Below are positions 1 through 64,000 of a DNA stretch of 64,000 nucleotides, piece by piece. Under the pieces are notes generated by a model, which had not been told where the DNA came from, did no database searches, and saw nothing but the letters and a program-made list of their open reading frames with translations. Made by a program: the position numbers and the translations under genes. Source of the DNA: an uncultured Treponema sp. (GTDB taxonomy: Bacteria; Spirochaetota; Spirochaetia; Treponematales; Treponemataceae); NCBI GenBank assembly GCA_947177175.1, contig CAMWTK010000001.1, positions 1-64,000 on the forward strand. Direction: 5' to 3'. The first letter of the stretch is position 1, and every line of letters starts with the position of its first letter.

Positions 1-110
1 CCGGGTTAGGTTTATACCCTCCCGCAACCACACCGCCCCACAGGCCGCCGGGCCAAGCCCAATGCTTTTTTACAAACCAATCCGCGTAAAAAAAAAAAAA
101 ACAGTGCCCT

Positions 111-138
111 ATATTACCCCCCCCCGTCATCTTGTCAA
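111..138 (-). promoter_or_regulatory. Putative sigma70 promoter with G9 tract in the spacer (TTGACA-N16-TAATAT), directing transcription off the left edge
   Basis: Minus strand reads TTGACA AGATGAC GGGGGGGGG TAATAT; the G tract (117-125) directly abuts the -10. Confidence 0.6.
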
Positions 139-316
139 GAGGTTTCGCACTTTTTTTGAGGATTTTTATGAAAAAATTATTTTTTTTGAAAAATGCTGTT
201 TTTTATGGACGATTTGCGGCGCGGATGCTGTTCTCATGCACCCGTGCCGCAGGCGGCAGCTTTGGCTGGCCGCCGTGCAAACGAAAACTCGTCGGCACGG
301 TCGTGTCCCGGTGTCC

Positions 317-1009
317 CTACTCCTCCTTCTTCCCCTCCTTTTTCGTGCGGCGTTCCGAAGCAGCGTTCGCATGGGCGATTTCGGCCTCCGCCTGTGCCGC
401 GAACTCCTGGTACGCCGCCGCGCTGCCTACCGCGCCCAGGTACGGCACGATCTTCAGGTTCACCAAAGCAGTCAGTTCCTTTTTCACCTGCGTCGCGCTC
501 TCGCTCCGGGCAGCCTTTGCCGCCGTAAAGTCGTCGTTCGCCGCGTTGAATTCGTCCTGCGCCGTGCGCAGCCCCGCCACCAGCGCCGCCACGCCCTCAA
601 GCAGCGTCGTCTCCGCCTCCAGCGCGCCCAGATCCTCCAGCAGGCTTTCGATGAGCGAAGACTCCGCAGCGTAGGTTTCGTTCACGATTTTCTTTCCGTA
701 CTTGGAGAACACCGCGTCCAGCCGCCGCGCCGCCGCCTTCTTTTCCGCCACGGGAATCGCCGTGTAGCCCTGAATCAGCGTGCCCAGGTCGCGCACGGCG
801 GCATCCCGCGCGGCATCCTTTTCGTCAAGCCGCGAATCCGCCGTGTCCTGCCGGATTGCGGTCGTCAGCCGCGCGCTCAAGTCCGCAAGCTCGGCAAACG
901 CGCCGCACAGGAACTCGTCCTTCAGCCCCGCCGCCTTGAAAAGCCGCACGAGCGCGTCGCTCGCCGCATCCGCCTCCGTAATGCGAAGCCGGGAAGAAAG
1001 TTTTGTCAT
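317..1009 (-). CDS. DUF6261-like hypothetical protein
   Basis: MTKLSSRLRITEADAASDALVRLF...; RBS GGAGGTGTGT before ATG at 1009; helical, Ala-rich; DUF6261 assignment by recall only. Confidence 0.7.
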   Translation of the reverse strand: MTKLSSRLRITEADAASDALVRLFKAAGLKDEFLCGAFAELADLSARLTTAIRQDTADSRLDEKDAARDAAVRDLGTLIQGYTAIPVAEKKAAARRLDAVFSKYGKKIVNETYAAESSLIESLLEDLGALEAETTLLEGVAALVAGLRTAQDEFNAANDDFTAAKAARSESATQVKKELTALVNLKIVPYLGAVGSAAAYQEFAAQAEAEIAHANAASERRTKKEGKKEE

Positions 1010-1407
1010 ACACACCTCCGTGTTTTGTTCGTATAAAACCGCGCGTCCTTGTCCTGCAAAAACCAAACGCAAGCCCCCTTTTGCATGGAGACCGACGTTT
1101 GCCGTCCGGCAACGCGCCGGAATTCCGTGTGGAAGCCCTTTTGCGTTCTGACAATGCGCCGAAACTGCGTGTAAACGGCTTTTGCAATCCGACAATGCGA
1201 CGAAATTCCGTGTGGAAGCCCTTTTTGTAGTCCGACAATACGCTGAAATCGCGTGTGGAAGCCCTTTTGCAATCCGACAACGCGCCGAAATTCCGTGTGG
1301 AAGCCCTTTGCATTCTGACAATGCGCTGAAATCGCGTGTGGATGGCTTTTGTACGCTAACAATGCGACGGAATTGCGTGTGAAATCAGCGAATGCTGCGT
1401 CAGACAT
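1006..1407 (-). CDS. Repeat-encoded leader ORF (MSDAAFADFTRNSVALLAYKSHPHAIS...), overlaps the downstream start by ATGA
   Basis: Strong RBS AAGGAGGAAACAGCC-ATG; promoter TTGACA-N18-TAGAAT just upstream; stop TGA at 1006-1008 overlaps ATG at 1007-1009. Confidence 0.45.
   Translation of the reverse strand: MSDAAFADFTRNSVALLAYKSHPHAISAHCQNAKGFHTEFRRVVGLQKGFHTRFQRIVGLQKGLPHGISSHCRIAKAVYTQFRRIVRTQKGFHTEFRRVAGRQTSVSMQKGACVWFLQDKDARFYTNKTRRCV
1103..1388 (-). repeat. Seven imperfect ~42-bp tandem repeats (consensus on minus strand GGCTTCCACACGGAATTTCGGCGCATTGTCGGATTGCAAAAG)
   Basis: CAA(T/C)(G/A)CG core on plus strand at 1110,1152,1193,1236,1278,1319,1360; spacings 42,41,43,42,41,41. Confidence 0.9.
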
Positions 1408-1427
1408 GGCTGTTTCCTCCTTGCCGT

Positions 1428-1457
1428 ATTCTAGCGGAAAAATCGGAGGCGTGTCAA
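1428..1457 (-). promoter_or_regulatory. Putative sigma70 promoter of the leader/DUF6261 unit
   Basis: Minus strand TTGACA-N18-TAGAAT followed by the AAGGAGG RBS. Confidence 0.6.
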
Positions 1458-1477
1458 ACCGCAGCGGACGGGTTGCG

Positions 1478-2218
1478 TCAGAATGTTGCCTGCATGGCAA
1501 AGACCGGGCGGCCGCCCTCGTGGATGCCCGCGAGCGTCGTCGCGCCGTCCGTGCGACTGAACACGCGCAGGACCTGCCCCTCGCGGCTTTCGCCCGTGTA
1601 GTGAACCTCAAGCGATTTCGGCTCGTGCGTCTGGAGGAAGTCGTCGGAGAGGACGCTGAGCGCGAGCCTGATGTACTCGATGTTGTTCATGTGGCGCGAC
1701 ATGTCGATGTGCTGCGAGCGGACGGCCTGCTCGAACGCGAAGTCGTCCTCGGAAAAGTCCTGCGGGAATTTGCTGAACGGGCTTTCGCAGGCGCGCGCGG
1801 GGAACGACCCGGACGGGAACGGGAGCGCGGCAAGCTTGACGGGACGGTGTTTTTCTAGGTCGAGTACGCACGCCTCCTGATTCGCCGCGGCAAGGACAGT
1901 TCCGTCCAAATCCGAAAGCACCGTGTTCACCTCGGCGCGGAATCCGGCATTGGCGACCGGGAACGTCCGCACCAAAATCCGGTCGCGCCAGCACGGGCGG
2001 CGGAAGAAATCGACCCGCGTCTTCGTGAACACCCAGAACACGCCGAACCGCTCGCGCCAGGTGATGCCGTCGCAGCCGAGCGCGGCAAAGCATTCGGTGA
2101 GGTTGTCCTGCACCATCAGCACCGTCTGCGCGATGCCGAGCTTTGTGGAGCTGTCGATGAACGCCGAAGAGACGCTCCGCTCCCGTGAGAATGTCAGGCC
2201 GTCCGTTGTTCCGGGCAT
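1478..2218 (-). CDS. Acyl-ACP thioesterase-like (hotdog fold) protein
   Basis: Length and motifs such as AQTVLMVQDNLTECFAALGCDGITW, WVFTKTRVDFFRRPCWRD, SRHMNNIEYIRLAL. Confidence 0.7.
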   Translation of the reverse strand: MPGTTDGLTFSRERSVSSAFIDSSTKLGIAQTVLMVQDNLTECFAALGCDGITWRERFGVFWVFTKTRVDFFRRPCWRDRILVRTFPVANAGFRAEVNTVLSDLDGTVLAAANQEACVLDLEKHRPVKLAALPFPSGSFPARACESPFSKFPQDFSEDDFAFEQAVRSQHIDMSRHMNNIEYIRLALSVLSDDFLQTHEPKSLEVHYTGESREGQVLRVFSRTDGATTLAGIHEGGRPVFAMQATF

Positions 2219-2232
2219 ACGATCCTCCGTCT

Positions 2233-3159
2233 TTAGTCCACATACGGAATGTCAAAGTGCATGCGGTCGTGCGTCAGCTCGGCGGCGGGGAACACGGCGC
2301 GCGCCTGCTGCAATATGCCGTCAAGCTCGCGGTCGGTGTAGCGCGGGCTGTAATGGATCATCGCCATGCGCCGCACACCCGCGTCGCGCGCGACGGTCGC
2401 CGCCTGCCGCGCGGTCATGTGCTTCTTTTCTTTCGCCTGGTCGGCAAGGTCGTCCGCGAACATTCCCTCGCAGATCAGCAGGTCTGACCCGCGCACTTCC
2501 TTTGCGATTGACGGCAGGTACTGCGTGTCCGTCACGAAGCTGAACTTGCGCCCGCTCCGCTTTGCGCCGAGCACCTGCTCCGGGGTGACGGTCGAGCCGT
2601 CCGGCGCGGTCACGCATTCGCCGTGCTGCAATTTCCCCCACAGCGGCCCGCGCGGAACGCCGAGCGCGGCCGCCCGTTCCGGGCTGAATTCGCCGGGGCG
2701 GTCAAGCTCCTCAAGCGTGTAGCCGACGCACGTCTTGGTGTGCGACAGCGGGAACGCGCGGATATAGAAGCCGTCGCCCTCATGCACGACGCACGGCGCG
2801 GTGATTTCTTTGACGACCACGGGATAATTGATGTACATATCGAGCACCTTGCGGCTCGTCTCGATGTACTCGGCGATTTTGGGCGGGCCGTAGATGTACA
2901 GCGGCTCGGTGCGGTCAACCTGCGCGGACAGCATCATAATGCCGGGCAGCCCCGTCACGTGGTCGGCATGCGTGTGCGACACGAAAATCGCGTCGATTTT
3001 TTTCCATTTGAGGTTGAGCCGCCGCAGGCTGACCTGCGTCCCCTCCCCGCCGTCAAACAGGAACAGGTCGCCCTCGCGCCGCAGCAGCACCGACGTAAGG
3101 TGGCGGTACGGCAGCGGCATCATGCCCCCGCAGCCCAAGACGAACGCTTCCATATTCAT
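2233..3159 (-). CDS. rnz: Ribonuclease Z
   Basis: Metallo-beta-lactamase motif SHTHADHVTGLPGI, GEGTQ motif. Confidence 0.9.
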   Translation of the reverse strand: MNMEAFVLGCGGMMPLPYRHLTSVLLRREGDLFLFDGGEGTQVSLRRLNLKWKKIDAIFVSHTHADHVTGLPGIMMLSAQVDRTEPLYIYGPPKIAEYIETSRKVLDMYINYPVVVKEITAPCVVHEGDGFYIRAFPLSHTKTCVGYTLEELDRPGEFSPERAAALGVPRGPLWGKLQHGECVTAPDGSTVTPEQVLGAKRSGRKFSFVTDTQYLPSIAKEVRGSDLLICEGMFADDLADQAKEKKHMTARQAATVARDAGVRRMAMIHYSPRYTDRELDGILQQARAVFPAAELTHDRMHFDIPYVD

Positions 3160-3160
3160 G

Positions 3161-4030
3161 TCAGTTTCCTTTTGCCCAGGGATCTTCCGTGCCGCCTTTC
3201 AGCAGCTCGCCCATGTTCACGCCGTAGCGCGAGCCGGAACGGACACCGCGCAGGTCGGGCGCGCGCAGGCGCACGTATGCGCCCGCCGGTTTGGGCGCGG
3301 GCGGCGGATTGAGTGCCGTCCGCGCGTCCTGTATCATGCCGCGCACCTGGGGCGAAAGCCCGTCCAATGCGAGCGCGCGGTCAAGCAGCGACTTTTTCGC
3401 TTCCTTTTCGTCGTCGCCGAGCGCGGCGGCATCCTGGTACAGGCGGACTGCCTGCGCGTCGTTCCCGTTCGTGCTGAAAAACGGGTGCGGGTTCTCGATG
3501 AATCCCGTCCGCACCGCGCCGCCGTCGAGCCAGGAGACTTGCAGGTAGTCGAGCATCATGCCGTTATGGTGCACGGCGACGATTGTCTGCGCGGGAATGA
3601 GCGCGTCCGCCCGCGCGAACTGTTCCGGGTCGTCCGTGAGCGCGAAGCAGGCGGGCTTTGCCTCCAGCAGCACGACGGGAGACGCGTTGAGCACGACCAT
3701 TTCCTCGCGCGCCCAGTAATCCGTGCCGTCGTCGGACGAAAACACGTGCACTAGGGCGACCGCTTCGCCGCCGTCAGACGGCTCGGTGCGGCAGACTTCC
3801 GCCACGGAATACGGCGCGGCGCGGTCGGCGTTCAGGTAGGCAAGTACGCCCGTCCCCCGCGCCGCAATGCCGGACGCGAACAGACCGCCCGCCTCGTCCT
3901 GCGCGAAGAAATCCCCCGCAAGCACGACGGACGGAATGCTCGGCACGTGCGGCAGCTCCCCGGCTTTCTTGCAGCCGGCAGCGAGCAGCACGAACGCGGC
4001 GCAGAGCGCGCGCGAAAGCAGCCGTCTCAT
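3161..4030 (-). CDS. Hypothetical lipoprotein (SH3-like?)
   Basis: N-terminal signal with lipobox LLAAGC. Confidence 0.6.
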   Translation of the reverse strand: MRRLLSRALCAAFVLLAAGCKKAGELPHVPSIPSVVLAGDFFAQDEAGGLFASGIAARGTGVLAYLNADRAAPYSVAEVCRTEPSDGGEAVALVHVFSSDDGTDYWAREEMVVLNASPVVLLEAKPACFALTDDPEQFARADALIPAQTIVAVHHNGMMLDYLQVSWLDGGAVRTGFIENPHPFFSTNGNDAQAVRLYQDAAALGDDEKEAKKSLLDRALALDGLSPQVRGMIQDARTALNPPPAPKPAGAYVRLRAPDLRGVRSGSRYGVNMGELLKGGTEDPWAKGN

Positions 4031-5005
4031 CTAGAGTTCCTGTATTTCCCGGTAGAATTCGGCATAGTCGGTGCGCTTTGCCCCCGTAAAGGCGATCGCC
4101 GTGCGCGGGTGCTGGTTGAGCAGCCCCGTCGCCAGATACTGCAAGTCGTAGCCCCACTGCACGCCGTCTTTCTTCAGCTTGAGCATGTAATCCTCGATAA
4201 ATTTGAGCACGGGATACACGCTGTACTTGGGATTGTGCAAAAAGCCGAGCAGGTTCTCCATGGCGCAGTTCCCCGCGCCGCGTCCCATGCCGTTGTACGT
4301 CGCGTCGAGCCAGTCCACGCCGTCGCCCACCGCCTCAATCGTATTCGCAAAGGCAAGCTGCTGGTTGTTGTGCGCGTGGATGCCGAGCGCCTTGCCGTAT
4401 TTTTCGGCATACTCGCGGTACAGCAGCGCGATGCGCTGCATCTGCTCCGGGTAAATCGAGCCGAAGCTGTCCACGATATAGATTGCGTCCACGGGAGACT
4501 TGCCGAGCATGTCCAACGCCACGCGGATGTCGCCCTCCTGCGCCGTGGAAATCGCCATGATATTGCAGCTCACCTCGTAGCCCTTTTTCTTGGCGTCCTC
4601 AATCATCTCAAGCGCGCCCGCAATCTGGTGCACGTAGCACGCCACGCGGATCAGGTCGAGCGGGGAATCCGCGCGGTTGCGGATATCTTCCTTATAGTCG
4701 CACCGCCCCACGTCCGCCATTGCCGCCAGCTTGATGTTCTTTTCGGCGTTGTCGCCGATGACCTTGACGATCGCGTCGTCGTCGCAGAATTTCCACGCGC
4801 CGAACTTGTCCGTGTCGAACATCTTTTTGGAGGCCTTGTAGCCCACTTCCATGTAGTCCACGCCCGCGGCGATGTTCGCCCGGTACAAATCCCGGACGAA
4901 TTCGTCCGTAAAATAGAAGTCGTTGCACAGACCGCCGTCACGCAGCGTCGCGTCCACTACCCGAATCGAATCGCGGTAGCCAAGCAGTGAAGAAATCTCT
5001 TTCAT
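4031..5005 (-). CDS. HMGL/aldolase catalytic-domain protein (4-hydroxy-2-oxovalerate aldolase-like)
   Basis: VVDATLRDGGLCNDFYF, EVGYKASKKMF, GIHAHNNQQLAFANTIEA. Confidence 0.8.
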   Translation of the reverse strand: MKEISSLLGYRDSIRVVDATLRDGGLCNDFYFTDEFVRDLYRANIAAGVDYMEVGYKASKKMFDTDKFGAWKFCDDDAIVKVIGDNAEKNIKLAAMADVGRCDYKEDIRNRADSPLDLIRVACYVHQIAGALEMIEDAKKKGYEVSCNIMAISTAQEGDIRVALDMLGKSPVDAIYIVDSFGSIYPEQMQRIALLYREYAEKYGKALGIHAHNNQQLAFANTIEAVGDGVDWLDATYNGMGRGAGNCAMENLLGFLHNPKYSVYPVLKFIEDYMLKLKKDGVQWGYDLQYLATGLLNQHPRTAIAFTGAKRTDYAEFYREIQEL

Positions 5006-5065
5006 TGTCGTTCCCCTTTCTGTAGTAGCGATTATTTTAGCGCATTTCCGCGCCTTTGGGAATAG

Positions 5066-6118
5066 TCACCGCCCCCGCAGGCGTTTCATCACTTTTTTGT
5101 GCCAGAACGCGCGGAATTTTTCGGCGGCGGCGTAGATGCCGTACCAGCGGCTCAGCGGAATGTCGTAGCTGCCGGGACGGTGGACTTCCGCGCCGCCCCA
5201 GCCCGTCTTGAACAGGTACAGCCCGTGCATGGGGTGCGCGGGATCGTCCGTGGGCGGAATGCCGTAGAAGTCGTAGGCGGTGCAGCCGAACCGCTTTGCA
5301 TCGCAGATTGCCGTCCACTGCACGAGGTAGTTGGGCATGAGGTTGCGCTTTTCGTTGCCGGAGCAGCCGTACAGGTAGACCGCGCTTTCCCCGGCGCAGA
5401 GCGTGATGATTGCCGCAAGGTCGTCGCCCTCATGGGAAGCGACATAGAGCGTGACCCGTGCCATGCTGCCGACCGCCGCGCCGCGTTCAAGCAGGTCGCG
5501 GTAATAGGCCGCCGGGTGGATGCCGATGCCGTCACGCGCGGCGGTCGTCCGGTAGAGCGCGTAGAACGAGGCGAAATCCTGCTCGAATCCGGGGTCGCCT
5601 GCCGTAACCGCGCGGACGGTCACGCCGTGTTTCTGCGCGTAGCGCACGTTGTACCGCCACTTGCTTTTCATTGCGGCGAGCAGATCGTCCTCGCTTTTGG
5701 TGATGTCGAGCACCACGGTGTCCGGCGGCTGCACGTCCACGCGCGATTTCCTGATGTCCGTCTGCGCGAGCGCCGCCATGTCGGCGACAGATTCGTTGTA
5801 TGCGTCGCGGTCCGCCACGCGCGCAAAGTCAACCGGCAGGTCGTAGCGCGCGCAGAGCGTGTGCTTGGGGAGCAAAAACTGGATTTCCTCGGTAAAATAG
5901 TCCAGCTGCTTGATATAGGCGAGGTCTTTCCCCGCCGTGGGTGTCTGCACGCGCTCGTCGGGTACGGGCGCCATGGGTATGTACGCAAGGGACACGGAGA
6001 ACGGTCCCGCGCGGAACGTGCGGACAAGCACCGAAACGTCGTTGTGTTTGATATGCCGCCATCCATGGGCGCACTTGAACTGCACCCAGAAATCGGTCTG
6101 CTGAAAATGCCGTGCCAC
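5066..6118 (-). CDS. FemA/FemB-family peptidoglycan bridge aminoacyltransferase-like (GNAT)
   Basis: TDFWVQFK N-terminus, MKSKWRYNVRYAQKHGV, YLYGCSGNEKRNLMPNYLVQWTAI. Confidence 0.8.
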   Translation of the reverse strand: MARHFQQTDFWVQFKCAHGWRHIKHNDVSVLVRTFRAGPFSVSLAYIPMAPVPDERVQTPTAGKDLAYIKQLDYFTEEIQFLLPKHTLCARYDLPVDFARVADRDAYNESVADMAALAQTDIRKSRVDVQPPDTVVLDITKSEDDLLAAMKSKWRYNVRYAQKHGVTVRAVTAGDPGFEQDFASFYALYRTTAARDGIGIHPAAYYRDLLERGAAVGSMARVTLYVASHEGDDLAAIITLCAGESAVYLYGCSGNEKRNLMPNYLVQWTAICDAKRFGCTAYDFYGIPPTDDPAHPMHGLYLFKTGWGGAEVHRPGSYDIPLSRWYGIYAAAEKFRAFWHKKVMKRLRGR

Positions 6119-6137
6119 GCGTTCCGTCCGTACGGGA

Positions 6138-8459
6138 TCAGCCGATCTCCGCGTTCACGGCATACTCAGTCCTGATTTCACGCCCGGCCGCAAGCAGTTT
6201 TTTCCCCGCCACCTGCACGATGCCGTCCTTCGCCTCAATCGCCACCGAAAAGAACTCGTCGCCCGTAATCTCGGCTTTTTTCGCCGCGTGCTCGTCCGCG
6301 CCCGCAAGCACGACCTTCGTTCCCGGCGCGGCCCAGCCCGCGTCAAGCACTTCCACGCGGGGCTTCCCGTCCTGCTCGTAGTCGCCCGCGAGCAGCATGC
6401 CACGGCTCTCCACGCCGCGCATCGTGCGCGGGGCAAGGTTCGCCGCGATGATGACGTGCTTGCCGAGCAGCTCCGCCTCCGTCAGGTAGGGGCGCAGCCC
6501 GGACTGAATCGTGCGCGGCGTGCCGGATCCGTCGTCCAGCGTCTCGATATACAACTTGTCGCCGTCAGGATTGGGCTTGATGTCGGTGATTTTCGCCACG
6601 CGCAGCTCGATGTTCGCGTTGAAGAACGCGACCTGCTGCTCGCCCGTGAGCGCGGGTTGCTCCGCCTTTTTCTCCTGCTTGGGCTTCGGCTTTGCCGCCT
6701 GCGCCTGTTTTCCGCCCGCCATGCCGTCCTGTTTGCCGCTGAACTTCGCGCGGAACGCGTCCGCCGTCTTGTTGTCGAGCGGCGTAAAGAACACGGCAGT
6801 CGGCGCGATCGTGTCAAGCCCTTCCATCGTGCCGAGGTCGCCCCAGCGCAGGCTGCCCGGTTTGGCATCCGTGCCGTAGCGCGCGTCGTACACCGTCTTG
6901 CCGAGGTAACCGGCGACCGTCTGCGCGTACTGCGGCAGGTACGGGTGCAGCATGATTGTCAGATCCTTGATGACGTAGGCGAGGTTGTAAAGCACATTGT
7001 CGGCGACCGCCTTGTCGGTCTTGACTGTCTTCCACGGCTCCGCCGCCTGGAACGCCTTGTTGCAGAGGTCGCTTATGGCGAACAGCTCGTGGAACGCATC
7101 CTTCAGCTCCGCCCATTCGAGGTGCTCGGTCGCCTTTTTCTCGTGCGCGAGCACCTGCTCCCACAGCGCGTCGTCCTTTTTTCCCGCCGGAATCTTTCCG
7201 CCGTAGTTTTTGTTGATGAACAGGAGCGTACGGTTCACCAGGTTGCCGAGGTTGCCGATCAGCTCCTTGTTGTATTTTTCCTGAAAATCCTTCCAGGTGA
7301 ACTGGTAGTCCTGGCTTTCGGGGCGGTTATAATAGATGTAAAAACGCCATGCATCCGCCGGAATGCCGCTGTCCTTCGCGTCCGAGCCGAACACGCCCAC
7401 GCCTTTCGACTTGGAGAACTTGCCGTCCTCGTAGTTCAGGAATTCCGTGGAGCTCATGTGGAACAGCTTGGTATAGTCGCGCCCCGTGCCGATCTCGCTG
7501 CACGGGAAGACGACTGTATGGAACGGGATATTGTCCTTGCCGATAAACTGGAACAGGTCGATTTTTTCCGCTGATGCCTCCGCGCTCTCCGACGGCAGCC
7601 ACCATTTTTTCCAGTCGAACGACGGCCTGCCCGCCGCCCGCATCTCGTCGGCGAGCTGCTTGGTGATTGACATATAGCCGATGGGCGCGTTGAACCACAC
7701 GTAGAACACCTTGCCCTCGTAGCCTTGCTTGGGAACGGGGATGCCCCAGGTGAGGTCGCGCGTGATTGCCCGCTCGTTCAGCCCGTCGCGAATCCACGCC
7801 TTGGTCATCTGGACGGCGTTCGCGCTCCACCTGCCCTCCACGCTCGCCCGCTCCATCCACGCCTCAAGCCGGGGCGCAATGGCGGGCAGGTTGATGTACA
7901 GGTGCGTCGTCTCGCGCGCCTCCGGGGTCGCGCCGCAGGTATGGCAGCGCGGGCGGAGCAACTGAGTCGGGTCGAGCAGCGTGCCGCATGAATCGCACTG
8001 GTCGCCGCGCGCGTCGGCGGCATGGCACTTGGGGCACTCGCCGTCCACATAGCGGTCGGCAAGGAACATCCGGCACTGCGGGCAGTACAGCTGCGTGGTC
8101 GTGTGCTCCGTGATAAAGCCGTTCCGATCAAGGTCGGCGAACACCGACTGCGTAATCTCGGTGCATTCGTCGTTGGAGGTGCGCCCGAATTTGTCGAACG
8201 CAATGCCGAACCAGTCGTAGATTTCCCGGTGGATGGCGTAATAATAGTCGCACAGCGCGCGCGGCGATTTCTTCTCTTCCATCGCCTTTGTCTCGGTCGC
8301 CGTGCCGTACTCGTCCGTGCCGCAGACATACAGCGTCTCGTAGCCGCGGCTGCGACAGAACCGCGCGAACACGTCCGCGCTGAGCATCTGGATAAGGTTT
8401 CCCAGATGCGGGATATTGTTGACATACGGCAATGCCGATGTGATAAGCCTCTTGTTCAT
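6138..8459 (-). CDS. metG: Methionyl-tRNA synthetase
   Basis: LITSALPYVNNIPHLGNL (HIGH region), KFSKSKGVGVF (KMSKS), C-terminal tRNA-binding domain. Confidence 0.95.
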   Translation of the reverse strand: MNKRLITSALPYVNNIPHLGNLIQMLSADVFARFCRSRGYETLYVCGTDEYGTATETKAMEEKKSPRALCDYYYAIHREIYDWFGIAFDKFGRTSNDECTEITQSVFADLDRNGFITEHTTTQLYCPQCRMFLADRYVDGECPKCHAADARGDQCDSCGTLLDPTQLLRPRCHTCGATPEARETTHLYINLPAIAPRLEAWMERASVEGRWSANAVQMTKAWIRDGLNERAITRDLTWGIPVPKQGYEGKVFYVWFNAPIGYMSITKQLADEMRAAGRPSFDWKKWWLPSESAEASAEKIDLFQFIGKDNIPFHTVVFPCSEIGTGRDYTKLFHMSSTEFLNYEDGKFSKSKGVGVFGSDAKDSGIPADAWRFYIYYNRPESQDYQFTWKDFQEKYNKELIGNLGNLVNRTLLFINKNYGGKIPAGKKDDALWEQVLAHEKKATEHLEWAELKDAFHELFAISDLCNKAFQAAEPWKTVKTDKAVADNVLYNLAYVIKDLTIMLHPYLPQYAQTVAGYLGKTVYDARYGTDAKPGSLRWGDLGTMEGLDTIAPTAVFFTPLDNKTADAFRAKFSGKQDGMAGGKQAQAAKPKPKQEKKAEQPALTGEQQVAFFNANIELRVAKITDIKPNPDGDKLYIETLDDGSGTPRTIQSGLRPYLTEAELLGKHVIIAANLAPRTMRGVESRGMLLAGDYEQDGKPRVEVLDAGWAAPGTKVVLAGADEHAAKKAEITGDEFFSVAIEAKDGIVQVAGKKLLAAGREIRTEYAVNAEIG

Positions 8460-8581
8460 AGGGAAAGTATACCGATTTTCCCGCGCTTGTGCAATCGGAC
8501 GGGGGTGCTGCCGCTGCCGGCTCTCTGATAGGGCATTATTTTTGCCACAGCTTGACGGGGTGAACATTATCAGAATTCCGC

Positions 8582-8628
8582 AAAAAAATCGGAAGGGTCA
8601 AGGAGCGGTGCGGACACGCACCGTTCCT
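8582..8628 (-). terminator. Putative rho-independent terminator
   Basis: AGGAACGGTGCG-TGTC-CGCACCGCTCCT stem with T7 about 12 nt downstream on minus strand. Confidence 0.45.
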
Positions 8629-8667
8629 CTCTGCCGCTTCGCTTTAGAAAACCGTACGGAAACGCCG

Positions 8668-8934
8668 TCAGCAGTCAATGCCGAGGTCGTCTAGCGCGTC
8701 GAAGTCGCCGTCCGCTTCCCTCTCATTCCACAACAACTCTTCTTCCATGCTCAGTTCGTCGTCGTACAGCCCGTAAGCCGCTTCGTACAGTGCCCCCGGC
8801 GGAATCTCCGGCGAAAGCAACCGCTCCATACCAAAGTCCGCGTCCCCGCCACTGTCCGTGGATTGCGCCAAACGCCCGACGTTCAGCAGAATGAGCATGA
8901 GCACGACAAAAAACAGCACCGCAAAAATGACCAT
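8668..8934 (-). CDS. Small single-TM hypothetical protein
   Basis: MVIFAVLFFVVLMLILLNVGRLAQ... acidic C-terminus. Confidence 0.5.
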   Translation of the reverse strand: MVIFAVLFFVVLMLILLNVGRLAQSTDSGGDADFGMERLLSPEIPPGALYEAAYGLYDDELSMEEELLWNEREADGDFDALDDLGIDC

Positions 8935-9008
8935 GGGAGCGTACCTTCTGCGACAATATAGCACTGATTGGTGCGCAGACGCAAGCGTTTTTGTCGGACT
9001 CGTGTTAA

Positions 9009-9716
9009 TCACAATTTGATTGTTTTTATTAAATTTGACCAATCCCTATACGTCATGCATGGATACTTATCTTGATAGAAATTTTGAACAAGTTGAATTG
9101 CCTCCAAGGTATGAAGATTTCCGCCGACTAATAAGGGAGTTAACTTTCTCAATAATTCAACGTCGGTAATTTTATATAATTTATCATTAGTAGTAAGCAT
9201 TTTTGCACTGTTTTTGTTTTCAGAAAGAATTATAGGTATGCCGAAAAATATATCAATCTGCTCAAAAAACTTAACGACAGATTTTCTTTTGAATAAAACT
9301 ACCTTATCGCCATTTCTGAGATTCTTTTGCAAAAAAACATTTTCTAGCACATGGTTCTGCCAACTCTGACGCGAATAAAACGAGACGTTATCCTGCACAT
9401 TTAGCCTTTGTTTCGTAGTATAGTAATTCCAACAGACATACACATCGTTTTCTGCATCATATCCCAAAAACACAAAGGGAATGTCAGATTGCTTTATAAA
9501 ATCAAATTCTTCTCGCAGTGGCAGTTGTGCTCTGTTAATATCGGGTCTGTCTTTAAAATATGCCGATGAAATATTTTTTATATATATGAAATACTCTTTC
9601 TCTGCAAAAGAAATCTTGAAGGGCTGACATCCTGTTATGAAAGAAAAATCTTTTGAAGCGTTCATTTCATGCATAAACAGCGAAAGCAATTTATTTCCGC
9701 TAATCTTTCTGTTCAT
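9009..9716 (-). CDS. Uncharacterised protein, terminal gene of the Z1/MORC/methyltransferase operon
   Basis: ORF MNRKISGNKLLSLFMHEMN...; adjacent to and in the same AT-rich operon as 9717-10697. Confidence 0.65.
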   Translation of the reverse strand: MNRKISGNKLLSLFMHEMNASKDFSFITGCQPFKISFAEKEYFIYIKNISSAYFKDRPDINRAQLPLREEFDFIKQSDIPFVFLGYDAENDVYVCWNYYTTKQRLNVQDNVSFYSRQSWQNHVLENVFLQKNLRNGDKVVLFKRKSVVKFFEQIDIFFGIPIILSENKNSAKMLTTNDKLYKITDVELLRKLTPLLVGGNLHTLEAIQLVQNFYQDKYPCMTYRDWSNLIKTIKL

Positions 9717-10697
9717 TTACAGACTCCTGAACAAATTGCTCTTGCTCGATTCTAATGCTTCCCTCGGAATAGAAGATACGTTTGCCAAGCAGCATGAGAA
9801 TTTCACATCCGAAACTTCGGGCGGAACATCCGTATCTTTTATTTTGGGAATCGCTCTTGAATCAAAAAAGCGAAGCGTGTCTGCCGCCGCCTGATAATCA
9901 TAACAAAAATCAAATGCGTTTTCCAAATCGCTTCCCAAAGCCTTGAAAACTATGGAATCAAAGACAGTTTGAATCTGTATATCAGATATTCGAGAGAAAA
10001 TCATTGAACGCAAATCACTGATATTTTTGCCAATTCCAGTCTGAGTCGTAAATATGGAGGCAACAATAAGTCCTGAATGTTCATTCTGATTTAGCTGTTC
10101 CAAAGAAAAGGTATGGATTCTTTCCTTTTTGCCAGTGCTTTTTACTTCAATCTTGTCAGTTCCATCATTGAAATCAAACTTGCTCTCAGGACTGCAATGC
10201 CATGCCTTTATCATATATTCAGGATTCTGTGATTGCGAGATTAGGAACATTTCCGCCCATAATCCTTGAACCGTTTTTTCCGTGGGTTTTGACGCATGAC
10301 TGAACAATGCGATAATTTTATCTATTTCTTTACTTATTTGCTTTAGGGAGGGATTTTTAGGAATGTTTTGCAACAACAAATATATGACTTCAAGAAAATA
10401 GTTCTGAAAATCATAACTTTCCGAATTAAGCATTATGATGGAACACACCTTCAAGGATTCTTCGTTATCATCTCCAATCAACTTGCAATTCTTGTTAAAC
10501 AAGATAGAAATAAATTTCAGTTTCAAGTCTGCGACAACATTCTCAAATTTACAGTCAATCAGAAACATAGGCGTTCTATTTTCCGAAATACCCAAAAGAA
10601 ATTTTTTAGAGAGGCACAATTCTGTAACCGGCGTAAAGTTGTTTTTCAAAGAATGTCTATTTTGTAACTCGGAATACAGTTCGCAGATTTTATCCAT
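9717..10697 (-). CDS. PD-(D/E)XK nuclease-like protein (DUF4420-like)
   Basis: SKFDFNDGTDKIEVKSTGKKERIHTFSLEQL contains D...ExK core. Confidence 0.75.
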   Translation of the reverse strand: MDKICELYSELQNRHSLKNNFTPVTELCLSKKFLLGISENRTPMFLIDCKFENVVADLKLKFISILFNKNCKLIGDDNEESLKVCSIIMLNSESYDFQNYFLEVIYLLLQNIPKNPSLKQISKEIDKIIALFSHASKPTEKTVQGLWAEMFLISQSQNPEYMIKAWHCSPESKFDFNDGTDKIEVKSTGKKERIHTFSLEQLNQNEHSGLIVASIFTTQTGIGKNISDLRSMIFSRISDIQIQTVFDSIVFKALGSDLENAFDFCYDYQAAADTLRFFDSRAIPKIKDTDVPPEVSDVKFSCCLANVSSIPREALESSKSNLFRSL

Positions 10698-10704
10698 AAG
10701 TAAA

Positions 10705-12903
10705 CTATCCTACATAATTAACCGCAAAATCGTCAGGATAATAAATTGCCAGCGTATAAGCCGTTTTTCCTTTCCATTTTTTGGATTCACAACTCAACTC
10801 TATATTATGTATCTGAATGCAAATTGAGTCTTCAAAACAAATTTTCATATCACCGGGATAGACATTTTTTCCGCTCGGCGAATGTCCGGAAAACAAATAT
10901 GTGCTTAACCTTTCCGTGTTTGTGTCAAATGCTCGTTTTCTCGGTTCGCTTTTGTAAGCCATTTGAATTATATACGCAAATTTCAACGGATTCCCGTTTT
11001 CCAATGAAGAAAGATATTTTAAATATCGCACTGTAGCCTGTTTGCGTGCGGCATCGGGCATGTTCTGACATCTAAAATCAGAAAGAAACTGAATTACTTC
11101 GTCAATATCCAATTTCAAGTAACGATGGTCTCTGTCGTCTGTGCCGAATTTTTTATATAATTTGAAATCGTCTTCATGTTTAGAAAAAAGAGTATCAACT
11201 GTGTTTTTATTCCCTTCAATACTGTTTGTCTGAAAAGCATTCATCTTTCTCCAACCGTTCAGTTTGTTGATGACGACTTCCTTTGTAAGAATATTCCTGC
11301 GCGTCGCATTTAGTGATGGACTTGTCAAAAGCAAGTGCTCCACATTCTCAAGACTGTCATTTCCTTTAAGCCATTTGCGCATTTCTTCTTCATGGTCAAC
11401 ATATTCCGTATACTCCTGCCGCACATCGCGCGGCAAAAACACCCTGCATGACAAAAGGTATTTTTGCTTGTAGCCAAAGAATCGACACCGCTGCTGAATA
11501 GTGTCGGCATTTGATTTTCCGATTGTGTATCGTGGCATATATGTGGTAGCAAGATTCTCAACTGTAAAACCTCGGTTCAGCATATCTGCACCAACAAGAA
11601 TATGAGAAGAATAATCATTCCATGGAATTTCTTTGTTTTCCCCATTTTTCTTGTTTCTGCTTATGATCAGCTCAATATTTGTGTCTTTTATTATATCTGG
11701 AATAAAAGACGCGATGTCAGAAAAAACTGGATATTCTATATTTTTCGCTTTGTATTCTTGTATTGCCATTGGATATGTGTTTTCAAAATCTGAGAGTAAC
11801 TCTCTGAAAGCAATGTCATTCTTATCCAAATTAAAAGTAGTTATCCAGCCGTTTATTATATTTGACACCCAATTATGAAATTTCTCGCTTGCATCCTGTT
11901 CTTTGTCTGCATGAACCATCATTGAAAGAAATTTCTCATCCTCTTTGTATTGCACGACAACAGCAACTGAAAGAATATGAAGTTGCAGCGCGGTTATAAG
12001 GGTTTTTGGTGGCTGTGAAAGATTATTGCGCTTTGAATGATATGTTTCTTCTTTTGGGATTTCAATTATAAGACCAGGATTTTCCTTAAAAAATGTTTTT
12101 CCGCCTGTGTATGATTTTCCGGGCGTTAAGACAGTATGGTGTTTCGGAGAGAGCAAATCCATTATACTGATAAGGAGAGGTCCTTGCGGAGTCGCTGTAT
12201 ACTGGATATAAGAATGGTTTGGCAAAGAACTTCTTAATTCTGTGATTCGTCTATAAGTTGTTGTATATTCATCATCTTCCCACTCTTCGGACTTGCTGTT
12301 TTTGTACGCATATCCGTTAAGGCTTGCCTGGTCTGCCTCATCATCAATTATCATTACGCCGTCATTTTTTAATACATTTTTCATTCTTGAAGTACCGAAC
12401 ATATCTGAGATGTCTTTGATATGTTGATGCTGTTTTAAAACCGTTATTAAAACTGTAGGATTGGTGCTCATCTGTAACTCATTTGCAATTCTGTCCAAAT
12501 CCTCTAACTTTGGATTCTGGTGAAGTTTATACCACTTACGATTATTTCCTTCGTTTATCAGGTCTTTTCTTAGGCGCTTTGTTGTTTGTTCGAGGAGATT
12601 ATTTTTGTTTCCCGCAAAATAAATGATGATTCTGTAACCGCTGTCGCTCGCAAGTGCTGAAAGAGCGGTAAAAGACATTGTTTTTCCGCTCTGAACATAA
12701 CCAACAACAAGACTGGTAACAGATTGCGGTTTACCTGATTTTGGATCTGCACAATTTGATAGAATAGAAATGGTTTCGTTTTTGGAAGTCTCCAATTCTT
12801 CCGCAGAAAGTTTAGTGAAACGGCTGTATAATTCAGTTGCTCTTTCACCAAAAACAGGCGTGAAAGAATCTGGCTTGTTTTCTTTTTGAATCCGCACTTC
12901 CAT
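10705..12903 (-). CDS. Z1-domain endonuclease/SF2 helicase-like protein
   Basis: Walker A VVGYVQSGKTMSF, DDEADQAS, SHILVGADMLNRGFTVENLATTYMPR. Confidence 0.9.
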   Translation of the reverse strand: MEVRIQKENKPDSFTPVFGERATELYSRFTKLSAEELETSKNETISILSNCADPKSGKPQSVTSLVVGYVQSGKTMSFTALSALASDSGYRIIIYFAGNKNNLLEQTTKRLRKDLINEGNNRKWYKLHQNPKLEDLDRIANELQMSTNPTVLITVLKQHQHIKDISDMFGTSRMKNVLKNDGVMIIDDEADQASLNGYAYKNSKSEEWEDDEYTTTYRRITELRSSLPNHSYIQYTATPQGPLLISIMDLLSPKHHTVLTPGKSYTGGKTFFKENPGLIIEIPKEETYHSKRNNLSQPPKTLITALQLHILSVAVVVQYKEDEKFLSMMVHADKEQDASEKFHNWVSNIINGWITTFNLDKNDIAFRELLSDFENTYPMAIQEYKAKNIEYPVFSDIASFIPDIIKDTNIELIISRNKKNGENKEIPWNDYSSHILVGADMLNRGFTVENLATTYMPRYTIGKSNADTIQQRCRFFGYKQKYLLSCRVFLPRDVRQEYTEYVDHEEEMRKWLKGNDSLENVEHLLLTSPSLNATRRNILTKEVVINKLNGWRKMNAFQTNSIEGNKNTVDTLFSKHEDDFKLYKKFGTDDRDHRYLKLDIDEVIQFLSDFRCQNMPDAARKQATVRYLKYLSSLENGNPLKFAYIIQMAYKSEPRKRAFDTNTERLSTYLFSGHSPSGKNVYPGDMKICFEDSICIQIHNIELSCESKKWKGKTAYTLAIYYPDDFAVNYVG

Positions 12904-12905
12904 GG

Positions 12906-14420
12906 TCAGTCATTCTCCAAAATATACTGATTGAACAAATTCCTGACATTTCCCACATTAGTAGTTCCGCTATCAGGCGCTTTTATCTCTGCTTTTGCAA
13001 AAGCCATAAGAATTCTTATGACAGGCTCATAGTCTTTGTCTTTCTTAAACTGCGGATAACAATCAAAAAAAGAATGATTTAAGTTAATCTTACATACAAA
13101 CACATCTTCTTCTTTCCGCACAGAATACAAGGCCATGCTTTCTGTATCGGTAATCAGCTCATATTTTAATTCACATTCTTTGCTTCCAATTAAAATAGGT
13201 TCTGTATATGTTTCCGCAGGTTTTGAATTATTGATTAACTCCTCGTTCTTTTTTATTGCGGCAACATTATTGATTTTCAATTCTTCCTGCTCAATTTTTT
13301 CCTTTTTGAACAAGGCGGAGGTATTTTTCTTCTCAAAGGTTTCTTTTATCTCCTGCGCTATCTCTTCTTTTTTCACACGGCTTCGCTGTCGATACCCGTC
13401 TGCCTGCAAAAAGATATTTGGTTCATTTTTTCTTATTTCATCGCGGATATCTTCAAGAAGTGCCTGCAAATCATCTTCAGCTTTGAAACTGTTTTTATTG
13501 AATGTAACCTCAAATCCATCCAATTCAAGTTCGCCAAACAAGCGTTTATATTTAAATGTACCGACAGATCCAAAAATGCAGGTTGGAAAATAATGCTCGT
13601 CACCACCCCCTACAATAACACGTCCACGTCGGAGCAAGACAAGTCCGTTCGCGCCCTGTTGAATCTCATCTAAAATGGCGATAAAACCGTTTGCCTTGTA
13701 TTTCCCCGCATTAAAATGAATTTCTTTTTTCCATAAGATACTTCCGCCGTCAGGGTTTTTATAAAATGGCGCGTTTAATATTTTATAATTCGGAGCAGTA
13801 AGTTTTTCTTCATTCACAAAAATTTCAATTTCATCATTTCGGAGATAATAACGATAGATACTCGACAAATGTTTTTTCACCCTTTCCAAAGAATTTGGCT
13901 TAGGTGCATTTTTTGAGAGATTTGTAAGTATAATTTTTGTATAATGCTCCTTTTGAGATTTTGTCTTTTCAGTTATAGCCAGCACCTCTTTTTCTTCTTC
14001 AACGACTTTGTTCAAATCAAACGAAAGAATTCTTTCCTTGCTTTCACCTAGGGCTTTTGTCGTTATTGTCCAATTATCGGCAAGCCAAACGGAGGCCGTC
14101 TTCATACCCATTCCGTACTCATTAAGTCCCGCCCTGTTCTCGGGAATATTCGCCGGCTCAAATGCGCGCAAATAATTTTTCTCGTTTATGCCAGCCGCAT
14201 TATCAACTATGGTCAGAGTTTTCTGTTCCCAGTCCATTGTTATTCGGATGCAAAGTTTGTAATCAGGCTCATAAGATTGTAAGAGATTTTTATTATCAAA
14301 ATAATTCTGAACTGCATTATCAACATATTCGCCAAGCGTATTCGAAAGCGTATTGGACAAATCCCTGAATGTGGTGTATACATTCGGTTTCAACGCGATT
14401 GAAACTTGTTTTATTTCCAT
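12906..14420 (-). CDS. MORC/Hsp90-like GHKL ATPase
   Basis: LGEYVDNAVQNYF, IVDNAAGI, EYGMGMKTASVWLA. Confidence 0.9.
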   Translation of the reverse strand: MEIKQVSIALKPNVYTTFRDLSNTLSNTLGEYVDNAVQNYFDNKNLLQSYEPDYKLCIRITMDWEQKTLTIVDNAAGINEKNYLRAFEPANIPENRAGLNEYGMGMKTASVWLADNWTITTKALGESKERILSFDLNKVVEEEKEVLAITEKTKSQKEHYTKIILTNLSKNAPKPNSLERVKKHLSSIYRYYLRNDEIEIFVNEEKLTAPNYKILNAPFYKNPDGGSILWKKEIHFNAGKYKANGFIAILDEIQQGANGLVLLRRGRVIVGGGDEHYFPTCIFGSVGTFKYKRLFGELELDGFEVTFNKNSFKAEDDLQALLEDIRDEIRKNEPNIFLQADGYRQRSRVKKEEIAQEIKETFEKKNTSALFKKEKIEQEELKINNVAAIKKNEELINNSKPAETYTEPILIGSKECELKYELITDTESMALYSVRKEEDVFVCKINLNHSFFDCYPQFKKDKDYEPVIRILMAFAKAEIKAPDSGTTNVGNVRNLFNQYILEND

Positions 14421-15766
14421 TACTCTATCTCCAGCAGTCTTTCCGCGATTCGTCTTACGACTTCGACATTAATCGCGTTTCCAAAAGCCCGAAACGCTTC
14501 CGCCACAGTATCAGGATAGTACTCCAAATCACCCATGCATTGTAACTTAGCAGCCTCTTTGCTTGTCATGTATCGTCCTTTTTCACCATTAGGAGTTTCT
14601 ACCCACGGGAATATTGGAATTTGGGTTGTTGTTAATACAAGAGCGGGAGAGTATGTCGGCAATTTTACGCGAATCCCAGAAGGCCTGAATTGTACTATTT
14701 TGTCATACAATGTATGTTTTACCCCCTTGTCATGACCGCAATTCCATTCAAATTTTTGGTGGCTGTTTTTGAAGCCATGTTGCTTCAACTTCTCCAGCCA
14801 TGGATCTAATATCTGCTTATGTGCCTGATAAAATTCCCTGTTCCACTTTATGAAATTTTTTTTCCAGTCAGGAAAATTATGATTTTTTTCAGTTTTATTA
14901 GTTTGCGCATATATTGGAAGGCAACCAAGCAAATCATCCTTCGAATTTCCTTGAACATGACAACCAAATTTTCCTTTTTTCCCTTCAAGTGATTTTGTAT
15001 GCTGATAGAATGGCGCGACAGTCTCATACTTATAATCCGCCCCCCATTCCATAGCCCATACAGGAAAAGTTGGAATGGGAATGTCGTGCGCTGTCAATAA
15101 ATCAAGAAATTCTTGCCATACTTGCATATGTATTCTCGTTTGAGGTTTCAATGTCATATAAACGGTATCATTTTTGTCTATAATATCTTCAATACTACAT
15201 TTTGTACTTTTTTTATACGGGGGAAAAGAAAAGCCCCTCAGCCCACCTTTATCTATCAGCCGCCCTACAATATAAATTCTTGTACGGTGCTGTGGAATTC
15301 CAAAATAATGAGGAGATATAATTTCATCACGTATATCATACAGTTCTGAAAGTTGTGCTGAAATAACTTTATAGGTATTTCCCCCATCGTGTGATTTTAA
15401 ATTGGGAACATTTTCAATGAAAACATACTCAGGCTTACATTTTTTCAATATTTCCATAATTTTATAAAACAGGTTTCCTCTTTCTTTATCATCATCGAAT
15501 CCCTGCTGTTTCCCTGCCTTTGAAAACGGCTGGCAGGGAAACCCCGCACATAAAACCTGCGGCTGATATGGCAATATATCTTTTTCTATGTCTACTTTAT
15601 TTATATCGCCGGCACATTTCATTTTAAAATTTTTCTCATAGAATTGTTGCAGTTCCGGTTTTATTTCGCTTGCAAACACACATCTGCCGCCAAGCTTTTT
15701 CATTGCAAGATGAAAACCGCCTATTCCAGCAAATAAGTCTATAAATGTAAAAGATTTATCTCCCAT
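14420..15766 (-). CDS. dcm: DNA (cytosine-5)-methyltransferase
   Basis: FIDLFAGIGGFHLA, CAGFPCQPFSKAG, FIENVPNL, C-terminal RAFGNAINVEVV. Confidence 0.95.
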   Translation of the reverse strand: MGDKSFTFIDLFAGIGGFHLAMKKLGGRCVFASEIKPELQQFYEKNFKMKCAGDINKVDIEKDILPYQPQVLCAGFPCQPFSKAGKQQGFDDDKERGNLFYKIMEILKKCKPEYVFIENVPNLKSHDGGNTYKVISAQLSELYDIRDEIISPHYFGIPQHRTRIYIVGRLIDKGGLRGFSFPPYKKSTKCSIEDIIDKNDTVYMTLKPQTRIHMQVWQEFLDLLTAHDIPIPTFPVWAMEWGADYKYETVAPFYQHTKSLEGKKGKFGCHVQGNSKDDLLGCLPIYAQTNKTEKNHNFPDWKKNFIKWNREFYQAHKQILDPWLEKLKQHGFKNSHQKFEWNCGHDKGVKHTLYDKIVQFRPSGIRVKLPTYSPALVLTTTQIPIFPWVETPNGEKGRYMTSKEAAKLQCMGDLEYYPDTVAEAFRAFGNAINVEVVRRIAERLLEIE

Positions 15767-15786
15767 AGTTTATAAAACACCGAGAT

Positions 15787-15816
15787 ATTATACCATAGGA
15801 CTATCCTTCCTGTAAA
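15787..15816 (-). promoter_or_regulatory. Putative sigma70 promoter of the methyltransferase-Z1 operon
   Basis: Minus strand TTTACA-N18-TATAAT; spacer contains AGGA-TAG-TCCT dyad. Confidence 0.55.
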
Positions 15817-15840
15817 CCTCCCATCGCATACCATATCCCA

Positions 15841-16037
15841 TCAAGCCCCCTGCGTCCGTCCGTCTTGACGGACGCGCCCATTTATCAAGACAACGGTTTC
15901 CGTTTGTCTTGATGAACGAACCATATCCATCAAGATGAATGCATCCTGTTTGTCTTGATGAACATACCGCGTTTATCAAGACAAATGTATCTATTTTATC
16001 AAGATAAAAGTAAAAAAAAGCGGGATTTTTTCAAGAA
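15841..16037. repeat. Array of alternating inverted TCAAGA/TCTTGA elements at 22-23 bp spacing
   Basis: Cores centred near 15843.5(+),15865.5(-),15887.5(+),15910.5(-),15932.5(+),15955.5(-),15978.5(+),16001.5(+), looser copy at 16034.5(+). Confidence 0.85.
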
Positions 16038-16086
16038 AAACGGGCACAAATTCGGGATAAAATCGTACCAAAGGTGGGATAAAAAA

Positions 16087-16118
16087 CGAGACCCGCACGC
16101 CGAAAAAGGTGCGGGTCT
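16087..16118 (-). terminator. Rho-independent terminator of the HU-like gene
   Basis: GAGACCCGCAC...GTGCGGGTCTC hairpin followed on minus strand by GTTTTTT. Confidence 0.85.
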
Positions 16119-16172
16119 CTGAATGGTTATGACGGCTTCATGCTGCCCGGACACTCTGGGCAGGTCCGCCTC

Positions 16173-16658
16173 CTACGCGCTTTCGGCGGAATTTCCGGGG
16201 AAGTCCGCCGGGACTTCGGACGGCACGGGCACTTCTTCGCCGCTGTCGTCGGTCAAGTACCGTGCGTCCAGCTTGACATACGCGGGTTTTTCAAGCTTGC
16301 GCTTGAGCATGATGTCGGGCGTGAACATCACTCGCACCCCCTCAATGTCGTTAGCGGTCACTTCGGTCGCCCGCTCATAGCCGCTGCACTGGGGATTAAC
16401 TTTCAGCCCGACCTTGAAGATGCCGAACGAGTTGAGCCGCACTTTGTAGCCGAGCAGCAGATACTTGGGCAACGTCCGAAGCAGGCTGCTGATAACGCCC
16501 AGCACCTCCGTCGGGGTGAGCGTGGTGTTTTCGGAAATCTCTTCCGCCAGCTGGTGTATGTCAATCTCTGAGATATATGCCGGGGCAGGATAGAACTTGC
16601 CTTCGGCATCCATGTCGCGCGGATTCAACCGCTTCCTAGAAACAAATGGGATTGCCAT
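16173..16658 (-). CDS. HU-family DNA-binding protein (Bacteroidetes/Treponema HU-related type)
   Basis: YISEIDIHQLAEEISENTTLTPTEVLGVISSLLRTLPKYLLLGYKVRLNSFGIFKVGLK. Confidence 0.8.
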   Translation of the reverse strand: MAIPFVSRKRLNPRDMDAEGKFYPAPAYISEIDIHQLAEEISENTTLTPTEVLGVISSLLRTLPKYLLLGYKVRLNSFGIFKVGLKVNPQCSGYERATEVTANDIEGVRVMFTPDIMLKRKLEKPAYVKLDARYLTDDSGEEVPVPSEVPADFPGNSAESA

Positions 16659-16956
16659 TTTTTTCCTCCTTCCTATTCCGCTCCCCTGCGCTTCCCGTCC
16701 GGGATTGCGCGCCGTCCGCCTGACAGACTTCCGCCCACGCTGTTTTCGGCCGCAGGATTGCGTTTTTTTTATTCATAATGTCGTATAATATTGACATCGC
16801 AAAAATACAAACGTAATATATATCATACACACAATAAAGTCAAGCAAAAATGACCCTAAATTACATAAAGTATTATTTTTACGACTTTTTATAAAAATTC
16901 TGATTTTTGCTGTCTGAAACATGACTTTTTCTGCGATATGCGGTATAGTAAGAGCC

Positions 16957-17277
16957 ATGAACGATATGAGACCGACCATAAAAGAAATTGCCCGGAACGT
17001 TGCGGACAGGCGGAAAGCACTCGGCCTAACGCAGGCACAGATTGCTGAGCGGCTGCAAAAAAGCCGCGCCTATGTCATCGCGCTAGAGGCCGGGGACGTG
17101 CAGCCGACCGTCTCAGTCATCTACGAGCTTGCGGAGATTTTCGCTTGCACCGCGCACGACCTGATGCCCCCGAAGCCGCTTGACGAAGAGCGACCTGAAA
17201 TGCGCGGCAGCCGCGTCAGCGCTGAGACGGAAGATGCGGTTGCCCGGATGCTCAAGGAGGAACGCGATGCATGGTGA
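16957..17277 (+). CDS. XRE-family HTH transcriptional regulator
   Basis: VADRRKALGLTQAQIAERLQKSRAYVIALEAGDVQPTVSVIYELAEIF. Confidence 0.85.
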   Translation: MNDMRPTIKEIARNVADRRKALGLTQAQIAERLQKSRAYVIALEAGDVQPTVSVIYELAEIFACTAHDLMPPKPLDEERPEMRGSRVSAETEDAVARMLKEERDAW

Positions 17278-17818
17278 GACACGGAATTATGAGACGCAAG
17301 TTGCCAAAGACATCCTGAACGAATTCGGTATCACGACTAGGGATAAACTGCCGGTCGATATGGACGCAATCCTTACGGCAAAGGGCTTTACCGTGAGCGA
17401 GCGCAATCTTCCCGAAGACCTCGCCGCCGTCCTTGACACGCGCACCGCAGGAAAACCGATCCTGCTGGTGGACAGGCATTTGGATCTCCCCAAAAAACGC
17501 TTCGTGAAAGCATGCGAGCTGGGGCATTTCCTGTTGGACGGAGACTTCACGGGCGTACGGATGGACAAAAAGGCATTTTTCTCGCAAGCCCTGAGCGGCC
17601 TGCCGGCAGACGAATCCGAGCGCAGGGCAAACCGTTTTGCCTATGCCCTGCTCATGCCAAAAAAAATCCTCGAAGAGCAGGCGCAGAAAAACAACGGCAA
17701 AAGCGACGACGATTTTGCAAGCACGCTCGCGGCCGTTTTCGGCGTGAGCGTGCTTGCGGTCGCCGTCGGCTTTGTTATCTCCGCGCTGCTGAGTGACAAC
17801 AAAGGCAAGAAAAAATAG
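17267..17818 (+). CDS. ImmA/IrrE-family metallopeptidase-like protein with CELGH in place of HExxH
   Basis: ILLVDRHLDLPKKRFVKACELGHFLLDGDF...ERRANRFAYALLMP; overlaps the XRE gene by 11 nt. Confidence 0.75.
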   Translation: MHGETRNYETQVAKDILNEFGITTRDKLPVDMDAILTAKGFTVSERNLPEDLAAVLDTRTAGKPILLVDRHLDLPKKRFVKACELGHFLLDGDFTGVRMDKKAFFSQALSGLPADESERRANRFAYALLMPKKILEEQAQKNNGKSDDDFASTLAAVFGVSVLAVAVGFVISALLSDNKGKKK

Positions 17819-17829
17819 CCCCCGCCCCG

Positions 17830-20800
17830 CTACGCCTCTTTCCGACGCTCCTGCGCGAGCATCACTTCCTGCGCCGCAACCTGGTCGGCGTTGAGCGGCG
17901 GCCTGCCGTCAATCAGCCCGCGCTCATCCTCGTCGGGGTGCTTTCCGTAGGGGGCGTTCGCGAGCAGCAGTTTCAGGCGGTTCAGCTGGTTGACCTCGCT
18001 CGAGCCGGGGTCGTAGTCGATGGCGGCAATGTTCGCCTCAGGGTAGCGCCGCTTGAGTTCCTTGATGACCCCGCGCCCGCAGATATGGTTGGGCATACAG
18101 GCGAACGGCTGCACGCAGGCAAAACTCTGCACGCCCTCGCGGATCAGATCCACGATTTCGCCCGTCAAAAACCAGCCCTCGCCCGTCACGTTGCCGAGCG
18201 AAATGATGTCCTTCGCATAGTCCATCTTCTCGTAAATCGACGTGGGCGGCACGAACCGGCGGCTCTTGGCGAGCGTCCGCTTCACGTACCCGCGGAACGT
18301 CTCGGTCAGGGCGATGAGCAGCCGCGCGATCCGCTCGCCGCTTTTGGGGACGGCAAGGTTCTTGTGCTTGAAGATATTGTCCGAAAAATTGTACAGCAGG
18401 AAGTCGATGAAGCCCGGCTGCACGCATTCCGCGCCCTCCGCCTCGATCGTCTCCACCAGATTGTTGTTCGCCGTGGGGTGCAGCTTGACCAGAATCTCAC
18501 CGACCACCGCCACGCGCGGCTTCTTGACCGGCATCAGCTCAAGGTGGTCAAAGTCCCGGACGATGCCGCGCACGATTTTATGGTAGGTGTGCAGCGACAT
18601 GCCTTTCAGGGCGCGCCCGATGATGTCGTTCCATTTCTCATAGAGCGCGTCCGCGCTGCCCGGCACTTTCTCGTAGGGGCGCGTGCGGTACAGCACCTGA
18701 ATGAGCAGGTCGCCAAGGATGAACGCGAGCACGATGCCCTTTCCGAGTGAGAACGTCAGTTTGAATCCGGGATTCGATTCCAGCCCCTGCGCGCTCAGGC
18801 TGATGACCGGGATATGCCCCCACCCCGCGTCGTTGAGCGCGCGGCGGATAAAGCCGATGTAGTTGGTCATGCGGCAGCCGCCGCCCGTCTGGATAATCGC
18901 GAGGCTCACGCGGTTCAGGTCATACGCGCCGCTTTCGAGCGCGCTCATCAGCTGCCCCGTCACCAGTATGGCGGGATAGCACGCATCGTTGTTCACGTAT
19001 TTCAGCCCCACATCGACGGCTTTCTTGTCCACTTCGGGCAAAAAGACGATATTGTAGCCCTCATGCTCGAACACTTTCTGGTGCAGGCGCATGTGAATCG
19101 GGCTCATCTGCGGGGCAAGAATCGTGTGCGTCCGCTTGAAGTCCTTCTCAAACGGCTTGCGGTGGTACGCGGACGACCGGGACGGCAGTTTCTTGCGGTT
19201 GCGCTGGCGTTCCCGCACCGCGGCGATGAGCGAGCGGATACGGATGCGCACCGCGCCGAGGTTCGAGCCTTCGTCAATCTTGATGAGCGTGTACATCCGT
19301 CCTTTCGCCTTCAGGATTTCGTCCACCTGGTCGGAGGAGATCGCATCCAGCCCGCAGCCGAACGAGGTGAGCTGCACCAGCTCAAGGTCGGGCATACCCG
19401 CCACGAACGCGCCCGCACGGTACAGGCGGCTGTGATACGTCCACTGATCGACGATACGGAGGGGTCGCTCCACCCGGGCAAGGTGCGCCACGGATTCTTC
19501 GGTAAAGACCGCAAGCCCCAGCCCGTTTATCATCTCCGGGATGCCGTGGTTGATTTCGGGGTCGAGGTGGTAGGGGCGGCCGGAAAGCACGATGCCGTTC
19601 GCGCCACGCAGAATCATCTCCTCCAGCGCCTCCTCGCCTGCCTGCCGCACCTCGGCGCGGAATTTCTCCTGCTCTTTCCAGCCCGCGTCCACGGCAGACT
19701 CGACCTGCGCGCGCGTCACGGGGAAATGCGGCGAAAGCTCCTCGAACAGCCGCTCGGCAAGACGTTTTTTGTCCTCAATCGGCAGGAACGGGTTCATGAA
19801 CAACAGGTTCTTGTCCTGCCGCAGCGCGTCCACGTTGTTCTTGAGGACTTCGGAATAGCTCGTGACGATCGGGCAGTTGTAATGGTTGTCCGCGCCCGCA
19901 TCCTCCACCTGCTCGTACGGAGCGCACGGGTAGAAGATGAACGGGCAGCCCACTTTGAGCAGGTGCATGATGTGCCCGTGCGTAATCTTCGCCGGATAGC
20001 AGACCGACTCGGACGGAATCGTCTCCAGCCCGGACTCGTACACGGCACGCGACGAACGCGGCGACAGCCGTACGCGGAATCCCAGCTCGGTAAAGAACGT
20101 GAACCACAGCGGATAGTTCTCGTACATATTGAGCACGCGCGGAATGCCCACCTCGCCCAGCGACGCATCGGAAAGCGCGCACGGACGGTAGCCGAACAGG
20201 CGGTCGTACTTCCATTTGAACAGGTTGGGCAGATTTTTGTTCTCGTCGGTCGCGCCGCTCGCCTTCGCGTTGCCCGCGTCAAGGACAGTGCCCCCGAGCG
20301 CCGCACGTTCCGCGCCGCGCTCGCAGCGGTTTCCCGTCACGAACGTGCGCGTCCGGGAGTTCTCCCCGTCGCCGTCCGCGGAGAACGTGTTCACCGTCAG
20401 CAGGCAGTTGTTCTGGCAGCCGCCGCAGCGGCGCAGGTCAAGCGAAACGCTGAAATGGTCGAGCTGGTCAGGTCCGGCAATGCCCGAGCGGATAACGGGC
20501 GGCACGAAGCCGGCCTCCTCGCCGGGCTTGGGGGCGGTCAGGTCGCGCCACTGGTCATAGGCAATCAGTGCCGCGCCGTACGCGCCCATCAGCCCCGCCA
20601 CGTCGGGGCGGTAGACGTTCACGCCCGCGATTTTCTCGAACGCGCGCAGCACGGCATTGTTGTTGAACGTGCCGCCCTGCACCACCACTTTCGTGCCGAT
20701 TTCGCCCGCGCTGCGCAGTTTTATCACCTTGAACAGCGCGTTCTTGATGACCGAATACGACAGCCCGGCGGAGATGTCGGCAATGGTCGCGCCCTCTTTC

Positions 20801-22359
20801 TGCGCCTGCTTGACGCGGCTGTTCATAAAGACCGTGCAGCGGCTGCCCAAATCCACCGGCTTCTGCGCGAGCAGTGCCTTCTGGCTGAACTCCTGCACGG
20901 AAAGCCCCATGCTCCGCGCGAAGTTGTCAAGGAACGACCCGCAGCCCGACGAGCATGCCTCGTTGAGCTGGATGGACACAATCGCGCCGTCTTTCATGCG
21001 CAGGCACTTCATGTCCTGCCCGCCGATGTCCAGCAGGAATTCCACGCCGGGAACGAAAAAATCGGCGGCGCGGTAATGCGTGATTGTCTCCACCTCGCCC
21101 GCGTCCACACCGAGCGCCGCCTGAAACAACGCCTCGCCATAGCCCGTGGACACCGACCGCGCGATGTAGGCATGGCGGGGAAGTATGGCATACAAGTCCT
21201 TGAGCACGCGCACCGCCAAATCGACCGGGTTGCCCGCGTTCACGTCGTAGAAACGCCACAGGATGCGCCCGTTCTGGTCGATGAGGACGGCCTTGGTCGT
21301 CGTCGATCCGGCATCAAGCCCGAGGAACACCGGGCCGCTCGCCTCGGCAAGCGGGGCTGTCTCCGTCGTCTCCTTTGCGTGCCGCGCGGTGAATTCGTCA
21401 AGCTCCGCCTGATCCCTGAACAGCGGCTCAAGCCGGGCGACCTCGTTCAGCTCCGCGCCCACCAGATTTTTGAGGCTTTCGCGCACCTGCGCGATCGTCG
21501 GGCAGGTTTCCGTCCGTTCCGCGCGCGGCACACGGTCGCGCCCCGCGTTGAACGCGCTTCCCGCCGCCACGAACAGCTGCGAGTTCTGCGGGACGATAAT
21601 CGCGTCGCCCTCCAGGTGCAACGTCTCGACGAAACGATGGCGGAGCTGGTCAAGGAAGTGCAGCGGTCCGCCCAAAAACGCCACGTTGCCGCGAATCGGC
21701 TTTCCGCACGCAAGCCCGCCGATTGTCTGGCTCACCACCGCCTGAAAAATGGACGCGGCGATGTCCTCGCGGCGAGCGCCCTCGTTGATGAGCGGCTGCA
21801 CGTCCGTCTTGGCGAACACGCCGCAACGCGCCGCAATCGGGTAAATCGTCGTCGCGCCTTTTGCCAGCTCGTTCAGCCCGGTCGCGTCCGTCTCAAGCAG
21901 CGCCGCCATCTGGTCGATGAACGCGCCCGTGCCGCCCGCGCACGTGCCGTTCATGCGCTGGTCAACGCCGCCCGTAAAATACGTGATTTTCGCGTCCTCG
22001 CCGCCCAGCTCAATCACCACGTCCGTCTGCGGGATGAGTTTCCTGACAGAGGTCGTGGCGGCGACCACTTCCTGTATGAACGGAATGCCCAGCCACTGCG
22101 AAACCGCAAGCCCGCCCGACCCGGTTACCCTGAGGCTGACGGCGCGGCGGTCCTTTTCCGGCAGGACGGATTCCAGCACGTCGAGCGCGCGGCCGACCAC
22201 CGTGATAATCGTGCTGCGGATGTCGGCGCGATGCCGCTCGTACGCTTCAAACAGAAAAGAATCGTCATCGTCAAGCGCGACGACTTTTACCGTGGTAGAA
22301 CCGACATCGATTCCCATGCGGACAGGCTCTGCTGCCGGCGAAAAGTGCATTTCAGACAT
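17830..22359 (-). CDS. Acyl-CoA dehydratase activase (BadF/BadG/BcrA/BcrD ATPase domains fused to COG3580/3581-like domains)
   Basis: Two ATPase repeats [12 protein letters not shown] and [33 protein letters not shown]. Confidence 0.9.
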
Positions 22360-22407
22360 AATATCCACCAGAATGAGGTTACGGACAGTGTACCTCAAAC
22401 GCGGAGA

Positions 22408-24414
22408 TTAGGCAATGTCATGCCGCTTGCGGCCTTTCCGTTTTTTGGGGGTGATGATCGTGAAGACAATTGTTTTTTCCATCTCGCCGCCGGCGGCAAG
22501 ATCGACGTTCCAGCAGAGCGCGGCGACGAAGGTCGTGCCCGCGACGCGCACCGTGCCGTCCGCGCCCGGCCGGCGGAAAAACAGGGGCATACCGGTGACG
22601 GAGGCGTTCTCGTTCGGCTCGTAGACGAACGACACGTCGTTTGCCCGGTCGGTTATCTGGAGATAGGACACGTCGTTCCTGCTCCCGGGCTTTGCCGTCG
22701 CGTCAAGGTCGTCCTTTTCGCCCCCGGAGATGACCGCGACCGTATAGCCGTTGCAGTCCGCGCGGGAAAAATCGGTCTGCGCGAAGTTGGATTCCACCAC
22801 CAACTGCGCCCGGAGCGCGAGCGGGCTTTCGTTCCTGAGGATATACTGCACGGTAAAGCCGTTTGAGTTGATGCTATAGTTCTTCCGCAGCGTGACCGGC
22901 TGCCGCAGCGCACCGAATTCGTCCGTGCCGGTCAGCCGAATCTCATGGCGGCGGCGGTCAAACTTTGCCTGCGCGAACACGACCCGCGAGAAAATGCCGC
23001 TGCCCGTGGGCGCGCCTTTCTTATATGCCCGGTATTCTTCCGGCGTGAAGAGGTGATCGACGAACAGCCCGCGCTCGTAGGTGTCGCTCACGCGGTCGAA
23101 TTTCTCAATGCGCTTCAGGTTGTCGGCGTAGTTCCCCGTGTTGTGCATGACATCAAGCTCGGTGATGCTCGCGCCCCGGCGCGAGATACACGCATCGAAC
23201 GACTGCATCTGGCAGACATACTCGTCGTTGCCGTCCGCGTCATAGTCGTAGCTCGTCACGCATTCGGTGAACGTGTCCAGCCCCTCGCGCAGGATTTTCT
23301 CCGCCTCGGTCAGCGCACGGTAGGCGTTCTGCCGGATCGCGTTGGTGGCGAAGATGCCCTGCGGATTGCACACGAACGCCTCGCCCGTCTGCGCCTGCCA
23401 CAGTTTTTCCCGCGCGCTTTTCTTGCGCACCTTGTCGCCGTGGTAGTTCGCGATGAGCGTGCTGATGTAGAGCATACGGTCATACAGGGCATGGTTGCGC
23501 GGATAGGTCTCCAAGAAATCGTACATCGTCACCGGGTAGCCCGCCGCACGCTCCTGCGGCGTATACGGCACCAGCCCCCACTGCGCGATGTCGGAGCGCA
23601 CGCCCGCCGCGATGTATGCCGGTCGCACCGCCGCATGCAGCTTGCGGTATTCCTGCGGGGTCGTCAGCGCGATGCCGCCGTCTGCGTCAGACTGAAGCGC
23701 GCCGAGCAGTCCGCTCATCCAACCGTCCTCACAGCGGGCGGCGAACGATTCCACGTCGCACATGAGGGTGAGCACGGGAACATCCGTCGCGGGCGCGGCC
23801 GTTTTTGCGGACGACGACAGCGCCGCCGCCTTGAGTGAAGCAAGATAGTCCGCCGCCGAAACGGAATTGTCATGCGGCAGCCCCTCGCGCGAGACGGGAA
23901 ACACGACGACCGACTTTCCCTGCTCGGTGACCAGCAGCGGCTCGCCCGTCCGTTTCTCCGGCGCGACCAGCGAGCTGTCCAGCAGCACGTACTCCATGCC
24001 GCTGTTGTGCAGCCCCGGCACGATGCCGCCGTCCCATACCGAGCCGTACACGGTCATGCCGCGCGGACGCTTCCCGATCGCGCCGCTTAAGGCGGCGGTG
24101 TACAGCTCAATCTGCCCGTTCCTGTCCATGGGAAGCAGCAGCGGGAACGGCGGATTATAATAGCCGCCGCCCAGCAGCTCAATCTGCTTGCGGTGCAGCA
24201 GCTCTTTCAGGAGCGTCACGCATTCGGGATGCTTTTTTGCCAGCCAGGAGAACGTCGGTCCGAAAAATGAGAAAGACACCTTACACGCAGGATTCGCATA
24301 GAGAAACGAGACGATTTTTTTATATGACCGCTGGTACGCCGCCTCCAACGAATCGGGCGAACTGATACCCAGCGAACCGGCCGTAACCGCCATGCAGATA
24401 TGCAACACTTTCAT
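22408..24414 (-). CDS. GH57-type alpha-amylase/4-alpha-glucanotransferase-like protein
   Basis: SFFGPTFSWLAKKHPECVTLLKELLHRKQIELLGGGYYNPPFPLLLP. Confidence 0.75.
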   Translation of the reverse strand: MKVLHICMAVTAGSLGISSPDSLEAAYQRSYKKIVSFLYANPACKVSFSFFGPTFSWLAKKHPECVTLLKELLHRKQIELLGGGYYNPPFPLLLPMDRNGQIELYTAALSGAIGKRPRGMTVYGSVWDGGIVPGLHNSGMEYVLLDSSLVAPEKRTGEPLLVTEQGKSVVVFPVSREGLPHDNSVSAADYLASLKAAALSSSAKTAAPATDVPVLTLMCDVESFAARCEDGWMSGLLGALQSDADGGIALTTPQEYRKLHAAVRPAYIAAGVRSDIAQWGLVPYTPQERAAGYPVTMYDFLETYPRNHALYDRMLYISTLIANYHGDKVRKKSAREKLWQAQTGEAFVCNPQGIFATNAIRQNAYRALTEAEKILREGLDTFTECVTSYDYDADGNDEYVCQMQSFDACISRRGASITELDVMHNTGNYADNLKRIEKFDRVSDTYERGLFVDHLFTPEEYRAYKKGAPTGSGIFSRVVFAQAKFDRRRHEIRLTGTDEFGALRQPVTLRKNYSINSNGFTVQYILRNESPLALRAQLVVESNFAQTDFSRADCNGYTVAVISGGEKDDLDATAKPGSRNDVSYLQITDRANDVSFVYEPNENASVTGMPLFFRRPGADGTVRVAGTTFVAALCWNVDLAAGGEMEKTIVFTIITPKKRKGRKRHDIA

Positions 24415-24461
24415 ACCAAAACGAAACGAGTGCTGCGCCCCACCCTGCACAACCTACAACG

Positions 24462-25010
24462 CTAACTCCTTCCAGACCTCGCTTGTATCATTCTATACCA
24501 AGCGCGCCAAAATGTAAAATGCTTTTTCGCCGGAATGTCCGCCTCCGCGCCCGTTTTTTCCGCCAGCGAAATCAGCCCGGCAGGACAAGACGGGACGCAC
24601 GCGCCGCAGCCGTCGCACAAATCGGTCACTACGGCAACGCTGCCGTCCAGCTGGATTGCCTTCTGGTGGCAGACCGCCATGCAGTCGCCAAAGCCCGCGC
24701 AGCCGTGGAAACCGTGGTATTCGGTCTCATACGCCGCATGGAACACGGCGCAGTTTTTCAGCCCCGCGTAGGTGAGCCGCCGCACGGACTCGTCTTTTGG
24801 CGCGGAGTCAATGACCGCCCGCCGCGACGGGTCGCTTTTGACCGCGTCCTCTTTTTCGACCTCATAGCTCACGTTCTTTTCGGCAGAAAGCACCGACGCA
24901 ACACCGTAATACTTTGACTTGAGCGCGGGCACGAAAAAGCAGAAGAAGAAAAACAGGCAGCCCGTCGCCAACAGCAGAAAGACGACGAGCAGCAGCACGG
25001 CAAGAATCAT
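24462..25010 (-). CDS. rnfB: RnfB-like ferredoxin subunit (short form)
   Basis: N-terminal TM, FHGCAGFGDCMAVCHQKAI and CDGCGACVPSCPAGLI clusters; last gene of rnf cluster. Confidence 0.75.
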   Translation of the reverse strand: MILAVLLLVVFLLLATGCLFFFFCFFVPALKSKYYGVASVLSAEKNVSYEVEKEDAVKSDPSRRAVIDSAPKDESVRRLTYAGLKNCAVFHAAYETEYHGFHGCAGFGDCMAVCHQKAIQLDGSVAVVTDLCDGCGACVPSCPAGLISLAEKTGAEADIPAKKHFTFWRAWYRMIQARSGRS

Positions 25011-25573
25011 CGTCCCACCTCCAGTTGCATGAGCCATGACACGTTGAACGCGCCCAGCGCAATCAGGATGACCGCAAGGCTCACGAGCAGCAGACAGTAG
25101 ACCCGCAGTCCCTGAACCGGCGCGAACAACGAGAAACGGTTGCGCAGCGCAAAGACAATGCCGCACAGCAGATAGAACGCCGCGACGCACGAAACGGCAA
25201 TGATGACCGCCACGCCGACGGACGATGCCTCGTTGAGCGCGAGCAGCACGCACAGCAGGGGCACGCCGAATTCCGTCGCCGAATTCTGCAAGCCGATAGT
25301 CACGAACACTTCGATGACCGCGGAGAACAGGACGAACACGATGACCGCCACCAGCGGGTACAGCTCGGCAAGGCGCACCGGGACGAACAGGGCATTGACG
25401 ATCAGGTAGGAGACCGTCGTCGTAGTCGCCACCGTAATGAGCGATTTCGTGCCCGTCAGGACAAGGTTTCCGTAGCCGCCGCTGCCCGCAGAAATCAGGT
25501 TGTGCAGCCCAATCCCATAGAACAGGAACGCCGACGCGGAGAACGCATAATAGACAATCGTGGCGAAAATCAT
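25007..25573 (-). CDS. rnfA: RnfA-like membrane subunit
   Basis: Six-TM; FSAVIEVFVTIGLQNSATEFGVPLLCVLLALNEASSVGVAV; position in cluster. Confidence 0.7.
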   Translation of the reverse strand: MIFATIVYYAFSASAFLFYGIGLHNLISAGSGGYGNLVLTGTKSLITVATTTTVSYLIVNALFVPVRLAELYPLVAVIVFVLFSAVIEVFVTIGLQNSATEFGVPLLCVLLALNEASSVGVAVIIAVSCVAAFYLLCGIVFALRNRFSLFAPVQGLRVYCLLLVSLAVILIALGAFNVSWLMQLEVGR

Positions 25574-26187
25574 CGCTCGACTCCCGCGCGCCTGAGAGCC
25601 GCAAACTGCCCCGTCACGAGCAGGTAGAGCGCGAGCAAGACGGCGACAAGCACGAACGCGCCCGGAATCGTCGCGAAAAACGCGCCTGCGGCAGTCGCCT
25701 GTGCGCCGAACGGCACGTGCGCCGCGGCAATCCTGCGCCAGACGGGAAAGGTCACCGTGCCGAAACCCACGAGGTCGCGCACCAGGTAGATGCCGAGCGC
25801 GACGGCGGAGAACACCGCGTTCCGCAACGCCTTCTCCTGTATGTCCGCCGCGAGCGACGGTGCGGCATATTTATAGGAAAACTCAATGATTGCCGAAGCC
25901 AGCGCGGGAAGATAGAACGAGAATCCCAACGTGAGCGCGACGACGGGACAGAAAAAGATGACCAGCTGCTTGAACAGAATGGTCACCGCAACCAGCTCCA
26001 CCGACACGATCACGTTCTTCAAATCGTCCAAATGCAACCGCTCCGTCAGATGCCCGACAAGCACGCCCGTCAAAACCTGCACGTTGAACACCACGACCAT
26101 CAGCAGCCCGAACGCCAGCCGCCCGGGAACGGGAACGACGACCGTAAGGACGGCCGCGAGATAAAAATAAATCGTCCTGTCTTTCAT
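25570..26187 (-). CDS. rnfE: RnfE-like membrane subunit
   Basis: Multi-TM, positional in rnf cluster. Confidence 0.65.
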   Translation of the reverse strand: MKDRTIYFYLAAVLTVVVPVPGRLAFGLLMVVVFNVQVLTGVLVGHLTERLHLDDLKNVIVSVELVAVTILFKQLVIFFCPVVALTLGFSFYLPALASAIIEFSYKYAAPSLAADIQEKALRNAVFSAVALGIYLVRDLVGFGTVTFPVWRRIAAAHVPFGAQATAAGAFFATIPGAFVLVAVLLALYLLVTGQFAALRRAGVER

Positions 26188-26666
26188 TGTACTCCCGCCT
26201 TTTCCAGCATGAGCGGAATCCGCTTCTGCCAGTACGCAATCGTACTGCCCTGCACGGTGCGGTTGAGGACGTGCGCCGCCGTGCCCAGGTCAAGCGCATA
26301 GCCGACGAACTGTACGCCGGAGCGCGGTTCATACAGGAACAGCGCGGGCAACGCCCCCGCAACCGTGGGAATGCGCACGATCACGCAGCAGACCGGCCGC
26401 TCCGCCGCATCCGCGCGCCGGACCGCGAACACCGCCGCGCTCGTCGCCATCGTCGATTTAATCTCCAAAAAGTCGCCGACCACATAAGCGCCGGGGAAAT
26501 ACGTGTCGAGCGTCGCCTGCGCAGTCTGCGCAAGCCCGTGCCGCCATGAGCCGTGCGCGAGCAGGCTGACGCACAGGACGACCGCCGTCATGCCGGCCAT
26601 TATGCCGAAAAAGATGCCGTATTTCTTGCAGGCCGCTTTCAGTTCGTTGTCAGGCATGATGACCAT
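26184..26666 (-). CDS. rnfG: RnfG-like FMN-binding subunit
   Basis: Single N-terminal TM, C-terminal VQGSTIAYW, position in rnf cluster. Confidence 0.6.
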   Translation of the reverse strand: MVIMPDNELKAACKKYGIFFGIMAGMTAVVLCVSLLAHGSWRHGLAQTAQATLDTYFPGAYVVGDFLEIKSTMATSAAVFAVRRADAAERPVCCVIVRIPTVAGALPALFLYEPRSGVQFVGYALDLGTAAHVLNRTVQGSTIAYWQKRIPLMLEKAGVQ

Positions 26667-27723
26667 CCTTGTGCGCCTGCACCCGCGGCAACAGCACCGT
26701 ATGCAGGTACTGCCGCTCAGCCGCTGTCTCCGCCGCGACGATGACCGGCGCGACCACGTTCATGACCAGCACCGTGAACGCCGACCCCGCGCCCGAATCC
26801 CCCACGCCGATGATGAGAAACGCGACGATGCCCGCAAAAAAGCCATAGACCACCTTCCCCGCCGCCGTCACGGGTGTCGTACCGTACCATTGCAGCAGGA
26901 ACAGCGTACAGAACAGCGTACCGCTCGTCAGCAGCGCGAACAGCATATCGCCCTGCCCGACCGTGCCGCCGTACCACACCGGGGCGAGGAATCGGACAAG
27001 CAGGCAGTAAACGGCAAGGTAGACCGCCGGAATGAGCGCCTTGACGAGGTCGAACGAAATGAGGAAAATCGACGTGACCAGCGTAATCAGGTTGAAGCGG
27101 AACGCCGGGACGGACGCATGGGAATCCCACAGCAGCGACACGTAGCCTTCGGGAACGGACACGCCGAACAGACCGAACACGTTCCTGTTCAGGAACGCCG
27201 TAATCCGCGCGTCAATGCCCATCGTGGGGAACGTGCCGTCCTGAATGAGCGTGAGCGCGACGTTCTTCACCTGCAAGTCCTCCGCAGACAGCGAGAACGC
27301 GGGGAACAGGTCGGTGCGCACGAGCCAGCAGACCGCCACCGTCAGCGCGACGGGATTCACCCAGGTGTCCGCAAAGCCGCCGAGGATATGCTCGCAGACC
27401 AGAAGCACGCACAGCGCGATCAGAAAGACGGATGCCGCCGGATACGACGACGGAATGAGCAGGCCGATGACCAGCCCGCGCACGAGCGCGGCAATCCAGC
27501 CGAACGTCCGGGGCGGCGAAAAGAAACAGGCGATGCCCGCCACGGCAGCAGACGCGAGCACCGCGCCCGCGACCACGCCCAGCGCGCCCCAGCTCCGCGT
27601 CAGAAAAAGCATGAGCACGTGCGGCAGCAGGACAAGCAGGAACGCATATCCCTTGGCGTGCACGGACGGCGTGAGGGTGGCATACGGTCGCAGCGAGACG
27701 GTCGTATAATTATGTTTCATCAT
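26650..27723 (-). CDS. rnfD: RnfD-like membrane subunit
   Basis: Multi-TM NqrB/RnfD-type; ILGGFADTWVNPVALTVAVCWL. Confidence 0.8.
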   Translation of the reverse strand: MMKHNYTTVSLRPYATLTPSVHAKGYAFLLVLLPHVLMLFLTRSWGALGVVAGAVLASAAVAGIACFFSPPRTFGWIAALVRGLVIGLLIPSSYPAASVFLIALCVLLVCEHILGGFADTWVNPVALTVAVCWLVRTDLFPAFSLSAEDLQVKNVALTLIQDGTFPTMGIDARITAFLNRNVFGLFGVSVPEGYVSLLWDSHASVPAFRFNLITLVTSIFLISFDLVKALIPAVYLAVYCLLVRFLAPVWYGGTVGQGDMLFALLTSGTLFCTLFLLQWYGTTPVTAAGKVVYGFFAGIVAFLIIGVGDSGAGSAFTVLVMNVVAPVIVAAETAAERQYLHTVLLPRVQAHKDGHHA

Positions 27724-29008
27724 AGTTATCCTTTATCAGCGCGGCTATCTGGCTGAGCGGCAGCCGCGACGGGCAGACCGCATTGCACAGCGCGCAGCCC
27801 GTGCAGAGCACGGTCGTCGCCGCATAACGTTTTTCCAGCTCGGTGGCGTCCGCCCCATGCATGAACGCGCGGTAGAACATATCGGGATACAGGGCGACCG
27901 GGCAGACATTCCGGCAGCCGCCGCAGCGGACGCACGGCTCATCATGCTGGCGTTTTGCCCGGCGCGGCGGCAGGAACGCCACGGACTTGACCATCGCAGT
28001 CACCGGCACGTCAAGGCTGCTCACGGAAAAGCCCGTCACGATGCCGTTGATTACGATACCCGCGACGGGGCGTTTGAATCCGCCGCACTGCGCCGCAAGC
28101 TCGCCCAGCGTCGTGCCGATTTTGACATTCATAATCGCGCCCGCGTTCAGGCAGTCGCCGGTCACGTGCACGTACGTCTCCAAAAGCGGGGTCGAAAGCG
28201 CGACCGCGCGGTATGCCGCCAGTGCCGTCTGCACGTCGATGAACAGGTCGCGGTTGCCGATGCCCGAAAACGGCTGTTCCGGCAGCTGCTTTCGGATAGC
28301 AGCCACCAGCTCATGCCGCGTGCCCGCCGGATAGCGCGCCGTAGTACAGGCAATGTCATAGGCAGGAACGCCGAACATCGCGTCGTCCCGCCGGTGCACG
28401 GCAGCGTCTTTTCCGCCCGCGCGCCGCACGAACACCACGCCGTTCGCCCGCATCGCTTTCGCGATGATCGCGGCCCCCTCGGCGACCTCCGCCGCATGGT
28501 GCGCGGCAACGAACGTCTCCGTCACGCGGCTGGGATCGTCGTCAAAGAGCCGCACCACCAGAATCCGCGCGCTCTGGGGATGCAGCTGTTTTATCTGCGC
28601 GCACAGCGACGTGCACCGCGAGAACGTGCTGACCACGCCGCGCTCGGCAAAGAACAGTTGCAGCATACCGGCTTCATAGACAGTCCAGTCAATCTTCCAC
28701 GACCGCCTGCCGCTGTAGGAGAACGAGCCGCCCAGCGCGATGTTCGCCGCCTTGCCCAGCTTTCCGTCGGGGAGCTGCACGACCGAAAGCTCCCGCACCG
28801 TCCCCGGAATCGATGCCTGCACCGAGCCGGACCTGCCCTGCGCAATCGTCTGCCCTTCCTGCACGACATCGCCTTCCCTGACGAGGATTTCCATGCGCTC
28901 GCCCTTGTCATACCCGAACGGCACGACGGCGACGCGCGGCATGAATCCGTTGACCGAAAGGGAAAACGCCCCGCTGTCCTCGGAGAGAAAATCAGAAACC
29001 GATGCCAT
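27710..29008 (-). CDS. rnfC: RnfC-like electron transport subunit
   Basis: EPCVRCGGCRNVCPVALYP and CTGCALCNAVCPSRLPLSQIAALIKDNY. Confidence 0.9.
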   Translation of the reverse strand: MASVSDFLSEDSGAFSLSVNGFMPRVAVVPFGYDKGERMEILVREGDVVQEGQTIAQGRSGSVQASIPGTVRELSVVQLPDGKLGKAANIALGGSFSYSGRRSWKIDWTVYEAGMLQLFFAERGVVSTFSRCTSLCAQIKQLHPQSARILVVRLFDDDPSRVTETFVAAHHAAEVAEGAAIIAKAMRANGVVFVRRAGGKDAAVHRRDDAMFGVPAYDIACTTARYPAGTRHELVAAIRKQLPEQPFSGIGNRDLFIDVQTALAAYRAVALSTPLLETYVHVTGDCLNAGAIMNVKIGTTLGELAAQCGGFKRPVAGIVINGIVTGFSVSSLDVPVTAMVKSVAFLPPRRAKRQHDEPCVRCGGCRNVCPVALYPDMFYRAFMHGADATELEKRYAATTVLCTGCALCNAVCPSRLPLSQIAALIKDNYDET

Positions 29009-30398
29009 AATGCCTTCTTACCAACACAACATATCCGATAATTCCCGCAGGAATCAGCATGAACACCACCAGCAGCGCCGGACCGAACCGCTCGCCCGTC
29101 GACCTGCCGCCGCGCGCATACGAATAGCGCGCGTCCTTGCCCTGCCGGAGCAGCATTTTCTCCAGCGCGGGATACGGCAAGCGCCGCACCGAATCATACA
29201 CGGAACTGCGGAACGCGCCGTTGTACACGAACACCGTCTTCCCGCGCTCCGTAATAACGCCGTTCTCCTCCGCGTACTCCGGCATGACAACGGTGTCTCC
29301 GTCAACGGGCGGCTGCGCGTTTCCGTCCGACAGGCGGCGGTACGGGAACGTCACGGTCTGCCAGCTCCAGGCAAGGAAATCGTCCAGATCGGGCAGCCGC
29401 GCCGAACCCGCGACAGGTGCCGGAACGGCCGGGACGATTCCTTCCGATACCGGCGACTGCACCATCGTCCCCGCAAGCGACACCAACAGCATGACCGCCG
29501 TCGCAAACACAAGCAGCGCGATGACCTTGACATCCCTACGCTCCACGAGCGGAATGAACCGCGCGCCCCGGATCAGCACGGGCGCGAACGGATGTCGCTT
29601 GCGTTTCTCATCATACACGGTTTTGAGCAGCGCGACAAGCACGAGCGCAGCCCCCCCCGCCACAAGCGCGACGACGTAAAAAAGCACGTTCAGCGGCGAC
29701 GACACGAACAGCAGCACTGCCGGCGCGAACAGGCAGATGACGACCAGCGGACTGCCCGCGCCTTTCAGAAAGCCGTGCCGCCCCCATATCTTTTGCAGCA
29801 TGAAAAAACCGTAGCTTGCCAGGCATGCCGCCGCGCCCGTCGTGAACTGCGGGCGGCTCAGCATAAAGGCGAGCAGGAACAGGAGCGCGGGCGCAATGGC
29901 AAGCCGCTGCCGGGCAAAGACAATGCAGACAAGCGCGAATGCCGCATAGACAATCGGGCTTGTCCAGGGAAACGATGCCGTGCCGTCCGTCCCCACGACC
30001 GCGCCCGGCACTGACTGCAACTCGTCAATTGCGCGCGACAACGCCCGGTCCTGCCCCTCGGGAACATAGCACAGCAGCGCAGTATTGCTCTCGTCGCGGA
30101 AAAAAACGTTGCGCTTCGTTATATAGGAATCCGCGCCCTGCATCTGCACGGGGCTGTAACGGGAGACAATCGGAATGCCCTGATTCGACCGTGCCACCAC
30201 GTCCCGGCATCCGTTCCGCGCCAGCACCGCATGGACCTGCGCGTCCGTCAGCGAATCGGAAATGACGTACAGCACCCGGTAGCCTTTCCACAGGCGGCTG
30301 ACCGGAACGATACGGAACACGGCGAACGCGCCGAGCGCGACGGCACAGAGCGCGGCCGTCATGATTATCGTCCGAATTGGTTTCATCGCTCCCACCAC
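28992..30398 (-). CDS. Membrane protein co-oriented with and overlapping rnfC
   Basis: Signal anchor, multi-TM; overlaps rnfC start by 17 nt. Confidence 0.65.
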   Translation of the reverse strand: MVGAMKPIRTIIMTAALCAVALGAFAVFRIVPVSRLWKGYRVLYVISDSLTDAQVHAVLARNGCRDVVARSNQGIPIVSRYSPVQMQGADSYITKRNVFFRDESNTALLCYVPEGQDRALSRAIDELQSVPGAVVGTDGTASFPWTSPIVYAAFALVCIVFARQRLAIAPALLFLLAFMLSRPQFTTGAAACLASYGFFMLQKIWGRHGFLKGAGSPLVVICLFAPAVLLFVSSPLNVLFYVVALVAGGAALVLVALLKTVYDEKRKRHPFAPVLIRGARFIPLVERRDVKVIALLVFATAVMLLVSLAGTMVQSPVSEGIVPAVPAPVAGSARLPDLDDFLAWSWQTVTFPYRRLSDGNAQPPVDGDTVVMPEYAEENGVITERGKTVFVYNGAFRSSVYDSVRRLPYPALEKMLLRQGKDARYSYARGGRSTGERFGPALLVVFMLIPAGIIGYVVLVRRHYGIGF

Positions 30399-30404
30399 CC
30401 GCGC

Positions 30405-30893
30405 TCACAAGACCGAGAATGCCACGCCGACAAAAAAGCCGAGCAGCACGCCCACGCACACCTCAAGCGGCGTATGCCCCTGCACTTCCTTTATCGGGCG
30501 GTACGCATGAATCTGCTGCTCCTGCAACGCCGCCCCGATTTCGTTCAGCTTCCGCGCCTGAATGCCGCTCGCCCGCCGGACTCCCAGCGCGTCACGGACT
30601 GTTACGAAGAAGAAACAGGCAGAAAGCATGAAAACGTCGGAGGCAATGCCCGAACGGAAGCCGATGGACGTGCACAGCGACGAGACCAGCGCCGAATGCG
30701 CCGAAGGCATGCTCCCCGTGCGCCAGATGAGCAGCTCGAACAGCTCGCCGATACTGCGTATCTTTCCGCTGAACAACTTGATGACCGTCTTGATGACCTG
30801 CGCGCTCAGCCAGCTGAACACACACGCCAAAAATACCGGGGAAGAAAAAAACTGCTGCACCTGATCACGAAGACTTGCATCCATACGCTTCAT
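30405..30893 (-). CDS. Divergent PAP2-family (DUF212) membrane protein
   Basis: WRTGSMPSAHSALVSSLCTSIGF, GHTPLEVCVGVLLG. Confidence 0.85.
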   Translation of the reverse strand: MKRMDASLRDQVQQFFSSPVFLACVFSWLSAQVIKTVIKLFSGKIRSIGELFELLIWRTGSMPSAHSALVSSLCTSIGFRSGIASDVFMLSACFFFVTVRDALGVRRASGIQARKLNEIGAALQEQQIHAYRPIKEVQGHTPLEVCVGVLLGFFVGVAFSVL

Positions 30894-30955
30894 TATATCC
30901 GTATGGCGGTTTTCGTCTAGTAGCAAAAGACGGATTTTCCCGGTAGGATACTGCC

Positions 30956-31918
30956 ATGAACTTCACGCACGTAACCGCAGGGCAGGACGACGACGGCCGC
31001 CGCCTTGACACCATTATCCGGCGATACCTGCCGGGACAGCCGCTGTCGCGCGTGTACGGCGCGCTCCGCAAGGGACTGATTTGCGTGGACGGCAGGCGGC
31101 GGCGGCAGGATTTCCGCGTGCGCGCCGGAAGCGACATCGCAATCGCCCGCGTCCTGCTGGGCGAAGCAAAAAACGCCCCAAAAACACCCGCCACCCCGCT
31201 CCCGGACGACCTCGTGCTGTTCAGGAACGGCGACCTCCTGATCCTGAACAAGCCCTATGACCTCCCCGTGCAGAAAGCACGGCGCGACGGACAATCGCTC
31301 GCGGACATGGTGCGGGACGACTTCGCGTTCCGCCACGGCAACGACGGCAGCTCGCTTTCGTTCCGCTGCGGACCGCTGCACCGGCTTGACCGCAAGACCA
31401 CGGGAATCGTCGTGTTCTCGCAGAGCCTGCGCGGCGCGCAGTGGTTCTCGCAGGCGATCCGGGCGCACGCCGTCCAGAAAAAATACCTCGCGCTCGTGCA
31501 GAACGCGCTGAATCACGCACAGACGTGGGAAGACACTGTTGCAGAAAAAGATACACCATCACATCGTTTCCACACCGTCTCGGTCGGCGGGGACGGAAAG
31601 CACGCGCAGACGACGGTCGAGCCGCTTGCTGCCGGCATGTTCCGCGGCATGCCCGTGACGCTCGTGGAGTGCGCCATCACGACGGGACGCAAGCACCAGA
31701 TCCGCGCGCAGGCAGCGGCGCACGGATTCCCCCTGCTCGGGGACACGGCCTACGGCGGCAGCGAAATTGCCGGGACGCAGGATTTTTTCCTGCACGCGCA
31801 CCAGATCGTCATCGGCAAGAACCCGCTCGGCGTTCCGCCCGACATCCGCGCCGCTATCCCGGACAATTTCGCAAAAATGCTGCGCACCTGCTTGATAAAG
31901 TCTGACGCACGGTTATAA
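30956..31918 (+). CDS. RluA-family 23S rRNA pseudouridine synthase
   Basis: GPLHRLDRKTTGIVVFSQS, GRKHQIRAQAAAHGFPLLGDTAYGG. Confidence 0.9.
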   Translation: MNFTHVTAGQDDDGRRLDTIIRRYLPGQPLSRVYGALRKGLICVDGRRRRQDFRVRAGSDIAIARVLLGEAKNAPKTPATPLPDDLVLFRNGDLLILNKPYDLPVQKARRDGQSLADMVRDDFAFRHGNDGSSLSFRCGPLHRLDRKTTGIVVFSQSLRGAQWFSQAIRAHAVQKKYLALVQNALNHAQTWEDTVAEKDTPSHRFHTVSVGGDGKHAQTTVEPLAAGMFRGMPVTLVECAITTGRKHQIRAQAAAHGFPLLGDTAYGGSEIAGTQDFFLHAHQIVIGKNPLGVPPDIRAAIPDNFAKMLRTCLIKSDARL

Positions 31919-31939
31919 TCAATAGGAAGAGTTCTTGCC

Positions 31940-32851
31940 ATGCACCTTCTCGAACTTTTGGGCTTGCAGTCAAAACAGATTCAGGTTTTCGCATTCGTCG
32001 GGCCGAGCGGCACGGGAAAGAGTTTCCGCGCGAAGCTGGTCGCGCAGCGGTACGGCATCCGGGCGATCATCGACGACGGGCTGCTGATTTACGACGACGA
32101 AATCATATCGGGGCATTCGGCAAAACTGGAGCAGACCTACATGGGCGCGGTCAGGATCGCGCTTTTTGACGGCAAGGAAGAGCGCGACGAGGCGGCGCGC
32201 GCAATCCGCAGCCTGCGGCTCAAAAAACTGCTCATTTTGGGAACGTCGGAAAAAATGGCGGGAAAAATTGCGACGAGGCTACAGCTCCCGCCCATCCAGA
32301 AATTCATCCACATCGAAGAGCTTGCCACCAAGGAGCAGATGGAGCAGGCGCGGCGGAGCCGCATCATCGAGGGAAAGCACGTCATTCCCGTGCGCTCGAA
32401 CGAGGTCAAGAAAGGATACACCAAGATTTTCGTCAACGCGGTGCGCGTCTCGCTCACGCGGAAAAAATGGATCGCGCGTCTCTTCCCGTCGGCGCAGGCA
32501 CCGAACGAACCGTCCGCGAACGCAAAGCAGTTCGAAAAATCGGTCGTCCGCCCCGAATTCTCGCGCGTCAACCGCAAGGACATCCCGCAGGCGGCGCTCG
32601 CCCGCATGACGGAGCACTACACGAAGCAGTACCACGCGGGAATCAGCCTCAAGAAACTGTCGGTCTCGTTCGACGCGAGCGGCTACCGGCTCGTGCTCAC
32701 CGTGGACATTCCGTTCGGCCAGCAGCTCACCGCGTTCACGGGCGGGCTGAAGACGTTCATCACGGACATGATTGAAAAAGTGACCGGCACGCTCATCGAG
32801 GACATCGCCATCATCGTGGACAAAATCCTGCCGCCACAGGCGTCAATTTGA
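31940..32851 (+). CDS. P-loop NTPase with Asp23/Gls24-like C-terminus
   Basis: Walker A GPSGTGKS; C-terminus VSFDASGYRLVLTVDIPFGQQL...MIEKVTGTLIEDIAIIVDKI. Confidence 0.65.
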   Translation: MHLLELLGLQSKQIQVFAFVGPSGTGKSFRAKLVAQRYGIRAIIDDGLLIYDDEIISGHSAKLEQTYMGAVRIALFDGKEERDEAARAIRSLRLKKLLILGTSEKMAGKIATRLQLPPIQKFIHIEELATKEQMEQARRSRIIEGKHVIPVRSNEVKKGYTKIFVNAVRVSLTRKKWIARLFPSAQAPNEPSANAKQFEKSVVRPEFSRVNRKDIPQAALARMTEHYTKQYHAGISLKKLSVSFDASGYRLVLTVDIPFGQQLTAFTGGLKTFITDMIEKVTGTLIEDIAIIVDKILPPQASI

Positions 32852-32869
32852 CGCACAGGACTGCGCGGG

Positions 32870-33961
32870 CTATTTCTTGTCCGCAAACATCCGCTTGGGA
32901 ATCTTGACCGACACGCCGAGCGCGCGCAGCGACTCGCGGATAGCGTATTCCAGCTCGGTGCGCTGCGGGTTGATCGGCAGCACGAACTGGCGCACCTGCG
33001 TCCAGGTCTTCAGGTACAGCTCGCCTGCCGCCGCCTTCGACTCGGCCTCTTTCTGCCAGTCGGTCAGCCCGGCGATGAAATCGCGCACGAAGAACATGAG
33101 TTTCTTTCCCAGCCGAGCGTCGCTTTCCCGCGCGACCAGCTCGTCCAGCGCACGGAGACTTTCCATATAGGCGCGCTCGAAATGCTTGTCGGCATACATC
33201 ATGGCGCACGCCGCCGGCTGCAAGTGCATGTACAGGTCGGTGTCAAGGGCCTCGCGAACGATGTCGTAGGAATGCCCGCCGTTGACGATCTTGAGCATCT
33301 CCTCGGTCAGGCGGGACGGCGAGACGGGCGACAGCAGGGGCGCACACCGGCGGATTTTATGGCGCAGGGCGAACGGAATGCGGCATCCCGTCGTGACGCT
33401 GTACTTGACGGCGCGCAGCATGCGCACGGGATCTTCCTCAAAAATACGGTCCAGCGGAATGACGGGGCGCAGAATGCCTTTCCTGATGTCGCTCACGCCG
33501 CCCACGTAATCGATGACCTGCTCGCGGAGCGGGTCGTAATACAGCGCGTTGAGCGTAAAGTCGCGCCGCTGTACGTCCTCGTCCATCGTGCCGAATTCGT
33601 TCCCGACGCTGCCCGACTTTGTTGAGCGGAACGTGCTGACCTCAAAAATCTTCTCACCGAAGAACACGTGCACCAGCCGGAATCGCCGCCCGATGATCCG
33701 TGAGTTACGGAACAGCCGCTTGATGCGCGACGGCGTGGCCTCGGTCACGATGTCAAAATCCTTGGGATTCCTGCCGACAAGCAGGTCGCGCACCGCGCCG
33801 CCCACGATGTAGGCATCGTACCCGCACTCACGCAGGTGCGAGACGACGAAATACGCGTCTTTGTCAATGGTCTCTACCGGTATCCGATGCTCTTCTTTCG
33901 TATAAACGACGGCTTTCTGCCGCAGCCTGCCGCGGGCATCGGTCGAATAACGTGTCAGCAC
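32870..33961 (-). CDS. pcnB: Polynucleotide adenylyltransferase / CCA-adding-type nucleotidyltransferase
   Basis: YIVGGAVRDLLVGRNPKDFDIVTEATP, RRDFTLNALYYDP. Confidence 0.85.
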   Translation of the reverse strand: MLTRYSTDARGRLRQKAVVYTKEEHRIPVETIDKDAYFVVSHLRECGYDAYIVGGAVRDLLVGRNPKDFDIVTEATPSRIKRLFRNSRIIGRRFRLVHVFFGEKIFEVSTFRSTKSGSVGNEFGTMDEDVQRRDFTLNALYYDPLREQVIDYVGGVSDIRKGILRPVIPLDRIFEEDPVRMLRAVKYSVTTGCRIPFALRHKIRRCAPLLSPVSPSRLTEEMLKIVNGGHSYDIVREALDTDLYMHLQPAACAMMYADKHFERAYMESLRALDELVARESDARLGKKLMFFVRDFIAGLTDWQKEAESKAAAGELYLKTWTQVRQFVLPINPQRTELEYAIRESLRALGVSVKIPKRMFADKK

Positions 33962-34051
33962 AATGCCTTATCATAATTTTTTCCCGCGCATTAGTCAATC
34001 CGCGCGGGGCTCTCTTGCCGTGACGGCGGGATTTATGGTAGAATGGGCGGC

Positions 34052-34927
34052 ATGAAAGGTATCATTCTTGCGGGCGGTTCGGGCACGCGACTGTATCCGC
34101 TCACACGCGCCGTGAGCAAGCAGATTCTGCCGGTATACGACAAGCCGATGATTTACTATCCGCTGAGCGTCCTCATGCTCGCCGGAATCCGCGACGTGCT
34201 CGTCATCTCCACGCCGCGCGACCTCCCCGTCTTCGAGTCGCTGTTCGGCGACGGCGGCTGGCTCGGCATGCGGTTCGAGTACGCCGTGCAGGAGCAGCCG
34301 CGCGGGCTTGCCGACGCATTTATCGTGGGAAAAGACTTTATCGGGGACGATACCATCGCGCTCGTGCTCGGCGACAATATCTTCTACGGGCAGAATTTCT
34401 CCGAGACGCTCAAGAACGCCGCGCATACCGTGGACACGCGCGGCGGAGCGGTCATTTTCGGCTATTATGTCAAAGACCCGTCGGCATACGGCGTGGTGGA
34501 GAGCGACGCGGACGGCAGGGTCATCGGCATTGAAGAGAAGCCCGCGCACCCGAAGTCGAACTATGCCGTTCCCGGGCTGTATTTTTATGACAACGCCGTG
34601 ACACAGATCGCGCGGGAAGTCAAGCCGTCAGCGCGCGGCGAAATCGAGATTACGGCAGTGAACAACGCGTACCTCGCCAAATCCGCGCTCACCGTGGAGC
34701 TGCTCGGACGCGGCATGGCATGGCTCGACACGGGAACGTACGACGGCTTGCAGGAAGCAGGCGATTTCGTCAAAACTATCCAGAAGCGGCAGGGATTTTA
34801 CGTGAGCTGCATCGAGGAAATCGCCTACCGCAACGGCTGGATCGATAATAATCAGCTGACGGCACTGGCGGCGCAGTACAAGACCGACTACGGCACCTAC
34901 CTTCAGTTCATCGCGGAGCATTTCTGA
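34052..34927 (+). CDS. rfbA: Glucose-1-phosphate thymidylyltransferase
   Basis: [34 protein letters not shown]. Confidence 0.95.
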
Positions 34928-35517
34928 TGGCATTCGACTTTACCCCCTGTGCGATCCAAGGGCTGTGGGAAATCCAGCCCAAACGATTCGGCGACGCGCG
35001 CGGCTATTTTCTGGAATCCTACAGCGAAAAGGACTTCTTTGCGGCAGGGCTGACGATGCGCTTCGTGCAGGACAACCAGAGCGCGTCAAAGGGCGGCGTG
35101 CTGCGCGGCATGCACTGGCAGACGAACCACCCGCAGGGAAAGCTCGTGCGCGCGTTGCAGGGAACGGTCTATGACGTGGCGGTCGATCTGCGCAACGATT
35201 CGCCCACGTTCGGCGCGTATCACGGCGTACTGCTTGACGGCGAAAAACAGAATATGTTCTATATTCCCGAAGGATTCGCCCACGGATTCTACGTCCTGAG
35301 CGACTTTGCCGTGTTCACCTACAAGTGCACCGACTTCTACCACCCCGAGGATGAGGCGGGGCTGATGTGGGACGACCCCGCGATCGCGATTGACTGGAAC
35401 GCCGTCGCCCCCGCGCGGCAGCCGCTCCTGAGCGAGAAAGACAAGAAGCACCCGGCGTTCGACCGGGACAAGCGGTATTTTGACATGGACGGCCATTGGG
35501 CAGAAGGTACGCGATGA
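34927..35517 (+). CDS. rfbC: dTDP-4-dehydrorhamnose 3,5-epimerase
   Basis: GVLRGMHWQ, IPEGFAHGFYVLSD, YKCTDFY. Confidence 0.95.
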   Translation: MAFDFTPCAIQGLWEIQPKRFGDARGYFLESYSEKDFFAAGLTMRFVQDNQSASKGGVLRGMHWQTNHPQGKLVRALQGTVYDVAVDLRNDSPTFGAYHGVLLDGEKQNMFYIPEGFAHGFYVLSDFAVFTYKCTDFYHPEDEAGLMWDDPAIAIDWNAVAPARQPLLSEKDKKHPAFDRDKRYFDMDGHWAEGTR

Positions 35518-36422
35518 TCTGGCTTATCGGCGCGAGCGGCATGCTCGGCAGCGAAGTCGCCGCGCACTTGACTGCCGCAAAAATTCCGTTCGCCGCGTCG
35601 GATTCCGACGTGGACATCACCGACTACGACGCGCTCGAACAGTTCGCCCTGCGCGTCAGCTCGCAGAACCCCGGGCACACGCTCGAATATATCATCAACT
35701 GCGCGGCATACACCGACGTGAACAATGCCGAGGACGAGGCGGAAAAAGCCGCCGCCGTCAACGCGAAAGGCGTGGAGAACATCGCGCGCGTGGCGCGCAA
35801 CAACGGCGCGACGCTCATCCATATCAGCACGGACTACGTGTTCGATGGCACGGGTACGCGCCCCTACGCCGAGGACGACGCAAAAGCACCGCTCGGCGTG
35901 TACGGCAGGACCAAAAGCGACGGCGAGGACGCAATCGCGAAAGAGATGACCAAATTCTACATCCTGCGCACGGCATGGCTCTACGGGCGGCACGGGCGCA
36001 ACTTTGTCGCCACGATGCTCAGCCTGACGGGCAGTAAGGACGAGGTTAAGGTGGTCGCCGACCAGAAAGGCACGCCCACCAACGCGGACACGCTCGCCTC
36101 GGTCATCACCGCGCTGGTCACGGCGAACGCGAAAGGGCATTTCGTGCCGTTCGGCATCTACCACGTGACCGACGAGGGCGAAACAAACTGGCACGAATTC
36201 GCGGAAGAAATCTACCGGCTGGGCAAAAAGCACAAGCGGATTGCCGCGGAACACGCATGCCGTATCGTGCCGTGCACGACCGCCGAGTATCCCACGAAAG
36301 CGAAACGCCCGGCCTACAGCGTACTCGACAAGACGAAGATACAGGACGCGCTGCGCATCAAGCTGCCGCACTGGCAGAAATCGCTCGAACGCTTCATGAA
36401 AGACACGGAGGCACAGCAATGA
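35514..36422 (+). CDS. rfbD: dTDP-4-dehydrorhamnose reductase
   Basis: MIWLIGASGMLGSEV, HISTDYVFDGTGTRPY. Confidence 0.95.
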   Translation: MIWLIGASGMLGSEVAAHLTAAKIPFAASDSDVDITDYDALEQFALRVSSQNPGHTLEYIINCAAYTDVNNAEDEAEKAAAVNAKGVENIARVARNNGATLIHISTDYVFDGTGTRPYAEDDAKAPLGVYGRTKSDGEDAIAKEMTKFYILRTAWLYGRHGRNFVATMLSLTGSKDEVKVVADQKGTPTNADTLASVITALVTANAKGHFVPFGIYHVTDEGETNWHEFAEEIYRLGKKHKRIAAEHACRIVPCTTAEYPTKAKRPAYSVLDKTKIQDALRIKLPHWQKSLERFMKDTEAQQ

Positions 36423-37567
36423 AACGGAAGCTCCATACGATACTGGTCACCGGCGGTGCCGGATTCATCGGCTCGAATTTCATCCACTATTTGTTCGGGA
36501 AATCAACGAGCGGCGCGGCAGCATTTGAGGACGCGCGCTTCTCCGGCAGAATCGTGAACCTGGACGCGCTCACCTATGCGGGAAACGGCGAGTCGTTGGA
36601 CGACATCGATGCCGAATTCGGCACGGGCGCGCGCGGCGAGCGGCGGTTTTTCTTTGAGAAAGCCGACATCTGCAATCGCGCGGCAGTTGAGCGGATATTC
36701 AGGCAGTACGACATCGACACCGTGGTGCATTTCGCCGCCGAAAGCCACGTTGACCGATCGATTGTCGGGCCGGAAGCCTTTGTCAGGACGAACGTGCTCG
36801 GCACGTACACGCTGCTCGACGTAGCGCGCACGTACTGGGGCGTCTCCCTGGACAACCCACGCGACGACGTGTTGTTCCACCACATCTCCACCGACGAAGT
36901 GTACGGATCGCTCGGTCCGACGGGCTACTTCACCGAGACCACGCCCTACGACCCGCGCTCGCCCTACTCGGCATCCAAGGCCTCAAGCGACCATATCGTC
37001 ATGGCGTATTACCACACCTACGGGCTGCCGGTCACGCTCTCCAACTGCACGAACAACTACGGTCCGTTCCAGTTCCCCGAAAAACTGATTCCGCTGATGA
37101 TCCTCAACATGCAGCAGGGAAAGAGCCTGCCCGTCTACGGCGCGGGCACGAACATCCGCGACTGGATTTACGTGGAGGATCACAACCGCGCCGTCTGGCT
37201 CATCCTGCAAAACGGCGCGGCAGGGGAAAAATACAACATCGGCGGCGAGAACGAATGGCAGAACATCACGCTGCTGGAAAAACTGATCGAGACGGCCGCT
37301 CCCGAACTCGGAAAATCCGCGGACGACATCAGAAAGACGATAACGCACGTCAAGGACCGGCCGGGGCACGACCTGCGCTACGCGATTGACTGCGCGAAAA
37401 TCAAGCGGGAGCTGGGCTGGGAGCGCAAGATGACCTTTGAGCGCGGGCTTGCGCTCACCGTGCGCTGGAACCTGACCCATCCCGACTGGATACGCCGTAT
37501 CCTGAGCGGCGAATACATGCAGTGGGTCGAAAAAAACTATGGGGAGCGGGGCAATCCGGGCGCATGA
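36419..37567 (+). CDS. rfbB: dTDP-glucose 4,6-dehydratase
   Basis: ILVTGGAGFIGSNFIHY, HFAAESHVDRSI, STDEVYGSL. Confidence 0.95.
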   Translation: MKRKLHTILVTGGAGFIGSNFIHYLFGKSTSGAAAFEDARFSGRIVNLDALTYAGNGESLDDIDAEFGTGARGERRFFFEKADICNRAAVERIFRQYDIDTVVHFAAESHVDRSIVGPEAFVRTNVLGTYTLLDVARTYWGVSLDNPRDDVLFHHISTDEVYGSLGPTGYFTETTPYDPRSPYSASKASSDHIVMAYYHTYGLPVTLSNCTNNYGPFQFPEKLIPLMILNMQQGKSLPVYGAGTNIRDWIYVEDHNRAVWLILQNGAAGEKYNIGGENEWQNITLLEKLIETAAPELGKSADDIRKTITHVKDRPGHDLRYAIDCAKIKRELGWERKMTFERGLALTVRWNLTHPDWIRRILSGEYMQWVEKNYGERGNPGA

Positions 37568-37604
37568 GCGCGGGATTCCGTTCCGTCAGCGGCACGTGCC
37601 GCGT

Positions 37605-38375
37605 ATGCGAATCCTGCCGATTGCCGCGTTCCTCCTGCTTGCCGCCAGCGCGCCGGCGGAACTGTTCAACGACCAGCTGTCAAATGACGAGCGCGAGCGG
37701 CTGTACCGGGGCGAAATCGTCATCCGCCACATCAACACGAGCGAAAAAATCTGCGTCGTGCCGGGCGCGTCGCCGGAGACCGATACGGTCGCCGATGCCA
37801 TGCGCGGCGCACGGGTGAACTATCTTTCCGAAGTGCTGTGGGCACTGCCCCTTGCCTACGACGGGCAGCTGACCGACCTTGCCGAATCGTTCTTCCGCGA
37901 CATGGACACGTTCCGTGAGATTCCGTATTATTCGGAATCCTCCGGCAAAACCGAGCCGCTTTTTACGGTCGCCGATCTGATTGAGACGGAGACGGACGGC
38001 ACGGAGACGCGCAGCACCGCCCGCTTCTGCATGGAACCGTTCGAGCCGTACCCCGCCCGCCTGTCCATGCGCAAGACACCGGACGCTTTCGTATTCCTGC
38101 ACACGAACACCGAAAAAATCAGGCTGGCAATCGTCCGCGCCATCGCGAAAGACACGATGAAAGCCGGCGTGGCAATCGTGCAGGACGGCGGCTACTGGAT
38201 TGTCTACGGCGCGGGCGGCATCCGCGGACCGAAGCCGCCGTTCCTCAAAAAATCGCTGGAAAAAGCCTTCAACAACCGGATTAAGGATTTTGCGACATTC
38301 TACATCAGGAAAGTGCAGGACGCGGAGGCTAATGCTCTTCCTGCGGCTCTGCGGCAAGATGACCCCGGAACTTGA
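37605..38375 (+). CDS. Secreted hypothetical protein
   Basis: Signal peptide MRILPIAAFLLLAASAPA. Confidence 0.6.
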   Translation: MRILPIAAFLLLAASAPAELFNDQLSNDERERLYRGEIVIRHINTSEKICVVPGASPETDTVADAMRGARVNYLSEVLWALPLAYDGQLTDLAESFFRDMDTFREIPYYSESSGKTEPLFTVADLIETETDGTETRSTARFCMEPFEPYPARLSMRKTPDAFVFLHTNTEKIRLAIVRAIAKDTMKAGVAIVQDGGYWIVYGAGGIRGPKPPFLKKSLEKAFNNRIKDFATFYIRKVQDAEANALPAALRQDDPGT

Positions 38376-39414
38376 TGTTCACCGCGCGGTTGACATAGTG
38401 GATGGTGATAAAAAACAGCCAGACAAATCCGAGGACGACAAGCACGAGGCTTATGGAAGCCTTGCGCGTCCGCATGAAGACTGCGCCGATTGCGGAAAGG
38501 CAAATCAGTAGCTGCAAACACAGCAGGAACGCGACCGTCGCCCCCTCCGAAAGCCCGATATTGATCAGCTTGTGGTGGATATGCGCCCGGTCGGCGCTGA
38601 AAATGGCGCGGTGGTCACGAGTCCGCCGGATTACCGCCGCAATCACGTCGGTCACGGGAATGGACATGAGCAGGAGCATGAGGACGGACTTCACCTCCTC
38701 GAACCGCGCGTCGGCGAACGTGCCGGACGGCGCGAACAGCGGCGCGACGGCGATAAAATAGCCGAGCGTCTGACTGCCGCCGTCGCCCAGAAAAATCTTC
38801 GCCTTCGGCTTGTTGTACACGAGGAAGCCCGCGAGCGCGGCGCACAGCACGAAATAGACGTTGCCCGCGTCGCTCCCGTAGTACGCGAGCAGCAGCCCCA
38901 CCGTCAGCAGCGTCAGGAACGAAAGCCCGCCGCACAGCCAGTCCAGCCCGTCAATCAGATTGTATGCGTTCATCAGCACGATTATCCAGAAGAACGTGCC
39001 GACCCGCCCCAGCACCGGCGGAATGGCGAGCGAGAGAACATGCCGGAAATACAGCGGGCTGAGCGCGACGATGAGGGCGACCGCTATCTGCATGACGAAC
39101 TTGAGCCGGGCGCGCAGGTCAAAGAAATCGTCGATGATGCCGGTCAGAAAGATGACAAGCCCGCCCACAAAAAGCGGCACGGCGAACGCATACCCGCCGC
39201 CGGAAAAAAAGCGGACATACACCGCGGCGGCAATGAAGAACGCGAAGAACACGCAGAAGCCGCCCAAACGGGGAACGGCACTGTCGTGCATCTTGCGCGC
39301 GCCCGGCTCGTCGTACCAGTTGTTCTTTTTGCAGAGGAAGATGACGACCGGCGTAAACGCCACGCTGATGAAAAACGCAATTCCCGCAGAAACGATCATG
39401 GTGAAGATTATCAT
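38329..39414 (-). CDS. MraY/WecA-like polyprenyl-phosphate GlcNAc-1-phosphate transferase
   Basis: DEPGARKMHDSAVPRLGG, NAYNLIDGLDWLCGGLSF, FLGDGGSQTLGYF; start site ambiguous. Confidence 0.85.
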   Translation of the reverse strand: MIIFTMIVSAGIAFFISVAFTPVVIFLCKKNNWYDEPGARKMHDSAVPRLGGFCVFFAFFIAAAVYVRFFSGGGYAFAVPLFVGGLVIFLTGIIDDFFDLRARLKFVMQIAVALIVALSPLYFRHVLSLAIPPVLGRVGTFFWIIVLMNAYNLIDGLDWLCGGLSFLTLLTVGLLLAYYGSDAGNVYFVLCAALAGFLVYNKPKAKIFLGDGGSQTLGYFIAVAPLFAPSGTFADARFEEVKSVLMLLLMSIPVTDVIAAVIRRTRDHRAIFSADRAHIHHKLINIGLSEGATVAFLLCLQLLICLSAIGAVFMRTRKASISLVLVVLGFVWLFFITIHYVNRAVNIKFRGHLAAEPQEEH

Positions 39415-39435
39415 ATATGCGCACAAAAAAGTCAA
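39407..39435 (-). promoter_or_regulatory. Putative promoter TTGACT-N17-GATAAT preceded by a G9 tract (39444-39452)
   Basis: Minus-strand reading; overlaps the ambiguous start of the WecA-like gene. Confidence 0.4.
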
Positions 39436-39513
39436 TATTTTCACCCCCCCCCTATTTCAATTTTTTCTTGCGCTTTTTTTTCGCCCCGACCGCGCGAACC
39501 GACCGACGACGCA

Positions 39514-39542
39514 TTGCAAGCGGGCGCGATTTTCTGTATACT
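39514..39542 (+). promoter_or_regulatory. Putative sigma70 promoter of the UDP-glucose dehydrogenase gene
   Basis: TTGCAA-N17-TATACT upstream of ATG 39571. Confidence 0.45.
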
Positions 39543-39570
39543 TGCCGCAACGGAGACAAGGAGCGTCAGT

Positions 39571-40755
39571 ATGAAAATCACGGTCGCCGGCACGGGATAT
39601 GTCGGGCTTTCCCTCGCGGTGCTGCTCGCGCAGCATCAGGAAGTGTATGCGATGGACATCATGCAGTCCAAGATCGACCTGATCGCCGCACGGAAATCGC
39701 CAATTCGCGACAAAGAAATCGAGGCGTACCTCGCCGGAAAGAACCTGAACCTCAAGGCGACCACGGACGCGCGCGCGGCATACACGGACGCGCAGTTCGT
39801 CATCATCGCCACGCCCACGAACTACGACCCGGCGAAAAACTATTTCGACACGTCAAGCGTGGAGGCGGTCATCGCGCTCGCGCAGGAATACGCGCCGCAG
39901 GCGGTCATCGTCATAAAATCGACCGTCCCCGTGGGATATACCGAAAGCGTCTGCCAGAAATTCGGCATCAGGAACGTGCTGTTCGCGCCGGAATTCCTGC
40001 GTGAGGGACACGCGCTCTTCGACAACCTTTGGCCGACCCGCATCGTCGTGGGAACGCCCCGGGACACCCCGGAACTGCAAGCGGCGGCACGCACGTTCGC
40101 CGGGCTGTTGCAGCAGGGCGCGGAAAAGCAGGACGTGCCCATCCTGTACACGCACGCGACCGAGGCCGAGGCGATCAAACTGTTCGCCAACACGTACCTC
40201 GCCCTGCGCGTGAGCTACTTCAACGAGCTGGACACCTACGCGGAGATGCACGGGCTGGACACGCGGGCAATCATCGGCGGCGTGTGCCTTGACCCCCGTA
40301 TCGGCGACGGCTACAACAACCCGAGTTTCGGGTACGGCGGCTACTGCCTCCCCAAGGACACCAAGCAGCTCCTCGCGAACTACGCAAACATCCCGCAGAA
40401 CCTCATGACGGCGATCGTCGAATCGAACCGCACGCGCAAGGAATATATCGCGCACCACGTGCTGAGCCGTAACCCGCGCACCGTGGGCATCTTCCGCCTG
40501 ACGATGAAAGCAAACAGCGACAACTTCCGCCAAAGCTCCATCCAGGACGTGATGAAGCTGCTGCGCGGCGAGGGCGTTGACGTGGTAATTTACGAGCCGA
40601 CCATAGCGCAGGACGAATTCGAGCGTTTCCGCGTGGATCACGACTTCGCCGCGTTCAAGGCCGGCTGCGACATCATCCTCGCGAACCGCATCACCGACGA
40701 ACTTGCGGACGTACGGGACAAAGTGTACACGCGCGATATTTACCTGCGGGATTAG
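39571..40755 (+). CDS. ugd: UDP-glucose 6-dehydrogenase family protein
   Basis: MKITVAGTGYVGLSLAVLLA, GYGGYCLPKDTKQLLANY. Confidence 0.9.
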   Translation: MKITVAGTGYVGLSLAVLLAQHQEVYAMDIMQSKIDLIAARKSPIRDKEIEAYLAGKNLNLKATTDARAAYTDAQFVIIATPTNYDPAKNYFDTSSVEAVIALAQEYAPQAVIVIKSTVPVGYTESVCQKFGIRNVLFAPEFLREGHALFDNLWPTRIVVGTPRDTPELQAAARTFAGLLQQGAEKQDVPILYTHATEAEAIKLFANTYLALRVSYFNELDTYAEMHGLDTRAIIGGVCLDPRIGDGYNNPSFGYGGYCLPKDTKQLLANYANIPQNLMTAIVESNRTRKEYIAHHVLSRNPRTVGIFRLTMKANSDNFRQSSIQDVMKLLRGEGVDVVIYEPTIAQDEFERFRVDHDFAAFKAGCDIILANRITDELADVRDKVYTRDIYLRD

Positions 40756-40769
40756 GGAGGATTTTCGCC

Positions 40770-41852
40770 ATGCCCGCGCCCGTGCTCATCAATGGAAATT
40801 TTCTCTGCCGCAGCCTGACGGGCATCGAGCGTTTCGCGTGGGAAGTCTGTGCGCGGCTCGACGCACTGCTTACCGCCGATGACGCGGTTGCCCTGCTCGT
40901 GCCGGCAAACGCGCGCGCCATGCCCGCATACACGCACATAACGCTCGTCCGCTCGGAAAAGGCAATCCGCGCCTTTCCGTTCTGGGACATGGGGACCTTT
41001 GCCCGGTCGTGCCGGAAACGGCATGCGACCGCGCTGTCTTTCTCCAACACCGCGCCGCTCGGAAAACGCTGCGGAATCGCGTTCCTGCACGACATCTATG
41101 CGCACGACTGCCCGCAGGATTTTTCGACGCGCAAGGACCGGCTTATCCGCGCCTACAGCCTGCTGCACTACCGGAACATCGCGCTGAACGCGCGGACGCT
41201 CATCACCGTCTCCGCATTCAGCAGGCGGCGCATCATGGACGCATACCGCGTGCCGGAATCGCGCATCCGCGTCATCGGGAACGGCTGGGAACACTTCGCT
41301 TCCGTACAGGCGGACGACGGCATTTTCACCCGCTTTCCGATTTTGCGGGCGGGAACGTATTTTTTCACGCTCGGCTCGCTCAGCAGGCGCAAGAACCTCG
41401 CCTGGATTGCCGACTATGCCGAAAGTCATCCCGACGAAACCTTTGCCGTCAGCGGAAAGGCAATCAGCGGGCTTGTCCCAGACGAACTCAAAAAAATGCA
41501 GTCGCTCAAAAACGTCGTCCTGCTCGGCTATGTGTCCGACGGCGAAGTGAAGGCGCTGATGCAACGCTGCAAGGCGTTCGTCTTTCCGTCGTATTACGAG
41601 GGATTCGGCATTCCCCCGCTTGAGGCGCTCTCCGTCGGCGCGGCGGTCATCTGCGCGCACGGCGCGAGCCTTGACGAAATCTACCGGGATACGGTGCGCT
41701 ACATTGACGCGCACGACACCGACTGCGACCTGAACGCATTGCTCGCAGAGCCGGTCGCCGCGCCAGATGCCGTGCTCGCGCAGTACACGTATCAGCACGC
41801 GGCGGAACAATTGTACGCGGTCATCAGAGACACGCAAGGAGCAGGCCGATGA
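40770..41852 (+). CDS. GT4-family glycosyltransferase
   Basis: FPSYYEGFGIPPLEALSVGAAVI. Confidence 0.85.
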   Translation: MPAPVLINGNFLCRSLTGIERFAWEVCARLDALLTADDAVALLVPANARAMPAYTHITLVRSEKAIRAFPFWDMGTFARSCRKRHATALSFSNTAPLGKRCGIAFLHDIYAHDCPQDFSTRKDRLIRAYSLLHYRNIALNARTLITVSAFSRRRIMDAYRVPESRIRVIGNGWEHFASVQADDGIFTRFPILRAGTYFFTLGSLSRRKNLAWIADYAESHPDETFAVSGKAISGLVPDELKKMQSLKNVVLLGYVSDGEVKALMQRCKAFVFPSYYEGFGIPPLEALSVGAAVICAHGASLDEIYRDTVRYIDAHDTDCDLNALLAEPVAAPDAVLAQYTYQHAAEQLYAVIRDTQGAGR

Positions 41853-42967
41853 AAGTCGCAATCGTGCATGACTGGCTGGTAACGTACGGCGGCGGCGAGC
41901 GCGTGGTCGAGCAGATACTCGCGCTCTATCCCGATGCCGACATCTACACACTCGTCTACGACAAAAAAAAGATGGCGTCCCATTTTCCCCCGGAGAAAGT
42001 GCGCGCTTCGTTCATGCAGAAGATTCCGTGCGCCACGAAGTTGTACACAAAACTGCTCAACTGGATGCCGAAAGCGTTCGAGTCGTTCGATTTTTCCGGG
42101 TACGCTCTCGTGATCGCAAGCTCGTCGTCATGCGCCAAGGGCATCATCACGCCGCCTGCCGTTCCCTACCTCGCGTACATTCACTCGCCCATGCGCTACG
42201 CATGGGATGCGTACTTTGACTATTACCGCGCCTCGGGCACGCTCACGCGCTTTTTCATGCGCCGGTGGATGCCGTTCCTCCGGCAGTGGGATTACGTGTC
42301 GAGCCAGCGGATTGACACGGTGGTGGCGAATTCGCGGTACATCGCGCGGCGAATCAAGAAATTCTGGAACCGCGACGCGCAGGTCATCCATCCGCCGGTG
42401 GACGTGGAGCGGCTTTCGCCGGACGGCAGCCCCGCCGACGATTTTTACGTGGCATTCAGCCGTTTCGTGCCGTACAAACGACTCGACCTCGCCATCACCG
42501 CCTGCGGCGAGCTGGGGCGGAAACTCGTCGTCATCGGCGGCGGAAGCCAGGAAAAGGAACTGAGGGCACTCGCCGCGCGGTACGAGGGCATCTCGTTCAC
42601 GGGCAGAATCAGCGATGACGAGGTGCGCCGACGACTGCAACGCTGCCGCGCGCTCATTTTTTGCGCGGAAGAGGACTTCGGCATTATCCCGGTGGAGGCG
42701 CAGGCATGCGGCCGTCCCGTCATCGCCTACGGAAGAGGCGGCGCGAATGAGACGGTCATCGACGGCAAGACCGGCGTTTTCTTTGACGCGCAGTCAGCCG
42801 ATTCGCTCATGCAGGCAGTCCGCCGCTTTGAGCGGCTGGAGCAGGACGGCGCATTTGACGCGCAGGAAATCGCCGCGCACGCGCAGCAGTTTTCCGCCGC
42901 GCGATTCCGCCGTGAACTGCAAGCCGCCGTGGAAGCGACGCGCCGCCGCGTCGCGGAGTCGCTATGA
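41849..42967 (+). CDS. GT4-family glycosyltransferase
   Basis: VHDWLVTYGGGERVVEQI, AEEDFGIIPVEAQACGRPVIAYGRGGANETV. Confidence 0.9.
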   Translation: MKVAIVHDWLVTYGGGERVVEQILALYPDADIYTLVYDKKKMASHFPPEKVRASFMQKIPCATKLYTKLLNWMPKAFESFDFSGYALVIASSSSCAKGIITPPAVPYLAYIHSPMRYAWDAYFDYYRASGTLTRFFMRRWMPFLRQWDYVSSQRIDTVVANSRYIARRIKKFWNRDAQVIHPPVDVERLSPDGSPADDFYVAFSRFVPYKRLDLAITACGELGRKLVVIGGGSQEKELRALAARYEGISFTGRISDDEVRRRLQRCRALIFCAEEDFGIIPVEAQACGRPVIAYGRGGANETVIDGKTGVFFDAQSADSLMQAVRRFERLEQDGAFDAQEIAAHAQQFSAARFRRELQAAVEATRRRVAESL

Positions 42968-44016
42968 GGATCGCCATAGACTGCCGGATGCTCGGCTCGG
43001 GCGGCATCGGCTCGTACCTCAGCGGGCTGCTCCCGTCCTTTCTTGCCGAGCACCATTGCCTGCTGATTGCAGCCCGCGGGCAGTGCGCGGCGTTCCGTTC
43101 CCACCCGAACGCCGAATACTGCGAATGTGCCGTGCCGCCGTTCTCGCTCAAGGAGCTGTGCTTTTTCCCGCGCGACATCGTGCAGAAAATAAACGAATGC
43201 GACGCGTACTTCACGCCGTACTGCAATATTCCGCGCGGCATCCGTGTGCCGGTTTTCGCCACGATCCATGACATCGTGTTCCTTGACGTGCCCGACCTCA
43301 CCTCCGCGCTCGGCCGGCTCGTGCGCAAATGGTTCTATCAGCACGCCATCAACCGATCGCGGACCGTCTTTACCGTGTCGGAATTCTCGCGGGAACGCAT
43401 CATGGCAAAACTGCGGTGCAACCGTCCGCCCGTCGTCACGTACAATGCCGCCCCCGCCTACCTACGCGAGCCGTTCCCGCATCCCGTCGAAAAAAACGGC
43501 ACGATTCTGTTCGTGGGCAACATCAAGCGGCACAAAGGGCTTGCCGCGCTGCTTGCCGCCTACGACCGCGCGCGCGCGCAGGGACTTTCCGCGACGCTCA
43601 CAATCGTCGGCAATGCCGAAAACTTCCGCACCGGGGACGACAAGACTGCCCGGCAGCTGACCGGCGCGGCAGTGCGCGGCATCACCTTTACGGGAAAAAT
43701 CAGCGACGAACAGCTTAAATACGTGTACGCGCAGGCACGGGTTCTGGTGCAGCCGTCGTGCTACGAGGGATTCGGCATGCCGCCCCTTGAGGCGATGACC
43801 GTGGGAACGGAGGCAATCGTCTCCGATATCCCCGTGTTCCGGGAAATCTACCGCGACTTTCCCGTCACCTACTTTGCCGTGGGGAACGCGGACGACCTCG
43901 CGGAGAAACTGATCGCCGTCATCAAAAAGCCCGCGCGGAGCATCGCCGTGCCCGCCGTCTATTCCTACGAGAAATCGGCGGCAATCATCATGCGCTGCAT
44001 ACGGGACGCGCGCTGA
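42964..44016 (+). CDS. GT4-family glycosyltransferase
   Basis: QPSCYEGFGMPPLEAMTVGTEAIVSDIPVFREI. Confidence 0.85.
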   Translation: MRIAIDCRMLGSGGIGSYLSGLLPSFLAEHHCLLIAARGQCAAFRSHPNAEYCECAVPPFSLKELCFFPRDIVQKINECDAYFTPYCNIPRGIRVPVFATIHDIVFLDVPDLTSALGRLVRKWFYQHAINRSRTVFTVSEFSRERIMAKLRCNRPPVVTYNAAPAYLREPFPHPVEKNGTILFVGNIKRHKGLAALLAAYDRARAQGLSATLTIVGNAENFRTGDDKTARQLTGAAVRGITFTGKISDEQLKYVYAQARVLVQPSCYEGFGMPPLEAMTVGTEAIVSDIPVFREIYRDFPVTYFAVGNADDLAEKLIAVIKKPARSIAVPAVYSYEKSAAIIMRCIRDAR

Positions 44017-44056
44017 CGCGGGCACGGCCAGTTTTCCCGCCAAAGCACACGGGTAC

Positions 44057-44086
44057 TTGACAAAACCAAAACGGGGGGGGTAAAAT
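44057..44086 (+). promoter_or_regulatory. Putative sigma70 promoter with G8 tract in spacer (TTGACA-N18-TAAAAT)
   Basis: TTGACA AAACCAAAAC GGGGGGGG TAAAAT; G tract 44073-44080 abuts the -10. Confidence 0.7.
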
Positions 44087-44187
44087 ACAGGCGGGTTTTC
44101 TGCGGAACGCTCCGAAAAACGGGACTGCCGACATTCGGTTTAGATATAGACAATCCACGCATATTGTTCTAAAATAAGGAAATCGCT

Positions 44188-45612
44188 ATGACAGAACAGG
44201 AATTGAAAGACGTTTTCCGACGGAAATATTACCGGACCAGTTCGTTCACTTCAGGCGTGTCGCTGATGATTACCGACGCGGTGTTCGTCATGCTTTCTAT
44301 CGGCGCAAGTTTTTTCATCATCAACCTCATCAACCACCACTGGATAAATTTCCGCTCGTTCGTGGAGTACGCCGCATACCTGCCGCCGACGCTCGCGGTG
44401 TTCTACGTGGCGGGACTGTACCCGGGCATCTCAATGCCGCCGGGCGAGGAAATCAAGAAATTCGCGCTCTGCGTGTTCTTCATATTCGCCGGCATCGCGC
44501 TCTCCATCACCGTGGAAGAGGCGGACGAGAAAATCCCGCTGGTCGCCGCGTTCCTGCTCGCAACGCCAATCGCATCCCTCGCGCTCCCGGTCAGCAGGGA
44601 AATCGCGCGGCACTTCTTCGTACGCCAGCGGTGGTTCGGCGTACCTGCCGTCATCTACGTGGACGGCGACAGCGGCAACATCATCATCACGCGCCTGCTG
44701 AACCGCCCCGACCTCGGCTACCGTCCGGCAATCATCATTGACGGCAGCGCGTCCGCCCCCTCCATGTTCATGGACGTACCCGTCTTTCCGCCGAACAAAG
44801 AAATCGCGGACTTCATCAGGCAGACGGGCATAAAAGTCGCCATCATCAGCGGGTACACGAAAGACACCACGGCAATCGATATGCACTACCGCTACACCAT
44901 CAATTTCCCGCGGACGCATGACAACAACACGATTACCACGTCGGTGCGCGACTTCGGCGGATTCCTCGGCTTCTCCTCGACGCACAACCTGACCAAAAAG
45001 GCCGCCCGCGCCATGAAACGCCTCGTCGATATCTTCCTCATCCTCCTGTCCGCGCCTCTCGTCATTCCGCTGACGCTCATCGTCGCGCTCATCATAAAGC
45101 GATCCGATCCCGGTCCGGTATTCTACGGGCATACCCGCGTCGGCAGGAACGGACGGTCGTTCAAATGCTGGAAATTCCGCTCAATGTGCGCCGACGCGGA
45201 CAAGCAGCTGGAAAAAATCCTCGCGGAGAGCCCGGAAATGCGCGCGGAATGGGAAAAAGACCGCAAACTGACGAACGACCCGCGCATCACCAAAATCGGC
45301 AAATTCCTGCGCAAGACGAGCATCGACGAGATTCCGCAGCTCTTCAACATTCTGACCGGCGAGATGAGCTTTATCGGGCCGCGGCCGGTCACCGAGCCGG
45401 AGCTGTCCAAGTACGGCGACAAGTCGCACCTGATCCTTTCCGTGCAGCCGGGGCTGAGCGGTATGTGGCAGATTTCCGGGCGGTCGGACACCGGCTATGA
45501 AGACCGCATCGTCCTCGACTCCTACTACATACAGAACTGGTCGATCTGGCTTGACCTGTGGATAATCATCAAGACGATTCATGTCGTCCTCAAGGGAAAA
45601 GGCGCGTACTGA
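44188..45612 (+). CDS. Exopolysaccharide sugar-phosphate transferase (polyprenyl glycosylphosphotransferase)
   Basis: KRLVDIFLILLSAPLVIPL, KCWKFRSM, RKTSIDEIPQLFNILTGEMSFIGPRPVTEPEL. Confidence 0.95.
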   Translation: MTEQELKDVFRRKYYRTSSFTSGVSLMITDAVFVMLSIGASFFIINLINHHWINFRSFVEYAAYLPPTLAVFYVAGLYPGISMPPGEEIKKFALCVFFIFAGIALSITVEEADEKIPLVAAFLLATPIASLALPVSREIARHFFVRQRWFGVPAVIYVDGDSGNIIITRLLNRPDLGYRPAIIIDGSASAPSMFMDVPVFPPNKEIADFIRQTGIKVAIISGYTKDTTAIDMHYRYTINFPRTHDNNTITTSVRDFGGFLGFSSTHNLTKKAARAMKRLVDIFLILLSAPLVIPLTLIVALIIKRSDPGPVFYGHTRVGRNGRSFKCWKFRSMCADADKQLEKILAESPEMRAEWEKDRKLTNDPRITKIGKFLRKTSIDEIPQLFNILTGEMSFIGPRPVTEPELSKYGDKSHLILSVQPGLSGMWQISGRSDTGYEDRIVLDSYYIQNWSIWLDLWIIIKTIHVVLKGKGAY

Positions 45613-47174
45613 TGAAACCGGCAGCCCCACTCGCAATCCTTGCCTGCCTGTTTGCGGCGCAGGCAGAGACATACCGCATAACCGATGTCGCGTATGACAT
45701 CACGGGAAAGACAAAGGAATATGCCATCCAGAATGCCGTTGATATCGACACGACGCGCGTGTTCAATTCTGCCGACGAGCTGGACGTATACGTGCAGGAC
45801 TTGCAGCAGCAGTTCAACAACCAGCGGGAATTTGAATCCGCCGCGGTCGAGACCATATACGGCAACACGGACGCCGAGGGCACGACCCCCGTCTCGCTGC
45901 GCGTCGTCACCAAGGATTCCTATAGTTTTATCGCCGTACCATACCCGAAGTACAATTCCAACGACGGCTTCGACTTCAAGCTCAAGATGAAGGACATGAA
46001 TTTCCTGGGCACGATGAGCATCATGGATTTTGACGTGAATTTCGCCATAGAAAATGACGAGGACGATTCCGAAAAGCACGATTATGTCGTCGGACTCAAT
46101 TTCTCCTACGACTATCCGTTCAAGCTCGGTCCGTTCAAGTCATCATGGAACAACAATTTCGGCATCAACTACACGTTCGGCACGACAAAGCCCGAATTCG
46201 ATGTCTCCACGGGGCTGTCCTTTGAGCTGCCGTTCGACCAGTTCTCGGTCTGCCTGTCGCTCACGCAGTCAGCCACCCGCGACGTTGACTACGAAAAATA
46301 CGGCGACGAGTTGTATTTTACGGAAGCCGCCGCGCTCTCGCTGCCGGTCACGCTCGCCAAAATCGACGGCTGGGGCAAAGTGAGCTGGACTCCCTCGCTC
46401 TCGTATGAGTGGAACTGGGACAAAAACGGCATCAACAAAGAAAACGACGATTTGAGCAGTCCGCTGCTTACCGTCGCGCACAGCGTCTCCACGTCCCGCG
46501 TGGACTGGATCGGCAATTTCAGGGACGGGCTTTCCGTGGAGCTGGGGCAGTCAATCGGCTATAATTTTCAGCGCAAAGAATTCGTCCCCAAAGTGTGGGC
46601 GACTTTCATGGGCTACAAGGCGTTTTCCTACGTCGGCGTGACCGGGCGGCTGTACGGATTTGCCATGCACAACGGCGACGAAGAAATCGGCTCGCTCCTG
46701 CGCGGCATCCGGGACAACGTGAAGTACGCCAGCGACGACGCAAAGCTCAGCGCGAAAAAGGCGGCGGAAGTTCCCGCAGCGTTCGTGGCGAACATCGACG
46801 TTCCGATTCATATCGTAACGACGCACTGGAACGACTGGTTCGCCGCGCTGTTCGGCGAGGACGCGGGCATAACGCGCGCGCTCAGGTTCATGCGCTACCT
46901 CGATTTTGAACTGCAGTTCTCGCCGTTCATCGACATCGCGCTCACCAAAAACGCCGCGACCGGACGGCTGTTCAGCATACAGGATGGATTTTATACGGGC
47001 GGACTTGAAGTGCTTGTGTTCCCGGCAAAATGGCGGAGCCTTGAAATCCGCGCGAGCGTCGGCGTTGACGTGGGAAGAAAAATCATCCACAAAATCGTGC
47101 CCAAGTTAATCGACACCAACTGGCGGCATGGCTCTGCCTATGAAATTTCCGTCGGTATCGGACTGCACTACTGA
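45612..47174 (+). CDS. Outer-membrane beta-barrel protein (BamA/Omp85-like)
   Basis: Signal peptide, alternating aromatic beta-strand pattern, C-terminal YEISVGIGLHY. Confidence 0.65.
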   Translation: MKPAAPLAILACLFAAQAETYRITDVAYDITGKTKEYAIQNAVDIDTTRVFNSADELDVYVQDLQQQFNNQREFESAAVETIYGNTDAEGTTPVSLRVVTKDSYSFIAVPYPKYNSNDGFDFKLKMKDMNFLGTMSIMDFDVNFAIENDEDDSEKHDYVVGLNFSYDYPFKLGPFKSSWNNNFGINYTFGTTKPEFDVSTGLSFELPFDQFSVCLSLTQSATRDVDYEKYGDELYFTEAAALSLPVTLAKIDGWGKVSWTPSLSYEWNWDKNGINKENDDLSSPLLTVAHSVSTSRVDWIGNFRDGLSVELGQSIGYNFQRKEFVPKVWATFMGYKAFSYVGVTGRLYGFAMHNGDEEIGSLLRGIRDNVKYASDDAKLSAKKAAEVPAAFVANIDVPIHIVTTHWNDWFAALFGEDAGITRALRFMRYLDFELQFSPFIDIALTKNAATGRLFSIQDGFYTGGLEVLVFPAKWRSLEIRASVGVDVGRKIIHKIVPKLIDTNWRHGSAYEISVGIGLHY

Positions 47175-48271
47175 TTACTGATAGAACGCAGCCGGTTTGC
47201 CGCCTCTTCGCGCCAGTACGCATCGGGCATGGACTCCGCCATGATTGCGTACAGCGTCCGCGCAAAAACCGTATCGCCCCGCGCGGCAACGCGCCCGGCA
47301 AACTGGAACATCAAATCCCACACGTGCATCCGGCTTCCCCACTCCACAATGTCCGCGTACCGTGCCGTCTGCCTCAGAAACGCGCCGTAATCGGTATAGG
47401 AAAAACTGGCATCGCGCTCGTCGAGCGATCCTAAGATATGCGTGAATGCCTCTATCGTACCGAGCGCGGCACATTTGAGCGCCTGCTCAGCCTCGCCGTT
47501 GCGCTCGTAGATGTTCCCCAGCTCATACAAAGCCCGCAAAGAATGGTGCGGCTCACAGCGGAACAGCATGAAAAACCGCTCCACGTGCTTTTCGGTATCG
47601 TAATCAATGGTGCGCACCAACGCCATCAGCAGCACCTCGTCCTTGAAATTCGGATCGTTGTCCAAAATCAGCAGTAACGTCTGCTCGTACACCTCGTCCT
47701 TTTTCTGCTGCTTGGCAAGGTCAGCCATCGCATACAGAATGTCGAACAATTCTTCGGGAATGTCAAGATACGCCGATTCCTTGCGCGCGCGCTCGTAAAA
47801 ATCAAGCGCGATGTCGAACTCGCCCTCCAGCTGATAAATCCTACCGATCAGAAAATCCGCCTCCGGGTAGACAGCCTTTTCCTTTATCCAAGAGACCATC
47901 CGATCGACGGAACGAGAGAAATAGTCTTGCCCGAACCGCCTCAGATACCGGTTGATAATGGCAATCGCCTCGTATTCGTCGCGCTCGCCGAGCACCGCAA
48001 GCACGTCCCGAAAGTCCGTCCCCACCCGCTTGACGGCACGGGGCGACAGCGCATTCTCCAAAACAGAGGTCTCGTATTCGGCTTCCGCGTTGCGGAGATC
48101 CTTCGCCTTGTTTGCCAGCTGCAACGCGTTCCCGTAAAGCCCCGCGTCAAAGGCGACGACCGCCTCCTCGAACACCCGATAGGCAAATACGTCCTGAGGC
48201 TTTTTGGGCGCGCGCGCAAACGACACCGCCACAGACAAAGCAAAATAGATAACCGCCGCCGTTTTTTTCAT
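47168..48271 (-). CDS. TPR-containing secreted hypothetical protein
   Basis: Signal peptide MKKTAAVIYFALSVAVSFA, repeated helical motifs. Confidence 0.6.
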   Translation of the reverse strand: MKKTAAVIYFALSVAVSFARAPKKPQDVFAYRVFEEAVVAFDAGLYGNALQLANKAKDLRNAEAEYETSVLENALSPRAVKRVGTDFRDVLAVLGERDEYEAIAIINRYLRRFGQDYFSRSVDRMVSWIKEKAVYPEADFLIGRIYQLEGEFDIALDFYERARKESAYLDIPEELFDILYAMADLAKQQKKDEVYEQTLLLILDNDPNFKDEVLLMALVRTIDYDTEKHVERFFMLFRCEPHHSLRALYELGNIYERNGEAEQALKCAALGTIEAFTHILGSLDERDASFSYTDYGAFLRQTARYADIVEWGSRMHVWDLMFQFAGRVAARGDTVFARTLYAIMAESMPDAYWREEAANRLRSISNQ

Positions 48272-49362
48272 AGCGAGTCCAATTCCTCTCTGAATACAGT
48301 ATCGGCATCCTTTTCGTCCACCGTGCGCACTATTTTCCCCTTTTTGAAGATAATCGCGCGCCCGTCTCCGCCCGCAATCCCGATGTCGGCGTGTTTTCCT
48401 TCTCCCGGTCCATTCACCACGCAGCCCATGACCGCGACGGTAATGTCCTTTTTCATGGACAGCAGCTCCTGCTGCCAACGGTCCACAAACCCGTGCACGT
48501 CAAAGCCGATCCTTCCGCAGCGCGGGCAGGAGATAATCTGCACGCCGCCCGTACGCAGCGCGCATTCTTTGAGGATAGTCACTCCCGTGCAGATTTCGTT
48601 TTCGGGCGTGGAAGAAAGGCTCACGCGGATAGTCGAGCCGATTCCCTGTTTGAGCAAATGCGTCAGCGCCATCGTGCTTTTTACCACGCCGATAATCAGC
48701 GGTCCCGCCTCGGTCACGCCCAGATGCAGCGGAATATCATACTTGCTCGCAAAAGCCTCGTTCGCCTCAATCGTCTCCTGTACGCTCGAGGCCTTCATGC
48801 TCACCACCACCTGATCGAAGTGCAGCTCGTCGAACACGGCGACCTCACGCGCGGCCGCCGCGCACAGCGCAAGCGCGCGGGTCATCCTGCCCTCCGCAAC
48901 CTGATCCGCCAGATCTTTCGGCAGGCTTCCCGAATTTACGCCAATCCGTATGGCAACGCCCTTGTCCTTGCAGGCATTCACCACGGCTTCCACGTTCTCG
49001 CGCTTTCCGATATTCCCCGGATTGATCCTGATAGCGGCGACCGGGCCTTCCAGCGACGCAAGCGCAAGCCGGTAGTCAAAATGAATGTCCGCAATGAGCG
49101 GCACGGGAGCGTATTTGCAGATTTCCTTAAAACTTTCCGCGCTCGCCATGTCAGGAACGGCAAATCGGATAACATCACAGCCAAGGGATTGCATATTACC
49201 CATGCGGTCGATGATACGGGAAAGGGCACTACTGTCGTCCTTAACGCCAATAATGCCCTCTTTCCACATGGTCTGCACCGTAACCGGGGCGTTACCCCCG
49301 ATTGCGATGCGTTTCGTTTCCCCCTGACCGCCAATCGTGACGACTCTAGGAGTTCTGTACAT
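48268..49362 (-). CDS. ispG: (E)-4-hydroxy-3-methylbut-2-enyl-diphosphate synthase
   Basis: GCDVIRFAVPDMASAESFKEI, PLIADIHFDYRLAL, INPGNIG, VMGCVVNGPGEGKHADIGIAGG. Confidence 0.95.
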   Translation of the reverse strand: MYRTPRVVTIGGQGETKRIAIGGNAPVTVQTMWKEGIIGVKDDSSALSRIIDRMGNMQSLGCDVIRFAVPDMASAESFKEICKYAPVPLIADIHFDYRLALASLEGPVAAIRINPGNIGKRENVEAVVNACKDKGVAIRIGVNSGSLPKDLADQVAEGRMTRALALCAAAAREVAVFDELHFDQVVVSMKASSVQETIEANEAFASKYDIPLHLGVTEAGPLIIGVVKSTMALTHLLKQGIGSTIRVSLSSTPENEICTGVTILKECALRTGGVQIISCPRCGRIGFDVHGFVDRWQQELLSMKKDITVAVMGCVVNGPGEGKHADIGIAGGDGRAIIFKKGKIVRTVDEKDADTVFREELDSL

Positions 49363-49378
49363 AGTGTCCCGTTCCGGC

Positions 49379-49813
49379 TCACGCAATCATGCCGAATACC
49401 ATGGCGAACAGCGCGATAGTCTCACACAGACCGACGACCATGATATAGTTGGTAAAGCCCTTGCCCGTCTCTGCCAGCGCGTCAGAGCCAGCGGCACCCG
49501 CCTTGCCCTGCGAAACGGCAGACATACACATCGCAAGACCACACGCAATGCCCAAGCCCAGATAGAAAAGCTGCGTCGCAACATCGGCACCAGCAGAAGC
49601 GACCTTGAGCGTGTTCATCAGCAGAAATCCGTAGATTGTCTGCGTCAGCGGCGCGCCCGCAAAGACGACCAGCAGGAACGGCGCCGCTTTGTTCGCCTGA
49701 TAGCAGCGTTTCCACGCACCGATCGCAGCCTGTCCTGCAATGCCGATTCCGATTGCACTGCCCATAGCGGCAATACCCATAACCAAGCCTGCGCCCAAAA
49801 TACCCCAGTTCAT
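49379..49813 (-). CDS. atpK: V-type ATP synthase subunit K
   Basis: Proteolipid with glycine-rich TM repeats, operon context. Confidence 0.9.
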   Translation of the reverse strand: MNWGILGAGLVMGIAAMGSAIGIGIAGQAAIGAWKRCYQANKAAPFLLVVFAGAPLTQTIYGFLLMNTLKVASAGADVATQLFYLGLGIACGLAMCMSAVSQGKAGAAGSDALAETGKGFTNYIMVVGLCETIALFAMVFGMIA

Positions 49814-49886
49814 AAAAACTCCTTCAACGGCCTCTCACCGTCAATTGTATACGAAATATTTTCAGGGGAAGCAACCTTCCCCGTCA

Positions 49887-51809
49887 TTACTTATCCGAAA
49901 ACGGCCTGAATTTCGAGCCGCTCCACGTCATGCCCAAGTGCTGGCTGAATTCCAGCGTATTCAGGCGCACGCCATGAACGATAACTGAAAGCAAGTTCAG
50001 TATCATATTCAGCCCGTGCCCGAATACCAGCAAAATCACGCCGAACACAAAGAGTGCCATTTTCCCAAACATCGGTCCTGCCATCGTGTTGACGGTACTG
50101 CTGATTGCCGCACCCGCCAGCGCGACCGCCCACAGGCGGATGTAGGAGACAATATCGCTGAACTGGTTCACCACGCCCAGCAACACGGAAATAATGTTCT
50201 TCACGCTCTCAAGGATGGACTTGCCCACACTGCCCTCGTAATTCGCAAAGACAAAGTTGAGGACAAAGCCCAAGCCCAGCACCCCCAGACAGATGAACGG
50301 CAACGGGAAATCGCAGACAAACAGCGTATGCTCCGTAATTCCCAGCGGAAAACGCACGCTGTCCACCACCATATTCATGACGACATAGAACATTCCCCAA
50401 ATCATGAAGAGCGACCCCATGTCGCCAAAGAATTTCAGGCTTCGGCGATCCGCCACCATGCACTTGAGGTGCGCGATGCTCAGCTGGATAAGCGCGAGCG
50501 CGAAGCAGAAGATTTTCTGATTCGTGTTCGCCACGTCAGGCGACCCGCTCTTTGCCGCAGAGAACGGCGCGAACGAAATGTCCTTCAACAGTGGCGGCAG
50601 TTTTTCCGGCTCGATGCCGAACCAAGAGCAAGTGACCACGCCCCAGCCCATCGTACACAGCCCGAGCAATGTCACCAGTACGCCCAGCGAACGTCCGCCT
50701 TTCTTGCTTTTTGCCAAAGCGACTAAGCCCGCAATCGTAATCAGCGCGCCGTAGCAGGCATCGCCAAAAATCATCGCAAAGAAAATGCAGAAGAACAGCA
50801 GGAACCAGCCCGAAATATCGAACTCGCGGTAGCCCGGCGTTACGTCAAGGAAGTCCGTCAGCGGATAAATCACGCTCACGAGCCTGTTGTTCTTGAGCTT
50901 CGTCGGCACGAACTCATCTTCCGAAGGCTCTCCGACCGCCAAACCCCAGTTCGCTTCCTTTGCGGCCGCCTGCAACGTCGCCAAATCGTCCACCGGCACA
51001 AAGCCCGTCACCCAGGCAAGCGGAACGGATGTTTGCGGCAAAGCCGCCTCATCGTCTCCCGCCGCCTTGCTTTCGTAGCCCATGCCGCTGTAAATATTCT
51101 CAAATTCGATGTCCTTCGCAAGCAAAGGCACATAACGCTTGAGCGAATCCACATACTGCACGCTGTCAGCAACCTGCGCGTCAATCGCGGCAATCTGCTT
51201 CTGGCAGTCCGCAATTTCCTGCGTCAGCTCCGCCGTCGATTTTTGCGGCAACACCACCTGATACGCCTCCGGCGGCATACCCACGGGACGGTCGGCATCC
51301 GCGCTGTCCGCAATGAGCAGAAAACGAGCCTTCGCCTTGTCGCGGTTGACAAGCAACGTCCGCGCGTCTGCGCCAATCGCATGGTATTTGGCAAGCGGAA
51401 TCTCATAGAGCGACACGTACACGCCTTTTTCCGCGAGCGCGGCAATTTCTTCGGGAACAACACTGCCCCAGCCCGAAAGCCGCTCCAACTCATTGCGGTT
51501 CGCCGTAATGCGGTCGTAGCAGCTCTTCTTTTGCTCCGCCTGCTGCACGAGCGTCGCGGCAAGCTCTAGCGCGGCATCTTTTTCCAAGTCTTTCTGATGC
51601 TTCAGCACCTTTTTGGGAACTTTGGTATCTGACAACAGCGAAATCGCCTTTGCCAGCTTGTTGCTCTGGTCGCGGTAGGTCTGCAGCTCGTCACTTGCCC
51701 CCTGCACGTCCTCCAGCTGCACCACGCCGAGCTTGCGCAGACGGCGCAACGCCTCTTTCCGCTCTTTCTCAAGGACGACGAGCGCGATTTTCTTCATGGG
51801 AACTATCAT
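49887..51809 (-). CDS. atpI: V-type ATP synthase subunit I
   Basis: MIVPMKKIALVVLEKERKEALRRLRKLGVVQLED; C-terminal multi-TM. Confidence 0.9.
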   Translation of the reverse strand: MIVPMKKIALVVLEKERKEALRRLRKLGVVQLEDVQGASDELQTYRDQSNKLAKAISLLSDTKVPKKVLKHQKDLEKDAALELAATLVQQAEQKKSCYDRITANRNELERLSGWGSVVPEEIAALAEKGVYVSLYEIPLAKYHAIGADARTLLVNRDKAKARFLLIADSADADRPVGMPPEAYQVVLPQKSTAELTQEIADCQKQIAAIDAQVADSVQYVDSLKRYVPLLAKDIEFENIYSGMGYESKAAGDDEAALPQTSVPLAWVTGFVPVDDLATLQAAAKEANWGLAVGEPSEDEFVPTKLKNNRLVSVIYPLTDFLDVTPGYREFDISGWFLLFFCIFFAMIFGDACYGALITIAGLVALAKSKKGGRSLGVLVTLLGLCTMGWGVVTCSWFGIEPEKLPPLLKDISFAPFSAAKSGSPDVANTNQKIFCFALALIQLSIAHLKCMVADRRSLKFFGDMGSLFMIWGMFYVVMNMVVDSVRFPLGITEHTLFVCDFPLPFICLGVLGLGFVLNFVFANYEGSVGKSILESVKNIISVLLGVVNQFSDIVSYIRLWAVALAGAAISSTVNTMAGPMFGKMALFVFGVILLVFGHGLNMILNLLSVIVHGVRLNTLEFSQHLGMTWSGSKFRPFSDK

Positions 51810-52450
51810 GCGTCAGCCCCCTCATCCGCACCAATGGCGTTTTCGGCGGCGGCATTGCGCGCGTCAATCTTCTTTTTGGAGATTTTTGACCGCACGACCG
51901 CACTGACCTGCTGATCGCCCAAGTATACCGATATTTTCTTGATATTCTGCTTCGCTTCAGGAATTTTCACTTTCTCAAACAAGTTGACGCGCTGTGTCGT
52001 CGTCCGCAGCTCACGGGAAAGCAGGCGCACCTGCTCGTCAAGCACGCTCGCTTCCAAATCCAGCGACAGCGCTTTCTCCATGCGGTCGGCGGCCAAGTCA
52101 ATCCACAGCGGGGTCGCATACAAGTCGTAATCGCCGCGGCTGAACTCCGCGCCTTCATACACGGGAATGTTCACGCCGGCAATGTTGCCGATTCCTTTCT
52201 TGATGTTGCGCACCGTCACCATGTCGGGCGTAAAGGCATTCTCCTCCCCGAACACGCTGATCCACACCTTGAATTCTTTTTCAAGCTGCACACGCTGCTC
52301 GCGGACTGCCTTCGCCTTCGCGTCAATCGTCCGAATTTCGGTCTGAAGCTGCTGTTTTTTGAGCGTGAGCGTCGGAAGATAACGCTGGTACATTTTCAGC
52401 GAGTCTTTCTGCGCTTTCTGCTCGTTTTTAGTCAGCTTAATCTTCGCCAT
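51806..52450 (-). CDS. atpD: V-type ATP synthase subunit D
   Basis: KIKLTKNEQKAQKDSLKMYQRYLPTLTLKKQQLQ; RRVNLFEKVKIP-type motif. Confidence 0.9.
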   Translation of the reverse strand: MAKIKLTKNEQKAQKDSLKMYQRYLPTLTLKKQQLQTEIRTIDAKAKAVREQRVQLEKEFKVWISVFGEENAFTPDMVTVRNIKKGIGNIAGVNIPVYEGAEFSRGDYDLYATPLWIDLAADRMEKALSLDLEASVLDEQVRLLSRELRTTTQRVNLFEKVKIPEAKQNIKKISVYLGDQQVSAVVRSKISKKKIDARNAAAENAIGADEGADA

Positions 52451-52462
52451 GCCGTGCCCCGA

Positions 52463-53752
52463 TTACTTCCAGAACTCATCCAGCAGCTCCGTCTTGATGC
52501 CCGTCTCCGAGCGGTCAAAACAATCTGCCAGAATCTTCCAGCCCAAATCCAACGCCTCTTCCAAAGAAATGTTGACGGACAAATCCATCATTTTCTTCTC
52601 GAACTGCTCGCCGTATTTCAGCAGTTTCTCGTCCCACTTCGACATCATAAAGCCCATGGATTTTTTCTCCACGGTGTCCTTGTAAGACGAATACAGACGA
52701 ATCATCGCGTCCATGAGCGCACGGTGATCCTTGCGGGTCTTGCCGTTGACGTTCTGCTTCAGGCGGGACAACGAGCCGAACGGTTCGATACGACCGCCCT
52801 TCAGATAGTACTGCCCCTCGGTGATATAGCCCGTGTTGTCGGGAACGGGATGCGTCACGTCGTCGCCCGGCATCGTCGTGACCGCCAAAATCGTCACCGA
52901 CCCCGAATCGGCAAAGTCAACCGCCTTCTCATACCGCGCCGCCAACTGCGAGTACAAATCGCCCGGATAACCGCGGTTTGACGGCACCTGCTCCTGCGTA
53001 ATCGCAATTTCCTTCATGCTGTCGGCATAGTTCGTCATGTCGGTCAGCAGCACCAGCACGTCCTTCCCCTGCAACGCGAACTGCTCCGCGACCGCAAGCG
53101 ACATATCAGGAATCTTGATACATTCGACCGTCGGATCCGCCGCCGTATGAATGAACATGACCGTCTTGCTCAGCGATCCGCCCTCCTCAAGCGTCTTCTT
53201 GAAGAAGAGGAAGTCGTCGTATTTCAGTCCCATGCCGCCAAGGATGATAACGTCCGCTGCCGCCTGCATCGCAATGCGCGCGAGCAGCTGATTGTACGGC
53301 TCGCCCGAAATAGAGAAAATCGGCAGTTTCTGAGAGACGACCAGCGTGTTGAACATATCAATCATCGGGATATTCGTCCTCATCATGCGCTCCGCCAAAA
53401 TACGCTTTGACGGATTGACCGACGGACCGCCAATCGGCTTGAGGTTTTCTGCCAGCGTCGGGCCGTTGTCGCGCGGGTCACCCGAACCGTTGAAAATGCG
53501 CCCGAGCAGATCATCGGTGAACGACACTTCCATTTCGTGTCCCAAAAAGCGAATCTGATCGCCCGTCGAGACACCGCGTCCGCCCGCAAACACCTGCAAA
53601 GAAACCAAATCGCCGTCAATCTTGTTGACTTCGGCAAGCGACTTGCCGAACCGCGTCGTGATTTCCGCAAGCTCGTTGTATTTTACGCCATCAGCACGAA
53701 CGGTGATGACGGAACCCGCGATAGATTCAATCTTGCTATAAACTTTGTTCAT
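52463..53752 (-). CDS. atpB: V-type ATP synthase subunit B
   Basis: [31 protein letters not shown]. Confidence 0.95.
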
Positions 53753-53754
53753 CG

Positions 53755-55527
53755 TTATTCACCGTCCTTTTTGAGCAGGTTTTCCGCTTCCGCCGTCAAC
53801 GTGCCGGATTTCGACGCATACAGCTCGTCGATTTCGGTCTCCGTTTTTTTGAAAGCGTCGCTTTCAAATTCAGTGTAGTTCCAGTCCAGGAATTTCTGGC
53901 GCAGCGCGTTGAAATAGGTACGCGCCTCTTCCTTGTCCGCCAACTTGAATTCCGATCCGAGCACTTTAAGGATTTTCGCCAAGTCGTACCGCTGACGCTC
54001 AACCGTCGCGTTCGCGTCCGTATCGTCAAAGGAGTTCTGCTGGAAATACACCGCGTCAAGCATCTCTTCTTTAAGATACACGATATAATCTTCCAGCGAT
54101 GTGCCTTCCTCACCGACGACCTTCATCATCTGCCCGACTTCCACGCCGCGCAACAAAATGCCCCGGCAGTACGCGACGCGATCGTCATCGATAACGCCGT
54201 GATACTTCGACCAAGAAATGAGCGGATCGATTGCGGGATACTTACGCGCATCAGAACGCTCGCGGCTCAGCCCGTGGAACGCGCCCACGACTTTCAAAGT
54301 CGCCTGCGTGACCGGCTCCTCAAAGTTGCCGCCGGCAGGAGAAACCGTGCCGCCAATCGTAACCGAGCCTTTGCTGCCGTCAGGCAGACGCACCTGCCCG
54401 GCGCGCTCGTAGAATGCCGCGATATAACTTTCCAGATACGCCGGGAACGCCTCCTCGCCCGGAATCTCTTCCAGACGACCAGACATCTCGCGCATGGCCT
54501 GCGCCCAACGGGACGTAGAATCCGCCAGCATCAGGACGTTCAGCCCCATCTGGCGGTAGTATTCCGCCAGCGTCACCGCCGTGTACACGGACGCTTCGCG
54601 GGAAGCGACCGGCATTGACGAGGTATTGCAGATGATAATCGTGCGCTCCATCAAGGACTTGCCCGTCTTGGGATCTTTGAGTTCGGGGAATTCGGTCAAC
54701 GTCTCCACGACCTCGCCCGCACGTTCGCCACACGCCGCGATGATAACAATGTCAACGTCGGCATATTTTGATGTCGTGTGCTGCAAAACCGTCTTTCCCG
54801 CACCGAACGGACCGGGAATACAGTACGTGCCGCCACGCGCCACGGGGAAGAACGTGTCGATAAGGCGCACTTTCGTCCCCATTGTCTCTGTCGGTGCAAG
54901 GCGTTCCGCGTAACAATCCACCGCGCGTTTTACCGGCCAGCGGAAAGACATCGTAATGTCATAATCCTTGCCTTTCTCGTCGGTGACGGTCGCAACCGTG
55001 TCGCGGATAGTGTAACTGCCCGCAGCAGCGATTTTTTTGACCGTGTACGTGCCGTACATATCGAACGGAACGAAAATCTTGTGCGTGAACGGTCCCTCGG
55101 GCACCGTCCCCACATATTCGCCGCGGCGCACCACATCGCCCTCTTTTACCGTCGGCGTGAAATCCCATTTTTTCTGCGCGTCCAGCGGGTCAACATAAAT
55201 GCCGCGCTCCAAGAAATATCCCGCCTTTTCCGCAAGCAGGGGCAACGGATTCTGCAAACCGTCATACACCTGACCGAGCAGTCCCGGCCCAAGCTCCGCA
55301 GAAAGCAGGTCGCCCGTAAACTCGACCGGGTCGCCCGCCTTGATGCCTTTCGTCATCTCGTAGACCTGCATCTGCGCCGTATTTCCGCGAATGCGGATCA
55401 CTTCGCTTTTGAGGCTTGAGCCATCAACTTTGACGTAGCCAACTTCGTTCATAGTAATCGTTCCGCTGAATTCGACCGAAACCATATTACCATTGACGGC
55501 AACTACCTTACCTTTTGTATCCGTCAT
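53755..55527 (-). CDS. atpA: V-type ATP synthase subunit A
   Basis: [45 protein letters not shown]. Confidence 0.95.
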
Positions 55528-56090
55528 TTCGTATCTCCTGATGCCCCTGCCGTTCCAGCAGCAAGGATTCTATCGTAAATTTTATGGTAGGAAGCCATAC
55601 CTATCTCCGCGCTGAACTTCTTCATGCGTGCCGCCAGCTTGAGCTTAATGCCGTAGGCGAACACGGCATCGGTGGAAAACCCGTCCAACGGCGTGATGTT
55701 CTCAATGACGCGCACACGGTATTGATTCAAAAACTGCTCCGCGGCAAGCGGGCTGTCCATGCCGGCCGCCGTCCGGGCAGCCTGCACGGCATCGGGAGAC
55801 AAGGAAAGACCGTTCGCGTCGAATTTTTTCTTCATATTCAGCGCACGAATCTGAGCAAGCGCGACGCGGAGACTGCGCTCCTGACCGTACCATGCGTCTA
55901 CCAATGCAGAACCGGTCTTGGTTTCGTCCCGCGGCGGCTCCAAGGAAAGTTCCTCAAGGATTTTCTGATCATCTCTTGCCAGAAAACGGGAACAGAGCTC
56001 GGTAAAGTTTTCTTCCGTAATGGGCAGCGGCGTTCTGTCATCGCTCACGGAAAACGACGGCAGCTGCGCCACAAGGTAGTACTGCTTCAC
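55524..56090 (-). CDS. DUF2764-family protein of V-ATPase operon
   Basis: YYLVAQLPSFSV, position between subunits E and A. Confidence 0.75.
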   Translation of the reverse strand: MKQYYLVAQLPSFSVSDDRTPLPITEENFTELCSRFLARDDQKILEELSLEPPRDETKTGSALVDAWYGQERSLRVALAQIRALNMKKKFDANGLSLSPDAVQAARTAAGMDSPLAAEQFLNQYRVRVIENITPLDGFSTDAVFAYGIKLKLAARMKKFSAEIGMASYHKIYDRILAAGTAGASGDTK

Positions 56091-56701
56091 TCTTGTACTG
56101 CCCCTTTCAGAATCGCGGCGACGCGCGGATTCAAGTATGCCGAGAACAAATCTGCCACCGCCTCGGCGGAATAGTCATAATAGGCAGCCCCGTCTTTCAG
56201 CCCCACATGGAAGCCGCCGCCGATAGCATTGTCCGCTTTGAGCGTAAGCCCTTTGGCAATCTCCGCCTTGAGCGCGGCGGTCAGGTTCGACTCGACAGCC
56301 TTCAAGTCCTTTTCGTTCAGGAGCACCGTCAAATCGCCCGCGTCCGACTTCTTCGCCCATTCCTTGACGGTCTCAGGAATCAGCGCCGCAAGCAGCTTCG
56401 CGTCATAGGCACGTTCCGTCTCCGCGCTGACGATCGCGGAAAGCTCCGCCTCAACGCTCTTGCGGAACGAAAGCACCAAATTCCGGCTTGCCTGCGCGAT
56501 TGCGTCTTCGCTCGCCTTCTCAAAACGCGCCGTCTCGTCTTTTGCCTGCTTGACAATAGCATCCGCTTCTTCTTTTGCCTTGGCAATGATTTTTGCGGCT
56601 TCTTTTTCTGCCGCAGCAATCGTTTCGGAAGCGGACGTTTCTGCAGCGGCGACACCATCTTTTTTAATCTTGTCGATTAATTCCTGTAACTGGACGTCCA
56701 T
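56087..56701 (-). CDS. atpE: V-type ATP synthase subunit E
   Basis: MDVQLQELIDKIKKDGVAAAETSASETIAAAEKEAAKIIAKAKEEAD. Confidence 0.85.
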   Translation of the reverse strand: MDVQLQELIDKIKKDGVAAAETSASETIAAAEKEAAKIIAKAKEEADAIVKQAKDETARFEKASEDAIAQASRNLVLSFRKSVEAELSAIVSAETERAYDAKLLAALIPETVKEWAKKSDAGDLTVLLNEKDLKAVESNLTAALKAEIAKGLTLKADNAIGGGFHVGLKDGAAYYDYSAEAVADLFSAYLNPRVAAILKGAVQE

Positions 56702-56822
56702 GCGAACCTCGCTCAATATAAATTTGTACAACGATAACAGACGGACTGTATGCAATCCGTTATTATCTATGATACAACAGATTGCGCCAAAATACAACAA
56801 TTTTTGCAATATTTTTGTATTT

Positions 56823-57551
56823 TTATGCCCCCATATCAAGCGCGAACTGGACTTCCGTGGTAGAACGTCCGAGCGCGGTGGCGATTTCCTCCACCGATTC
56901 CCCGCGGTCGTAGCGTTCGCGGACAAGCGTACCGAAATCTTTCTTCTGCCGCACCGGATCGTCGGCATACGTGACGTTCGGTCCGATGACGGGCATCGAC
57001 GTGTACGACGTGCCGTCCTGCATGACCGTGAACACGTTCGCTTCCGGCAGCACCGGCGCGTCGTCGAACAAATCGCCCTGCTGCGCCACGTTTTTTTTCG
57101 TCTCCATGACGGCAAGCGGCTCATGCACCGGCGGCAATCCCGCCGCCTCACGCAGATATTGTTCCGCGGCACGGCTCGCCATCGCCGCACGACCTTTCTG
57201 CCGCCGGTAACCGTCCTGCAAGGACGCGGTCTGCTGCACCCGTTGGGCAAACAGCTGCGCCTGCAAATGGCTCAGTTTTTCAATCTCGCTTTTTGCGACC
57301 GTCATGTGGCGGTCTGCCTCCGCGACGGCCGCCTTGAACTCGCGCATATAGTCCTGGTACAGCGTGATATTGCGGTCTGTCTGGCGGTTCATGTCGGCGA
57401 TAATCAGATCCATCTCACGCTTTGCCGTGCCGATAACCTCGTCCTTTTTGTCGGAAATCTTTTTTTTGAACGTGAGGACGAGCGCAACATCAAGCACGAT
57501 ATTGCAGACAATCAGAAACCCCGCTAAAAATGCGATGCCAATCCCACCCAT
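56823..57551 (-). CDS. Membrane-anchored coiled-coil hypothetical protein
   Basis: N-terminal TM, C-terminal HTH-like YDRGESVEEIATALGRSTTEVQFAL. Confidence 0.6.
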   Translation of the reverse strand: MGGIGIAFLAGFLIVCNIVLDVALVLTFKKKISDKKDEVIGTAKREMDLIIADMNRQTDRNITLYQDYMREFKAAVAEADRHMTVAKSEIEKLSHLQAQLFAQRVQQTASLQDGYRRQKGRAAMASRAAEQYLREAAGLPPVHEPLAVMETKKNVAQQGDLFDDAPVLPEANVFTVMQDGTSYTSMPVIGPNVTYADDPVRQKKDFGTLVRERYDRGESVEEIATALGRSTTEVQFALDMGA

Positions 57552-57559
57552 GCCCGCGC

Positions 57560-57892
57560 CTACCTCGTCACGTCAACGTGCCGGCCAAGAAACCCCTCGC
57601 GGATCTCCGTTTTTTTCGCCGCAGGGCTGCTTTCCCCGCCGCCATTCGGCTTGCCTTGCCGTTCCTGCTGCTGCGGATCACCGCCCCGGCCGTCGGGGTC
57701 AACGTGCGTGGGCTGTGCCTCCTCGTTCGCGGCGCGCTGCACGGTCTGCGCGCGCTCCTGCTGCTGCTGCACCATGCTCATCTCGCGCATCTGCTGGGCA
57801 AGCTGCGGCTGAAACTGGGCGTTCGCCACGTCGCGCGCGACATTCTGCATCTGCGAGTACATCGTCTGTAAGTCAATCGGCTGAACTGCCAC
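57560..57892 (-). CDS. Hypothetical protein
   Basis: GTG start with GGGGAG RBS; Gln-rich. Confidence 0.5.
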   Translation of the reverse strand: MAVQPIDLQTMYSQMQNVARDVANAQFQPQLAQQMREMSMVQQQQERAQTVQRAANEEAQPTHVDPDGRGGDPQQQERQGKPNGGGESSPAAKKTEIREGFLGRHVDVTR

Positions 57893-57905
57893 GTGCGCTC
57901 CCCGC

Positions 57906-59876
57906 CTATGCGTAGCCTTCCGGCTGACGGACATCGCTCATGTCAGGCTCTTCATATTTGCCGCGGCGCACGAAACCGTCCTCATAATAGAACGACACGC
58001 TCTTCACTTCCGTGCGGACTTCTTCTTTCTCCTCGCGCACGTAAATCTTGACGCCGCTGTACACCGTTCCGCTCGCAACGACCTTTCCGACTGCCTTGAG
58101 CTCGCGTAGCCGTTCCTGAATCTGCGCGATTTCCTCGTTCAAACTATCATTTTTGAGCAGGATTTCGTCACGCTGCTTGTACAGCGCATGCAACGCATCC
58201 TCCTTATCCTTGGGAAGCGAGCGGCGCGTCTTTTGCAGGTTCTCAAGCGTGGCAATGTTCGGCTCAAGCTCTTCCAGTTTCTTGGCGTTGTCGGTCTGCT
58301 CGGTCTGCAACGCGACCACGCGGAGTTTTGCCTTGGGATCAATGCCCACCTCAAGGATGGTTTCCGTGCCGCCGTCGCGCGCGCCGATATTTTTTGCCGC
58401 GATCAGCTCACACGCGAGCAGATGCCCGCCCGTAATCTGCGCTTTCTTGCCGTGCAGGATAATCTTATGCTGTGCGGACACGTCGCAGTTCATCAGCGAG
58501 TCCGACACCACGACATTCTCGCCCACCGTAATCTTGGTGTTCTGAATGAATTTCGCCCACAGCGTTCCCTCGCAGGTGACCGTTCCCTCGTCGCGCCCCA
58601 TAATACCCTGCGAAACGAAGATATCGGCATCGCTCTGCAAATGGCACGCGCCAACTGCCCCCATGATCTCGATGTTTCCGCTCGCCTTGATATTGAAGCC
58701 GTCCTCCACCGATCCTTTGCAGATGACTTTGCCCAAAAAGTCGATGTTGCCCGTCTTGATGTTCACGCCGTCCACTTCCATGACCGGCTCGACGTAAATC
58801 TTATTGTTGATGAGCAGAACCTGCCCGTTGCAGTCGGCGATAATCGTCGCTCCGTCCTCGCCCACAGAGACATTCTTTCCCAGCGGGAACGCGATGTCGC
58901 GCCCGTCGTCGGCTTCCAGGTACCGGCCGAACACCGTCTTGCCCGCCCGGCCTTTCTCCGCGGGATGCTTGATGGCAAGCGGCTGACCTTGCACGACGTT
59001 CTGCACCTGATTCAGTTCCTTATAATTGACCTGCCCGCTCTCGCTTTCTTTCGCGCGCAGTTTCGTCCGGTCGGTCTCAAAATAGTATTCGATGTAGGCA
59101 TCCTTGCCGTTCTGCGGCACGACCGCCTCCGCGACGACGACCGGCTTGTCATACACGGGCGCGTCCACAAGCGCGGAAATTTTCTCGTCGGAGATACCCG
59201 CGCAGACCCCCTGCGTCTTCAGCGCCTTGACAATCAGCTGCGCGGTAATATCCGAGCCGCTCATCATCGGCGCGTTGATCGTGGCAGTCGCCCGCATTTC
59301 GTCCGACGACACCTCGATGACAAAAATCGCGTCGTTCGCGGCGTTGTGCTCATACGTGCCGACCAGGACATAGCCGTCTCCTGTTCCCCCGGCGACCGCT
59401 TCCTTGATTTTCTTTTCGTCAACCGTCAGCGTATCGGCGCGATTCACCTCAGCCATGACGGCATCGACGGCGACCGGCCGGCCCGCGCCTTCGGGAAGCA
59501 CCACCTTGAGCGCGATGTCCGTGCCAAAATGATGCACGAAAAACACGCCGTCCTTGTCGTGGCTGACCGCTTCCTCGGCGACCGCCTCGCCCGCAGCGTC
59601 CTTCGCCTTTGCTTTCGCCTTGGTCGCGGCGATGACCTCAGAATTCGGATACGCAAGGATCGTCCACGGCTTCTTCGACAGCCCAAGGATGCCCGAAAAC
59701 CCGCGCTCAACCACCTCGTATTCCAGATTGATGACCTTGCAGTCAAGCTGCACGGCGGCATCCGCCAGCGCCTCTTCCAGCGTGTCGGCACAGACTTCCA
59801 CACAGCGGATTTCCCGGTCAGTTTTGAGACGATCAGCCAATTCGGTGCGGATTTTTTCAAGCGTGACTACCGGCAT
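57906..59876 (-). CDS. fapA: FapA (DUF342) flagellar assembly protein A
   Basis: NVSVGEDGATIIADCNGQVLLINNKIYVEPVMEVDGVNIKTGNIDFLGKVICKGSVEDGFNIKASGNIEIMGAVGAC. Confidence 0.9.
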   Translation of the reverse strand: MPVVTLEKIRTELADRLKTDREIRCVEVCADTLEEALADAAVQLDCKVINLEYEVVERGFSGILGLSKKPWTILAYPNSEVIAATKAKAKAKDAAGEAVAEEAVSHDKDGVFFVHHFGTDIALKVVLPEGAGRPVAVDAVMAEVNRADTLTVDEKKIKEAVAGGTGDGYVLVGTYEHNAANDAIFVIEVSSDEMRATATINAPMMSGSDITAQLIVKALKTQGVCAGISDEKISALVDAPVYDKPVVVAEAVVPQNGKDAYIEYYFETDRTKLRAKESESGQVNYKELNQVQNVVQGQPLAIKHPAEKGRAGKTVFGRYLEADDGRDIAFPLGKNVSVGEDGATIIADCNGQVLLINNKIYVEPVMEVDGVNIKTGNIDFLGKVICKGSVEDGFNIKASGNIEIMGAVGACHLQSDADIFVSQGIMGRDEGTVTCEGTLWAKFIQNTKITVGENVVVSDSLMNCDVSAQHKIILHGKKAQITGGHLLACELIAAKNIGARDGGTETILEVGIDPKAKLRVVALQTEQTDNAKKLEELEPNIATLENLQKTRRSLPKDKEDALHALYKQRDEILLKNDSLNEEIAQIQERLRELKAVGKVVASGTVYSGVKIYVREEKEEVRTEVKSVSFYYEDGFVRRGKYEEPDMSDVRQPEGYA

Positions 59877-60674
59877 TTAAATAATTCCCTTGCGAAGGTT
59901 GGTGAGCTTCGCGCGCAGACGCAGGTTCGCCTTGGTATGCAACTGTGAGATGCGCGACTCGCTCACGTCCAGAACCTGCCCGATTTCCTTGAACGTCAGG
60001 TCCTCGTGATAATACAGCACGATGACCATTTTTTCCTTTTCGGGCAGCTCGTTAATCGCCTCGATAATGACCTTGCGGATTTCTTCCCGCTCCACCTGCA
60101 CGTCAGGATTCAGGCTCGACGGGGATTCAATGGAATCGCCGATTGACATATGGTCGTTGTCGTCCCCCGAATACCACACGTCGTTCAGCGAAAGCACGCT
60201 CGTCCCGCTCACTTTCATCACCGTCTGCTGGAACGCCTCTTCGCTCATGTTCATTTCTTTGGCGACTTCCGCGTCCGTCGCCGGGCGGCCAAGCCGGGAT
60301 TCCAGGTCACCGATGGTGTCCTCAATTTCCTTGGATTTCTGGCGCACCGAACGCGGCACCCAGTCGAGCTGGCGCATCTCGTCAAAAATAGCGCCGCGGA
60401 TGCGCGTGACCGCATACGTCTTGAACTTCACGCCCTTGTCGGGGTCAAATTTGGTAATGGCATCCAGCAGGCCGAACTGCCCGAATCCGACAAGGTCATC
60501 GAATTCAATGCTCGCGGGCAAGCCGACCGAAACCTTGCCGGCAACATATTTCACCAGCGGCATATACTGGCGGATAAACTTATCGCGCAAGGCGGAAGTT
60601 TTTGTCTTCTTGAATTCACGCCAGAGTCTGTTCTCTTCTTCTTCGTCAAGCGGCTGTGTCCGTACAAAATCCAT
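59877..60674 (-). CDS. fliA: FliA/WhiG flagellar sigma factor
   Basis: LVGFGQFGLLDAITKFDPDKGVKFKTYAVTRIRGAIFDEMRQLDWVPRSVR. Confidence 0.95.
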   Translation of the reverse strand: MDFVRTQPLDEEEENRLWREFKKTKTSALRDKFIRQYMPLVKYVAGKVSVGLPASIEFDDLVGFGQFGLLDAITKFDPDKGVKFKTYAVTRIRGAIFDEMRQLDWVPRSVRQKSKEIEDTIGDLESRLGRPATDAEVAKEMNMSEEAFQQTVMKVSGTSVLSLNDVWYSGDDNDHMSIGDSIESPSSLNPDVQVEREEIRKVIIEAINELPEKEKMVIVLYYHEDLTFKEIGQVLDVSESRISQLHTKANLRLRAKLTNLRKGII

Positions 60675-60691
60675 CTCTGATTACCCTTGTT

Positions 60692-61486
60692 CTATTCTCT
60701 TACCAATACCGTCCGTATCGCCTGCGCCATCAGCGACGCACTCTGCTCGCTCGCAGGAACGCCATCGGGGAACACCGACGACCGCGCTTTCTGCGGCACG
60801 TCCGCCTCGGCAAATTCGCTGTCTTCCACGACATTTTCCCCCGCCGTGTCTGCGGTATCGCCGCCGCCAAACGTGCTGATGTCGGGAAGCTCGCCCAAAT
60901 CCGCGCCCGCAGCCGGTGCGGCAGTATATGACGGCGCGGACGGCTGCGGCATGACTTTTGCCGGCTTCTGCTCCGGTGCGGCGGAAGCGACCTGCGCAAG
61001 CCCCATCGGCGTAAACCCGGCAGACGATCCTGCCGGCGGCGGCACGGACGCACGATTCCCGTCCGGCACCGAAGCCGGCTCAGATACCGGCGGCGCCGGC
61101 TGAGCGGCATCAGCGGATTCCTGTGCCGCCGTTTCCGTCTGCCGCAGGGCAGGACGGGTCAAAGCCACGTTGAAGCGCGGTCCCTGCTCCTCTTCGGGCA
61201 GGCGGTCGTCATCAACCGTAATATCAATCACGCCGCCGACCCGGGACATTTTCTCCGCAGGAGCGTCCAAATCCGCATCCGCCTGTCCGTCGGAAAGGAA
61301 TTTCTGATTCAGGAACAGTATTCCGACGGTCATCACGCCGAAAAACAGCGCGCAGATGAGCGCGCGCAGCACGACATGACCGAAGCCGATGCCCGAGAAT
61401 ACTCCGACAAGAAATGACACGATGAACCCAAGTCCGGCGGAAATGCTTATGTACTTTGGGCTTATCATTTCTCCCATTCCTCCCAT
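60692..61486 (-). CDS. Hypothetical membrane protein of flagellar operon
   Basis: N-terminal TMs, low-complexity Pro/Ala linker; between fliA and flhG. Confidence 0.6.
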   Translation of the reverse strand: MGGMGEMISPKYISISAGLGFIVSFLVGVFSGIGFGHVVLRALICALFFGVMTVGILFLNQKFLSDGQADADLDAPAEKMSRVGGVIDITVDDDRLPEEEQGPRFNVALTRPALRQTETAAQESADAAQPAPPVSEPASVPDGNRASVPPPAGSSAGFTPMGLAQVASAAPEQKPAKVMPQPSAPSYTAAPAAGADLGELPDISTFGGGDTADTAGENVVEDSEFAEADVPQKARSSVFPDGVPASEQSASLMAQAIRTVLVRE

Positions 61487-61535
61487 CTATACAGATTACG
61501 GCAAAAATCCCGTTAGGTCAAGTTTTTTTTCCGGC

Positions 61536-62405
61536 TTACTTCTTGCGCATGAATTTCCGCAGGAAGCTCGAAACGCTCTCCGAACTGCCGAAATCGGTTT
61601 TCTCAATCCTGCCGACAATGTGCTTGACGCACTGCGCCGGTTTTGAGGTCGGGTTGACGATGATGAACGGCTTCTGCCGGATGACCGACTGCTGCACCGC
61701 CGCGTCGTCGTAGACGAACCCGATGTAATCGACCTTGAAGTTGAGGAACTGCGCCACGCTCGTGATAATGCGGTCGGAAATGCGCTTCGCCTCGTCCGCG
61801 CTGTGCACACGGTTGACCAGCAGCTTTATGCTGATTTCGCGGGCGGTCAGCTCCGTCGTGATGATTTTTATCATGCCGTATGCATCGGTAATCGCCGTCG
61901 GCTCGGGGGTCGTAACCACGAGCACCTCGTCCGCCGCCGCCACAAAGCGCAGCACGTTCTCCGCAATGCCCGCGCCCGTGTCGATGATGATGATGTCCGC
62001 GTTGGCAAGCTGGCTGAACTGCTCGGCAAAGTAATCCAGCTCGGCGGGCGTGAGGTTCGCGATCTTCGAAAAACCGTTCGCGCCGGCAATAAACCTGATG
62101 CCGAATTCGGTGTCGAGGATGATGTCCCGCATCGTCTTCTGCTTGTTTATCACGTGCATCAGGTTGAACTGCGGCACGATATTCAGCAGCACGTTGACGT
62201 TCGCCATGCCGAGGTCGCCGTCAATCAGGATGACTTTTTTCCCCAGCTGCGCGTAGGCGATCGCCATGTTGACGGAAAGGTTCGTCTTGCCGACGCCGCC
62301 CTTTCCACTCGTGACGGCAATAATCCGTGTTTTGTGACCAGATGATGACGGGCTTCTGCCGTCTCTCTGCATCAGTTCCCTCAATTCCTGCGTCTGATCT
62401 TCCAT
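61536..62405 (-). CDS. flhG: MinD/ParA-family FlhG
   Basis: IIAVTSGKGGVGKTNLSVNMAIAYAQLGKKVILIDGDLGMANV. Confidence 0.95.
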   Translation of the reverse strand: MEDQTQELRELMQRDGRSPSSSGHKTRIIAVTSGKGGVGKTNLSVNMAIAYAQLGKKVILIDGDLGMANVNVLLNIVPQFNLMHVINKQKTMRDIILDTEFGIRFIAGANGFSKIANLTPAELDYFAEQFSQLANADIIIIDTGAGIAENVLRFVAAADEVLVVTTPEPTAITDAYGMIKIITTELTAREISIKLLVNRVHSADEAKRISDRIITSVAQFLNFKVDYIGFVYDDAAVQQSVIRQKPFIIVNPTSKPAQCVKHIVGRIEKTDFGSSESVSSFLRKFMRKK

Positions 62406-63622
62406 TATTTTTCTCCTGCAAACATATCGTCAATATGAACCCGATCGATTTTGAAGTCATGCAACCGCGTCAGAAAATACACGGCCGACGCGCGCGCGAT
62501 ATTGCGTGGCACTTTCTGCCCGTCCGTGATATAGGCGATTGCCTTGTGCCGCTCGGCAAGCACGCTGAGCACGTTGCCGAACGAGGCGGTCTCGTCGCAT
62601 TTGGTCACGATGACCGAGGCGATGTTGAACGGCTCGTAATGCTGTATGATAGAAACCAAGTCGCGCGGCTTGGTGGATGCCGCCACCGTCAGGTAGACAT
62701 CGGGATTCAGCCCCGGCACGTCAAGGAGCGCGCACATCTTGGCAATGTTCTCATGGTCATTCGGGCTGTAGCCGCTCGTGTCGATTATGAGCGCGTCCAG
62801 CGAATCTTTGTGCCCGTCAAAAATCTGCCTGAGGTCTTCCGCCGACTCCGCCTTGTCCACGGAGACATTCATAATCTCGCCGTAGCGGCGGAGCTGCTCT
62901 TCCGCGCCGACACGGGTGCGGTCAACCGTAATCATGCGCACGCGCATCGGCGGCTTCCCGCTGTTCTTCGCGTCAAGGATGATATTCGCCGCAATCTTTG
63001 CCACCGTCGTCGTCTTTCCCACGCCCGTCGGTCCGACCAGCACGATGACGTGCGGGCACTTGCGGTAAGGCTTTGGCGCAATGGCGATGGTCTGTCCGAT
63101 CCAGTCCACCACGCTCTGCTCGACTTTCCCGAAATCGTCCAGCTCGTCTAAAGAAAAATGCTCGCGGATACGGGTGGAAATGCCGTTGATGTACGAAAGC
63201 GTGAATTCATTCTCGGCGAGCATCTCCTCAATTTTTTGGATGGCAGGATGCTTGTCGCTTGCCTGCGCCGCCGACGCGGACACCATATCGTCAATCTTTG
63301 AGCCGATGCTGGTCTTCAGCTCCTTTATCTGGTTGAGCATGGCAAACTGAAGCGCGGCGAGGTCGGTGGGGTTGACGCTATCCGCCTTGGGCGGCTCGGC
63401 TGCCGGACGCGGCGGGGCTGCAACGGTGCGCGGCTCGTTCACGAAATACTCCGCCCGGATCCACTGTTTCTGCCCGAACCCAAAAAATCCGCCCTTGAGC
63501 ACGACGTGGTGGTCGCCCAACGTATAATTGTCGCCGTACAGCTGATTCAAGGCTTCCCGGCATTCCTTGAGCGTCGGTTTTTCAATGAAGTGAGCCGTCG
63601 GTTCAATCTTTTCAATCGACAT
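62405..63622 (-). CDS. flhF: Flagellar GTPase FlhF
   Basis: VILVGPTGVGKTTTVAKIAAN, ALIIDTSGYSPND. Confidence 0.95.
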   Translation of the reverse strand: MSIEKIEPTAHFIEKPTLKECREALNQLYGDNYTLGDHHVVLKGGFFGFGQKQWIRAEYFVNEPRTVAAPPRPAAEPPKADSVNPTDLAALQFAMLNQIKELKTSIGSKIDDMVSASAAQASDKHPAIQKIEEMLAENEFTLSYINGISTRIREHFSLDELDDFGKVEQSVVDWIGQTIAIAPKPYRKCPHVIVLVGPTGVGKTTTVAKIAANIILDAKNSGKPPMRVRMITVDRTRVGAEEQLRRYGEIMNVSVDKAESAEDLRQIFDGHKDSLDALIIDTSGYSPNDHENIAKMCALLDVPGLNPDVYLTVAASTKPRDLVSIIQHYEPFNIASVIVTKCDETASFGNVLSVLAERHKAIAYITDGQKVPRNIARASAVYFLTRLHDFKIDRVHIDDMFAGEK

Positions 63623-64000
63623 GAATTTCTCCCAAAATTTCCAGCTGGACGGCATGTCCCGCCGCCATGACTTCATTTATAGAAAGAACGACCGTCCCCG
63701 GCATCTCGCGGTCAATCGAATGATGCACGAGCGCGCGCACCTCGCCCGCGCACAGGATAATCGGCATCATATTGCGCTCACGGACGGCGGCTATCGACGC
63801 GCTCACGGCGCTAATCCACTTGCGCCCGTCCACCGGGTCAAAGGCGACAAAAGGCTGCCCGCCGTCGTTCGGAATGACCTGATGCTGCAAAATCTTTTCC
63901 GACGAGGACTGGTCAAGCTGCAGAACGCTCAGTTTGCGCTCCTGATCGACGTATTGCAGGCAGATTTGCAGCCCCAACGCCTCGCGCACCTTTTCGATAA
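63612..64000 (-). CDS. flhA: Flagellar export protein FlhA, C-terminal part (runs off right edge)
   Basis: DQERKLSVLQLDQSSSEKIL, ILCAGEVRALVHHSIDREMPGTVVLSINEV. Confidence 0.85.
   Translation of the reverse strand, partial: IEKVREALGLQICLQYVDQERKLSVLQLDQSSSEKILQHQVIPNDGGQPFVAFDPVDGRKWISAVSASIAAVRERNMMPIILCAGEVRALVHHSIDREMPGTVVLSINEVMAAGHAVQLEILGEIHVD

Follow-up and report, generated by a model that had tools for sequence, protein, structure and literature searches.

The window, a stretch of 64,000 nucleotides from an uncultured Treponema sp. (contig CAMWTK010000001.1, positions 1 to 64,000), carries an array of short dyads between the gene for an HU-family protein, HU-HIG, and a defence operon that begins with a DNA methyltransferase gene. 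The features discussed here are as follows.

9009..14420, minus strand: remaining genes of the operon, encoding a MORC-like GHKL ATPase, a Z1 ATPase, DUF4420 and MTaX1
14420..15766, minus strand: C5 cytosine methyltransferase (DCM), the first operon gene, outside the array system
15787..15816, minus strand: sigma-70-like promoter of the DCM operon (11/12), reading away from the array
15837..16008, no strand assigned: array of eight dyad units at 22-23 bp pitch
16009..16087, no strand assigned: proximal part from terminator to array, with half-site-like motifs, TTTTATCC(C), at intervals of about 22 bp
16088..16119, minus strand: terminator hairpin of the HU-HIG gene (z -6.6), followed by a minus-strand T run
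16173..16658, minus strand: HU-HIG gene, 161 aa (PF18291, E 1.3e-20), the proposed array binder
16921..17818, plus strand: XRE regulator and M78 peptidase, capH/capP-like and divergent from HU-HIG

Prokaryotic MORCs within restriction-modification operons are of a kind already described (PMC2292703), and orthologues of the DCM/MORC operon are present in three of the genomes compared (G020, G028 and G108).

The array units are marked by TCAAG(A/C)/TCTTGA hexamers starting at 15841 (TCAAGC), 15863, 15885, 15907, 15930, 15953, 15976 and 15999, with successive spacings of 22, 22, 22, 23, 23, 23 and 23 bp. The eight units at 22-23 bp reported in the preliminary description are real, with eight hexamers in 200 bp where 300 shuffled versions of the window gave three at most; the orientation + - + - + - + + and the location, with the HU terminator (16088-16119) on one side and the operon promoter (15816-15787) on the other, are also as it gave them, and most of its unit centres are exact, two being one base off (15909.5 rather than 15910.5, and 16033.5 rather than 16034.5 for a loose copy). 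The loose unit, at 16031, lies in the proximal part, which is similar in relatives both in sequence and by blastn match, and the terminator hairpin is conserved in relatives as well. A pattern search of the 2.38-Mb assembly places the consensus dyad TTYRTCWWGAYRAA at four positions, all inside the window array, and the reversed control pattern at none; the dyad is confined to one locus, and the genome holds no dispersed copy of the array. The link proposed to defence genes did not hold, as described below.

Arrays beside HU-HIG genes

The window HU-HIG protein scores 74.1 bits against the PF18291 profile, whose curated cut-off is 26.2, which places it in that family. Its structural model has an HU/IHF fold (pLDDT 82), with 4fmr from Bacteroides vulgatus as the top structure match and HU/IHF next, so that the domain family and fold represented by PF18291 and 4fmr are those of the protein flanking the array; the Pro-bearing arm typical of HU is, in our reading of the alignment, not evident. 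An array is not part of the PF18291 family description as far as this is searchable, and open-licence papers yielded no relevant description of HU-HIG-linked arrays or of palindrome arrays in Treponema. We note that conserved, apparently structured 5' leaders precede HU-HIG genes at four loci (L034, L062, L033 and L037) and also occupy the 150 bp upstream in the close family; a scan of HU-HIG 5' leaders at 12 loci gave no Rfam match near the gathering score.

Searching 60 relatives with the array region by blastn gave matches in genomes of the same genus only, four of the five lying directly downstream of a gene orthologous to the window HU-HIG and the fifth (L014) being weak and elsewhere. 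Protein-level searching of 118 genus genomes, with later searches added, gave 16 loci of the window HU-HIG type, the window included, with the SUG108 record and one G114 copy counted as one locus; the genomes compared are mostly draft assemblies, and the encoded proteins are 64-74% identical to the window protein. An array of four to eight units lies just past the terminator at 16/16 of these loci, whatever gene follows, a count to be read in the light of detection thresholds set during the analysis, of weak arrays judged by eye once the HU-HIG link was known, and of the common ancestry of the loci, which are therefore not 16 independent observations.

The unit of the close-family arrays is a 14-bp dyad. 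Among 74 unit-to-unit distances, 42 are of 23 bp, 31 of 22 bp and one of 45 bp, giving a mean of 22.58 bp, or 2.15 turns at 10.5 bp per turn; successive units therefore rotate by about 54 degrees, and the earlier proposal that every element sits on one face of the DNA does not hold strictly. Strict alternation of orientation, also proposed, holds for the window copy but not for the family, as in G117, where the unit centres read TT TT TT TT AA TT. Conservation is higher in units than in spacers (0.77 vs 0.57 between G082a and G082b; 0.80 vs 0.35 between G000 and G117), and dyad complementarity is as high as 92% at offset 3, against 59-69% at offsets 4, 6 and 7. Within-unit covariation, by contrast, was confined to offset 8.

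The palindrome core differs among copies of the close HU-HIG type, being CTTG in G000, G005, G082, G117, G121 and G125, CCGG in G011/G067, ACGT in G012 and two G114 copies, and ATTG in G088 and the third G114 copy. The HU-HIG proteins of G012 and G028 are very similar and their array cores different, so that specificity may lie elsewhere or drift quickly. Paralogues within G082 and within G114 have diverged arrays, which argues against simple inheritance.

More distant HU-HIG genes (33-45% identity) have arrays of other palindromes, mostly upstream of the gene (TTCTCASTGAGAA, AAACGCAGTRCGTTT, CACTGTATC and CGCTTAGCG), with the GACAGTACC array lying downstream of its gene. A TTCTCASTGAGAA-type array is also found in another family of the same class (L154), and an HU-HIG gene from a different, distant family of the phylum (L161) has an array of its own, and so does C62, the second HU-HIG gene in the window genome. 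No array was detected at four strong HU-HIG matches (L156, L168, L169 and L170), and none at the conventional HU loci (0/9). Across the 118 genus genomes, TTCTCASTGAGAA occurs in 9/31 with a detected HU-HIG gene versus 6/87 without (Fisher p=0.003).

Similar arrays also occur apart from HU-HIG genes. In stretches of the window genome totalling 1.24 Mb, about 11 other intergenic arrays of similar pitch lie beside housekeeping genes, and such arrays are thus not specific to defence; many have no HU-HIG gene close by. The window genome also has five similar four-unit elements of alternating TACGGCGTA/TACGCCGTA near ordinary genes (L112:2800-2910, L115:12200-12310, L122:1580-1680, L122:15380-15480 and L129:1410-1510), which resemble REPINs or bidirectional terminators. 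In the same genome, two six-unit GTGGAWACGTWTCCAC arrays at 22-23 bp pitch (L097:8230-8370 and L118:70-210) resemble multi-operator arrays and have an FKBP gene and an alcohol/aldehyde dehydrogenase gene as neighbours, and weaker arrays (L135:779-928 and L138:944-1093) are found close to longer ORFs whose match to the HU-HIG profile is below the cut-off. In other genomes, direct-repeat arrays (AATACAGAATTTGGCGA, about 22-23 bp; L016:3922-4130 and L175:6995-7144) lie no more than a few kb from the DCM/MORC operons of G028 and G020.

Dispersed copies and alternative explanations

In G114 and G320, copies of 130-170 bp of the HU-linked arrays lie dispersed amid ordinary genes; these have sharp ends, and no target-site duplication was seen around them. 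The ACGT palindrome of G114 forms arrays at about 10 loci, which fall into two families separable by unit order and flanks, each with one HU-HIG-linked member: C111 and C112 group with the array of HU copy C96 (about 95% identity over 146-155 bp), and C15, C58, C69, C73 and C104 and, more weakly, C7 group with that of HU copy C20. No HU-HIG gene was found by hmmsearch at the dispersed G114 loci. Elsewhere in the G114 genome there are also further single sites of the ATTG type found at its third HU-HIG copy, G320 has four dispersed copies that are 87-94% identical to its HU-linked array, flank included, and additional array sites are present in G129 and G295. Dispersed G114 arrays (L198 and L199) also adjoin AAA ATPase/nuclease-like ORFs (e.g. 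L199:3079-4647) and metabolic genes.

This organisation resembles that of REP/BIME-REPIN repeats and their RAYT partners (PMC2817692, PMC3116915) in its short, regularly spaced, intergenic palindromic units, in the alternating orientation of the window copy, in a cognate protein gene with its own repeat type, several such pairs being possible per genome, and in dispersed intergenic copies in some genomes (G114 and G320, with sites in G129 and G295, but not for the window palindrome). It differs in that the partner is an HU-family protein rather than a Y1 transposase, the units are 14-bp dyads at a fixed 22/23 bp in arrays that usually flank the gene on a single side, and the copy number is roughly 1-10 rather than hundreds. 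Could the arrays nonetheless be repeats of the REP/BIME kind that a RAYT or another transposase mobilises, the HU-HIG gene having only come to lie beside one of the copies? The dispersed 130-170-bp copies with their alternating palindromic units at intergenic sites would suit that explanation, BIMEs likewise containing REPs in alternating orientation (PMC2817692), but we consider it unlikely: a Y1 (IS200/IS605-type, PF01797) transposase gene is absent from five of seven genomes tested (G114, G320, G129, G295 and G011), none was found beside the window array, neither TTYRTCWWGAYRAA nor its relatives have a GTAG/CGTC head, and HU-HIG is array-linked in all close copies. Because Y1 is missing from those five genomes, including ones with dispersed arrays, and the head is not visible, we reject a RAYT system and, judging by this analogy, regard the HU-HIG array as resembling the REP/BIME-RAYT organisation but not a member of it. 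The BrickBuilt MITE of Porphyromonas gingivalis, in the accessible part of its description (PMC4596501), is similarly an intergenic, dispersed array with a period of about 23 bp, but consists of tandem direct 23-nt repeats without spacers, has terminal inverted repeats, and adjoins a PF00216 DNA-binding protein at only one element; its direct-repeat minisatellite architecture, as given there, leads us to reject identity. A further mobile-element explanation, in which an AbiL-ATPase/HU-HIG cassette terminates or recombines at the array, much as at a multi-site transposon end, is improbable. An AbiL-like AAA ATPase gene (L016:8870-10276, L017:10033-11430 and L015:7844-9235) is usually divergent from HU-HIG in close relatives with enough sequence, the window having XRE/M78 there, and the two G082 paralogue cassettes resemble each other from the ATPase C-terminus as far as the outer array edge, beyond which the flanks are unrelated, as expected of a cassette end; the opposite end, however, has no matching repeat, no transposase or target duplication was seen, and in other HU-HIG subfamilies the arrays are upstream. 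Phage, plasmid or viral origin was rejected for want of matches.

The remaining explanations assign the array to its immediate neighbours. That it is the operator of the DCM/MORC operon, with the capH-like XRE protein, MORC or another regulator controlling the promoter at 15816-15787, gains from its place directly upstream of that promoter and from dyads at about two turns; it is nevertheless quite improbable, as the array trails HU-HIG at all 16 loci regardless of the next gene, which leaves the assignment to the defence operon unsupported, and no array like that of the window stands at the DCM start of the orthologous operons in G020 and G028, nor in G108, whose contig ends there. An operator of the defence operon is accordingly rejected, and of the cooperative operator array first suggested the defence connection falls away, whereas an operator-like array is still plausible because the units are dyads with rigid phasing. 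The other suggestion, an RNA switch, attenuator, or guide/decoy hairpin, is scarcely credible: strong hairpins are indeed predicted on both strands (z -2.7 to -6.7), as had been claimed, but palindromic units fold trivially, and with a terminator on one side of the array and an outward-reading promoter on the other, it should be missing from both neighbouring transcripts. Spacer ends of neighbouring units across the family are complementary at 0.13-0.22 against a background of 0.23-0.27, which together with the position outside both transcripts makes an attenuator or guide unlikely, and an RNA element was rejected on the lack of spacer covariation and on Rfam matches that fall far below gathering scores.

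A putative partnership of HU-HIG and its array

The association with HU-HIG at all 16 close loci suggests that the array is a cis-linked partner of the gene, rather likely a cognate binding-site array of its product, and in relatives the type from which a BIME-like repeat family was founded. HU-HIG is on this reading a putative array binder: its dimers would occupy the dyads, and the fixed pitch of two turns would stack or wrap them into one nucleoprotein complex that may set both local DNA architecture and HU-HIG expression, and copied arrays would turn other intergenic sites into targets of the same protein. Textbooks present HU proteins as non-specific DNA packagers; HU binding is largely non-specific, and the IHF consensus differs from the array dyads. 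HU-fold proteins such as IHF and HU do bend DNA, and plasmid iteron arrays have binding sites near two-turn spacing, but no replication gene was identified beside the window array.

A broader possibility, which we put forward tentatively and consider doubtful, is that HU-HIG proteins of the Spirochaetota each recognise their own phased palindrome array sequence-specifically and change that specificity fast, in a transposase-free, REPIN-like alliance that spreads copies and organises or silences DNA. If this is true, the HU fold can support sequence-specific recognition and acquire new sites rapidly, a second gene-repeat partnership would stand beside that of RAYT and REPIN, one without a transposase, and the arrays would offer a direct assay for what HU-HIG proteins recognise.
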